From contig JAJFGG010000092.1 in NCBI GenBank assembly GCA_021776235.1, positions 1 to 43,077 on the forward strand: 43,077 nucleotides of DNA, given 5' to 3'. This DNA comes from Alphaproteobacteria bacterium (GTDB taxonomy: Bacteria; Pseudomonadota; Alphaproteobacteria; GCA-2731375). A model generated the notes under the pieces. That model saw only the letters and a list, made by a program, of their open reading frames with translations, did no database searches and had not been told where the DNA came from. The position numbers and the translations under genes were made by a program. Positions 1-43,077 of the stretch are shown one piece after another. Positions within the stretch are counted from its first letter, which is position 1. Each line of letters starts with the position of its first letter.

Positions 1-140
1 GCACTGCAATCCCCGTGCTAGCGGGAAATCTGATTGTCTTGAAACTCTAGTATGCTGCCGCGGGTGGGTGCGTTGTACCGCGAGTTGCAGAAATCCTCAT
101 GCTTGGGCTACAGTTGAGCCTGGAATAGGGGCGTCTTCAT

Positions 141-1118
141 ATGAAGCGAGTATTCATTCTATTCTCTATGGGCTTGGCCCTGCTCACCAACAAGCCAGCC
201 ACGGCGTGGGGTGAGGATGGCCACAAGATAGTCTGCTATATCGCCTATGAGCTCCTGCCTGAGCCAGCAAAGGTGAAGCTTGACGCGCTCCGTGATGCCT
301 TCGAGTTCGACGGCACGACGTACAAAGACTATTCGTCGGCCTGCGATTTTCCCGACCTTGCCCGCGCGAAGGTGAAGCAATTCAGAAAGACCGATAAGGC
401 CAAATACAAGCCCTGGTTCGACCGCTATGCCCGGTTCGACAAATGGCATGACGTCTACCTGAGGCGTGACGACTTCTCAGTTGCTAAGGATGACTGCCAC
501 AAGACCGAGGGCTGCCTGCTGAAGGGCATAGAATATCATGGTGCTGCCCAGGGCGGTAATTTCGAACGCGCCGAGGCCTCGTTCTTTCTCGGGCATTGGA
601 TCGGCGACATCCATCAGCCCCTGCATGTCAGCTTCGCAGACGACGGGGGCGGCAGCCGTTATGCCGACGTAACTGGGTTCTATGGCTCTGGTGAGACGCT
701 CCACTGGATCTGGGACAGCGGCATTCTAAGGAAGGCCATGGGGAGTAAGGGCCGGAAAGCATTCGCCGATACAATCTTGGCCCCTATCAAAGCGAATCCT
801 GGTAGATTTTCAGATAATCTAATTGCTTCAGGGACTCGGAGCGACAAAGCGAATACGTCGAATTTTTCAATTAAGCTAGTCGTTGCAGGAACGCCAATTG
901 ACTGGGCTAACGAATCCTACGCGCTAACACTCTCTGCGAGGACAAATTACTGCAGGTTCCATGGCAGTCCTTCTACCCCTGGCAATGCTTGCAAGCGCGT
1001 TATCGCGCCAGACTTGACAGAAGCGTATCAGAGGGATGGCCTTGCCATTGTAAAATTGCGCCTAACGATGGCCAGCATTAGACTAAAAGAGATGCTGCTA
1101 AAATTTCTGGGCGAATAG
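141..1118 (+). CDS. Secreted S1/P1-type zinc nuclease
   Basis: This is a single-strand-preferring, Zn-dependent phosphodiesterase of the S1/P1 family, expected outside the cytoplasm. A signal peptide covers residues 1-22 and cleavage before W23 would expose the N-terminal Trp that ligates zinc in this family. All nine ligands of the P1 trinuclear cluster appear to be present: W23, H28, D69 or D72, H103, H152, D156, H162, H188 and D192, in motifs such as HWIGDIHQPLH and HWIWD. At 325 aa the length is near normal for bacterial members. The start is the ATG at 141; no in-frame alternative fits the signal peptide better. The C-terminal third, from about 780, looks less GC-rich than the first part. 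No operon partner lies nearby; the next gene is on the other strand. Its role is probably nucleic-acid scavenging, which is inference. Confidence 0.9.
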   Translation: MKRVFILFSMGLALLTNKPATAWGEDGHKIVCYIAYELLPEPAKVKLDALRDAFEFDGTTYKDYSSACDFPDLARAKVKQFRKTDKAKYKPWFDRYARFDKWHDVYLRRDDFSVAKDDCHKTEGCLLKGIEYHGAAQGGNFERAEASFFLGHWIGDIHQPLHVSFADDGGGSRYADVTGFYGSGETLHWIWDSGILRKAMGSKGRKAFADTILAPIKANPGRFSDNLIASGTRSDKANTSNFSIKLVVAGTPIDWANESYALTLSARTNYCRFHGSPSTPGNACKRVIAPDLTEAYQRDGLAIVKLRLTMASIRLKEMLLKFLGE

Positions 1119-1255
1119 CTTTGGAGCCAGTGTTCGAAGCTAGTTGTCCGCATCGATCTCGGCCGCTCCATCATGAGCCGGCCTCGTCGATCAAGGCACC
1201 GTACCACGTTGCGCTGCTGGTTGTCCTCAGATTTGAGAGCGGTGTCCGTTTATAT

Positions 1256-2107
1256 TCATATGCTCACCAGATAGCGGGCGCGAAGCGCCAGCAGGTGATC
1301 CTTCAGCCACGGTGGGCACCGGCTCGTTTCCCAGCTCTTCCACAGTGCCGGATAGCTCAGGGCTTCGAAGCGGGGGAACGCGCCAGCGACTCGTTCGCCG
1401 AGGCGGGCAATCTCTTCTCTGTGGGCCTCGAACGCGGGTAACGCCGCGGCATTCGCCGGCTCCCAATAAAGGTAGAGCAGCGTGGCGGATGTCTCCCTGA
1501 AGCATCGCGCCACACCGAAGGCATGCTTAACGAGTTGAGCTGCGTCGAGAAAACGGTACGAGACGATGCCCGCATCAAGGTCAAGCATCTCCGCAAACCA
1601 AGCACTTTCGCGCCGTTCATCCTTGATTTGTGCCGCGTAGGCCGGAGAGAATTTCGCGGCCTTGGCGCCAAGATACTCGGTGCACTTGGACTCGACCGCC
1701 ACGACATGAGTGTCTGCTTCAGCGACGAGGTCGAGATTGGGAGCCCGGCCGCCCCTGAGCCCGGTCGGGCACTTTCGTTCGAACTGTATCTCCTCGAAGC
1801 CGGTCGCGCCCAATAGGGAAAGATCGGCGATCGAATCCTTAAACGGCGCAAAGCAATTCACGGCAAGAGCCGACGACGAATGAGCGGCGCGAAACTTACC
1901 TTCAAGCTCGTTGCCGTCGCCCTGTTCGAGGTCACTTGCGAACTGCCGCAGCTTCACACCGGGCAGCGTGTTCTCTTCAGGTGCCGAGACATAGCCCTGT
2001 GCGGTCAACGTCAACTCTGGGCGGGTCGCGTGAAGCGCATCGATGAGCGCCCGCGTACAGCGGGTTGGCATCGACCCACCGGCTGATTTTTTCGAAGCAA
2101 TGGACAT
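1256..2107 (-). CDS. PD-(D/E)XK endonuclease-like protein (PGN_0703-type)
   Basis: This resembles the PGN_0703-like putative restriction endonucleases. Near the middle the protein carries a PD-(D/E)XK arrangement, N-L-D-L-V followed by V-A-V-E-S-K, so the likely metal ligands are the Asp of LDLV and the Glu and Lys of ESK. An upstream acidic residue in the segment ending KFRAAHSS could be the family's first conserved Glu. The frame is open from a TTG at 2143, but the ATG at 2107 (protein begins MSIASKK) is the more ordinary start, giving 283 aa; a later ATG at 2071 is also possible. No methyltransferase or specificity subunit is adjacent, so it is an orphan here. It may be a solitary defence nuclease or a leftover of a mobile region. 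The fold assignment is fairly secure; target and biological role are not. Confidence 0.72.
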   Translation of the reverse strand: MSIASKKSAGGSMPTRCTRALIDALHATRPELTLTAQGYVSAPEENTLPGVKLRQFASDLEQGDGNELEGKFRAAHSSSALAVNCFAPFKDSIADLSLLGATGFEEIQFERKCPTGLRGGRAPNLDLVAEADTHVVAVESKCTEYLGAKAAKFSPAYAAQIKDERRESAWFAEMLDLDAGIVSYRFLDAAQLVKHAFGVARCFRETSATLLYLYWEPANAAALPAFEAHREEIARLGERVAGAFPRFEALSYPALWKSWETSRCPPWLKDHLLALRARYLVSI

Positions 2108-2188
2108 GAGGCAAGGATAGCAATGAATAGCGATATTGCCCAATGAGGCGAATGCGGGCGCTGTCTTTATTCAGAATCTACGGAGATT

Positions 2189-2530
2189 CTATTGACGACA
2201 CTTGATCGTGGCTTCGACGACATATGCGGTATGGTAGGATGGTCCCAAACCATAAAATTGCCTCGATTCGGACTCGTGATTTGTGGTTACGATGCCATAG
2301 CCCGAATACCCATTTTCGCGGCAGACTTCTTCGGACCGTCGGTCCACGAATTCTCGTACCATGCGAAGTGGCGTTTGGAAATTTCCGTCGAATCTCACGT
2401 GGTAAATGTTTCCCTCAATATGCTTGTCCGAGTATCCACCGTGAAGACCCATTGGCCCGTATGCCGTTTGGCAACCGGCCAACAGCAAAAGCAACGCGGT
2501 CAAATAAAGGATAAGTCGCGATAGTCCCAT
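2189..2530 (-). CDS. Small lipoprotein (CC0125/CC1285-like)
   Basis: This is a predicted outer-membrane or periplasmic lipoprotein of 113 aa. The hydrophobic leader ends in the lipobox LLAGC, with the lipidated Cys at residue 20. The mature part has G-G-Y-S-D, V-R-F-D-G-N-F-Q-T and a Cys-containing stretch ending in NGYSGYG, which recalls the alphaproteobacterial CC0125/CC1285 lipoprotein family; its function is unknown. The frame can be read from a GTG at 2545, but the ATG at 2530 puts the positively charged N-terminus right before the hydrophobic core. The gene stands alone between an endonuclease gene and an exported-protein gene on the other strand. The family call is from pattern memory only. 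Confidence 0.7.
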   Translation of the reverse strand: MGLSRLILYLTALLLLLAGCQTAYGPMGLHGGYSDKHIEGNIYHVRFDGNFQTPLRMVREFVDRRSEEVCRENGYSGYGIVTTNHESESRQFYGLGPSYHTAYVVEATIKCRQ

Positions 2531-2917
2531 TTTTCTCGGCCTCACACCCTTGGCATTTTCCTACTTCGCAAACCAAAACGCCCCGCGTGAGTTTCACCGG
2601 GGCGCAGAAATCGTATCTGATGAAAACGTGGTGTTGTTCGTCCCCCAATGTCAAGCGGATCTCGTCCGGCCAGGTCGCGACCTGCGCCAGGCTCTGGCCA
2701 TCGAAGATTTTCCCGGCAGTTGCCGCTGTGCGCTAATCCTCGTCAAAGCATCAGCGCAGGCCCGCGGTCGAGAAGATTGCATACAGTTCGACGTGTCATT
2801 GCGATAACGTGTGGCTGGGCAGGCTGTATGGCTAATATAAGCCGCGGCAGACAGCTACTCAGACGGGAGGCCCGCGTGAATCCGATTTCGAATTTCATCC
2901 TTGCGGGGAGCGGAGCC
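2531..2917. other. Intergenic stretch without a supported gene
   Basis: This 387-base stretch separates the divergently read lipoprotein gene (-) and exported-protein gene (+) and should hold both promoters. Open frames run through it on both strands, but none has a convincing start, ribosome site or recognisable protein. No clear repeat or hairpin was seen. Confidence 0.5.
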
Positions 2918-3880
2918 ATGCAACTTTTATTTGCCCTCTTTCTCACCCTCCTTATGGCGCCAAATGTTTCAAATGCTGAAGGCGTGAATTGGAAGACGGT
3001 ATCGGCGGATAAGCTGGAGATCATATTCAGAGGTGAAGCACTGGAAATGAAATTGGAAACCGCGAAGAAAGCGTGGGTAAGCTCTATGCCCGGATTTGTG
3101 GAATACGCTAATTGGCGCGGTAGTTCAAAAATGGCATTCATTGTTAAGCAAAACGCTGACCCTGGATACACGTTGCAAGTTGGTGACAGTATAGACGACA
3201 GGAACCAAATCAGCCTGGCCTTTGGACTTGAAAAAAACGGGGAAATTGTATGGGGAAAAGACGAATCATTTAGCGGCCCGCTTGGAATCTTCAAAATCCA
3301 TTATCTGGAGCTTAAAGTACTCAATTGTATTGCTTGGGGGTTTGGTTATGATGATTCGAGCGCTGGAGAGCCGCTTTCGTATTCCGCCAATAACATTTTC
3401 AGAGCCCTCTACTGTCAAAGAGAGCAAATTCGACCTGAATTTGCGAAGCGTGTAGTTCTTTTGTCTGGATATAAAGGCGGTTACGAGCCGCCGGAGACAA
3501 AAAGCAAAATTGCAGCAAAGCCAACCATGGAAAAGGCCCGAGACGTGGCGAACGAGGATGGATCAAAAACTGTCCCAGTTGCCACAAATTGGCTTGGTTC
3601 AGGAGATCTATTTGTTGGCTTCCTAAAATACAGGAACAATGCGGGAAACGGCCCGTTGGAAGTATCTATGGGGACTATTTCATGCAGGGGAACGTGGCAA
3701 TTTAGCTCGGGGAAATATGGAACGGCCAAACTCCCAAGAGGCTCGTGGACGGTAGCATGTTCTGACGGCAGAGTAGCTTCGGGAACCTACATAAGCAACA
3801 AATTGGGCCAGGGCACCGGGCTCGGAACGGATGCTAATGGCGAAATGGTAAAGATTACCTATGGGGTGAATTCCAGATAG
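2918..3880 (+). CDS. Exported protein of unknown function
   Basis: I do not recognise this 320-residue protein. The frame is open from 2648, but the ATG at 2918 follows a purine-rich GGGGAGCGGAG and starts a typical signal peptide (MQLLFALFLTLLMAP, cleaved after about VSNA), so it is taken as the start. The mature protein has two parts. Residues about 25-190 are a mixed segment with W, Y and two Cys. The last about 90 residues, from GDLFVGFLKY, are rich in glycine and resemble a beta-sheet module with repeated short G-T-x strands. The gene is clearly more AT-rich than the operons further right, which suggests a recent acquisition. It probably acts in the periplasm or outside the cell; nothing points to an enzyme. 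Confidence 0.65.
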   Translation: MQLLFALFLTLLMAPNVSNAEGVNWKTVSADKLEIIFRGEALEMKLETAKKAWVSSMPGFVEYANWRGSSKMAFIVKQNADPGYTLQVGDSIDDRNQISLAFGLEKNGEIVWGKDESFSGPLGIFKIHYLELKVLNCIAWGFGYDDSSAGEPLSYSANNIFRALYCQREQIRPEFAKRVVLLSGYKGGYEPPETKSKIAAKPTMEKARDVANEDGSKTVPVATNWLGSGDLFVGFLKYRNNAGNGPLEVSMGTISCRGTWQFSSGKYGTAKLPRGSWTVACSDGRVASGTYISNKLGQGTGLGTDANGEMVKITYGVNSR

Positions 3881-3904
3881 AAGTGCACTGTCGCCTATTT
3901 GGGG

Positions 3905-5164
3905 TCATCGTTTTGCGTCACCTAATTGCGGTCCACGCAAAAGCACGCGCAGCAGAACCGGGGTCAGCAAAGTGGTTACCACGGCGACGATCACCAGGGC
4001 TGAGAACAGGTTGTCGACAACGGCGTGCTGACCCTGGCTTTCCACACTGAGGATGCCGCCGGCCAGGGCAACATTAAGTACCACCAGTTCAACCGCCCCG
4101 CGGGCGCTCATGCCGACACCGACGGCGGCACTATCGCGCATGCCCAGGCCCAGCATCCGGGCCGGCACCCCCGCCCCCAGCAGCTTGCCCAAAAAGGCTA
4201 CGGCGAGGAGGGCGGCGATAAAGCCCGGCACCGCGGAGATGGCGGTCAGATCAACCTGCAGGCCGATATGGACAAAAAACAGCGGCGCCAGGAAACCCTC
4301 GGTCAGGCCGCCGACCAATAGGCGCATTTCGTTGTAGGCCTTGGCGCCGACCCGCCGCGGCTCGAAGAACAGGCCGGCCAGGAAGGCGCCCAGGATCCAG
4401 TGCATGCCCAGGGCCATGGCCAGGAGGCCATAGGCCAGCGCCACCGACATCAGAATACTGAATTCCAGGGAGGCAATCTGCATCGCGTGCAGGTGCCGGC
4501 GCAGGCGGGGATAGACGTGGTAGCCCAGGCCGACGGTGATGGCGAAAAACACCACGACCTTGAGCCCGATCAGGCCAAGCCCGGTCAGGCTGGCCGCCTC
4601 GCCGTCCCGCCCCAGGCCGATCAGCAGGGCCAGCAGGAACAGGCCGATGATGTCGTCAAACAGCGCCGCCGAGATCACCATGCGGCCAACGGTACCATGC
4701 AGAAGGCCCAGTTCGGCGAACACCCGCGACGTCACCGGGATGGCGGTGATCGACATCGCGACACCGACCAAAGCCGCCTGGGCCAGCTTCTGCTCGCCCT
4801 CGGGCAGCACGCTCCAGGCCAGCAGAAATCCCAAAAGCAATGGCAGCAATGCGCCGCCCAGGGCGACGGCGAACGCGCGACCGGCCCGCGAGGTGATTTC
4901 CTCGGGCCGCATTTCGACGCCGGCCGACAGCGCCAGGAAGAACATGCCGATCTCGGCGATGAAACCAAGGGCCTCGCTTTCCCCCAGCCAATCGCGCAGG
5001 AAGGCGCCATCGAGGCCAAGGGCAAGGACGGCGGCAATCACGATGCCGGCAAGCAGCTCGCCGACCGCAGCCGGCTGACCCAGGCGCTCCGCGCCCTCGC
5101 CGAAGGCTCTGGTCAGAAGCAGCAGTAACAGAAGTCCTGCCAGGATTTCCACCGATGTCTCCAT
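3905..5164 (-). CDS. Cation:proton antiporter (CPA2 family)
   Basis: This is a Na+/H+ or K+/H+ exchanger-type inner-membrane protein with about 12 hydrophobic segments. Family signs include the early GQPAAVGELLAGI segment, the SITAIPVTSRVFAELG segment and ALFDDIIGL, which carries the paired Asp of CPA2 ion-binding sites. There is no C-terminal TrkA-N domain: it ends soon after the last membrane helix with GPQLGDAKR, unlike KefB/KefC, so it is closer to the short NapA/GerN type. The frame is open from 5254, but METSVEILAGLL at 5164 starts directly at the first membrane helix, giving 419 aa. No strong ribosome site decides between them. It is a single gene; its ion cannot be told from sequence. 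Confidence 0.85.
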   Translation of the reverse strand: METSVEILAGLLLLLLLTRAFGEGAERLGQPAAVGELLAGIVIAAVLALGLDGAFLRDWLGESEALGFIAEIGMFFLALSAGVEMRPEEITSRAGRAFAVALGGALLPLLLGFLLAWSVLPEGEQKLAQAALVGVAMSITAIPVTSRVFAELGLLHGTVGRMVISAALFDDIIGLFLLALLIGLGRDGEAASLTGLGLIGLKVVVFFAITVGLGYHVYPRLRRHLHAMQIASLEFSILMSVALAYGLLAMALGMHWILGAFLAGLFFEPRRVGAKAYNEMRLLVGGLTEGFLAPLFFVHIGLQVDLTAISAVPGFIAALLAVAFLGKLLGAGVPARMLGLGMRDSAAVGVGMSARGAVELVVLNVALAGGILSVESQGQHAVVDNLFSALVIVAVVTTLLTPVLLRVLLRGPQLGDAKR

Positions 5165-5326
5165 TGACTGCGACCGACGCCGACCGGGAGGCCATTCTAG
5201 GGCTTCCTGAAACCGACGCAATCGCATCTCGGCAAGCGCTGCCGGCGCGGGCATTTTTTTCGGCCATATTTTAACCGCCCGGCATGCGTCCCCTTCGCAT
5301 GGTAACGGGTATCCCGACAGGTGACA

Positions 5327-5644
5327 TCATTTCAGGCTGAGGATGTAAGCGATGATGTTGTCGGTTTCCTTTTCCGTAAGGATCAGCGGCGGCATCTTCC
5401 TATGATCAGTGCTCAGAAAAACCCGCAGGCTCATTTCGGTCCGCGCCGGATTGTTCGCAATCTCCTGAAATGTTTTCGCCGGCGCCGGCTTATCGTTATT
5501 TTGCCGCTTTTCAACCAGGTGACAGGCAGCACATACTTTCTGCGCCAGTACCCCACCTTTGCTGACGTCGCCAAGCTGCGATTGCGCCTTCGCCGGCACG
5601 GCAGCGAGCGCGAGAACGGCTAAAAGGATCGATATCCGGGACAT
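5327..5644 (-). CDS. Small periplasmic class I cytochrome c
   Basis: This is a 105-aa single-haem cytochrome c. A signal peptide (residues 1-20, ending AKA) is followed by the haem-binding C38-A-A-C41-H42 and by M84 in KMPPL as the likely sixth ligand, then the usual C-terminal helix DNIIAYILSLK. The start at 5644 is fixed by a strong GGAGGAG about six bases upstream; the longer open frame to 5713 lacks a signal peptide at its beginning. It should be a soluble periplasmic electron carrier. It has no operon partner, so donor and acceptor are unknown. Confidence 0.88.
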   Translation of the reverse strand: MSRISILLAVLALAAVPAKAQSQLGDVSKGGVLAQKVCAACHLVEKRQNNDKPAPAKTFQEIANNPARTEMSLRVFLSTDHRKMPPLILTEKETDNIIAYILSLK

Positions 5645-6011
5645 TGCAACTCCTCCACCACCGACATTACCAACCATCTGCCCACGACCAAGCGCTCTCG
5701 GCCAAGGCCTCACCTTTCATATATGAACCCTCGGCGCCAGGCTCAATAGGCTGGCGGTGTCGGTGCGGATGCTCCTTAGGAGGGTGCGGCGAAGCTCGCT
5801 CCCGGTATGGGCGCAAGAACGCCCTAAAACCATTCCGGGGATAGTGTTGGCGGTGCATATTGTGGATACCAGCGACACGGTGTAATTGCTCTACGGTGAC
5901 CCCGTCAACGGCGGCTTTGGGCCCAAAGCCAGCTTGTCCTGTTCGTTTTGAAACGGTAATTCTGTTTGTCATAAATGTGCGTGAAAACTGATTTCCTTTG
6001 AAGGGTGCCAA
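5645..6011. other. Divergent intergenic stretch
   Basis: This 367-base interval separates the cytochrome c (-) and LysE-type (+) genes. It holds a possible promoter for the latter at 5948-5975. Open frames here have no ribosome site and no recognisable protein; nothing else was seen. Confidence 0.5.
5948..5975 (+). promoter_or_regulatory. Possible sigma-70 promoter for the LysE-type gene
   Basis: TTGAAA (5948-5953, five of six consensus bases) and CATAAA (5970-5975, four of six) are separated by 16 bases and lie about 40 bases before the ATG at 6012. It is a pattern match only. Confidence 0.3.
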
Positions 6012-6632
6012 ATGTTCGGTGTTGATAATATTTTATCCGTCGCTTTGGCATTTTTTGTCGTGACCGTTTCGCCGGGCCCTGCGAACATCGCTGTCGCTAC
6101 GGTCGCGATGCGTTCCGGGCGTCGCAGCGGTCTGATCTTCGGGATAGGCCTTTCGTTTGGTCTGGCCTTTTGGGGTTTAATTGCGGCAACCGGCATGGGG
6201 GCGGTGTTGCAAAGCTCCGAATACGCGCTCATAGCACTCAAGCTTTTCGGTGGGTCTTATCTTCTTTGGCTTGCATTTCAATCTGGCCGGTCTGCGCTCA
6301 GTAAGAGCGAGAGTGCAAGACGTACATCTATTGACGGACGGTGGTTTAAACGCGGCCTTGTCCTGAATTTGTCCAATCCCAAAGCAGTTGTTGCCTGGAT
6401 GGCCGCACTTTCCATGGGGTTGGGCGCGAGTGATGGACTCTATGAGGTGGCAGTGGCGACCATGATTTGCATGCTCCTGGGGTTCTTGAACTACACAGGA
6501 TACGCACTGGCTTTTTCACTTTCGGGCGTCATGGCAGGATACCGACGGCTGCAAAGGTGGATCGACGGTGTCGCGGCCGGGCTCTTTGCTGCTGCCGGAT
6601 TTGGGCTCATTCGGGCGGCCTTCTCCCGGTAG
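6012..6632 (+). CDS. LysE/RhtB-family amino-acid exporter
   Basis: This is an inner-membrane exporter of amino acids or derivatives, 206 aa with about six hydrophobic segments. The family signature is seen near residues 17-30 (VVTVSPGPANIAV), followed by KLFGGSYLLWLAF and, after the loop, LVLNLSNPKAVVAW. The ATG at 6012 follows AAGGG at good spacing. The gene stands alone between a cytochrome gene and a GFA gene, so the exported compound cannot be inferred. A candidate promoter lies just upstream. Confidence 0.9.
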   Translation: MFGVDNILSVALAFFVVTVSPGPANIAVATVAMRSGRRSGLIFGIGLSFGLAFWGLIAATGMGAVLQSSEYALIALKLFGGSYLLWLAFQSGRSALSKSESARRTSIDGRWFKRGLVLNLSNPKAVVAWMAALSMGLGASDGLYEVAVATMICMLLGFLNYTGYALAFSLSGVMAGYRRLQRWIDGVAAGLFAAAGFGLIRAAFSR

Positions 6633-6796
6633 ATTTTGCTTGCCGGTCAGGTCCGCTTATCGATGGTTCATGTCGCCCGATCCCATTGACCGCCTTTGTG
6701 CAACGGCACCAACGGAGCATAGGGCGGCGTCAGAGCGACTTCCGCTTATGCCCCGTGCGCCGTGGTGACTTGCTGCATGTCGGAGGTAAACAGCGC

Positions 6797-7264
6797 TCAG
6801 GCAAGGGGGCGGGTCGCATTGTATCTTGCAACGCTTTCTGCAGACCAAACAGCATCGCGGTCCATGGCTTTTTCAAACGCAGGCACGTCATCGGGCAGAT
6901 CAAACCATGACTGTTTGCTGCGTACGAAGATGTGGGCTTGCGGCTTCACCACACTGGTGTCATCCAATGTGCCGACGCGTAGGGCAATCACGTCCACCTT
7001 GTGATAGAGATATCGGCACCAGATATAGGTGCCGCATTTTGCGCAGAAATGCAGTTCGCAACCAGCGCCGCTGCCGCTGGGCAATGTGGCAAACCGGGTG
7101 TCTCCGTCGATTTGCAAATCGTCTCTTGCATGAACACTATGAATGACAAATGCGCTGCCGGTGGTTCTTTGACAGTCCGTGCAGTGACAGGCATGTGTGA
7201 ACATCGCCTCCACACCGACACGGTAACGCACGGCTCCACAACCACAGCCTCCAATCAACGCCAT
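6797..7264 (-). CDS. GFA-family (CENP-V/GFA fold) zinc protein
   Basis: This 155-aa protein belongs to the GFA family, named for glutathione-dependent formaldehyde-activating enzyme, though most members have no proven activity. Seven zinc-binding cysteines are visible in the family order: C7 and C9 (GGCGCG), C26, C28 and C31 (ACHCTDC), and C74 and C77 (CAKC). The start is chosen at 7264 because GGGGAGG lies just upstream; the frame is open to 7333 but those residues do not fit the family. It stands alone. Its function may be thiol-adduct or formaldehyde handling, but that is only a family guess. Confidence 0.87.
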   Translation of the reverse strand: MALIGGCGCGAVRYRVGVEAMFTHACHCTDCQRTTGSAFVIHSVHARDDLQIDGDTRFATLPSGSGAGCELHFCAKCGTYIWCRYLYHKVDVIALRVGTLDDTSVVKPQAHIFVRSKQSWFDLPDDVPAFEKAMDRDAVWSAESVARYNATRPLA

Positions 7265-7531
7265 AAATTTACCTCCCCTGTATTGGTACGAGTTTACCGT
7301 ACGGTGGCATGACGGGGAACGGTGGCGTTGCATTCTTATTGCTGCGTGATGAAATTTTCCGGTGCAGACAAAGCAACACTTGGTACTGGGTTGCCATCGT
7401 CAATTGACCGCACCTGGCACATAGCACTGGTGATAGCCAGCCAACGCAGCGGAGAATTTGCCCTCACATAGCAAGGGGTCAGATCGCAAATTGAGCAAAG
7501 AATTCTTGCTTGAGCCTCTCATGGCTGCCGC

Positions 7532-7789
7532 CTATTCGCCGCGCCCTTTCGCTTTGAGCTCGAGAAATCTTCGCCACCAACTCGCGATTTCGGCCATTAG
7601 GAGGACGATGCCCGATGTAAGCACGACCCAGCGGATCCATTCATCCGGGCCTTTGGCATCAAAGTCTGGCGCTTGCTGTTCTACCCAATAATAGACAATC
7701 GCTGCCAAGCCTAAGAGAGCCCAAATAATTATGTGTATTGCCTTTTTCACAAACACAATTATTCGACATCTGCCGAATGAATCAATCAT
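7532..7789 (-). CDS. Small membrane protein, unknown
   Basis: This 85-aa hypothetical protein has two membrane segments, AIHIIIWALLGLAAIVYYW and WVVLTSGIVLLMAEIASWW, followed by a basic tail. Between them is a short polar loop (PDFDAKGPDEW). It could begin at the ATG at 7789 or at a GTG at 7750 (VKKAIHII), which gives a more typical membrane N-terminus; neither has a strong ribosome site. The family is not recognised. The placing of charges and helices argues that it is a real gene. Confidence 0.5.
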   Translation of the reverse strand: MIDSFGRCRIIVFVKKAIHIIIWALLGLAAIVYYWVEQQAPDFDAKGPDEWIRWVVLTSGIVLLMAEIASWWRRFLELKAKGRGE

Positions 7790-7825
7790 CGGTGGATAAT
7801 TTGCGGAGTTGAAGGTTTTTGGCCG

Positions 7826-8098
7826 TCAAGCTCGGCTTCCCCTGTCCAGCCACCCGGCAACCAAGCAATATCTATCCAGCGAGCCCCGCACGATCTTCCG
7901 CGCCTGCCCATGCCGCACCCCATGGCGGGCCTCGACCTCCCGCATGCCCACATTATCCAGCACCACATCAGTGACAATCGCCAGCGCATGCCGGTACGCG
8001 AAAGACCTGAGGACGCCACAGGTTGCCCTTCCCTGGCGGAAATTGGTGCCAGCCCCTATGCTGTGACATCGATCTGTCCAACGCCAATAGTACGAGCT
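7826..8098 (-). pseudogene. Headless gene remnant (C-terminal fragment)
   Basis: On the minus strand an open frame runs from just after a stop at about 8099 to a TGA at 7826. It has protein-like content, for example AYRHALAIVTDVVLDN, then REVEARHGVRHGQ and SLDRYCLVAGW, but no usable start. A neighbouring frame upstream reads IGVGQIDVTA before a stop, which would fit a frameshift joining the two. The piece looks like the helical C-terminus of a larger protein whose 5' part was lost where the rhomboid gene begins. It vaguely recalls DUF6456-type domains; this is not secure. Confidence 0.4.
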
Positions 8099-8102
8099 TT
8101 AT

Positions 8103-8759
8103 TTGCCCCAAAACTCACAACCCGTCTTCAACGCTACGCCCATGGTGCTGGCTTTGATTGCCATAAATGCCGGCGTTCATGGGATCCGCCTGGTGCTGCC
8201 GGAACAGTGGTCGATGATCGTCGCCACCTTGGGGGCTTTCTCGCCGCCGTGGTTTCTGGCCGCGGTCATGGGCCAGGATTCGCCCTATACCCTCATTCTG
8301 CTGCTCTCGCCCCTCACCTATGCGTTTCTACATGTGGACCTTTTGCATTTGATATTGAACATGGCCTTTTTGCTGGCCTTTGGCACCGCCGTGGAGCGGC
8401 GCTTGGGGCGGGGCCGGTTTATTGGCTTTTATGGCGTCTGCGCCTTGTGCGCCGCCGGGGCCAGCATTGCGCTGTTTTACTATAGTCACGAGCAGACCAT
8501 AATGGTCGGTGCCTCGGGCGCCATTTCGGGCCTGTTCGGCGCCGTCCTGCGTTTGACCACGAACCGGGCCCTGCTGGTCATTGCCGTTTTCATCGGCAGC
8601 AATGTCATCCTGGGCTATACCGGTATTCCCGGCATGGGCGAGGTGCGGTCAATCGCCTGGGAGGCCCATATTGGCGGTTTCCTGGCAGGGTATATTCTGT
8701 TTCCGCTGTTTGACGGCCTGAACCGACCCAGGGGGCCTTTCGGAAAGGTACATTCATGA
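8103..8759 (+). CDS. Rhomboid-family intramembrane serine protease
   Basis: This membrane-embedded serine protease cleaves substrates within or near their transmembrane helices. The catalytic Ser is in GASGAISGLFGA (S138) and the catalytic His is H189 in WEAHIGGFLAGY. The HVDLLHLILNM segment supplies the conserved His and Asn of the oxyanion region. There are six hydrophobic helices and no extra cytoplasmic domain, in 218 aa. The likely start is the TTG at 8103; an ATG at 8142 would cut off the conserved-looking N-terminus (PQNSQPVFN). The stop overlaps the start of the next gene in ATGA, so it is translationally coupled to two dehydratase genes. That pairing is probably convenience of transcription, not shared function. 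Confidence 0.88.
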   Translation: MPQNSQPVFNATPMVLALIAINAGVHGIRLVLPEQWSMIVATLGAFSPPWFLAAVMGQDSPYTLILLLSPLTYAFLHVDLLHLILNMAFLLAFGTAVERRLGRGRFIGFYGVCALCAAGASIALFYYSHEQTIMVGASGAISGLFGAVLRLTTNRALLVIAVFIGSNVILGYTGIPGMGEVRSIAWEAHIGGFLAGYILFPLFDGLNRPRGPFGKVHS

Positions 8760-9841
8760 AGATCACCGGGCTGCGTACGCAGCATGTGAAAATCCCATTC
8801 GAGAAGCCGATCCGCACCGCCATTCACCGGGTCGAATACGTGGCTTGTGTATTGTTGCAGGTTGATACGGACGAAGGCCTGGTCGGCGAAGGCCTGGTCT
8901 GGTGCATGAGTACGGAACGGCTGGCCGTGCTGGATGCGATGATCCACAGCCTGGCGCATGTGGTGGTGGGCCGGGATCCCCATGATCACGCGGCCCTGTG
9001 GGACGGGATGTGGGCCGACAGCAATTTTTTCGGACACAAGGGCATCACCCTGTTCGGCATCAGCGCCATCGACATGGCCCTGTGGGACCTGGTGGGCAAG
9101 GCGCACGGTCTTTCCCTCTGCCGCCTGTTGGGGCAACGCCGCGACCGCGTCCGGGCCTATCATTCGGGCGGTCTGTGGGTCTCGCTCTCCATCGACGAAC
9201 TACAGGCCGAGGCCAGGGATTTTCTGGCCCAGGGCTATCGCGCCATGAAGATGCGCCTGGGCAAGCCAGAGGTGGCGGAAGATATCGAACGGGTGGCGGC
9301 CGTACGCGAAGCCATCGGCCCGGATGTGGACCTGATGGCCGACGCCAATCAGGGCTTTACCGTCAACCACGCCATCCGCATGGGCCGGGCCCTGGAGCCC
9401 TATAACCTGGTCTGGTTCGAGGAACCGGTGCAGGCCTACGACCTGGCCGGTTCGGCCAGGGTCGCGGCCGAGATCGACACCCCGATCGCCAGCGGCGAGA
9501 CCGAATACGCCCGCTATGGCTTTCGCGATATGCTGGAACGCCAATCCGCGGATGTTCTGATGCCCGATCTGGAACGGGTCGGCGGCGTCACGGAATTCGT
9601 CAAGGTGGCGCATATGGCCGATGCCTTTGATATCCCGGTCTCGCCGCATGTCTATACCGAGCAAAGCCTGCAACTCTGCGGCGCCTTGAGCAATATCAAC
9701 TATTCCGAGATGATGCCCTGGTTCGGGCCTTTGTATAACGAGGCCCGGGAACTGGTGGACGGCGACCTGCTGGTCCCGGACCGGCCGGGCCTGGGCTTTA
9801 CCTTTAATCCCGACGCCATTGGGCGTTACCGTGTGACGTAA
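8756..9841 (+). CDS. Mandelate racemase/muconate lactonizing enzyme family protein (KxR type)
   Basis: This enolase-superfamily enzyme should abstract the proton alpha to a carboxylate, probably acting as an acid-sugar or hydroxy-acid dehydratase or racemase. The capping domain spans about residues 1-125, then the barrel. Visible active-site residues are K165-M-R167 at the end of the second strand, metal ligands D196, E222 and E248, and the D271/H298 dyad (MPDLERVGG and VSPHVY). An Arg in the second position of KxK is less common than Lys. The ATG at 8756 overlaps the rhomboid stop in ATGA. It is followed 19 bases later by a second family member. The substrate cannot be named. Confidence 0.9.
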   Translation: MKITGLRTQHVKIPFEKPIRTAIHRVEYVACVLLQVDTDEGLVGEGLVWCMSTERLAVLDAMIHSLAHVVVGRDPHDHAALWDGMWADSNFFGHKGITLFGISAIDMALWDLVGKAHGLSLCRLLGQRRDRVRAYHSGGLWVSLSIDELQAEARDFLAQGYRAMKMRLGKPEVAEDIERVAAVREAIGPDVDLMADANQGFTVNHAIRMGRALEPYNLVWFEEPVQAYDLAGSARVAAEIDTPIASGETEYARYGFRDMLERQSADVLMPDLERVGGVTEFVKVAHMADAFDIPVSPHVYTEQSLQLCGALSNINYSEMMPWFGPLYNEARELVDGDLLVPDRPGLGFTFNPDAIGRYRVT

Positions 9842-9860
9842 CGAAGAACGGAGCCAAGAG

Positions 9861-10961
9861 ATGAAAATCGGCAAGGTCGAAAGCTTCCTGGTGCAACTGC
9901 CCTACACGACGGGCGGGGCCAACAAATGGGGTGATATGCACTGGACCACCCTGGACTACGTGATGATCCGGATCGAGACGGAAAGCGGCCTGGTCGGCTG
10001 GGGCGACGGTTTCGGCTATGGCTCGGCCCGGGCCACCAAGGCGGCGGTGGATTACATGATCGGCCCCAGCCTGATTGGCCGGGACGCCGCCAATATTGCC
10101 GGCATCTCGCGCGATCTGCAGCAGGAGAACCACATCTGGGGCCGCTATGGGGTGACCATGTTCGCCATCTCGGGCGTTGATATCGCGCTGTGGGATATCG
10201 CCGGCAAGGCCGCCGGCCTGCCCCTGTCGCGCCTGTTGGGCGGGGCCCGGCGGCAGGAGATCCCGGCCTATGCCTCGCTGTTCAAGTACAACGATCCCGA
10301 CCTGGTCGCGGAACACTGCCAACGGGCCCTTGGTGAAGGCTTCAAATCCATCAAGCTGCACGAAGTTGCCGAACCGGAGGTCCGCGCCGCCCGCCTGGCC
10401 ATGGGCGAGGGCGTCCCGCTGATGGTCGACACCAACTGTCCCTGGACGCCGTGGCAGGCCAGACAAAAAGCCCTGTCGTTCAAGCCCTATGATCTGCATT
10501 GGCTGGAAGAGCCGATTTTTCCACCGGAAGATTTCGATAGCCTGGCCCGCCTGGGCCTGGAGGTCGATATCCCCCTGGCGGCCGGGGAAAACGCCTGCAC
10601 CGCCTTTGAATTCAAACAGATGATGGAGGCCGACGCGGTCACCTACGTGCAGCCCAGCGTGACCAAGGTCGGCGGCATCACCGAATTCCGCAAGATCAAC
10701 ACCCTGGCCGAAACTTATGGGACGACAGTGATGCCGCATGCGCCCTATTTTGCGCCGGGCCTGCTGGCCACCCTGCATCTGTTGTCCACCATGCCCGATG
10801 AATGCCTGGCCGAAACTTTCTATTACAAAACCCTGGAAGCCAGCCTGTACGGCGACGCCATTCTGGCCAAGGACGGCAACATCACCGTCCCCACCGGCCC
10901 AGGCCTGGGCCTGGAGCCCGATCTGGACGTAATCCGCGACTACGCCGCCAAGGACGCGTGA
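9861..10961 (+). CDS. Mandelate racemase/muconate lactonizing enzyme family protein (KxH type)
   Basis: This is a second enolase-superfamily enzyme, 366 aa, in the same operon as the first. The barrel shows K165-L-H167, metal ligands D190 (VDTN), E216 (WLEEP) and E243 (AAGEN), and a general base H293 (VMPHAPYFAPG). At the position where most relatives have the Asp that pairs with this His, the sequence reads YVQPSVTKVGG, so S266 replaces Asp. The catalytic pair is therefore altered. GGAG lies about nine bases before the ATG. It is a likely dehydratase for a hydroxy acid different from the upstream enzyme's substrate. It meets the isochorismatase-family gene tail to tail. Confidence 0.9.
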   Translation: MKIGKVESFLVQLPYTTGGANKWGDMHWTTLDYVMIRIETESGLVGWGDGFGYGSARATKAAVDYMIGPSLIGRDAANIAGISRDLQQENHIWGRYGVTMFAISGVDIALWDIAGKAAGLPLSRLLGGARRQEIPAYASLFKYNDPDLVAEHCQRALGEGFKSIKLHEVAEPEVRAARLAMGEGVPLMVDTNCPWTPWQARQKALSFKPYDLHWLEEPIFPPEDFDSLARLGLEVDIPLAAGENACTAFEFKQMMEADAVTYVQPSVTKVGGITEFRKINTLAETYGTTVMPHAPYFAPGLLATLHLLSTMPDECLAETFYYKTLEASLYGDAILAKDGNITVPTGPGLGLEPDLDVIRDYAAKDA

Positions 10962-11012
10962 CGAATTCTTCGGATTATTGAGCCTATGGCAACGAGCCCT
11001 GCCGGAGACCCA

Positions 11013-11684
11013 TCAGGTATTCCGGCGCATATGCTCCAACACGGCGTCCAGGGATTCGACGTCACCGAACTTGGCGTCCATGTCGTAAAGGTTCCATTCA
11101 ACGGCGCCGGCGATCCGGTCGCCGATACATTCCCGGACTATGATGGGGCGAAAACCGTCGGCAATCGCATCCTCGACCGTGGCCCGCACACAGGCGCTTG
11201 CCGTGGCTCCGGTCACGACCACGGTATCGACACCGCAGGCGTTGAGATAGCTGTTCAGGTTGGTGCCGCGAAAGGCACTGGCCTGTTTTTTTACGATCAG
11301 CATCTCGTCGTCCCGGCGTTCCAGACGGTCATCAATCTGTACGGCTTCGGAGCCGGCCCGCAGCTCCTCGGCCGGGATCTTCTTGCCCCATAGCCCCATG
11401 TCGGAGTGCTCGCCCTCAATAATTTCGTAGGCGGTGGTGGTAAATATGATGGGCAGCCCCTTGGCGCGAAACGCCGCCAGGACCTCCTGCACCGCTGGTA
11501 TGACCGTATCCATGCCTTCGCAGGTAAAGGCGTTGTCCTCCCGCGTCCAGGCGTTGGCCATGTCAATATTCACCAGCGCCGGTTTTTTGCCCCAGCCGAT
11601 GCGCCGTTGGAAGCCGCGTGCCTGATAGAGGCTGCTGTCGGCGGCAAACAGCTTGTCCAACGCTGCCTTTATTTCCGGATCCAT
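11013..11684 (-). CDS. Isochorismatase-family amidohydrolase (N-carbamoylsarcosine-amidase-like)
   Basis: This cysteine hydrolase of the isochorismatase superfamily cleaves amide or carbamoyl C-N bonds. The catalytic triad is visible as D41 (VNIDMANAW), K132 (IVKKQASAF) and C165 (GATASACVRAT). The overall pattern is closest to N-carbamoylsarcosine amidases rather than nicotinamidases. The ATG at 11684 is chosen because GGAGGG lies eight bases upstream; that Shine-Dalgarno would fall inside the coding region of the longer GTG-start version. It is the last gene of a tct transporter operon, about 50 bases after tctA, so it may act on an imported compound or in its breakdown. Substrate unknown. 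Confidence 0.85.
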   Translation of the reverse strand: MDPEIKAALDKLFAADSSLYQARGFQRRIGWGKKPALVNIDMANAWTREDNAFTCEGMDTVIPAVQEVLAAFRAKGLPIIFTTTAYEIIEGEHSDMGLWGKKIPAEELRAGSEAVQIDDRLERRDDEMLIVKKQASAFRGTNLNSYLNACGVDTVVVTGATASACVRATVEDAIADGFRPIIVRECIGDRIAGAVEWNLYDMDAKFGDVESLDAVLEHMRRNT

Positions 11685-11732
11685 CTGGTTTCCCTCCACA
11701 AGTTGGCTGTCAGTTCCTCAAAAGCTATCGGG

Positions 11733-13415
11733 TCAACCACCCTCGGCATAGTTTTGCCCCGGCTCTGCATCCAGCCGCCAGCCATTGCGAGCCCGGCGCC
11801 ATAGGATATAGGCACCAGTGGCGATGACAATAGCGGCGATAATGGGCCGCGGGATGCCACCCATCATGAACAATGGAATGGAGACCGCAAAACAGGCCGC
11901 TGGCATGTAGAACAGGGTCCATTTCCGTTTTCCCATTTGCGCCTGATATATGGGAAAGATGGCGGAAAAGACCGCGATGATAAGAAAAAACAGAGACCAG
12001 GGGCGGGTGAAAAACGGGCTGATGTCCGTGGTAATGGCCATGGCCCGGGCCAGGTTCAATTCGGCGATGTTGCCCAGAACCACGCCCAGGATCATCGGCG
12101 CCAGGGGAAAGCCCAATTGCCGCATGATGAAGCCGAGGATGCCGAACCATAACAGGGTCCACAAATCAGATTCGACATTGTTGATGGCAAAGACGCCGAT
12201 GCCGCAAAATCCCAGAATGATGGCGGCCAGCATGTACATGCGTACCTTGGTGACCAGCACGAAGATCCGCAGCATAAACGACTGCAATCCCAGCATCATG
12301 AAGGTGGCGAGAAAGAACGAGATGAAGATGGAATAGGCCAGCACCGGTTCTTCGGCAATGAAGGTTGGGCTGGGGATGACGTCGTGGATCAACAGGGCGC
12401 CCAGCATTACCGCCGCCGTTACATCACCCGGTATCCCCAAGGCCATCAGGGTGATCAATGCACCGCCCTCGACCGCGTTGTTGGAACTTTCCGGCGCTAT
12501 AATGCCGTCGGGTATGCCGGTGCCGAATTCCTCCGGATGTCTGGACGCTTTCTTGGCCTGATCGTAGGCAAGAATATTGGCGATGGAGCCCCCCGCGCCG
12601 GGCAGAATACCCGTGAAAACGCCGATCAGTGACGAGCGCAGGACAATGGTCCAACGCTTGACCACCTCGCGGATCGCGGCGCGGTGCTCGATCCTGACCT
12701 GCACCGTGCCTTTTTCGGTCAGGGATTTTCGGGCCGCCACAGGGTCACGCACATCGCGCAATAACTGGCTAAAGGCGAACAGGCCGATCAATACGGCGAT
12801 GAAGTCAAAGCCTGACAACAGCGCCTCGGAACCGAAATCGAAGCGCGCCATACCAACCGCTTCATCCTCGCCCACGGTGCGGACAAGCAGTCCCACGACG
12901 CCGGCGATCAGGCCCTTGATCAGGTGCCGCCCCGACAGGGAGGCGGTAATGGTCAGGGCAAATACCACCAGCATGAAATAGTCCCAGGGATTGAACTCCA
13001 ACCCAACCCGGGCCAATTGCGGCGACAGGGTGACCAGCAGGATGGCCGAAATAATACCGCCGCAGAACGACGACCAGACACCGATGCCAAGGGCCAATCC
13101 TGGCTGGCCCCGGCGGGCCATGGGAAAGCCATCAAAAGTGGTTGCGACTGACGACGGCGTGCCGGGAATACCGGTCAGAATACCAGCCATCAGACCGCCC
13201 GACAGGCCGCCCACCAGGACGCTGACCATGGTGGCCAGCCCCTGGGCGGGCGGCATGCCAAAGGTAAAAGGCAAGGTCAGGACCACTGCCATGGCAATGG
13301 TGAAACCCGGAATGGCGCCCGCGATCAAGCCGCCCGCAACCCCCACCAGCATCAACAACAGGGTCTTGATGGTAGTGATTTCAGCGAACGCCGCCATGAC
13401 GTTCTCAATGATCAT
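11733..13415 (-). CDS. tctA: Tripartite tricarboxylate transporter large permease
   Basis: This is the large membrane subunit of a TTT-family secondary transporter that takes up carboxylates delivered by a periplasmic binding protein. The TctA signatures near the N-terminus are clear: GVAGGLIAGAIPGFT and GILTGIPGTPSSVATTFDG, and later GILPGAGGSIANILAYDQAK. At 560 aa it is longer than the usual about 500; the excess is C-terminal, with an extra pair of hydrophobic segments and a charged tail. The ATG at 13415 is chosen since it follows the tctB stop by 19 bases; the frame is open to 13484 but would overlap tctB. It is co-transcribed with tctB and tctC upstream and a hydrolase downstream. Confidence 0.93.
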   Translation of the reverse strand: MIIENVMAAFAEITTIKTLLLMLVGVAGGLIAGAIPGFTIAMAVVLTLPFTFGMPPAQGLATMVSVLVGGLSGGLMAGILTGIPGTPSSVATTFDGFPMARRGQPGLALGIGVWSSFCGGIISAILLVTLSPQLARVGLEFNPWDYFMLVVFALTITASLSGRHLIKGLIAGVVGLLVRTVGEDEAVGMARFDFGSEALLSGFDFIAVLIGLFAFSQLLRDVRDPVAARKSLTEKGTVQVRIEHRAAIREVVKRWTIVLRSSLIGVFTGILPGAGGSIANILAYDQAKKASRHPEEFGTGIPDGIIAPESSNNAVEGGALITLMALGIPGDVTAAVMLGALLIHDVIPSPTFIAEEPVLAYSIFISFFLATFMMLGLQSFMLRIFVLVTKVRMYMLAAIILGFCGIGVFAINNVESDLWTLLWFGILGFIMRQLGFPLAPMILGVVLGNIAELNLARAMAITTDISPFFTRPWSLFFLIIAVFSAIFPIYQAQMGKRKWTLFYMPAACFAVSIPLFMMGGIPRPIIAAIVIATGAYILWRRARNGWRLDAEPGQNYAEGG

Positions 13416-13434
13416 CGCTCGACGCCCCCAGCCA

Positions 13435-13956
13435 TCAATAGACCGAGAAAATTTCGCCTGGCGGCAACAGCACGCCCAGACCAAAGGTAAAAATGCTCCA
13501 CATCCCCCCCACCGTAATCAGGGCCAGCAGGGCATGCAGCGCCATATTTCGTGGTGCCCAGCCACCCATTACGCCCATCAAAGTAAACACGAACGCCAGA
13601 CCGCCGATCAAGCTGCCCAGCAGGGGCAGGGTCGCCAAATAGACAAAAAACAAGCCAAAGCACCAAATTGGATTGCGCCAATAGACGAGCCAGCCCACCA
13701 GTCCTGGTGCTGGGCCCGGCTCGTCGTCAGACTTGTCGCCGGTTTCAGCCGTCCCGTCCGCCACGCCCCGGCGTATGGATTGCACCAGGTACAAAACACT
13801 CAAAAAGGACAGCGCGGCCAGAATAACGCGCGGCCAGGTGGATGGCTTCAACTGACCATAGTCCGGCACCCGGATGCTGAAGGTAGACCAGAACAGAATG
13901 CCGCAAGCCATCAAAAGCACGATGGCGATGACCGCATCGCGGTTCAGGCGTCCCAT
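13435..13956 (-). CDS. tctB: Tripartite tricarboxylate transporter small permease
   Basis: This is the small membrane subunit of the TctABC system, 173 aa with four hydrophobic helices. It starts MGRLNRDAVIAIVLL and carries the R-V-P-D-Y-G and P-S-T-W-P-R stretch seen in the first periplasmic loop of TctB proteins. A polar loop of about 25 residues rich in Asp, Glu and Pro lies in the middle, more than in many relatives. It lies between tctC and tctA in the common C-B-A order. Sequence conservation in TctB is always low, so the call leans on position and topology. Confidence 0.88.
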   Translation of the reverse strand: MGRLNRDAVIAIVLLMACGILFWSTFSIRVPDYGQLKPSTWPRVILAALSFLSVLYLVQSIRRGVADGTAETGDKSDDEPGPAPGLVGWLVYWRNPIWCFGLFFVYLATLPLLGSLIGGLAFVFTLMGVMGGWAPRNMALHALLALITVGGMWSIFTFGLGVLLPPGEIFSVY

Positions 13957-14043
13957 GACGGCTCCGTCAAATTTGCGCGGTGCATCGGCGGCCGGGGCCA
14001 GGGCATCCAGCCCCGGCCGCCGATAAGCAAAGCGATGAAGTGG

Positions 14044-15018
14044 CTATTTTTTCTTCCACAAGCCGATCTTGATGGCGACCTTTTCGTGGTCGGCAAAGGC
14101 CTTTTTCGCCCAGGCGCGATAACCGTCCGGACCAACCCAGTTCACGTCCGTGCCCTTGGCATCCATCTGCTTGCGCAACCCAGGGTCTTCGGCTGCTTTC
14201 TTGAAGATCTGCGACCAATGATCAAGCACATCCTTCGAGGTTCCCTTTGGCGCCACGATGCCACGGTCAAGGGCATAGATCATATCGACGCCCAGTTCCT
14301 TCAGGGTGGGCATATCAGGCATATGCTTGGAACGCTTGGCCGCCGCGATGGCGAAGCCCTTGAGATCGCCCGCGGCCATGTATTTCCGGCCCGAGGCAAC
14401 GTTCAGTCCGCCCATTTGAACAGCACCGGAAAGCAGCGCGGTCATGCGCTCCCGCGTACCATCATAGGGTACGAACTTGAACTTCATGCCGGTCAAATCT
14501 TCCAGGATCAGCCAATAGAACTGAGACGTGGAGCCAAAGGTAGCGCCAACCTTGACCGTGCCCGGCGCCGCCAGCGTGGCCTTTTTGAAGGACGCAAAAT
14601 CGTTCCACGGCACCTTGCCGGACGCACCGACGATATCAGGCGTTGAGGTCAACAATGCGACGGTCTCGAAATTATCGTACTGGAATGGGATGCGTCCATT
14701 CAGGTACGAGGTAATGGCGCTTTGATGAATGGCAAACAGCGTACAGCCATCGGCTTTGGCCTTGGCCGCCTCCTTGGCGCCCTTGTTGCCGCCCTGGCCG
14801 GGCACGGTGACAACCTTGATCTTCGGCGTCACGTCCATGTCCTGGATGGTCTTCTCAAAAATCGAAAAGATGATGTGGGTGCCGCCGCCGGCCTTCCACG
14901 GCACGATCAGTTTGGCGGTGCCGCATGGGATCTTGGGCGCGGCGGCGGCCCCGGTCGGCGCCAATGCCATGGCGCCCACGGCAAGGGCGGCCGCGGCCGA
15001 AATTACGAGTTTACGCAT
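14044..15018 (-). CDS. tctC: Tricarboxylate-transport substrate-binding protein (Bug family)
   Basis: This periplasmic binding protein captures the substrate for TctAB. A signal peptide covers about residues 1-27 (ending GAAAA). The mature domain has the Bug-family features: LIVPWKAGGGTH after the first strand, VVTVPGQGGNKGAKEAAKAK, and a central G-A-T-F-G-S-T-S-Q-F segment that lines the ligand carboxylate pocket in relatives. An extra Cys pair (C32, C92) could form a disulfide. GGGAG precedes the ATG. It is first in the operon and divergent from the acyl-CoA-dehydrogenase-like gene; the 194-base gap must hold both promoters. Bug ligands vary widely (citrate, tartrate, nicotinate, terephthalate and others), so this one is open. 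Confidence 0.92.
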   Translation of the reverse strand: MRKLVISAAAALAVGAMALAPTGAAAAPKIPCGTAKLIVPWKAGGGTHIIFSIFEKTIQDMDVTPKIKVVTVPGQGGNKGAKEAAKAKADGCTLFAIHQSAITSYLNGRIPFQYDNFETVALLTSTPDIVGASGKVPWNDFASFKKATLAAPGTVKVGATFGSTSQFYWLILEDLTGMKFKFVPYDGTRERMTALLSGAVQMGGLNVASGRKYMAAGDLKGFAIAAAKRSKHMPDMPTLKELGVDMIYALDRGIVAPKGTSKDVLDHWSQIFKKAAEDPGLRKQMDAKGTDVNWVGPDGYRAWAKKAFADHEKVAIKIGLWKKK

Positions 15019-15212
15019 TACTTTTCTCCCTGATTGGATTGGTCTTGCTTTGAACCGATTGAATTTGTCGCACAGCTTAGAAAAGATTCACCGGGTGGGC
15101 AATTCATTCTCAAGGCCGGGCATCACGGTGCCACAGTTCGCCTTGCTAGGCCATGGCATTAGAAACTAGGGTATGACGCTAAGAGCAATTTGAAAAACCT
15201 TGAGCAAAACAC

Positions 15213-16418
15213 ATGTCTAGTGAACTTACGGCAGCAAAATCGGAGGCCGGACGGGTCCTGAGCGAAAATGCCCTGGACCACGCCCGTGCCGTGGCGCCGG
15301 TTCTGCGCGCTGCCGCTGATCAGATCGAGGCCGAGCGGGCCCTGCCGCCACATACGCTGGCGGCCATGCATGACGGTGAATTGTTTCGCCTGACCCTACC
15401 CAGGCGTCATGGCGGCGCGGAATTGCCATTGCCCCAGTTGACCCAGGTCGCCGAGATCATTGCCGGGGCCGATGCCTCCGCCGCCTGGTGCCTGGGCCAG
15501 GCCTCGGGCTGCGCCATGTCCGCCGCTTTCATGGACGAAGCACCGGCGCGCAAGGTTTTTGATCCACCGGATGCGGTTCTGGCCTGGGGTGCGGGGATCC
15601 AGGGCAAGGCGGTCGCGACCGAGGGCGGCTATCTGGTCAGCGGCACCTGGCGCTTCGCCTCCGGCAGTCATCACGCCACCTGGCTGGGCGGCCATAGCAA
15701 GGTGTTCGAGGCGGACGGGACGCCCCGCCCCGGCGCCGGGGGCCGGCAGGTAAACCGTACGGCGCTGTTTCCCCGATCGGCGGCGCATATGGCCGATGAT
15801 TGGCATGTCATGGGCCTGCGCGGCACCCGCAGCGAAGGCTACACGGTGGAAAACCTGTTCGTGGCCGAAGGTTTGACCCTGGACCGGGAGACCGTAACCG
15901 AGTGCCAGGTCCCCACCACCCTGTTCCGCTTTCCCACCACCATTGTCTATGCCTCGTTGTTCTCCAGCGTCGCCCTGGGCATAGCCCGCGGCGCCTGCGA
16001 TGATCTGCTGGCCCTGGGATTGGAGAAAACAGCCCGCGCCGCGCGCAGTTCCCTGCGCGATAGCCCGGTCTTTCAAATCAGACTGGCCGAACTTGAGGCC
16101 CAGCTTGGTTCGGCCCGGGCCTACCAGCAAGATGCCGTGGCCGAGGTCTGGGAGGCGGTCGATAGGACGGGCGAGCTAAGCATTGCAGACCGGGCCCGGA
16201 TCCGTCTGGCCACCACCTATGCCATAAATGAAGCGACGGCGGTGGTCGAACAAATCTACCGCCTGGCCGGTTCCACCGCGATTTTCGACGACCAACCGTT
16301 CGAGCGGCGCTTCCGCGATATCCACGCCGTCTCGCAGCAGGTTCAGGCCCGCCATAGCAATTACGAAACCGTCGGCCGCTTCATGCTGGATCTGGATGTC
16401 GACACCATCTTCATGTAA
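15213..16418 (+). CDS. Acyl-CoA-dehydrogenase-fold flavoprotein
   Basis: This 401-aa flavin enzyme has the acyl-CoA dehydrogenase fold, with an N-terminal helical part, a middle beta-domain (SGTWRFASGSHHATW) and a C-terminal helical bundle. The C-terminus (YRLAGSTAIFDDQPFERRFRD) looks like the type 2 C-terminal domain of flavin-dependent monooxygenases of the HpaB/DszC kind rather than the classical catalytic-Glu region of fatty-acid dehydrogenases. It may be an oxygenase needing reduced flavin or a dehydrogenase on an unusual acyl group. It faces the Mct/hydratase operon tail to tail and the tctC gene head to head. A link to either pathway is plausible but unproved. Confidence 0.82.
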   Translation: MSSELTAAKSEAGRVLSENALDHARAVAPVLRAAADQIEAERALPPHTLAAMHDGELFRLTLPRRHGGAELPLPQLTQVAEIIAGADASAAWCLGQASGCAMSAAFMDEAPARKVFDPPDAVLAWGAGIQGKAVATEGGYLVSGTWRFASGSHHATWLGGHSKVFEADGTPRPGAGGRQVNRTALFPRSAAHMADDWHVMGLRGTRSEGYTVENLFVAEGLTLDRETVTECQVPTTLFRFPTTIVYASLFSSVALGIARGACDDLLALGLEKTARAARSSLRDSPVFQIRLAELEAQLGSARAYQQDAVAEVWEAVDRTGELSIADRARIRLATTYAINEATAVVEQIYRLAGSTAIFDDQPFERRFRDIHAVSQQVQARHSNYETVGRFMLDLDVDTIFM

Positions 16419-16437
16419 CGACCGTCCCGGCAATGCT

Positions 16438-16851
16438 TTAGAACCGTACCTGCGCCGTGCCCGGCGTGATGACATCGCCTTTTTCGTTCTTGATAAAAAT
16501 CTCCACGTCAACCGTTCCAGCCGCCTTATCGATGGCAGTGATGGCGCCGCCGGAGGTCAGGGTTTCGCCCAGGTAGGAGGCGCGGCGGTTGGAATAGTTG
16601 AACTGGGTCAACGTGCCGTTATCGCCCATCCAGTTCAGCACCACCTGGTTCAGCCAGTCGCCCTGCAACGGGCCGTCGATGACCACGCCGGGATGCTTCT
16701 CCACCTGGGTCGTATAGGTTTCATCGTAGTGAATGCGGTGGGGATTCCAGATTATGGCGTTGTACAGGAACAACGACACATTTGTGGCGGTATGGCTACG
16801 TTCCGGCAGGGCCTCGCCCACGGCCAGGGTCGAAATATCGATGGCGCTCAT
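16438..16851 (-). CDS. MaoC-like hot-dog hydratase subunit, probable C-terminal half of a mesaconyl-C4-CoA-hydratase-like enzyme
   Basis: This 137-aa hot-dog-fold protein carries the hydratase signature WNPHRIHYD at residues 35-43, with H41 as probable catalytic His, in the form seen in HTD2-like and mesaconyl-C4-CoA hydratases rather than the SxDxNPxH of standard MaoC. GPLQGDW may shape the CoA tunnel. It overlaps the FAS1-like gene upstream in ATGA, so the two products are made together. In the family the two hot-dog halves are usually fused in one chain of roughly 270-350 residues; here they are separate genes. The partner and the adjacent mct-like gene suggest hydration of mesaconyl-C4-CoA to citramalyl-CoA. 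That step is inference. Confidence 0.78.
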   Translation of the reverse strand: MSAIDISTLAVGEALPERSHTATNVSLFLYNAIIWNPHRIHYDETYTTQVEKHPGVVIDGPLQGDWLNQVVLNWMGDNGTLTQFNYSNRRASYLGETLTSGGAITAIDKAAGTVDVEIFIKNEKGDVITPGTAQVRF

Positions 16852-17303
16852 CGTAGTATCCTTGTTTGCCGTTCTTCCATGACCAGTTCGCCCGCTTCGG
16901 TCTCCACGCGCAGATCATAGACCACGAATATCAGCGGACCGCTGCCGCCTTGCTTTTCATACATATCGCTTAGGGACCGGGTGGCGCGCAGCACATCGCC
17001 GGGATGAACCGTGCGATGAAACTTCATTTCAGTGCCCCCTGCCATGACCCGCTTGAGCGGCAGTTCAGGCAGGAATTTGTCCACCGAGATACCGTCCGGA
17101 CCCAGTTCGTCCATGGGCACCAGGGGGCGCAGCGCGCCAAACATGAACATTGGCGGCGCTTCGTCGCCCTCCAGATATTTCGCCTGACGCTGTTCCGTCG
17201 CGATCGAGTATTTAATGATATCGCTGCGGTTTATCTCGACCCTTTGCGGCTCGCCGCTGCGTCCGATCCAGGATTTGGCCTCCGCGCTGATCAACTCACT
17301 CAA
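16848..17303 (-). CDS. FAS1-like dehydratase-domain subunit, probable N-terminal half of a mesaconyl-C4-CoA-hydratase-like enzyme
   Basis: This is a 151-aa hot-dog protein of the MaoC N-terminal/FAS1-like dehydratase type. The start is the TTG at 17303, because AAAGGAGGC lies six bases upstream, an ideal ribosome site; the longer TTG frame from 17348 would place that site inside the gene. Features are the long-helix segment INRSDIIKYSIAT, the pocket stretch APPMFMFGAL and the sheet segment GGTEMKFHRTVHPGD. It lacks the NPHRIH hydratase motif, which is in its overlapping downstream partner, so the active enzyme should be a heteromer. It lies 47 bases after the mct-like gene. Confidence 0.78.
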   Translation of the reverse strand: MSELISAEAKSWIGRSGEPQRVEINRSDIIKYSIATEQRQAKYLEGDEAPPMFMFGALRPLVPMDELGPDGISVDKFLPELPLKRVMAGGTEMKFHRTVHPGDVLRATRSLSDMYEKQGGSGPLIFVVYDLRVETEAGELVMEERQTRILR

Positions 17304-17350
17304 TTCTGCGCCTCCTTTCTTGTTTCCTGGCCGGTCAAGGCCGCCCAAAT

Positions 17351-18580
17351 TCAGTCCCCGCCGCCGCCCACGATGCCGTCGTCGCGCAGGCCGGCGATCT
17401 CGCCATCGCTCAAGCCCAGAATATCCGCCAGGATCTGGTCCGTATGCTGGCCCAACGCCGGCGCGGGTTGCACAGTTTCGCGCGGCGCGGCGCCAAAGTC
17501 CATGGGTGATCCGGGCGTCAGATAGTGCCCTATGCCCGGTTGGTCGACGATCTCAAAGACCGGGTTTTCCGTCGAGCAGCGCCAGTCTTCGGCCAGGGCC
17601 TGTGTAACGCTCTGATAAGGACCCCAGGACACCCCACCGGCGGTCAAAGTGGCCGCCAGATCGGCAAAATCCCGGGCCCCGCACCAGGGTTCCAACAAGG
17701 CAGCAATATCGTCGGTGGCCAGATAACGGTCGCCCTCGCGAGTCAGGTCCAAATTCCGCTGCGCCTCGATCGCCGCCACACCGTCGGCGATCCCGGCGGT
17801 CTCCAACAGGGCCGGCCATTGCCGTCCGGTTATGGCCACGATCATCACCCGGCGGCCGTCGCGGGTCGCGAAATCGCGGCCAAAGGCGCCATAAAGATCA
17901 TTGCCCGTGGCCGGGCGTTCGCTACCATTGATCTGGGTCTCGCCAATAAAGCCCAGGGTCCCCAGGGCGGCGAAGGCCACGTCGGTCAGGGCCAGCGAGA
18001 TGAACTGGCCCTCTCCCGTCAGCCTGCGATGACGCTCGGCCGCCAGGATACCGTTGACCGCCGCCAGGCCCGTGGCGATATCCCAAGCCGGCAAGACATG
18101 GTTGACGGGGGCCTCTGCCCCGGCCGGTCCCGTCAAATTCGGAAAACCAGTGGCTGGATTGACCGTGTAATCAACCTCCGAGGTGCCGTCACGGTTGCCC
18201 TTGATATTCAGCATGATCAGATCGTCGCGCTGCGCCTTCAAGGTGTCGTAGGACAGCCAGCCGGAGGTGGGAAAATTGGTCAGAAAAATGCCGGTGTTTT
18301 CCCGGTCATCGCCAGAACCGCAGATCAGCCGGGTCAGCAATTCACGGCCTCTGGGGTTGCGGATATCCACGGCGATGGATTTTTTGCCCTTGTTTAAACC
18401 GGCCCAATAGAGGCTTTCGCCGCTTTCCGTCACGGGCCAGCGACGATAGTCCAGGCCGCCGCCCAGGGGGTCAAAGCGGATCACCTCCGCTCCCATTTGT
18501 GCCAACGTCATGCCCGCACTGGGCGCAGCGATAAAGGCCGAACCCTCAATGACCCGTAGACCGCGCAGGATGCCGTTCAT
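17351..18580 (-). CDS. mct: Family III CoA transferase, probable 2-methylfumaryl-CoA isomerase (mesaconyl-CoA C1-C4 CoA transferase)
   Basis: This 409-aa CaiB/BaiF-type enzyme moves CoA through an aspartyl anhydride; the catalytic Asp is D167 in HVLPAWDIATG. The N-terminal pattern GSAFIAAPSAGMTLAQMG, then RFDPLGGGLDYRRWPV and GLNKGKKSIAVDIRNPRGRE, and the later GNDLYGAFGRDF and PGIGHYLTPGSP, match what I recall of Chloroflexus Mct, which shifts CoA within mesaconate from C1 to C4. I could not align them here. It opens a three-gene operon whose next two genes form the matching hydratase, the order of steps in the second half of the 3-hydroxypropionate bicycle. No citramalyl-CoA lyase is in the window. 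An alternative is another intramolecular dicarboxylate CoA transferase. Confidence 0.78.
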   Translation of the reverse strand: MNGILRGLRVIEGSAFIAAPSAGMTLAQMGAEVIRFDPLGGGLDYRRWPVTESGESLYWAGLNKGKKSIAVDIRNPRGRELLTRLICGSGDDRENTGIFLTNFPTSGWLSYDTLKAQRDDLIMLNIKGNRDGTSEVDYTVNPATGFPNLTGPAGAEAPVNHVLPAWDIATGLAAVNGILAAERHRRLTGEGQFISLALTDVAFAALGTLGFIGETQINGSERPATGNDLYGAFGRDFATRDGRRVMIVAITGRQWPALLETAGIADGVAAIEAQRNLDLTREGDRYLATDDIAALLEPWCGARDFADLAATLTAGGVSWGPYQSVTQALAEDWRCSTENPVFEIVDQPGIGHYLTPGSPMDFGAAPRETVQPAPALGQHTDQILADILGLSDGEIAGLRDDGIVGGGGD

Positions 18581-18690
18581 TGCGCTCTTCCCACGGTCAC
18601 GGGGATTTCAAGATCTGCACAATTGCACTTGCGAAGAACAAAGTAATTAATTTTCAAGATTAAATAATCCTCCTAACTAACTATTTTAAT

Positions 18691-19506
18691 TTACATATAC
18701 GGGCTTGGGTCGGACAAATGATGGTTTGTCAGCTCCTGCGTCAGATATTCAAACGCGTCGTCGACGCTGTCGCAGAGGTGGAACAGTTTCAGATCCTCGG
18801 CCTCGATCGTGCCGAAATCCACCAACGCCTGGAAATCCACCACCCGGTCCCAATATTCCTTGCCGTAGAGGACAATGGGCACTTTCTTGCGGATTTTGCC
18901 CGTCTGCATCAGGGTGAAGGTCTCGAACAGTTCGTCCAAGGTGCCGACACCGCCGGGCATGGCAATAATGGCCTTGGACAGGTAAGCGAACCAGAACTTT
19001 CGTGTGAAAAAATAATGGAATTCGAAGGCCAGGTTGCGGGTGACATAGGGATTGGCAAATTGTTCGAAAGGCAGGGAGATATTCAGGCCAATATTAAGCC
19101 CCTTGGCTTCCGAGGCACCGCGGCTGGCCGCCTCCATGATGCCGGGTCCACCACCTGTGCAAATGACAAAACGCTTGTCTTCCCGGTCGAGGCCCTTTGA
19201 CCATTCCGTCAAGCGACCCGATAGAGCGCGGGCGTCTTCGTAATAGCGCGACATCTTCACGGCCTTTTGCGCCTTGGCCAAATCGCCGCCTTCGGCTTCG
19301 GCCTTTTTCAGGGCTGCCTGCGCCACTTCGGCGGACGAGAAACGGGCCGAACCGAAAATGACGATGGTGTCGCGCACCCGGGCCTGACGAAAGCGCTCTT
19401 CCGGCTCCATATATTCGGCAAGTATGCGCAGCGGCCGGGCCGAGCGGCCGCTGAGAAACTCTTCGTCACGATAGGCCTTGACGGGATGATACGGTTCATC
19501 ATTCAT
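18691..19506 (-). CDS. LOG-family (TIGR00730-type) nucleotide-processing protein
   Basis: This 271-aa protein belongs to the LOG family, often misnamed lysine decarboxylase. Proven members split nucleoside 5'-monophosphates, including cytokinin ribotides, into base and ribose phosphate. The two signature loops are present: GGGPGIMEA at residues 118-126 and PGGVGTLDE at 184-192, with the catalytic Arg and Glu region in between. The N-terminus is about 80 residues longer than plant LOGs, as in other proteobacterial members. The ATG at 19506 is first in the frame. It stands alone, divergent from gtrA; the substrate is uncertain. Confidence 0.9.
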   Translation of the reverse strand: MNDEPYHPVKAYRDEEFLSGRSARPLRILAEYMEPEERFRQARVRDTIVIFGSARFSSAEVAQAALKKAEAEGGDLAKAQKAVKMSRYYEDARALSGRLTEWSKGLDREDKRFVICTGGGPGIMEAASRGASEAKGLNIGLNISLPFEQFANPYVTRNLAFEFHYFFTRKFWFAYLSKAIIAMPGGVGTLDELFETFTLMQTGKIRKKVPIVLYGKEYWDRVVDFQALVDFGTIEAEDLKLFHLCDSVDDAFEYLTQELTNHHLSDPSPYM

Positions 19507-19645
19507 TCTAATATTCTCATCTTTACGCGGTCTTTACCCGGACAGGTCATAACATGACTTTCAATTATGTGGCGGGTGGTGCAGCATCCGCTCGGAATGT
19601 GAGGCGCGTCACTGGCAGGCGGTGCCAGAGCCACCAGATATATGG

Positions 19646-19667
19646 CTCAGGGATAATTCACCCTGAG
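19646..19667. promoter_or_regulatory. Perfect inverted repeat before gtrA
   Basis: CTCAGGG (19646-19652) and CCCTGAG (19661-19667) form a perfect seven-base inverted repeat with an eight-base AT-rich spacer. It lies immediately before the GGGAG ribosome site of gtrA. It may be an operator or a leader hairpin. A second small repeat, TGGCA/TGCCA, lies about 20 bases further upstream. Confidence 0.4.
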
Positions 19668-19681
19668 AGGGAGTTGACCGT

Positions 19682-20137
19682 ATGTCGCAACTGACCTGTG
19701 AACAAGAAGAATTCAACATCCAGACCCATCGTACGTCTCGACGCATGGGGAGTGGCACCATATCGGCGGAACTGCCCCGCTATCTGGTCGTCAGCGCCGC
19801 CGCGTTGGCCGTGGATTTCGGTCTTTTGTTTCTGCTCTCCGAAGCCTGGGGCACCCATTATCTAATCGCCAATCCGATTGCCTTCGCCCTTGGCGCCCTG
19901 GTGGCCTATGTCGGATCGGTACACTGGGCCTTCCGCCATCGCAAGGTATCCAGCAAGGGCCTGGAATTGGCCATATTCATAACCATCGGCATTGGCGGCC
20001 TGGCGGTCAACGAGGCTATTTTGTGGCTGGGTATAGAGGTCGCCGCACTGTCCTTGCTGTTCGCCAAAGCCGCGGCGGCGATGACATCTTTTGCCTTTAA
20101 TTTCATCGTCCGGAAAATTGTCCTGTTCTCGGTATGA
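19682..20137 (+). CDS. GtrA-family membrane protein
   Basis: GtrA-family proteins are four-helix membrane proteins thought to flip polyprenyl-linked sugars across the inner membrane. This 151-aa protein has a hydrophilic N-terminus of about 30 residues followed by four hydrophobic segments, with the family's basic end [18 protein letters not shown] lies eight bases before the ATG. It overlaps the next gene in ATGA, so it is coupled to a UDP-galactopyranose-mutase-like flavoprotein, and a large STT3-like membrane protein follows. This context supports a role in surface or lipid-linked sugar handling. Confidence 0.85.
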
Positions 20138-21723
20138 GCCAGGAACGCACGGCCATTATCATTGGCGGCGGCCCGGCCGGCCTGACGACCGCATTGGAAT
20201 TGCTGGAACGCACCAACATAAAGCCTATTGTCTATGAAGGTTCCGACAACGTCGGCGGCATTGCGAGGACCTTCGTGCATGCGGGCAACCGCATCGATAT
20301 CGGCGGCCATCGCTTTTTCTCGAAATCCGACCGGGTGATGGACTGGTGGTCGCGCATCCTGCCGCTGCAAGGCCGCGGGGATGGGCAAGACGGTCCGGTC
20401 TCGCTGGGTTATCAGAACAAGTCCCGTTGGCTCCATATGCCCGCCGACGGCCCAAACCCGGACCAGGTGGATGACGTCATGTTGCTGCGGGCCCGCAGGT
20501 CGCGCATCCTTTGGGACGGCAAGCTGTTTGATTATCCCCTCTCCCTGAACCTGGAAACTTTGGGAAAACTGGGCCTGGGCGCGACCATATTGATCGGTTT
20601 CAGCTTTTTACGCAGCCAGCTTGCGCCGATCCGGCCCGAGAGGTCCCTGCAGGATTTTTTCATCAACCGCTTTGGCCGCCGTCTCTACAACACCTTCTTC
20701 AAGGATTACACGGAGAAGGTCTGGGGTGTGTCCTGCCAGCTGATTTCGGCCGAATGGGGGGCACAGCGGGTCAAGGGATTGTCTTTATTGGGCATCGTCA
20801 AACACGCATTCGGCGCGCTCTTCCGCCGCCGGGGCGATGTCGCACAAAAGGACGTCGAGACCTCGTTGATCGAACAATTCCTTTACCCCAAACACGGCCC
20901 CGGCCAAATGTGGGAGCGGGTGGCGGATCTGGTTCGCCAGCGGGGCGGAGAAGTTCACATGGGCTGCCGGGTTACCGGTTTGCAGCACCTGAACGGACAG
21001 ATCATCGGCGCCACCATGCTGAACGGCACGGGCGCCGCCCGGGCGGTTCGCGGGGACTATTATTTTTCCACCACCGATGTACGCCAGTTGCTGGGTGCCA
21101 TGGACCCGCCCGCACCGGCCGCCGCCAAGGAAGTCTCGAACGGCCTAGTCTACCGGGATTTTATCACGGTCGGCCTGTTGTTGCGGCGTCTGAAGCTGGG
21201 CGGTGACGCCACCGGGCACGATATTGCCGAGAAGATGTCCGACAACTGGATTTATGTCCAAGAACCAGGTGTCAAAGTGGGCCGGCTGCAGTTTTTCAAC
21301 AACTGGAGCCCCTATCTGGTCGCCAATCCCGAACATGTCTGGATTGGCCTGGAATATTTCTGCGACGAAGGCGACAATTTGTGGTCCATGAATGACGATG
21401 CCCTGTCCGCCTTTGCCATTGAGGAATTGCACCGGATCAACGTGATCGAGGCGGAGGCCGTGCTGGATCATGTGGTGATCAGGGTGCCCAAGACCTATCC
21501 GGCCTATTTCGGCAGCTATGACCGCTTCGATGAAGTGCGCCAATTTACCGACGGGTTGGAAAACCTGTTCCTGTTGGGCCGCAACGGCATGCACCGCTAC
21601 AACAACATGGATCATTCAATGCTGACCGCCATGGTCGCGGTAGACAACATCATCGCCGGGAAAACTGACAAATCGAACATCTGGTCCGTCAACACCGAAG
21701 CCGATTATCACGAAGAGAAGTGA
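20134..21723 (+). CDS. FAD-dependent oxidoreductase, UDP-galactopyranose-mutase-like
   Basis: This 529-aa flavoprotein opens with a dinucleotide-binding fold (GGGPAGL at residues 11-17), continues with GGIARTF and [14 protein letters not shown], and ends with the FAD-closing stretch [15 protein letters not shown]. That set is typical of the amine-oxidase/UDP-galactopyranose-mutase-like group that acts on nucleotide or lipid-linked sugars. It is longer than classical Glf (about 370-390 aa), so it belongs to the larger uncharacterised branch. Translation is coupled to gtrA by a four-base overlap. A role in remodelling a sugar before flipping or transfer is a reasonable inference; the reaction is not known. 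Confidence 0.8.
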
Positions 21724-22094
21724 TACCAACGGGCATTGACGGCGCCCCATGGCGATCGTTTCTTGCGGCAGTACCTGCTTGCCGGGTCCCGACCTATCGG
21801 GCCCTTAGTTTGGGGCTGCTGGCGGGCAGAATGCCGATTTCGCTGCCAAGATATTTCAAATTGCCGACGATCCTGTATCGTAACCGCCATGGATTCGTTG
21901 CAAAACCTAATTGCCCGAATGCACGGGCGAGCCCGCGATAGCTTGGCGTTTTCAAGAATTGATCCGGTGTTGCGCTTTCCGCAAAACCGGAACAAACGCG
22001 TTTATCGCCAAGCCGGCCGCCTGCTATTCTTCTTGCCTCCCCTGAACCTGTGGGCTGAATGGGGCCAATGGTATCGCCTTTGTCGGGTGCGGCC
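21724..22094. other. Gap within the glycan gene group
   Basis: This 371-base stretch between the flavoprotein gene and the STT3-like gene has no supported ORF. The short open frames on either strand lack ribosome sites and recognisable proteins. No clear terminator was seen, so the downstream gene may have its own promoter. Confidence 0.5.
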
Positions 22095-23888
22095 ATGACC
22101 GTGCGCCGCCTGCTGCTGTTCGCCTTCATCCCCGGCTTGCTGATTATAGGCGCCCATGTCCTGCTGCAGATTCTGGCCGACTGGTTTGTTCTGGATGGCC
22201 GGCTGATCGGGCCGGATGCCTATATGCGGGTGCTGCGGGTGATAGATCTGGCCTATGGGGGCGTCTGGTACGATCCGGTTTCAGAACGCAGCAATGCACC
22301 CTTTGGCGAAGTTTTGCACTGGACCCGGCCGTTGGATCTGCTGCTGTTGCTGGGCGGCATCATAGGCGCGCCCTTCATGGGTTTTGACACCGCACTGTTT
22401 GTCTGGGCCACCTTGATCGGGCCGGTTTTGCATCTGTTTTCCATCGTTGTGCTGCTGTGGGCCTGCCGGCCTCTGCTCAGCCAACGCGGCGTAATATTGT
22501 TGGGCCTGGTATTCGCGGTGCAATTCTTCATCAGCTTTCAGTTTGCCGTCGGCCGTCCCGATCATCATGGCCTGAACACCCTGCTGTTCATTTGGCAAAT
22601 GGGTTTTGCCTTTCGCCTCTCGCACCCCCGAGCCCCGGCCAGATTGGCCCTATGGGCGGCACTGCCGGCAAGCATCGGTCTGTGGATCAGTATTGAAGGT
22701 ATGGTCGGCATGGCGATGATCCTGGCTGCGCTGATTGCAGCCTGGATCACGGTGGGTGGCATATTTCTGCGCCGGCTGGGCCAGTTTCTGGCCGCACTGT
22801 GCCTGGGTTTGGCCATTGCCCTGGTCCTGGAACGGCCGCTGGAAGACTTGCTGACCATCGAGTTCGACCGCCTGTCACTGGTTCATCTTGCACTGTTCGT
22901 ACTGTTAGCCCTATGCGCGTTTGCGGCCCAGGCTGTGCCAGGCTGGTCGGCGCAAAAATCCTATCGCGTTGGCCTGACCGTCGCAGGCGCGGCGATCACC
23001 CTGATCGTGATGGGCCTTTGGGTACCTGGTATCTACCTTGGTCCCATGGCGGCGATGGACCCTCTGGTCTACGAGGTCTGGTTCAGCCATAACGCCGAAG
23101 TCAGCCCGGTATTGAAGTTCGATGACTTGCGCCGCACCGGACCCAAAACCCTGGCCCACCTTGGCCTGGCGCTGTTGGCCATACCGGCGTTGCTGTACCA
23201 GGTTCGCCGCAGTCAGGCGGAAAGGTGCCGCAACTGGGCGATTCTAGGGGTCTTTCTGGTGGTCACCTTGCTATTGGCCCTGCGCGAAGCGCGCTGGATG
23301 GGCTATCCCCAGGTGCTGGCGCTACCGCCCTGTATCATCCTGTTGCGGATTATTTTCTACCGCTATGGCGGCCCCGGCCTGGGCCGCGCCGCCGCACGCG
23401 TGGCGGCGGTCATCATCGTCGCAACGGGTCCCCTGATCAGTGGCGGTCTAGCGCGTCTGGCCTTGCCCGTACCGGATCAAGCGAAGCCATGCAAATTGCC
23501 TGCGATGGCGCGGTTTCTGGCCGTAACCTACTCGGATCGGCCATACCGTCTGCTTAATTTCATCTATTCCGGACCGGAACTACTGTATCACACCCAGCAT
23601 TCCGTGGTGGCAACGCCCTATCACCGTAACACCGCCGGTATCACGGACACGATAAATATCCTTCGAGGAACCTCGGATGTTATGGCCAAGGCCGTTATCG
23701 CCGAGCGGAAAATCGACCTTGTCCTGATCTGTCCGACCGATCCGGAAGCCGACAATTATCGCAGCAATAATGGCCCCCCGACCCTGTTGATGCGGCTGGA
23801 GGCGGACCGGCCGCCGCCCTGGCTCACGCGGGTCGACCTCCCCCCCAGACTGGCGCGAAATTTCAGGTTATTCCGCGTTTACCGGTAG
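22095..23888 (+). CDS. Large membrane protein resembling GT-C/STT3 glycosyltransferases
   Basis: This 597-aa protein has about 11-13 membrane segments and a short soluble C-terminus. Several features recall oligosaccharyltransferase STT3/PglB. The first outer loop has GPDAYMRVLR and ERSNAPFGEVLHWTRPLD, resembling the D-containing, P-x-G-x-x-x-x-W-x-x-P loop of STT3. GRPDHHG at about residues 153-159 resembles the second acidic metal motif. An acidic AEVSPVLKF loop precedes the later helices. Where STT3 has WWDYG, this protein has SGPELLYHTQHSV and PYHRNTAG. In-frame ATGs at 22059, 22068 and 22095 are possible; the last gives a basic N-terminus right before the first helix. It follows gtrA and a UGM-like gene. 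The class is inference; the substrate is unknown. Confidence 0.6.
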   Translation: MTVRRLLLFAFIPGLLIIGAHVLLQILADWFVLDGRLIGPDAYMRVLRVIDLAYGGVWYDPVSERSNAPFGEVLHWTRPLDLLLLLGGIIGAPFMGFDTALFVWATLIGPVLHLFSIVVLLWACRPLLSQRGVILLGLVFAVQFFISFQFAVGRPDHHGLNTLLFIWQMGFAFRLSHPRAPARLALWAALPASIGLWISIEGMVGMAMILAALIAAWITVGGIFLRRLGQFLAALCLGLAIALVLERPLEDLLTIEFDRLSLVHLALFVLLALCAFAAQAVPGWSAQKSYRVGLTVAGAAITLIVMGLWVPGIYLGPMAAMDPLVYEVWFSHNAEVSPVLKFDDLRRTGPKTLAHLGLALLAIPALLYQVRRSQAERCRNWAILGVFLVVTLLLALREARWMGYPQVLALPPCIILLRIIFYRYGGPGLGRAAARVAAVIIVATGPLISGGLARLALPVPDQAKPCKLPAMARFLAVTYSDRPYRLLNFIYSGPELLYHTQHSVVATPYHRNTAGITDTINILRGTSDVMAKAVIAERKIDLVLICPTDPEADNYRSNNGPPTLLMRLEADRPPPWLTRVDLPPRLARNFRLFRVYR

Positions 23889-23928
23889 AGCTTTTGACCG
23901 CGCGGCGAGCCGCCATTATGGTAGTGAC

Positions 23929-24327
23929 ATGAGCAACATCCCGGCGACATTGGTGCAATTGGCGGACCTGCTGAATGGCAATGCCGGGCTGGTGCGGCGC
24001 GGCCGGTTTGTCGAGCTGGAATTCATGCTGCAAATCGGCGACGAGGCGCATTACCTGAATATCGACCACGGCAAATTGACGGCCATTACGCCGGCGCCTT
24101 TGCTTATGCGGCCCTGGCGCTTTGCCATCCGGATCCAGGCGGATGCCTGGCTGCAATTTTGCCAAGCCATGCCAAGGCCCGGCTATCACGACCTGTTTGC
24201 CATGTGCAAGCTGGGAGTGGCCAGCGTCGAAGGCGATATTCATCCGCTTATGGCGAATTTGCGTTATTTCCAGGAGATCCTGGCCTTGGCGCGCCTGGAA
24301 TTGGGCGAGGCCGCCCATGGCAGCTGA
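23929..24327 (+). CDS. Small SCP2-like protein
   Basis: This 132-aa soluble protein looks like an SCP2-type lipid-binding domain. There is a beta-rich N-terminal half (LEFMLQIGDEAHYLNI) and a typical end in which G-x-x-x-V-E-G-D is followed by PLMANLRYFQEILAL. Such proteins bind hydrophobic acyl or sterol-like ligands or accompany lipid enzymes. The last 11 bases overlap the start of an alpha/beta hydrolase gene, so the pair is probably made together. The family call is from pattern only. Confidence 0.6.
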   Translation: MSNIPATLVQLADLLNGNAGLVRRGRFVELEFMLQIGDEAHYLNIDHGKLTAITPAPLLMRPWRFAIRIQADAWLQFCQAMPRPGYHDLFAMCKLGVASVEGDIHPLMANLRYFQEILALARLELGEAAHGS

Positions 24328-25162
24328 ATTGGAGCCAGTCACCGGCCGCTATATGCAACTGGACATCCAGGGGCGCCGGAACCGGATCTATTTTGAGCAA
24401 GCGGGTCAGGGTATTCCCCTGCTTTGCCTGCACACCGCGGGCGCCGACGGCAGCCAGTTTCGGCATCTGCTGAACGATCCGGAGATCACCCGCAATTACC
24501 GTGTCATCGCATTCGATATGCCCTGGCATGGCAAAAGCCTGCCGCCCGTTGGCTATCATTTGGAAGAATACCGGCTGACCAGCGACCTGTATGTCGATAC
24601 CGTCATGGCGGTCTGCCAGGGATTGGAGTTGGCGCGGCCCGTTGTCATGGGCTGTTCCATGGGTGGCCGCATTGTCTTGCAGTTGGCCCTGGCCCACGGT
24701 ACGGACCTGCGCGCGGTGATCGGTTTGGAAAGCGCCGATCATCAGGAACCCTGGTATGATACTGATTGGCTGCACCGCCCGGATGTGCATGGCGGCGAGA
24801 TCGCCGCCGCCCTGGTCTCGGGCCTGGTGGCACCGCAAAGCCCGGATGAATACCGCTGGGAGACCTTGTGGGGCTATTTGCAAAGCGGGCCCGGCGTCTT
24901 CAAGGGCGATTTGTATTTTTACCGTGCCGATTCCGATTACCGGGACCGGGTTGGCGAGATAGATACCACGCAATGTCCGGTCTATCTGCTGACCGGAGAA
25001 TATGATTTCTCCTGCACCCCGGAAGATACCCTGCGCACGGCGGCGCGCATCGAAGGGGCCCAGGCAATCATCATGGAAGGGTTGGGGCACTTCCCCATGT
25101 CGGAAGATCCACAACAATTCCGCGGCTATATCATGCCCATTTTGGATCAGATCAGAGGTTAA
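24317..25162 (+). CDS. Alpha/beta-fold hydrolase
   Basis: This is a 281-aa serine hydrolase. The nucleophile is S114 in the elbow GCSMGG, the acid is D230 (LLTGEYDFS) and the base is H258 (GLGHFPMSED). The oxyanion segment is LLCLHTAGADG. The frame is open from 24122, but the ATG at 24317 starts within the 3' end of the SCP2-like gene and gives the normal family length. It may be an esterase or lactonase; with an SCP2-like partner, a lipid or acyl ester is possible. A TcuA-like gene follows after eight bases, so it may also belong to a carboxylate pathway. Confidence 0.85.
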   Translation: MAAELEPVTGRYMQLDIQGRRNRIYFEQAGQGIPLLCLHTAGADGSQFRHLLNDPEITRNYRVIAFDMPWHGKSLPPVGYHLEEYRLTSDLYVDTVMAVCQGLELARPVVMGCSMGGRIVLQLALAHGTDLRAVIGLESADHQEPWYDTDWLHRPDVHGGEIAAALVSGLVAPQSPDEYRWETLWGYLQSGPGVFKGDLYFYRADSDYRDRVGEIDTTQCPVYLLTGEYDFSCTPEDTLRTAARIEGAQAIIMEGLGHFPMSEDPQQFRGYIMPILDQIRG

Positions 25163-25170
25163 TAGCGAAT

Positions 25171-26649
25171 ATGCCGGAATTTGACGTTATCGTTGTCGGC
25201 GGCGGCAATGCCGCCCTGTGTGCGGCTCTATCCGCCCGCGAAAGCGGTGCCTCTGTCGTCGTCCTGGAGCGCGCGCCCGAAGCGGAAGCCGGCGGCAACA
25301 CCCGCTTTACCGCCGGCGCCATCCGCACTGTATACAATGGCCATGATGATATCCTGGACCTGATGCCCGATTTGACGGACGAGGAGCGAAAGAATACGGA
25401 TTTTGGTACCTATACCGAAGAAAAGTTCTTCGATGACATGGGGCAGGTCACGGATTACCGGACCGACCCGGACCTGGCCGAGATTTTGATCAAGCAATCC
25501 TTCCCAACCTTGAAATGGCTGCAAGGCAAGGGTCTGCGCTATATGCCGCTCTATGCCAAACAGGCCTTCAAGGTGGACGGCCGGTTCAAATTCTGGGGCG
25601 GCCTGACCGTGGAAGCCTGGGGCGGCGGTCCCGGACTTGTCGAAGGCCTGACCGAGGCTTGCGGGCGGGAAGGCATCGAAATCCGCTACGACGCCCGCGC
25701 CCTTTCCCTGTTGAAGGATGATGACGGTGTACACGGGGTCAGCTTGCGCCAGAACGGCAAGACCGCCGAGTTGCCCGGCAAGGCGGTCGTCCTGGCCTGC
25801 GGTGGGTTCGAGGCCAACGCGGAAATGCGCACCAGGTATCTGGGTCCGGGCTGGGAACTGGCGCCCGTGCGCGGTACCCGTTTCAATACCGGCGACGGTA
25901 TCCAGATGGCCCTGGCGGCAGGCGCCAGCCCGCGGGGCAACTGGTCGGGCTGCCACGCCGTCGCCTGGGACCGCAATGCACCGGAATTTGGCGATTTGGC
26001 GGTCGGCGACGGCTTCCAGAAACACAGCTATCCCTTTGGCCTGATAATAAACGCCGATGGCAAACGCTTCGTCGACGAGGGTGCGGATTTCCGCAACTAC
26101 ACCTATGCCAAATATGGCCGGGAAATCCTCAATCAGCCACGGCAGTTCGCCTATCAGGTGTTCGACCAAAAGGCCGTCCACTTGCTGCGCGATGAATACC
26201 GCATCCGCGAGGTGACAAAGGCGCAATCGGACACTTTGGCGGGCCTTGTGGCACAGATGGAAGGGGTCGACGGGGAACAATTCCTGCGCACGGTGGAAGA
26301 ATTCAACGGCGCCGTACAAACCGACATCGCCTTCAATCCCACCGTCAAGGATGGCCGGCGCACCCAGGGTTTGGCCATCGACAAGACCAATTGGGCCAAC
26401 ACCCTTGACGAACCGCCCTACATGGCCTTTGGCGTGACTTGCGGCATCACTTTTACCTTTGGCGGCGTGCGCATCGATACCCATGCCAATGTGATCGATA
26501 CAGATGGCATGGCGATACCGGGCCTCTACGCGGCCGGCGAGATGGTCGGCGGCCTGTTTTATTTCAACTATCCCGGCGGCACGGGCCTGATCTCCGGCTC
26601 GGTTTTTGGCCGTATCGCCGGCGCCAGCGCGGCGAAAGGGCAAGCTTAA
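25171..26649 (+). CDS. FAD-dependent dehydrogenase, TcuA-like (tricarballylate dehydrogenase family)
   Basis: This 492-aa flavoprotein is of the fumarate reductase/succinate dehydrogenase type. The N-terminal FAD motif is VVGGGNAAL, then GGNTRFTAGA, a substrate-domain segment GRFKFWGGLTVEAWGGG, and a C-terminal NYPGGTGLISGSVFG closing the FAD site. This set is typical of TcuA, which oxidises tricarballylate to cis-aconitate, but the family also holds other dicarboxylate and 3-oxosteroid dehydrogenases. No TcuB iron-sulfur partner is adjacent. The stop overlaps the next start in TAATG, coupling it to a beta-hydroxyacid dehydrogenase. Together with tctABC in the window it suggests polycarboxylate use. 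Confidence 0.8.
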   Translation: MPEFDVIVVGGGNAALCAALSARESGASVVVLERAPEAEAGGNTRFTAGAIRTVYNGHDDILDLMPDLTDEERKNTDFGTYTEEKFFDDMGQVTDYRTDPDLAEILIKQSFPTLKWLQGKGLRYMPLYAKQAFKVDGRFKFWGGLTVEAWGGGPGLVEGLTEACGREGIEIRYDARALSLLKDDDGVHGVSLRQNGKTAELPGKAVVLACGGFEANAEMRTRYLGPGWELAPVRGTRFNTGDGIQMALAAGASPRGNWSGCHAVAWDRNAPEFGDLAVGDGFQKHSYPFGLIINADGKRFVDEGADFRNYTYAKYGREILNQPRQFAYQVFDQKAVHLLRDEYRIREVTKAQSDTLAGLVAQMEGVDGEQFLRTVEEFNGAVQTDIAFNPTVKDGRRTQGLAIDKTNWANTLDEPPYMAFGVTCGITFTFGGVRIDTHANVIDTDGMAIPGLYAAGEMVGGLFYFNYPGGTGLISGSVFGRIAGASAAKGQA

Positions 26650-27557
26650 TGAATACGGATCAGAACGGTTTCATAGGCTTTATTGGCCTGGGCGTGATGG
26701 GAGAGCCCATGTGCCACAATCTGCACAAGAAATCCGGCCAGACAGTTACCGCCTATGACATAGACCAGGCGCCGTTGGACCGGGCCCAGGCGGCGGGCAT
26801 CGTGGTGGCGGGCAGCCCAGCGGAAATCGCCCGAAGTTGCGCCACAATCTTTATTTCCATGCCCAGCGGCGTGCAACTACAGCAGATTTGCCAGGATCTG
26901 CTGCCCCATATGGAATCCGGACAGACCATCGTCGACACCACGACGGCGCCTGTCGCCCTGACCAAGGAATTGGCCGCACAGTTCCAGGATAAAGGCATTG
27001 ATTACGCCGATGCGCCTATCGCCCGCACCCGCCAGGCGGCCCGTGATGGTACCCTGGCAGTCATGGTTGGTGCCAGCGCGGCAGTGTTTGCGCGGATCGA
27101 ACCGTTGATCGCCTGTTATGCCAACGACATCACCCTGTGCGGCGAGGTGGGCAGCGGCCAGGTGGTGAAAATCCTTAACAACATGATCGTCGCGGAAACG
27201 GTAAATGCAGTGGCCGAGGCGCTGACCATTGGACGCCGCGCGGGCCTGGACGGCGCCTTGTTGCTGGAGACCTTGGCCAAAGGTTCGGCGGACAGCTTCG
27301 TGCTGCGCAATCATGGCCTCAAGGCGATGCTGCCGGGGGTCTTTCCATTGCGCGCCTTTTCAGTGAACTACATGCTCAAGGATATGCGTTACGCCATTGA
27401 ATTAGCAGAAGAGACCGATGTTGAGATAATGGGCGCCAAAACCACCAATGAGGTGTTGCAGGCGGCAGCGAAAGGGCCTTTGGCAGAGGCATACTGGCCC
27501 GCCTTGCTGGCGGTTATAGACCCCACACTGGAACCGCAAACGCCGGACGGCGATTGA
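26649..27557 (+). CDS. 3-hydroxyisobutyrate-dehydrogenase-family oxidoreductase
   Basis: This 302-aa NAD(P)-dependent beta-hydroxyacid dehydrogenase has a Rossmann motif GLGVMG at residues 13-18, a domain-closing GSGQVVKILNN with catalytic K174 and N177/N178, and a second helical domain. It would oxidise a 3-hydroxy acid to the semialdehyde or reduce the reverse; HIBADH, tartronate semialdehyde reductase and GLYR-type relatives cannot be separated by eye. The frame is open from 26439, but the ATG at 26649 overlaps the TcuA-like stop by one base and matches the family N-terminus. It is coupled to the TcuA-like enzyme. Confidence 0.87.
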   Translation: MNTDQNGFIGFIGLGVMGEPMCHNLHKKSGQTVTAYDIDQAPLDRAQAAGIVVAGSPAEIARSCATIFISMPSGVQLQQICQDLLPHMESGQTIVDTTTAPVALTKELAAQFQDKGIDYADAPIARTRQAARDGTLAVMVGASAAVFARIEPLIACYANDITLCGEVGSGQVVKILNNMIVAETVNAVAEALTIGRRAGLDGALLLETLAKGSADSFVLRNHGLKAMLPGVFPLRAFSVNYMLKDMRYAIELAEETDVEIMGAKTTNEVLQAAAKGPLAEAYWPALLAVIDPTLEPQTPDGD

Positions 27558-27650
27558 TTCTATCAAGGAAATAGGGAGCCCCGCCGCGAACTGTAGCGCC
27601 TGCAAGGCGGCGGCGGCTGACAACCATTAAAGTAGGGAGCGCAAGGCAAT

Positions 27651-28529
27651 ATGTCCCAACAGACGACTTTCGACACCATCACCTACACCACACCCCTGCC
27701 GCACGTGGCGCAAATCACTTTGAACAGGCCCAAGGCCCGCAACGCCCAGGACCTGCAAATGACCTACGATCTGAATGCGGCGTTTGACCGGGCGGCGGCG
27801 GATGACGGGATCAGGGCAATCATCCTGGCCGGGGCCGATCCGCATTTTTGCGCCGGCCATGATCTGTCCGGTGACAGCGGCAAGACCTGGGAGGATTTCG
27901 ATCAAATCCATAACTGGGGCAGCTTCGATCCGGCCGGCGCGGAGGGGCGTTTCGCCCGCGAAAGCGAGATCTACCGCGGCATGACGGAACGTTGGCGCAA
28001 TGTGCCGAAACCCACCATTGCCGCCGTACAGGGCAAATGCATCGCCGGTGGGCTGATGCTGGCCTGGGCTTGCGACATCATCATTGCCGCCGATGACGCC
28101 GAGTTTCGCGATCCCGTGGTGGAAATGGGCGTTTGCGGCGTCGAATTCTTCGCCCACCCCTGGGAAGTCGGCCCGCGCAAGGCCAAGGAGTGGCTGTTCA
28201 CGGCGGATTGGCTGGGAGCGGAGGAAGCACGGCAGCTGGGCATGGTGAACCAGGTGGTGCCCCGCGCCGAGCTGCTGACGACCGCCCTGGCCATGGCCGA
28301 ACGGATCGCAAAAAAGCCGCTGTTTGCCCTGAAGCTGACCAAGGAAGCGGTCAACCAGGCGCAGGACACCATGGGCCGGCCCGCTGCCATGTCCCAGGCC
28401 TTTTCCCTGCATCAGCTCTGCCACAGCCATAATGTCCAGGTCCACGGCATTCCCGTGGATCCCGGTGGACTACCGGAAGGCATCCGCGGCCGATTTGCCA
28501 AAAAAGCGGGCCCGGAAGCAGCCGAATGA
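27651..28529 (+). CDS. Enoyl-CoA hydratase/isomerase-family protein
   Basis: This 292-aa crotonase-fold enzyme acts on a CoA ester. Oxyanion-hole segments are FCAGHDL (residues 67-72) and GKCIAGGLML (128-137). Both glutamates used by classical enoyl-CoA hydratase appear to be replaced: the residue five before C141 of ACDI is Met, and the one after P155 in RDPVVEMG is Val. It is thus more likely another crotonase activity (isomerase, hydrolase, lyase) than a standard hydratase. AGGGAG sits about ten bases before the ATG. It overlaps the YbaK-like gene in ATGA. Confidence 0.85.
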   Translation: MSQQTTFDTITYTTPLPHVAQITLNRPKARNAQDLQMTYDLNAAFDRAAADDGIRAIILAGADPHFCAGHDLSGDSGKTWEDFDQIHNWGSFDPAGAEGRFARESEIYRGMTERWRNVPKPTIAAVQGKCIAGGLMLAWACDIIIAADDAEFRDPVVEMGVCGVEFFAHPWEVGPRKAKEWLFTADWLGAEEARQLGMVNQVVPRAELLTTALAMAERIAKKPLFALKLTKEAVNQAQDTMGRPAAMSQAFSLHQLCHSHNVQVHGIPVDPGGLPEGIRGRFAKKAGPEAAE

Positions 28530-29017
28530 TCGAGGCAATCGGTAGGCCGGCGGCGATCGCCGATATCCTGGCGGCCTCGGATCTCGATTATGAAATTATC
28601 GCCTGCGATCCTGAGCTATCAGACACGGCCGTTTTCTGCGATCATTACGGGTACGCACCGGAAATATCAGCCAACACCATCCTGGTCCGCAGCAAACGGG
28701 GCGATCTGGAGTTCGTCGCCTGTCTGGTCCTGGCCACGACCCGGCTGGACGTTAACAATGTGGTGCGTAAACGTCTCAACGCGCGCAAGGTTTCCTTCGC
28801 CTCGGCAGAGGAAACCAGGGCGATCATGGGTATGGAACTGGGCGGTGTCACCGCCCTGGGCCTGCCCGCCGGTTTGCCTTTGTGGGTTGACGCCAGAATA
28901 ATGCTGCCAGACCGCATTATCCTGGGTGGCGGCGACCGTGCTTCAAAAGTCATTGTCGATCCGGGCATTTTCCACCAGACTCCGACAACCGAGATTGTGC
29001 CGGATTTGGCTAAATGA
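28526..29017 (+). CDS. YbaK/ProX-type aminoacyl-tRNA deacylase-like protein
   Basis: This 163-aa protein is of the YbaK/EbsC/ProX-deacylase fold, whose members clear mischarged tRNAs such as Cys- or Ala-tRNA(Pro). The fold's conserved stretches are visible: ANTILVRSK near residue 50, LDVNNVVRKRL with the conserved basic residue near 80, and the glycine-rich GGVTALGLPAGLPLWVD near 110-125. The ATG overlaps the crotonase stop. It precedes selA and selB on the same strand, but a selenium link is not shown. The exact substrate is unknown. Confidence 0.85.
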   Translation: MIEAIGRPAAIADILAASDLDYEIIACDPELSDTAVFCDHYGYAPEISANTILVRSKRGDLEFVACLVLATTRLDVNNVVRKRLNARKVSFASAEETRAIMGMELGGVTALGLPAGLPLWVDARIMLPDRIILGGGDRASKVIVDPGIFHQTPTTEIVPDLAK

Positions 29018-29123
29018 ATTTCGAGCCCGTTGCGATTTCCGTCGGTTTGTCTCAAGCGGCGTTGACCGGCACTGCTCGTGCGCCTAGTGTCATGGTTACG
29101 GTGGAAAACGGCGCCCAACATAG

Positions 29124-30545
29124 ATGACCACCTTGGATTCAAAGCGTAGTAAGGACCAGAGCGATATTCCCTCGCTGGACCGCCTGTTGCGGGAACCGGG
29201 TCTGCAGCAATTGCGGGACCGGACGGGCCGGCAACTGGTGTTGGACGAGGCCCGCGCCGAATTGAACCAGTTGCGCCGGCGACGCGGCCAGGGCAAGGAC
29301 GAAGACGCCGGCATCGACCATTTGGCCCGCCGCATCGAGGCGCGGGTCGGCGCGGCGCTGCAAATGTCATTGCAGCCGGTGTTCAATCTGACCGGCACCA
29401 TTCTGCACACCAATCTGGGCCGGGCCCCCCTGGCGGAAGAGGCGATCGAGGCCATGGCGGCGGTGGCCCGTGGCGCCACCAACCTGGAATTCGACCTGGG
29501 GCGGGGACGGCGCGGCGACCGGGACGATCATGTCGAGGACTGGCTGTGCCGCCTGACCGGGGCCGAGGCGGCGACGGTGGTCAACAACAATGCCGCCGCC
29601 GTTCTATTGATGCTGAATACCCTGGCCAACCGGCGCGAAGTCCCGGTTTCGCGGGGCGAACTGATCGAGATCGGCGGCGCCTTCCGGATTCCGGAAATCA
29701 TGCGCCGGGCCGGTTGCCGCCTGGTCGAAGTGGGCACCACCAACCGCACCCATCTAAAGGACTTCACCGAGGCCGTGGGCCGCCGCACGGGCGCCCTGAT
29801 GAAGGTCCATACCTCGAACTATGTGGTACAGGGCTTCACCGCCGAGGTCGCGGATCAGGACCTGGCTGCCCTGGCCCGCCAGCACGGCCTGCCCTATATG
29901 GTCGACCTGGGCAGCGGCTCGTTGATCGACATGGCAGCGCTGGGGCTGCCCCCTGAAACCACGGTCCGCGAGACCCTGGCCCAAGGCGCCGATCTGGTCA
30001 GTTTTTCCGGCGACAAGCTGTTGGGTGGACCACAAGCCGGCCTGATTGCCGGGCGGGCGGATCTGATCACCAAGCTGAAACGCAACCCCATGAAACGGGC
30101 CCTGCGGGTCGACAAGGTGACCATGGCCGCCCTCGCCGCCACTTTGCGCCTCTATGCCCAGCCGGAAACCCTGCAGGCCAAACTGCCGACCCTGCGTCTG
30201 TTGACCCGCCCGCTGGCCGAGATCCAGGCCGCCGCGGAACGCCTGTGCCCGGCCCTGCAGAAAACGCTGGGGGATCAGGCCCGGGTTGGTATCCAGCCGT
30301 GCAGCGGCCAGATCGGTAGCGGCTCGTTACCGGTTGAAAGCCTGGACAGCGTTGCCTTGGTCATCAGCCCCAGTACGGGACGGCGCGGCACGGGCGGCGC
30401 CTTGAAGCGTCTGGCCACGGCCTTTCGCGCCCTGCCGGTCCCGGTCCTGGGCCGGATCGCCGGCGACGCCCTGCATTTCGATTTGCGCTGCCTGGAGGAC
30501 GAGACCGCCTGGTTAGGGCAATTGCCGGAACTGCGGGTAAAATAG
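29124..30545 (+). CDS. selA: L-seryl-tRNA(Sec) selenium transferase
   Basis: This PLP enzyme converts Ser-tRNA(Sec) to selenocysteinyl-tRNA using selenophosphate. It is 473 aa, the normal length. K298 in SFSGDKLLGGPQAG is the PLP lysine; FNLTGTILHTNLGRAPL and VVNNNAAAVLL are typical SelA segments, as is the N-terminal helical domain (IPSLDRLLREP). selB starts three bases after the stop, so the two are coupled. Its presence implies that selenoproteins are made, probably formate dehydrogenase. Neither tRNA(Sec) (selC), selD nor a TGA-containing selenoprotein gene was found in the window. Confidence 0.96.
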   Translation: MTTLDSKRSKDQSDIPSLDRLLREPGLQQLRDRTGRQLVLDEARAELNQLRRRRGQGKDEDAGIDHLARRIEARVGAALQMSLQPVFNLTGTILHTNLGRAPLAEEAIEAMAAVARGATNLEFDLGRGRRGDRDDHVEDWLCRLTGAEAATVVNNNAAAVLLMLNTLANRREVPVSRGELIEIGGAFRIPEIMRRAGCRLVEVGTTNRTHLKDFTEAVGRRTGALMKVHTSNYVVQGFTAEVADQDLAALARQHGLPYMVDLGSGSLIDMAALGLPPETTVRETLAQGADLVSFSGDKLLGGPQAGLIAGRADLITKLKRNPMKRALRVDKVTMAALAATLRLYAQPETLQAKLPTLRLLTRPLAEIQAAAERLCPALQKTLGDQARVGIQPCSGQIGSGSLPVESLDSVALVISPSTGRRGTGGALKRLATAFRALPVPVLGRIAGDALHFDLRCLEDETAWLGQLPELRVK

Positions 30546-30548
30546 GAC

Positions 30549-32567
30549 ATGATCATCGCGACCGCCGGGCATGTGGACCATGGCAAGACAACCTTGGTAA
30601 GAGCTTTGACCGGCGTCGACACCGACCGCCTGCCAGAGGAGAAAAAGCGCGGCCTGACCATCGACATCGGCTTCGCCTACCAGGATGTGGCAACGGCGCC
30701 TGCGCCAGACATCGGATCGGAAGCCGGCCCGAAATCCGAACCGAAATCCGAACCGGGCATCGTCATGGGCTTCGTCGATGTACCGGGCCACGAACGCTTC
30801 GTCAAAAATATGCTGGCAGGCGTTGCCTCCATTGATTTCGCCCTGCTGGTTGTGGCCGCCGACGACGGTGTGATGCCGCAAACCGAGGAACATCTGGCGA
30901 TCCTGGGACTACTGGGCATCCAACAGGGTGCGGTCGCCATAACCAAGATCGACCGGGTCGCGCCCGAACGGGTGCAGGAGGTTATGAAAGAGGTCAATGC
31001 CCTTTTGGCCGCCACACCCCTGGCCGGTTGCCCTTTGTTTCCTGTTTCGGGCGAGGTCGGCACGGGCATGGCCGAATTAAAGCAGCATCTGATTGCCGCC
31101 GCGCGCCGCCATGCCGAGCGCGCCGATGCTGGCGCACAGGGCCATTTTCGTCTGTCCATTGACCGTGCTTTTACCGTGCCCGGCGCCGGCCTGATCGTCA
31201 CCGGCGCGGTTTTTTCCGGTCAGGTCGCCGTGGGCGACCGTCTGATTTTGGCCTGTCATGGCAAAACGCAAGGCATTGAGGCGCGGGTACGCGGCCTGCG
31301 GGCCCTGGACCGCGAGGCGGACCTTGGCCGCGCGGGACAGCGCTGCGCCATTAACATTGCCGGTGCGGATTTGCATCAATCCGTGGTCAGCCGGGGTGAT
31401 TGGCTTTTGGCCGCGCCTGTCCATGCGCCGGTACGAAAATTCGACGCCCGGGTCCGGGTTCTGGAGAGCGAGGCAAGGCCCCTGGCCCATTGGACACCCG
31501 TGCATCTGCATTTGGCCGCCGCCGACATTACCGGCCGGATCGCGGTGTTGGGAGAACGCCGCATCATGCCCGGCGAGGATGCCCTGGCGCAGCTGGTTCT
31601 GGACGCTCCCATAGGGGCCCTGTTCGGTGATCGTTTCATCCTCCGTGATCAATCGGCCCAACGCACCCTGGCCGGCGGCGTGGTGATCGACCCCTTCCCG
31701 CCCAATCGCGGCCGGGCCCGGCCGGAACGTCTGGCGATGTTGCGGGCCATGGAGACCGAGGCCGCCGGCCCGGCCCTGACCGACATGCTGGCCGCAGCCG
31801 ATCAAGGCGCAAACAATGGCGTGAACCTGTCGCAATTCGCCCTGGCCCGCAACCTGGCCGATTTGGAGTTGGCGAATTTGCGGCAGATGGAGGGGCAAAT
31901 TGTCCTGGCCGCCAACGACGGCGATCTGGCCCTGTCTTTGGAGCACTGGCAGCAGGTCGAACAGGCCATTCTGACAGCCCTGGCGGCATGGCATGAAAAA
32001 CAACCCGAGGCGGTCGGACCCAACGATAACGCCCTGCGCCGCGCCTTGACGCCGCCCCCCGCGCCAGCCCTGTTGGCGGCTGCTATCGCCCATATGGTGG
32101 CGCAACGCACCATCATCCGCGACGGCATCTCCCTGCGCCTGCCCACGCACAGTCCCCGGCCCTCCGATTCCGACCTGGCATTGTGGAAAGAGGTGGCCTT
32201 GATCCTGGAGGAAGGCGGCATTCGTCCGCCGCGGGTGCGGGAGCTGGCGGAAGAGTTGAAAATGGACCCCAAGCGCATGGAAGCGTTCTTGAAGCGCTGT
32301 GCCCGCCAGGGGCGGCTCATGGCCGTGGCACCAAACCGTTTCTTTCCGCCCGCCGCTGTTCGGGAACTGGCGGATGTGGTGGAACGTTTGTGCGCGGCGG
32401 CCCCGGAAGAGGGCTTTACCGCCGCCACCTTCAAGAATGATACGGGGATCGGCCGCAATGTTGCCATCGAAGTCCTGGAGTTTTTCGATACCTCGGGGCT
32501 GACCAGGCGGCAAGGCAATGTCCGCCACCTGCGCCGCCCGGCGGCGGCAGTCTTCGGTGACAACTAA
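30549..32567 (+). CDS. selB: Selenocysteine-specific elongation factor
   Basis: This EF-Tu-like GTPase brings Sec-tRNA to UGA codons next to a SECIS hairpin. G motifs are GHVDHGKT (residues 7-14), DVPGH (77-81) and TKID (132-135). Then come the beta-barrel domains and a C-terminal row of winged-helix domains that bind the SECIS, ending in RRQGNVRHL. At 672 aa it is slightly longer than the E. coli form. About 18-20 extra residues sit between the switch region and DVPGH (around residues 48-70), with a PKSEPKSEP stretch encoded by a 12-base tandem duplication. It is coupled to selA. Confidence 0.96.
   Translation: MIIATAGHVDHGKTTLVRALTGVDTDRLPEEKKRGLTIDIGFAYQDVATAPAPDIGSEAGPKSEPKSEPGIVMGFVDVPGHERFVKNMLAGVASIDFALLVVAADDGVMPQTEEHLAILGLLGIQQGAVAITKIDRVAPERVQEVMKEVNALLAATPLAGCPLFPVSGEVGTGMAELKQHLIAAARRHAERADAGAQGHFRLSIDRAFTVPGAGLIVTGAVFSGQVAVGDRLILACHGKTQGIEARVRGLRALDREADLGRAGQRCAINIAGADLHQSVVSRGDWLLAAPVHAPVRKFDARVRVLESEARPLAHWTPVHLHLAAADITGRIAVLGERRIMPGEDALAQLVLDAPIGALFGDRFILRDQSAQRTLAGGVVIDPFPPNRGRARPERLAMLRAMETEAAGPALTDMLAAADQGANNGVNLSQFALARNLADLELANLRQMEGQIVLAANDGDLALSLEHWQQVEQAILTALAAWHEKQPEAVGPNDNALRRALTPPPAPALLAAAIAHMVAQRTIIRDGISLRLPTHSPRPSDSDLALWKEVALILEEGGIRPPRVRELAEELKMDPKRMEAFLKRCARQGRLMAVAPNRFFPPAAVRELADVVERLCAAAPEEGFTAATFKNDTGIGRNVAIEVLEFFDTSGLTRRQGNVRHLRRPAAAVFGDN
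30729..30752 (+). repeat. 12-base tandem duplication inside selB
   Basis: The unit CCGAAATCCGAA occurs twice in a row with no mismatch, in frame, encoding PKSEPKSE within an extra loop of the GTPase domain. Confidence 0.85.
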
Positions 32568-32910
32568 ACCGGGTAGCGACGCCGGATCACTCCGCGCTAC
32601 GTTGCCGATTCGTCGTGATTCGCCTATTACGGCACTCTCGCACCCTCTTGACATCGTTTGCGAAGAGCCAAGCGTCAGCCCCAGCGGCGTTATACTAGAA
32701 AATTGATTTTCAAAAAATACACATATAAATCAATATGTTACTATATACTTCTTGGTCGAATATTGTTTCGGCAGAGCGTCCGGGACAGCGACTCTGTCGG
32801 CGCCGATATCGCGTTAGTATTTTGTTAACCAAATTCTTTCAGAGTACATTAATTGTTAGCTTATGTTTACAGTTCACAAGCGAACTTGTGGATAACTTTG
32901 TGGAAAGATT
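32568..32910. other. AT-rich intergenic stretch after selB
   Basis: This 343-base stretch has no supported gene. Between about 32690 and 32760 it is strikingly AT-rich for this genome. It contains an eight-base inverted repeat (32702-32734) and, at the right end, DnaA-box-like sites. No tRNA(Sec) fold was recognised. Confidence 0.55.
32702..32734. repeat. Inverted repeat in the AT-rich patch
   Basis: ATTGATTT (32702-32709) and AAATCAAT (32727-32734) are a perfect eight-base inverted repeat with a 17-base AT-rich spacer. It could be an operator or simply part of an unwinding element. Confidence 0.4.
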
Positions 32911-32918
32911 ATGGATAA
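32887..32918 (-). promoter_or_regulatory. Cluster of DnaA-box-like sites
   Basis: TGTGGATAA at 32887-32895 is the exact reverse complement of the consensus TTATCCACA. TATGGATAA at 32910-32918 differs by one base, and TGTGGAAAG at about 32899-32907 by two. The three lie 11-12 bases apart in the same orientation, next to an AT-rich patch. They could be a replication-origin element or DnaA control of the small gene that starts at 32911. Confidence 0.4.
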
Positions 32919-33075
32919 AATGGAAAACGGAAGCTTCGGCAGTCCCTATTTGCAACGGCCCCTACGATCGCTGGATGAGGTCTTGCGAGACCAGGGTGCG
33001 GTCGCTCCGCGCGACGAAAATCCCTGCTCCGCGCCATTGGGTCAAGCGGCCCAGAGCGTGTTGCCAAAGGACTAG
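32911..33075 (+). CDS. Small ORF (54 aa), unknown
   Basis: The ATG at 32911, preceded by GGAAAG, opens a 54-codon frame ending in TAG at 33075. The product starts MDKMENGSFG, continues SPYLQRPLRSLDEVLRDQG and ends SVLPKD. A second ATG lies at 32920. The composition is protein-like and hydrophilic, with a short amphipathic helix (RSLDEVLRDQ). I do not recognise the family. A perfect hairpin follows seven bases after the stop. Confidence 0.45.
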   Translation: MDKMENGSFGSPYLQRPLRSLDEVLRDQGAVAPRDENPCSAPLGQAAQSVLPKD

Positions 33076-33081
33076 CCGGCC

Positions 33082-33102
33082 GACCAGTTGTTGCCACTGG
33101 TC
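33082..33102. terminator. Possible hairpin terminator
   Basis: GACCAGT and ACTGGTC form a perfect seven-base stem with a seven-base loop just after the small ORF; the following bases (AGACAAATTT) have only a weak T run. It also lies just beyond the 3' end of the acyl-CoA ligase gene on the other strand. Confidence 0.35.
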
Positions 33103-33128
33103 AGACAAATTTGGCCATCGCAATACGA

Positions 33129-34658
33129 CTAGATTTGCCGGCCCGCGCGTTCCCAATAGGGCTGGCGCAATTTTCTTTTGAAAATTTTCCCGGTATCCTC
33201 GCGCGGCATGGCATCGTGAAAGGTCACCTCGCGCGGGACTTTGTAGGCCGAAATATGGGCTCGCAGATACGCCTTGACCGCCTCGGCCGACAGACTGGCG
33301 CCGGATTGGGGTTCAATGGCGGCGGCCACGGATTCACCGAATTCATCGTGAGGAATGCCAAAAACGGCGCAATCGTGAACACCGGGCATGTCATGCAAGG
33401 CCGCCTCGATCTCAGCCGGATAGATGTTCACACCCCCGGATATGATCATGTCGCGCTTGCGGTCGTTCAGAAACAGATATCCGTCTGGATCCTGATAGCC
33501 GACATCGCCGTTGGTGACCATGCCGTCGCGCTCAATCTCGACCCGCTTGTCATGCTTGTTGTGATAGGTGAAATCCGACAGATCGTTCATGGTCATGTAG
33601 ATCTCGCCGCTTTCCCCCGTGGGCATGACGTTGCCGTCGTCGTCATAAACTCGCACCAGAGTGCCATCCAGGGGCCGGCCAACGGTGCCGGGCTTGGCCA
33701 GCGCATCGGCGCTGTCGGCCACGCTGACGATCCCGGCCTCGGTGGAACCGTAATACTCGAAGATTACCGGGCCCCACCATTCGATCATCCGTTTTTTAGC
33801 CTCGGGCGGGCAAGGCGCCGCACCATGAATGACATGTACCAGAGAGGACATATCGTATTTCTCTTTCACCTCGTCAGGCAGGCGCAGCATACGTACGAAC
33901 ATGGTCGGCACCACGTGCATATGGCTGAGCTTATGGGTCGCGATCGCCTGTAACAGTTCTTCCGGCTCGAAACGGGGAAGCAGATGAAGGTCGTTGCCCA
34001 GGGTCATGGCCAGGCGAGCATAGGCATTGGGCGCGGAATGATACATTGGCCCGGTCATGGCGCAACAGCCACCAGAACCGATGCCGAAAGCGCGCATGGC
34101 CAACTCACCGACCCGGGCCTGGCGGTCCGCCGACGTCGGCTCCCGCCGCACCCCCTTTGGGTTGCCCGTGGTGCCGGAGGTATAGATCATGCTGCCCCGT
34201 TGCAACGGCGGCTCCTCGGTTCGCGGGGCAAAGCTGTCCCGCCAGGCTTCCCATTCCACGGCGCCCTCGGGAACCTCGCACAATTCCGGCAATATGCCGT
34301 ACGCGCCGGCAATTTCAGGTGGCGTGGCGACAACGATCACCGGCACCCCAGGGGGCATGTGGTCGGCGATGCCGGGCAAAAGATCCGCATGCACGATGAT
34401 CGCCTTGGCGTTGGAATCCGTCAGCATATAGCCCGCTTCTTCACCTGTGGCATGCCAGTTGACCGGCACTGCATAGGCGCCGATCAAATTGCCGGCAATC
34501 ATGGTTTCCAGCATGGCAATGTCGTTACGGGTCACGGTGGCAAAACTGTCGCCATCGCCCAGGCCCAGGGAAACCAGCCCGGCGGCAGCCTTGGCGCCAT
34601 TCAATGCGACTTCTTCCAGCGGCACTTTACGGGCGCCGCTATAGACGTGATATGTCAT
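33129..34658 (-). CDS. Acyl-CoA synthetase (AMP-dependent ligase)
   Basis: This 509-aa ANL-superfamily ligase activates a carboxylic acid with ATP and CoA. The P-loop is YTSGTTGNPKG at about residues 159-169, then EYYGSTEAG, the hinge segment NGDVGYQDPDGYLFLNDRKRD, and a C-terminal lysine in EDTGKIFKRKL. The frame is open to 34721, but the ATG at 34658 gives the compact N-terminus MTYHVYSGARK. It is the last of four genes on this strand. The acid is unknown; it is of the medium-length fatty/aromatic acid type. Confidence 0.88.
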   Translation of the reverse strand: MTYHVYSGARKVPLEEVALNGAKAAAGLVSLGLGDGDSFATVTRNDIAMLETMIAGNLIGAYAVPVNWHATGEEAGYMLTDSNAKAIIVHADLLPGIADHMPPGVPVIVVATPPEIAGAYGILPELCEVPEGAVEWEAWRDSFAPRTEEPPLQRGSMIYTSGTTGNPKGVRREPTSADRQARVGELAMRAFGIGSGGCCAMTGPMYHSAPNAYARLAMTLGNDLHLLPRFEPEELLQAIATHKLSHMHVVPTMFVRMLRLPDEVKEKYDMSSLVHVIHGAAPCPPEAKKRMIEWWGPVIFEYYGSTEAGIVSVADSADALAKPGTVGRPLDGTLVRVYDDDGNVMPTGESGEIYMTMNDLSDFTYHNKHDKRVEIERDGMVTNGDVGYQDPDGYLFLNDRKRDMIISGGVNIYPAEIEAALHDMPGVHDCAVFGIPHDEFGESVAAAIEPQSGASLSAEAVKAYLRAHISAYKVPREVTFHDAMPREDTGKIFKRKLRQPYWERAGRQI

Positions 34659-34730
34659 GGAGATCCAACTGTGATCGGTTGTACGGGACGCGAGTGTGGC
34701 AAAGCCTAGGCCTTGCCGCAATCCCTGATG

Positions 34731-35636
34731 CTATTTGTTCTTGATATTGCCGGTCCCATCCAGGTGCTTGGCGAAGATCCGCACAGTCTCGGCCAGGGTG
34801 CGGTCGGGATCAATGGTTTCGCGGGTTTCCGCCGCCAGCGGCGTTGCCGCCATCAGGCGCAGCATCCAGGCCGCGCCATGATGAAAATCGCCACTGACGC
34901 CCGTGGCCTCCAAGGTTTCGGCAATCTGCTCCATCTCCGGCCACCAGCGTTCCGCATCCGCCGGCAGGCGCGGGATACTGCCCTGCATGTAGGACCAGGT
35001 TTCGGTCTGAGAGAAGCTTAGTTCCTCGCCCAGTTCATCAAGCAGACCCAATGCTTCCGCCCCGGTCGCGATCGTGGCCATCAGGGAAAACCGCCCCTTG
35101 TTGAGACCCGAGTACAGCATTTTCAAGGCCGAGGCACGGCCGATCTCAGCACCCAGTCCCTTGACCAATATGCCGTCCACGGCGAGGGCGTCCGCCAGGG
35201 TCAGATCAGGACCGGAGACATAAAAGCGCGTGGCCTGGGGTCCCTTGCCCGGGGCCCAGCCAATAATGCCGCAATCGATGAATTCGGCCCCGGTTGCGCC
35301 GATCACCTCGGCGATCCGCTCCGCGGTGGTAGGAGAGACAGCATTGCAATCCATGTACGCCGGCTGCGCGCCGCTACGGGTCATGGCCGCCGCGACTTCC
35401 TCGGCCAGTTCAATGGCCGAGGCCGGTGGCAAAATAGAAAGGATCAATGCCGCCTCGCCCACGACCTGGTCCAGATCAGGCAGATCGCGAAACCCGCAAC
35501 GTTCCGCCCGTGCCCGGCTGGCCGCACTGCGCCCCGCCAGAGTGGTCACCACGTTATGGCCAGCCTGACTCAAGGCCTGCCCGACGCCACCGCCCATATC
35601 CCCCGGTGCGATTACCGCGATGGTTTGCCTGTCCAT
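34731..35636 (-). CDS. NAD(P)-dependent dehydrogenase with DUF1932-type C-terminus
   Basis: This 301-aa protein resembles 6-phosphogluconate/3-hydroxyisobutyrate dehydrogenases. The N-terminal Rossmann fold has the variant APGDMGGGVG instead of the usual GxGxMG. The C-terminal helical domain (ALKMLYSGLNKGRFSLMATIATGAEALG) is of the DUF1932 type and keeps the catalytic Lys. The ATG at 35636 follows the upstream stop by four bases, with GAG just before. It lies between an amidohydrolase and an acyl-CoA ligase gene; a shared catabolic path is likely but the substrate is unknown. Confidence 0.82.
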   Translation of the reverse strand: MDRQTIAVIAPGDMGGGVGQALSQAGHNVVTTLAGRSAASRARAERCGFRDLPDLDQVVGEAALILSILPPASAIELAEEVAAAMTRSGAQPAYMDCNAVSPTTAERIAEVIGATGAEFIDCGIIGWAPGKGPQATRFYVSGPDLTLADALAVDGILVKGLGAEIGRASALKMLYSGLNKGRFSLMATIATGAEALGLLDELGEELSFSQTETWSYMQGSIPRLPADAERWWPEMEQIAETLEATGVSGDFHHGAAWMLRLMAATPLAAETRETIDPDRTLAETVRIFAKHLDGTGNIKNK

Positions 35637-35640
35637 TATC

Positions 35641-37329
35641 TCACGCTGCCCGCCCGTTGCGCAGCATCTGGCCCGGCAGGCCATCGCCGGGGCCAACTGC
35701 ATCCGCACCGTCCTCGCGGATCACCGTGCCGTTGACGATCACGGCCTGAATGCCCATGGCCTGTGAGACCAGGCGGTCCTGGCCGGCGGGCTGGTCGTAG
35801 ACGCGGGTCAGGCCCGAGGCGCCGACGCTGTCGGGATCGAACAGCACCACGTCGGCCGGCAGGCCCTGGGCCAGGCGGCCGCGGTCCTTGAGGCCCATCA
35901 GATCGGCCGGTTTCCGGGTCAGCATGTGGACCGCCTGCTCCATTTCCATGGCGCCTTCATCGCGGCTCCAGTGGCCCAATAGATGTGTCGAATAGCAGGC
36001 ATCGCACAGCTGTGAGGCATGCGCCCCGGCGTCCGACAGGGCGACAACGGTGTTGTCGTCCCCCAACAGCTCTCTCACCTCCGCCTCGTCATGATTGACC
36101 AGGGGTATGCGGAAGCGGGCCGCAAAGTCGCTGTCGATGGACATATCCAGCGCCATGTCGATGGGATCGAGCCCGCGTTCGGCGGCAACCTCGACCAGCG
36201 GGCGTTCCTCGATCCCGCCGGCGCCGGGCGCCGCCGAGATCACGGCCCGCTGCACCCAGCCGGCCAGCATATGCTTTGCTCCAGGGTCGGTATCCGCCCG
36301 GAAGTTTTGGCGAAAACCAGCATCGGCGTAAATCGCCTTCTTGCCCTGGCGATCGGTCTGCATGGTGTCCTTGAAGATGGGACGCATTTCGAACGGAAAC
36401 GGTTCGCCAAAATCAAAATCGAACATGATCGGCCGGCAGGCCACCTGCGGCACTATATTCAGCCCTTCGGCCCGTTCCTCGGCGGTGCGCAGAAGATGCT
36501 TTTTGTGCGAACCCGGCCCCGCCATACCGGCCAGCAGGGCGGTCCAGGTTATCGGCACGCCATGACGGCGGGCCAACTCGCTCATCTCGTCATGAAACAG
36601 GGTCTTGCCGATGGTGCACTGCATAATGCCGCGGCCACCCTCGGCCATGGCGCCGACCAGGGCGTCAATTTCGCTGAACGCGGCCAGACGGCTGGGAATG
36701 GGCCGGCCGTCAAAGGCGTGATGAGTGGCGGCCTGCGAGGTCGAGAAACCGATGGCGCCCGCCGCCATGGCCCCGCGCACGATCGCCGCCATGGCCTCGA
36801 CCTCCGCCTCGGTCGCCTCGCGGTCCGAGGCGTCCTCGCCCATGACATACAGGCGCACCGGCGTATGACCGATAAAAGCCGCCAGATTGATCGCGGTACC
36901 GCTGCTTTCAACGGCGGCCAGATAATCGCGAAAGCTTTCAAACGGCCAGTCCAGGCCCAGGCCGGCTTCCAACGCGTCGTAACTCATGCCTTCGACCTTT
37001 TCCAGGGTCCGCATGATGTCCCGGCGGTCGCGGGGACGCATGGGAGCGACGCCAAAGCCGCAATTGCCCATGACCGCAGTGGTTACGCCGTGCCAGGGTG
37101 AAATGCTCAACATCGGGTCCCACAGGACCTGGGCGTCGTAATGGGTATGGATATCGACGAAGCCGGGGCAGACCATCAGGCCGCCGGCATCGATAGTACG
37201 GGAAGCCTCGCCCTTGGCCTCGCCCAGCGCCAACACGCGGCCGCCGCCAATTCCCACGTCGCCGCGATAGCCCTTGCCGCCGCTGCCGTCAACGATGGTG
37301 CCGCCAACAATCTTCAAATCGTAATCCAT
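35641..37329 (-). CDS. N-acyl-D-amino-acid deacylase-like amidohydrolase
   Basis: This 562-aa metal-dependent hydrolase is of the D-aminoacylase branch. The metal-binding HTHYDA (H61, H63) follows GFVDI, and the C-terminal catalytic Asp lies in ALSDAGAH. An N-terminal beta-sandwich (IVGGTIVDGSG) and a C-terminal one (GLPADVVLFDPD, IVNGTVIRE) are typical of amidohydrolases. The start at 37329 has GGGGACGG upstream and begins with the family's usual N-terminus; the longer frame adds 58 unrelated residues. It would release an acid from an N-acyl-D-amino acid or similar amide; two acyl-CoA ligases flank it in the same operon and could activate the released acid. Confidence 0.85.
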   Translation of the reverse strand: MDYDLKIVGGTIVDGSGGKGYRGDVGIGGGRVLALGEAKGEASRTIDAGGLMVCPGFVDIHTHYDAQVLWDPMLSISPWHGVTTAVMGNCGFGVAPMRPRDRRDIMRTLEKVEGMSYDALEAGLGLDWPFESFRDYLAAVESSGTAINLAAFIGHTPVRLYVMGEDASDREATEAEVEAMAAIVRGAMAAGAIGFSTSQAATHHAFDGRPIPSRLAAFSEIDALVGAMAEGGRGIMQCTIGKTLFHDEMSELARRHGVPITWTALLAGMAGPGSHKKHLLRTAEERAEGLNIVPQVACRPIMFDFDFGEPFPFEMRPIFKDTMQTDRQGKKAIYADAGFRQNFRADTDPGAKHMLAGWVQRAVISAAPGAGGIEERPLVEVAAERGLDPIDMALDMSIDSDFAARFRIPLVNHDEAEVRELLGDDNTVVALSDAGAHASQLCDACYSTHLLGHWSRDEGAMEMEQAVHMLTRKPADLMGLKDRGRLAQGLPADVVLFDPDSVGASGLTRVYDQPAGQDRLVSQAMGIQAVIVNGTVIREDGADAVGPGDGLPGQMLRNGRAA

Positions 37330-37429
37330 ACCGTCCGTCCCCAAATCGACACATAAAGATCCACTATAGCGGATTTTCAAGGCAAGCGGCCCCGTGACGG
37401 CAGCCGTGCCCTGCCCGCCCGCCGATTTT

Positions 37430-39136
37430 CTACTCCGCCGGCACCATGTCGCGCAATTCGCGGCGCAATACCTTGCCGACCGGGGACTTGGGAATTTCGT
37501 CAACGATGACGATGCGCTTTGGCACCTTGTAGTTGGTCAAGCTTGTGTGGCAATGGGCGATGATGGCTTCTTCGGTTACCCCGGGGCTGGTCGCGACCAC
37601 GAAGGCCATGGGCACCTCGCTGGATCTTTCATGTGGGATGCCGATCACGCCAACCTCGATCACGCCTTCGAATTTGGCGATCACGTCTTCGATCTCGTTG
37701 GGTGAGACATTAAAGCCGGAGACCAGGATCATGTCCTTCTTACGGTCAACGATTTCCAGGAAGCCGTCCTCGTCCATCACCGCGATGTCGCCGGAATACA
37801 GCCAGCCATCCTTGAGCGATTCCGCCGTGGCGTCGGGGCGGCCGAAATAGCTTTTCATGATGGTCGGCCCCTTGAACAGCAACTCGCCGGGCGAGCCGAT
37901 GGGCTGATCCACGTCGTTTTCATCGACGATCCGCACATCCAGTCCGGGCACCGGAATGCCGACCGAACCCAGGCGGTTCTCGCCGACGGGGTTCAGGCTC
38001 ATGACGCCACAGCATTCGGTCATGCCATAGCCCTGGTAAATTTCGATGCCGGTCTTTTCCTGCCAACGGCGGGCCACCTCGGTATGCTGCGCGGCGCCGC
38101 CGGAGCCGCAAAATCTGACGTTCTTGAACAATTCGCGATCGAACCAGGGCTCCTCCATCAGGGCGGCGAACAGCGTGTTGATACCGGTGAACACGGTAAC
38201 GTCAAAGTTCTCGAACGCCGCTTTCAGGTTTGACGGCGGTCGCGGCGAAGGCACCAGAACAAGATGGTCGCCGCTGCCCACGCCGATAACGAATATCAGG
38301 GCGAATGCGGTAATATGGTACAACGGCAGGATTACCAGGGTGGTATCCCCATTAGGGTTGCGGACATGGCCAATCAAGGTCTGGGCCTGATGGGCGTTGG
38401 CCAGGATGCCCGTATGGCTCAATTCGGCGCCCTTACTGCGCCCCGTGGTGCCAGAGGTATACTGAAACAGGGCCGTGTCGCTGCCCTGCAGGCCGTCCGT
38501 ATAGGCCGCGATATCGCCGCCGCCGCCGCGGCGCGACCGGCTGCCCGCTGCCAGGGCCGCGGCAAAATCAATATGCGGGCTGTTCATTGCGGGAATGACC
38601 TTTTTCACCCGTTTCAGAACAAAGCCAATGATCAGTTTCTTCATGGCGGGGAAGAATTCCAGCAACGAGATCGTCACCACCTGGCGGACCCCGGTCTTGC
38701 CGATAACGGCGTCCACCTTGTCGCCGAACATATCAATGATGACCAGCACCTTGGCCTTGCTGTCGTTAAGCTGATGCTCGAGCTCCGGTTCCGTATAGAG
38801 AGGATTGATATTGGTGCAGACTGCCCCGGCCAGGAACGCACCGGACGCGGCAATGGTGAAATCAATGCAATTCGGTGTCATCAGCGCCACGGTCTCGCCG
38901 CGCTGCAAGCCCGCGCTCTCGCGCAAATAGGCGGCGAAATCCTTGGCGTGTTCCAGCAACTCGGAATAGGTTATGGTCGCCGTGGCGCCATTAGGCAGTA
39001 CCGTGGTCGCCGCCGGACGGGATGCGTATTTCTTGCCGGCATCGTTGATCAAGTCGACCAAAGTGCCATGGGGCATAGTCTCTACATCGAAGTTTTTGGC
39101 CTCGTCGGTGTAATATTTTTCCCAGGGTCGCGACAT
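37430..39136 (-). CDS. Long-chain fatty-acid-CoA ligase (FadD-type)
   Basis: This 568-aa AMP-dependent ligase looks like FadD. It has the P-loop YTSGTTGRSKGA, then YGMTECCG, the hinge DIAVMDEDGFLEIVDRKKDM and the C-terminal Lys in SPVGKVLRREL. The N-terminus MSRPWEKYY is typical of alphaproteobacterial FadD. A glycine/arginine-rich loop (SRSRRGGGGD) sits before the P-loop and a membrane-associating hydrophobic stretch (KKLIIGFVLKRVKK) lies just before it. It is first of the four-gene minus-strand operon, about 100 bases before the amidohydrolase gene. Confidence 0.9.
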   Translation of the reverse strand: MSRPWEKYYTDEAKNFDVETMPHGTLVDLINDAGKKYASRPAATTVLPNGATATITYSELLEHAKDFAAYLRESAGLQRGETVALMTPNCIDFTIAASGAFLAGAVCTNINPLYTEPELEHQLNDSKAKVLVIIDMFGDKVDAVIGKTGVRQVVTISLLEFFPAMKKLIIGFVLKRVKKVIPAMNSPHIDFAAALAAGSRSRRGGGGDIAAYTDGLQGSDTALFQYTSGTTGRSKGAELSHTGILANAHQAQTLIGHVRNPNGDTTLVILPLYHITAFALIFVIGVGSGDHLVLVPSPRPPSNLKAAFENFDVTVFTGINTLFAALMEEPWFDRELFKNVRFCGSGGAAQHTEVARRWQEKTGIEIYQGYGMTECCGVMSLNPVGENRLGSVGIPVPGLDVRIVDENDVDQPIGSPGELLFKGPTIMKSYFGRPDATAESLKDGWLYSGDIAVMDEDGFLEIVDRKKDMILVSGFNVSPNEIEDVIAKFEGVIEVGVIGIPHERSSEVPMAFVVATSPGVTEEAIIAHCHTSLTNYKVPKRIVIVDEIPKSPVGKVLRRELRDMVPAE

Positions 39137-39298
39137 GATCCCGCCTCCATCACGTTGGTTCCATTATTATGGCCAGACGGTATCGCGAATTGAACGGCAA
39201 AACAAATACCTGTCGCAACAAAGGCTGGCGCCAAGCTGTACAACAATTGCTAAGCTGGGATCGGCGAAACGCGACACATCAACCAACAGGACCGAATT

Positions 39299-40474
39299 AT
39301 GAAAATCATCGGCTGTGAAACCCTGCATTGCGGCGCGGGTTGGCGCAATTTCTCCTTTCTCAAACTACAGACCGACGACGGAATTGTCGGTATTGCCGAA
39401 TACAACGAAAGCTATGGCAGCAAGGGCCTGACCGGCGTGATCGAAGCCCTGGTGGAAACCATTGTCGGCGCCAATCCGTGCAATCACGAGGCCATTAGCC
39501 AGCGGCTATATGCCATGACCCGGCAGGCGCCGGGTGGCATCAATCAGCAAGCCATGGCCGCCATCGAAAACGCCTTGATGGATATCAAAGGCAAGGCCCT
39601 CAGCGTGCCGGTCTATGATCTGCTGGGCGGGGCAGTGCGTGACCGTATGCAGCTGTACTGGTCTCATTGCGGCACCTATCTGATGAACAGCAAAGCGGCG
39701 GAGGCGATCGGCCAACCGCGCCTCAAGACCCTGGATGACGTCGCCGCCCTGGGCGCCCGGGTGCGGGAAAGCGGTTACAAGGGCCTGAAGACCAACATTT
39801 TTCTCTTCGACCAAGACCCGCCGTTGTATATGCCGGGCTTTGGCCGCGGCGCGGGCGGCCCGGAACTGAATGTGGAAATGAAGGTCATCGATAATCTGCG
39901 GGCCCAATTGCAGGCGTTCCGCGAGGGCGCCGGGCCCGACATGGGCATCCACCTGGATATCAATTTCAACTGCAAGACCGAAGGCTATTTGCAGATCACC
40001 AGGGCCCTGGACGATTTGGGACTGACCTGGTTCGAGATTGATCTCTATGACCCGGCCGCCCTGCGTCATATCCGCAATTCCGTGCAGACCCCCATCGCCA
40101 GCTGCGAATCCCTGTTCCGGCTGCGGGAGTTCCGGCCCTTCTTCGAACATCATTCAATGGATGTGGCGATCATTGATCTGCCCTGGAACGGCATTTTTCA
40201 TTCCATGAAGATCGCCGCCATGGCCGAGGCCTATGAAATCAACGTGGCGCCGCACAACTTCTATGGCCATCTATCCAGCATCATGAGTGCCCATATGTGC
40301 GCCGCCGTGCCCAATTTCCGCATCATGGAAATCGATGTGGACGATGTCCCGTGGAAGGACGATATTGTCACTTATGTGCCCGAAATCGAGGACGGCTGCC
40401 TGAAGCTGCCAAAGGGTCCCGGTTGGGGCACGGAACTGAACGAAGATGCCATACGCGCCCACCCGCCGATTTAG
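39299..40474 (+). CDS. Mandelate racemase/muconate lactonizing enzyme family protein (KxN type)
   Basis: This is the third enolase-superfamily enzyme of the window, 391 aa. The barrel shows K164-T-N166 (GLKTNIF), metal ligands D220 (HLDIN), E246 (WFEID) and E270 (ASCES), a D293 in IIDLPWNG, and H319 (VAPHNFYGHLSS). Compared with the other two copies it has an insertion of about 30 residues after KTN, rich in Gly and Pro (PPLYMPGFGRGAGGPE), which may form an active-site lid. The family is clear but the KxN motif is unusual. It is followed 22 bases later by a ketopantoate-reductase-like gene. Confidence 0.88.
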   Translation: MKIIGCETLHCGAGWRNFSFLKLQTDDGIVGIAEYNESYGSKGLTGVIEALVETIVGANPCNHEAISQRLYAMTRQAPGGINQQAMAAIENALMDIKGKALSVPVYDLLGGAVRDRMQLYWSHCGTYLMNSKAAEAIGQPRLKTLDDVAALGARVRESGYKGLKTNIFLFDQDPPLYMPGFGRGAGGPELNVEMKVIDNLRAQLQAFREGAGPDMGIHLDINFNCKTEGYLQITRALDDLGLTWFEIDLYDPAALRHIRNSVQTPIASCESLFRLREFRPFFEHHSMDVAIIDLPWNGIFHSMKIAAMAEAYEINVAPHNFYGHLSSIMSAHMCAAVPNFRIMEIDVDDVPWKDDIVTYVPEIEDGCLKLPKGPGWGTELNEDAIRAHPPI

Positions 40475-40496
40475 ACACAGCAGATTGGATTAGAAG

Positions 40497-41453
40497 ATGA
40501 GATTTGTCGTCTTGGGCGCAGGCGCCCTGGGCACGGTGATCGCCGCCTATCTGGCCCGCGCCGGCAAGGACGTGGCCTTGATCGCCCGCGGCGCCAGGGC
40601 CGCGCAACTGGCCAGCAAGGGCGTCACGGTTACCGGGCTGGAAGATTTCACGGTCGCAATGGAGATCGTCGACCAGCCCGGCACCCTGGCCGCGGCCGAC
40701 GTGCTGATCCTGGCGACAAAAACCTATGATACTACTGCTGCCATCGACGCCGTGCGCCATATGACTATTGGCAATGTATTCTCCATCCAGAACGGTGTGA
40801 TGAAGAACAGCCAACTGGCCGAGGCGTTCGGCGAGGGCCCGGTACTGGGCGCCGTGGGCATGCTGGGCGGGGCCATTCAGGCGGATGGCGCGGCCAACTA
40901 TATGATGGCCAACCCCATCATCATCGGCGAGCTGTCCGGCCAGATCAGCGCCAGGGTGGCGGAGATCGCTGCCGAACTGACCTCCGCCGGGCTACCCGCC
41001 GGCGCCACGGACAATATCCTGTCCGAGGAATGGTCTAAATTCGTCGGCTGGCTGGGCCTTTCGGGGCTGGCCGTCCTGACCCGGGCGGAAACCTGGAAAT
41101 TCCTCGCCGATCGGGATACCGCCCGCATAGCCGCCCGCATCATGCGCGAGACGGCGCAGCTGCCCCGGCATCTGGGCATCCCGCTCAAGGCCGGCCCGCC
41201 CTTTGATCTGGATGCCGTGACCTCCATGGGCGAAGACGAGGTCGTCGCCCTATTGCAACGACGCGGCCAGGCGCAAAGCAGCACCGCCCCCAACTTTCGC
41301 CAATCCATGCTGCAGGACGTCGACAAGGGTAAACAATTCGAGGTCGAAGAGACCTTCGGTTATACGGTCCGGGTCGCCGAAGAACATGGCCTTTCCGTAC
41401 CAACGGTCGAGACCTGCTACCGCGTGCTGGCCGGGATCAACCGGATAGAATAA
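40497..41453 (+). CDS. Ketopantoate-reductase-family protein (PanE/ApbA-like)
   Basis: This 318-aa NADPH-dependent 2-oxo-acid reductase-like protein has GAGALG at residues 7-12, K75 in LATKTYD, N99 in SIQNGV and the catalytic-lysine position K181 in EEWSKF. The Asn residues that normally follow four and eight positions after this Lys and hold pantoate are Trp and Ser here, so true ketopantoate reductase activity is doubtful. Coupling to an enolase-superfamily gene suggests it reduces or oxidises the 2-oxo acid made by that dehydratase. The last 17 bases overlap the 3' end of the EamA gene on the other strand. Confidence 0.85.
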   Translation: MRFVVLGAGALGTVIAAYLARAGKDVALIARGARAAQLASKGVTVTGLEDFTVAMEIVDQPGTLAAADVLILATKTYDTTAAIDAVRHMTIGNVFSIQNGVMKNSQLAEAFGEGPVLGAVGMLGGAIQADGAANYMMANPIIIGELSGQISARVAEIAAELTSAGLPAGATDNILSEEWSKFVGWLGLSGLAVLTRAETWKFLADRDTARIAARIMRETAQLPRHLGIPLKAGPPFDLDAVTSMGEDEVVALLQRRGQAQSSTAPNFRQSMLQDVDKGKQFEVEETFGYTVRVAEEHGLSVPTVETCYRVLAGINRIE

Positions 41454-42345
41454 TGGCGATGATGGCCAGGAAGATGACAAATATGCCGGTCAACTCCATA
41501 CGGTTGGTCTTCTCCTTGAAGAATACCGCCGAGGCGATGAAGGTGAAGATCAATTCGACCTGCCCCACGGCCCGAACGTAGGCCGCGTTCTGTAGAGTGA
41601 AGGCGGTAAACCAGCCGACGGAGCCAAGAAATCCAGCGATCCCTACGGCCGATGCCGGACGCCAATGCCGTATTACCGCCGTCAACTGTCCTGGTTCACG
41701 GGCCAGCAGATAGATCCCCATCATGACGGTTTGCATGGACAGTGCCACGGCCAGGGAAAAGGCGGCCCGGATTATCACCTCGCCGTCTTCCAGTGCCAGG
41801 GCCGCACCACGAAAGAACACCACCGAGGCGCCCAGAAAGGCCCCGCACACCAGGCCAACCATGGTTGACTTTTCCAACAGCGAAGTGGCCAGGTTGCGCC
41901 AGGTAATGGCGGATTGCGCCATGGAAAGCATGATCACGCCAATCAGACCAAGCATGATGGCGCCGGTACCCGCCAGGCTGACTTCGTCGCCCAGCAAAAT
42001 CAGGCCAAGGAAGGCAATCTGCAGAATTTCGGTCTTCGAAAACGTCGTGCCCACGGCGAAATTGCGCAGGGAGAATAAGTAAATCAGGATGAAGGTGAAC
42101 AAAATCTGGGTCAGACTGCCCAGGAAACAATAAAGCAGGAACAGCCAATTGATCCCTGGGATGGGATAGCCGCCATAGACATGTACGCCCCACAAGTACA
42201 GCAGAGCCAATGGCCAAGCGTAAAGGAAGCGCACATACGAGGCCCCACCGGTCGACAGGTGCGATTTGATATGCTTTTGCAGAGCCGACCGCAAATTCTG
42301 CATGAATGCGGCAAAAATGGTGATCGGAATCCAGTATGAGAACAT
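41437..42345 (-). CDS. EamA/DMT-family transporter
   Basis: This 302-aa inner-membrane transporter has about ten hydrophobic helices arranged as two EamA repeats; the second ends with VGQVELIFTFIASAVFFKEKTNRMELTGI, typical of the family. The substrate could be a metabolite or amino-acid-like compound; this branch is not informative. It ends inside the 3' end of the ketopantoate-reductase-like gene (convergent overlap). Confidence 0.87.
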   Translation of the reverse strand: MFSYWIPITIFAAFMQNLRSALQKHIKSHLSTGGASYVRFLYAWPLALLYLWGVHVYGGYPIPGINWLFLLYCFLGSLTQILFTFILIYLFSLRNFAVGTTFSKTEILQIAFLGLILLGDEVSLAGTGAIMLGLIGVIMLSMAQSAITWRNLATSLLEKSTMVGLVCGAFLGASVVFFRGAALALEDGEVIIRAAFSLAVALSMQTVMMGIYLLAREPGQLTAVIRHWRPASAVGIAGFLGSVGWFTAFTLQNAAYVRAVGQVELIFTFIASAVFFKEKTNRMELTGIFVIFLAIIAIILSG

Positions 42346-42368
42346 GGCCGGGCTTAATCCTGCCAGTC

Positions 42369-42746
42369 TTACGAGATGGCGATCAGGGCGGCGGCGACAT
42401 CCCGATCTTCGCTAAGCAGGACGTTATAGGTCCGGCACGCGGCCCCCGTCCCCATGGCCTCTATCACCACGCCCCAACTTCTCACTTCGGCCCGCAGATC
42501 CGGCGCGATCAGGGCACCCCTGTCGCCGCAGCCCAGCAACAGCACGCCAACCGCGTCCGCCGCATCGCGGATGGGAGCCAGATCATCGATTGTAAGGTTT
42601 GCAACATCCTGGAGAGGCCAGGCAAGCGTCAGGCGCGGCAGCACCAGGAGCGAGCCTTCATGGCGCGCACCCGAGACCCGAAACCCGCCCCCGCCATAGC
42701 CCTGGACCAGCTGGCGATCGGCGGCTACAGGCGGCGTAATATCCAT
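42369..42746 (-). CDS. Mth938-like domain protein
   Basis: This 125-aa protein of the Mth938/DUF498 type (NDUFAF3-like fold) has visible conserved parts: GGGGFRVSG, the PLQDVANLTIDDL segment, LLLGCGDRGAL and the C-terminal GTGAACRTYNVLLSEDRDVAAALI. In many alphaproteobacteria it follows secDF, as it does here. Its molecular function is unknown; eukaryotic relatives assist complex I assembly. Confidence 0.88.
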   Translation of the reverse strand: MDITPPVAADRQLVQGYGGGGFRVSGARHEGSLLVLPRLTLAWPLQDVANLTIDDLAPIRDAADAVGVLLLGCGDRGALIAPDLRAEVRSWGVVIEAMGTGAACRTYNVLLSEDRDVAAALIAIS

Positions 42747-42760
42747 TTATTATCTGGTTG

Positions 42761-43077
42761 TCAGCTGGAGGTCTGCGTCTCGCCCCGATTTTCGCCACTG
42801 CGGTGCCGGTCGCCCAGGCCAAGGACGATCAGCAGCGGTGCGGCGATAAAGATCGAGGAATAGGTGCCGACGATGACGCCCCAGATCATGGCAAAGACAA
42901 AGCCCTGAATGACGGCGCCGCCAAAGATGAACAACGCCACCAACGCCAACAACGTCGTGACCGAGGTCATCGAAGTGCGTGACAGGGTATCGTTGATGGC
43001 CAGGTTCAAGACCTCTGACAGTTCCTTTGATTTGAACTTGCGCAGGTTCTCCCGTACCCGGTCTTAAACTACCACGG
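42761..43077 (-). CDS. secF: Protein translocase subunit SecF, partial, with an in-frame stop
   Basis: This is the C-terminal part of SecF, which with SecD aids protein export using the proton gradient. Readable from the window edge is V-V-V, then a TAA at 43064-43066, then DRVRENLRKFKSKELSEVLN, then the membrane helices (MTSVTTLLALVALFIFGG and onward). The TAA stands where relatives have Phe in the conserved VVFDRVREN motif. Two base changes from a Phe codon would be needed, and the site is only 11 bases from the end of the window, so a sequence error at a contig end is the simplest reading. The rest of the gene lies beyond the edge. Confidence 0.85.

Follow-up and report, generated by a model that had tools for sequence, protein, structure and literature searches.

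A two-gene hot-dog pair beside an Mct-family CoA transferase in an alphaproteobacterial genus, a candidate heteromeric mesaconyl-C4-CoA hydratase

Introduction

Mct (2-methylfumaryl-CoA isomerase; PDB 8apq and 7xkg) is a family III CoA transferase which, together with the mesaconyl-C4-CoA hydratase Meh, is known chiefly for its part in CO2 fixation by the 3-hydroxypropionate bicycle (PMC9813914). For characterized Mct, PMC9813914 and PMC9196870 name a catalytic Asp165, Arg47, Tyr136, and a narrowing residue, Leu/Ile43. Meh is a single polypeptide of ~280-290 aa that contains both hot-dog halves. Itaconyl-CoA hydratase (Ich; PDB 8huc and 8khg) is also one polypeptide; PMC12290011 reports that it also acts as a mesaconyl-C4-CoA hydratase and places its gene in a cluster for itaconate rather than next to Mct. 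Mycobacterial HadAB is a hot-dog enzyme encoded by two genes and acts on acyl-ACP, as its model name indicates. We found no description of a mesaconyl-C4-CoA hydratase encoded by two genes in the open-licence literature searched. Here, we describe a locus in a 43,077-nucleotide stretch of DNA from uncultured Alphaproteobacteria (referred to as the window) where an Mct-type gene is followed by two separate hot-dog genes.

Results and discussion

The locus is arranged as an earlier sequence-only reading had it, with an Mct-like gene ahead of a coupled pair of hot-dog genes, all on the minus strand, and the three genes are kept together in the genus. The gene for the Mct-family CoA transferase (mesaconyl-C1-CoA:C4-CoA isomerase-like; positions 17351..18580, minus strand; 409 aa), assigned by TIGR04253, PDB match, and clade, is separated by 47 bases (17304..17350, minus strand) from hdA (16848..17303, minus strand), which encodes a FAS1-DH-like hot-dog subunit of 151 aa. 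This gap contains the Shine-Dalgarno-like sequence AAGAAAGGAGG. A TTG at 17348, given as the hdA start in the automatic open reading frame list, was rejected; because AAGAAAGGAGG (with its GGAGG) precedes the TTG at 17303, and because the resulting 151-aa product fits the length of the orthologues in the genus, we place hdA at 17303-16848. The third gene, hdB (16438..16851, minus strand; 137 aa), encodes a MaoC-like hot-dog subunit, and its start lies over the hdA stop in a 4-base overlap (ATGA). The translation of hdA and hdB is coupled, and the 4-base overlap is kept in 11 of 12 pairs examined, the pair of genome G108 having a 14-base gap instead. Upstream of Mct lies a LOG/lysine-decarboxylase-like gene (PF03641; 18691..19506, minus strand), for which synteny was found in loci L023-L031. 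This gene serves as a positional anchor, since it also stands ahead of Mct and Meh in a genome of the sister genus (G011): the gene order is LOG-Mct-hdA-hdB in the window versus LOG-Mct-Meh in G011.

The window transferase belongs to the Mct clade. In a quick maximum likelihood tree with five rows of other family III CoA transferases as the outgroup, the clade of 90 rows that includes the window gene, Roseiflexus, and Accumulibacter received a support of 100, so that the Mct-like assignment made from the sequence alone stood up to a comparison with other family III enzymes. The window gene scored about 553 bits against the solved Mct sequences (PDB 7xkg/8apq), and it retains Asp167, Leu43, Arg47, and Tyr138 as the equivalents of Asp165, Leu/Ile43, Arg47, and Tyr136. 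The catalytic Asp167, numbered from the ATG and already named in the sequence-only reading, has its counterpart in all 90 rows of the clade, as do Arg47 and the Tyr, and position 43 is Leu in 77 and Ile in 9 of these rows. The window gene differs from the characterized enzymes in three respects: its score on TIGR04253 (577.9 bits) is under the NCBIfam equivalog cutoff of 725; it branches separately from the Roseiflexus/Accumulibacter subclade; and, in the alignment, Ser106 and Gly316 replace Arg104 (CoA adenine) and Arg314' (product), Gly being the commonest residue at the latter position (54/90 rows). On the same model, the Mct of G011, where a one-piece Meh is present, scored 603.5 bits, and the Mct of Paraburkholderia D15, near a one-piece Meh, scored 554.1 bits; those of Accumulibacter and Roseiflexus scored 817.6 and 867.7 bits.

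These differences bear on the possibility that the transferase is an Mct-clade intramolecular CoA isomerase for another dicarboxylyl-CoA, whose product would then be hydrated by the pair. The score below the equivalog cutoff, the change of two Arg residues that bind CoA and product, and the failure to find any of three mesaconyl-CoA or mesaconate sources sought in the genome (see below) speak for it. We nevertheless consider it quite improbable, given that the residues contacting mesaconate (Arg47, Tyr, and Asp) are conserved together with the narrowing Leu43, that the G011 Mct (79% identical to that of the window) adjoins a Meh grouping with the Roseiflexus and Accumulibacter Meh proteins, and that a methylaspartate ammonia-lyase gene lies within a related cluster (G004).

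Both hot-dog genes are akin to Meh and Ich. The hdA product matches PF13452 (61.6 bits); hdB has no Pfam match at an E value of 0.001, and HadB and itaconyl-CoA hydratase do match it. The division of features described in the sequence-only reading is borne out: hdB carries NPHRIHYD at residues 36-43, invariant in eight aligned genus sequences, and no catalytic motif of this type was seen in hdA. In hhalign comparisons, hdA aligned with the N-terminal half of Meh over 139 columns (31% identity; E value, 4e-17) and hdB with the C-terminal half over 68 columns (40% identity; E value, 3e-14). Correspondingly, a one-piece Meh profile matched hdA at positions 6-149 (56-66 bits) and hdB at about positions 172-242 (48-52 bits) in eight genus loci. 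The pair shares with one-piece Meh the order of the halves, a WIGR start, KRVMAGG/RRMFAGA and GxxGPLIFV/GxSGxLxFV stretches, the place beside Mct, and the NxHRIHYD block, of which N, H, R, I, H, and D are invariant in 10 aligned one-piece rows. It differs in being encoded by two genes and in the WHWxYF block of the Meh N-terminal half, where W, H, W, Y, and F are invariant in the 10 one-piece rows and hdA has MFMFGALRP. Local identities to the G011 Meh are 34% for hdA and 48% for hdB.

Among solved structures, the best match of both hdA and hdB is itaconyl-CoA hydratase, ahead of HadA/HadB. Although one HadAB subunit matches hdA and the other hdB, these matches are weaker than those to Ich; the HadB model scored 33.1 bits on hdB against an NCBIfam cutoff of 203, and hdA had no NCBIfam match at an E value of 0.001. 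An hdB profile gave 31-54 bits on one-piece Meh/Ich members, 51.7 bits on another two-gene pair in the window's own genome (L052), 56.7 bits on the G318 pair, and 58-62 bits on further genes in G011, G003, and G002. From these profile scores, Meh is not clearly the closest kin of the hdB half. AlphaFold2 models of hdA and hdB, built on five-row alignments, were poor (mean pLDDT, 38.0 and 52.4) and were set aside.

Orthologues of hdB (>280 bits) were found in 10 of the 11 genomes of the genus and in none of the four genomes of other genera in the family; the occurrence in 10 genomes indicates that the locus is not a product of chance. In eight of these 10 genomes, the stretch is intact and the pair lies on one contig near Mct, and in the other two (G005 and G009) the contig ends just past hdA. 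One-piece Meh stands beside Mct in three of four sister-genus genomes (G011, G012, and G014), and no one-piece Meh/Ich match was obtained at an E value of 1e-20 in 9 of the 11 genomes of the window's genus. In the sample of 385 genomes from the class, 57 carry an Mct-type gene, including seven of the eight hdB-positive ones. Outside the genus, Mct is present in three of four hdB-positive genomes versus 50 of 377 others (one-sided Fisher P = 0.009, uncorrected for kinship), with the hdB and Mct loci on different contigs; three genomes (G108, G093, and G207) additionally carry a one-piece Meh/Ich-type gene, and 10 Mct-bearing genomes outside the genus have neither a pair nor a one-piece match.

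Taken with the place of the genes, these data lead us to regard it as somewhat probable that the cluster encodes Mct and a heteromeric mesaconyl-C4-CoA hydratase, formed by hdA and hdB, in the place of Meh. In the scheme that we infer, down to heteromer formation, substrate, product stereochemistry, lyase, and upstream source, Mct would move CoA from C1 to C4 of mesaconyl-CoA; hdB, with NPHRIHYD, would be the catalytic half and hdA a structural or substrate-tunnel half of a heteromer that hydrates mesaconyl-C4-CoA to citramalyl-CoA; and the latter would pass to a CitE/RipC-type lyase encoded elsewhere. In this scheme, the pair would have supplanted, in both function and position, the one-piece Meh that is still found next to Mct in sister genera; such a two-gene replacement is plausible as a variant of known chemistry.

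A different substrate is the main competing explanation: the pair might act as a hydratase/dehydratase on some other acyl-CoA (in a beta-oxidation-like route, for instance), sharing the operon but not acting on the Mct product. Relatives of the pair do occur in other settings: in G041, which lacks Mct, the neighbor is an acyl-CoA ligase; in G108, it is a flavin monooxygenase; and on a Rhodococcus plasmid, a MaoC half with 34% identity to hdB belongs to a two-gene pair within a thiolase/dehydrogenase cluster. The ligase neighbor and the plasmid cluster indicate that the pair family at large is not confined to mesaconyl-CoA, and some other two-gene pairs score as high on the hdB profile as one-piece Meh/Ich members do. 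For the window's genus itself, we judge this explanation unlikely, as the pair holds the Meh place in all eight intact loci, most of the genomes have no one-piece match, and both halves find their best solved relative in itaconyl-CoA hydratase.

The sequence-only reading had taken the pair for a split Meh. The likeness to Meh holds in that Ich is the best solved relative of both halves and that the pair occupies the position held by Meh in three of four sister-genus genomes; the notion of a Meh cut in two fared less well. In the best tree, the one-piece Meh/Ich clade (support, 98) does not include the pairs, and those of other families are nested around the pairs of the genus. Because of this placement, and because relatives of the pair occur in other families and at other loci, the sequence comparisons favor replacement of one-piece Meh by a related pair. 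Fission of a one-piece Meh gene followed by fast divergence, which overlaps the proposal of a mesaconyl-C4-CoA hydratase and departs from it in origin only, is compatible with the alignment of both halves to Meh in order and is not rejected by AU tests (P = 0.463 for pairs grouped with the Mct-linked Meh clade; P = 0.427 for pairs grouped with the sister-genus Meh). Given the tree and the low local identities to the G011 Meh, fission appears rather unlikely.

The earlier suggestion that the locus serves the use of mesaconate, itaconate, or a methylaspartate-type intermediate gained some support as regards mesaconate. In a sister genome (G004), a gene for methylaspartate ammonia-lyase (480.7 bits; cutoff, 286.15) lies between Mct and the pair, and since this enzyme makes mesaconate, its position supports the mesaconate link; it was found in this one locus among the genus loci compared. 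A methylaspartate pathway in the window's own genome is not supported, with no MAAL_C match at an E value of 0.001. The ethylmalonyl-CoA pathway was rejected as a source here (best crotonyl-CoA carboxylase/reductase match, 151.4 bits; cutoff, 378.55), and a search of the genome for full-length Mch (PF19315) gave partial matches only (best, 90.4 bits; positions 20-169 of 353). In the own-genome stretches examined, the best match to a methylsuccinyl-CoA dehydrogenase profile (298.8 bits) was a 397-residue frame in L150 that is without the long N-terminal part.

A genome search for citramalyl-CoA lyase, as proposed earlier, yielded CitE-like candidates among 12 PF03328 matches, none of them on the window's contig. 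Six of these proteins were scanned: one is HpaI/GarL-like, and the other five, which are CitE-like, reach 125-246 bits on RipC (below its cutoff of 375). The lyase in the Paraburkholderia D15 cluster itself scores 157.7 bits on the RipC model, and the five proteins therefore stay candidates. A lyase of the type found at the Accumulibacter and Roseiflexus Mct loci was rejected, the best CitE-like protein of the genome reaching 67.6 bits compared with 705-792 bits for full-length Mct-locus members.

Elsewhere, a gene resembling that for methylsuccinyl-CoA dehydrogenase is often found next to Mct, an arrangement suggestive of C5-dicarboxylate catabolism. We tentatively propose, as a combined reading that falls a little short of probable, that a two-subunit hot-dog enzyme, kin of Meh/Ich and not a split copy, displaced the one-piece hydratase at the Mct locus of one genus and acts as a heteromeric mesaconyl-C4-CoA hydratase, and that Mct modules outside phototrophs serve the catabolism of C5-dicarboxylates (methylsuccinate via methylsuccinyl-CoA dehydrogenase, or methylaspartate via methylaspartate ammonia-lyase) to acetyl-CoA and pyruvate, not CO2 fixation. 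The hydratase partner of Mct could then be a different two-gene enzyme, and the genes neighboring Mct in several lineages point to C5-dicarboxylate catabolism. If true, this would alter the way in which such pathways are to be inferred from genome sequences, and the three genes would make a compact system in which substrate and subunit roles could be tested directly.

Regarding other genes, a TctABC transporter was rejected as a functional partner, as the genus loci compared had no match to the Tct genes of the window. The GNAT, MR/MLE, and M20 genes may resemble an N-acyl amino acid racemase salvage set.

Mct-like transferase and gene arrangement

A family III CoA transferase followed by two overlapping hot-dog genes, the arrangement described in the sequence-only reading, is borne out by the open reading frames, all on the minus strand. 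These are the Mct-like transferase (18580-17351; ORF and domain/model matches), the FAS1-DH-like hdA, and the MaoC-like hdB (16851-16438). The start of hdA was set at TTG 17303, since AAGAAAGGAGG lies ahead of this codon and the resulting 151 aa equal the length of the genus orthologues. It lies 47 bases beyond the transferase stop, and hdA and hdB overlap by 4 bases; this coupling is retained in 11 of 12 pairs examined, with a 14-base gap instead in genome G108. The first interpretation is supported in part and can be sharpened: the transferase belongs to the Mct clade, its partner at the Meh position is encoded by two genes and resembles Meh/Ich, and as judged from sequence we lean slightly toward the corresponding functions.

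The window transferase scored 577.9 bits on TIGR04253 (2-methylfumaryl-CoA isomerase; second model, 111.9), under the equivalog cut-off of 725. For calibration, Roseiflexus scored 867.7, Accumulibacter 817.6, the alphaproteobacterial locus L116 741.6, and the sister genus genome G011 603.5. Among solved structures, it matched both Mct sequences (7xkg and 8apq) at ~553 bits, with the next chain at 96.5. A quick ML tree (95 rows) separated 90 Mct-like rows from 5 other family III transferases (support, 100); the window enzyme fell outside the Roseiflexus/Accumulibacter subclade (98), its own branch being made up of rows from alphaproteobacteria and the same class. Residues named in the solved-Mct papers are Asp165, Arg47, Tyr136, and Leu43, together with Arg104 (CoA) and Arg314' (product) (PMC9813914, PMC9196870); the window enzyme has Asp167, Arg47, Tyr138, and Leu43 but carries Ser for Arg104 and Gly for Arg314'. 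From the calibration, clade, and residues, the transferase is predicted to work like Mct and is placed, as proposed, within the Mct clade, albeit under the curated threshold. Genome G042 has two Mct copies, one closer to the window's and one divergent (G042:C1:292166-293362; L022); the divergent copy shares 50% identity with that of the window.

A LOG-like gene lies upstream of the transferase. An HsaA/HpaH-like flavin monooxygenase homologue (15213-16418) faces hdB and also neighbours the pair in L028, L029, and L181. Tripartite tricarboxylate transporter genes (TctA, TctB, and TctC; 11733-15018) lie near the cluster, with no match in the other genus loci compared; TctC-like genes are present in Mct loci L034 and L104.

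Kinship of the hot-dog pair

For each half, the top match among solved structures is itaconyl-CoA hydratase (8huc and 8khg), with HadA/HadB behind. Profile comparison aligned one-piece Meh with hdA over 139 columns (31% identity; E 4e-17) and with hdB over 68 columns (40% identity; E 3e-14). Of the Meh motifs, hdA has the WIGR start and lacks the WHWxYF block, and hdB retains the NxHRIHYD block. Mesaconyl-C4-CoA hydratase activity is reported for itaconyl-CoA hydratase (PMC12290011), so a relationship to that enzyme is consistent with the reaction proposed here. By profile score, hdA is clearly nearest to Meh, with one-piece members at 23-52 bits versus 28.8 for L052, a two-gene pair of the window's own genome. 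By the same measure, hdB is not clearly nearest: one-piece Meh/Ich members scored 31-54 bits, and other two-gene pairs (L052, 51.7; G318, 56.7) and unlinked genes in G011, G003, and G002 (58-62) scored as high.

Distribution and genomic linkage

Of 61 genomes, comprising the window's own and its relatives, 16 gave strong Mct matches (>440 bits), including 9 of 11 within the genus. hdB orthologues (>280 bits) occur in 10 of the 11 genus genomes, being absent from G007 (84% complete), and in none of four genomes of the family's other genera. In 8 of these 10, the pair shares a contig with Mct, directly behind it in six and separated from it by inserted genes in G003 and G004; the other two, G005 and G009, have a contig end just beyond hdA. 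In the sister genera, one-piece Meh (430-467 bits) adjoins Mct instead of the pair in G011, G012, and G014; G013 matched neither. One-piece Meh/Ich had no match at E 1e-20 in 9 of 11 genus genomes; G003 and G004 carry such a gene at another locus (279 and 292 bits), and it does not cluster with Mct-linked Meh.

Among the best 80 of at least 546 confirmed Mct loci, many of them short, the pair occurred in 4, all from genomes of the window's genus; 14 have one-piece Meh (1 of these truncated at a contig end), and 11 have another hydratase, cluster c9. Cluster c9 is possibly a third type of hydratase partnering Mct. The loci in which this one-piece hot-dog hydratase lies near Mct are mostly gammaproteobacterial (L118, L124, L127, L130, L131, L133, L135, L136, L142, L146, and L147), and often also have a methylsuccinyl-CoA dehydrogenase-like gene.

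The class sample comprised 385 genomes: 57 had Mct (E 1e-90), 8 had hdB (>150 bits), and 127 had one-piece Meh/Ich (E 1e-40). One-piece Meh/Ich was present in 43 of 57 genomes with Mct versus 84 of 328 without it (Fisher p 1e-12; kinship ignored), and Mct was present in 7 of the 8 hdB-positive genomes. With the genus left out, Mct occurred in 3 of 4 hdB-positive genomes (the 3 with Mct represent two families, the one without it a single family) versus 50 of 377 others (one-sided p 0.009; kinship ignored). Fourteen Mct genomes lack one-piece Meh/Ich; four are of the window's genus, all with the pair, and in the remaining 10 the pair was not found either, so some Mct genomes must either employ a different partner or have none. 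In G093, G207, and G108, pair and Mct lie on separate contigs and a one-piece Meh/Ich-type gene is also present (229, 227, and 336 bits, respectively), which weakens the replacement reading there. The pair of G041 adjoins an acyl-CoA ligase in a genome with no Mct (best match, 138 bits).

Origin of the pair

For the "split" hydratase described earlier, probably a two-gene enzyme of the Meh/Ich kind at the place of Meh, an origin by splitting of Meh is the less favoured reading. In a quick tree built from the concatenated halves (72 rows), a 52-row one-piece Meh/Ich clade (98) excluded the genus pairs and those of G093, G207, G108, and G041, and sister-genus Meh grouped with Roseiflexus and Accumulibacter Meh (100); the pair clade had a support of 90, with long branches flagged. 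After removal of three long rows, AU tests did not reject a grouping of the pairs in one clade with either Mct-linked Meh (p 0.463) or sister-genus Meh (p 0.427). Displacement of Meh by a related pair is favoured over gene fission on this phylogeny.

Possible C5-dicarboxylate routes and the source of mesaconyl-CoA

Of the best 80 of at least 546 confirmed Mct loci, 18 carry a member of a family of long acyl-CoA dehydrogenases (>700 bits) no more than ~3.4 kb from Mct. Two members matched the solved (2S)-methylsuccinyl-CoA dehydrogenase 8ciw (L122, 577 bits; Paraburkholderia, 686 bits). A ~10-kb stretch of a Paraburkholderia sp. D15 plasmid (L273:9669-19623) encodes one-piece Meh (346 bits), a RipC-like lyase, a methylsuccinyl-CoA dehydrogenase relative, Mct, and a further CoA transferase. 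These gene sets suggest conversion of methylsuccinate to acetyl-CoA and pyruvate by way of the C1 ester, which would parallel the C4-ester route described for Cupriavidus necator and Pseudomonas aeruginosa (PMC12290011). In the window and the genus loci compared, no methylsuccinyl-CoA dehydrogenase-type gene near Mct matched at >150 bits.

Genome G004 has, on one strand (L024:7738-13370), Mct, an MR/MLE protein, a GNAT, methylaspartate ammonia-lyase, a ~540-base gap, an M20 amidohydrolase, hdA, and hdB; proteins of L071 (JABIWH010000011.1) are identical. The ammonia-lyase, an enzyme converting 3-methylaspartate to mesaconate, scored 480.7 bits on TIGR01502 (cut-off, 286.15) and 390 bits against the PDB methylaspartate ammonia-lyase. 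The GNAT, MR/MLE, and M20 genes may resemble a set for N-acyl amino acid racemase salvage. MR/MLE and M20 genes are present in G003; the ammonia-lyase was found neither in the G003 stretch examined nor in the other loci compared besides L024/L071. The methylaspartate-type intermediate once envisaged is not borne out for the window's genome, which has no MAAL_C match, the ammonia-lyase cluster being that of G004. Likewise, this genome yielded no crotonyl-CoA carboxylase/reductase at cut-off and no full-length Mch.

A search of the genome for the citramalyl-CoA lyase expected downstream gave 12 PF03328 matches, none on the window's contig. Six were scanned, and five are CitE-like, although at 125-246 bits they do not reach the RipC cut-off of 375. 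Two adjoin family III CoA transferases, and a third, on contig C93 (L182:444-4164), stands in a row of family III CoA transferase, RipC-like lyase, RipB/Ich-like MaoC, and acyl-CoA dehydrogenase. This row resembles an itaconate/methylsuccinate-type set.
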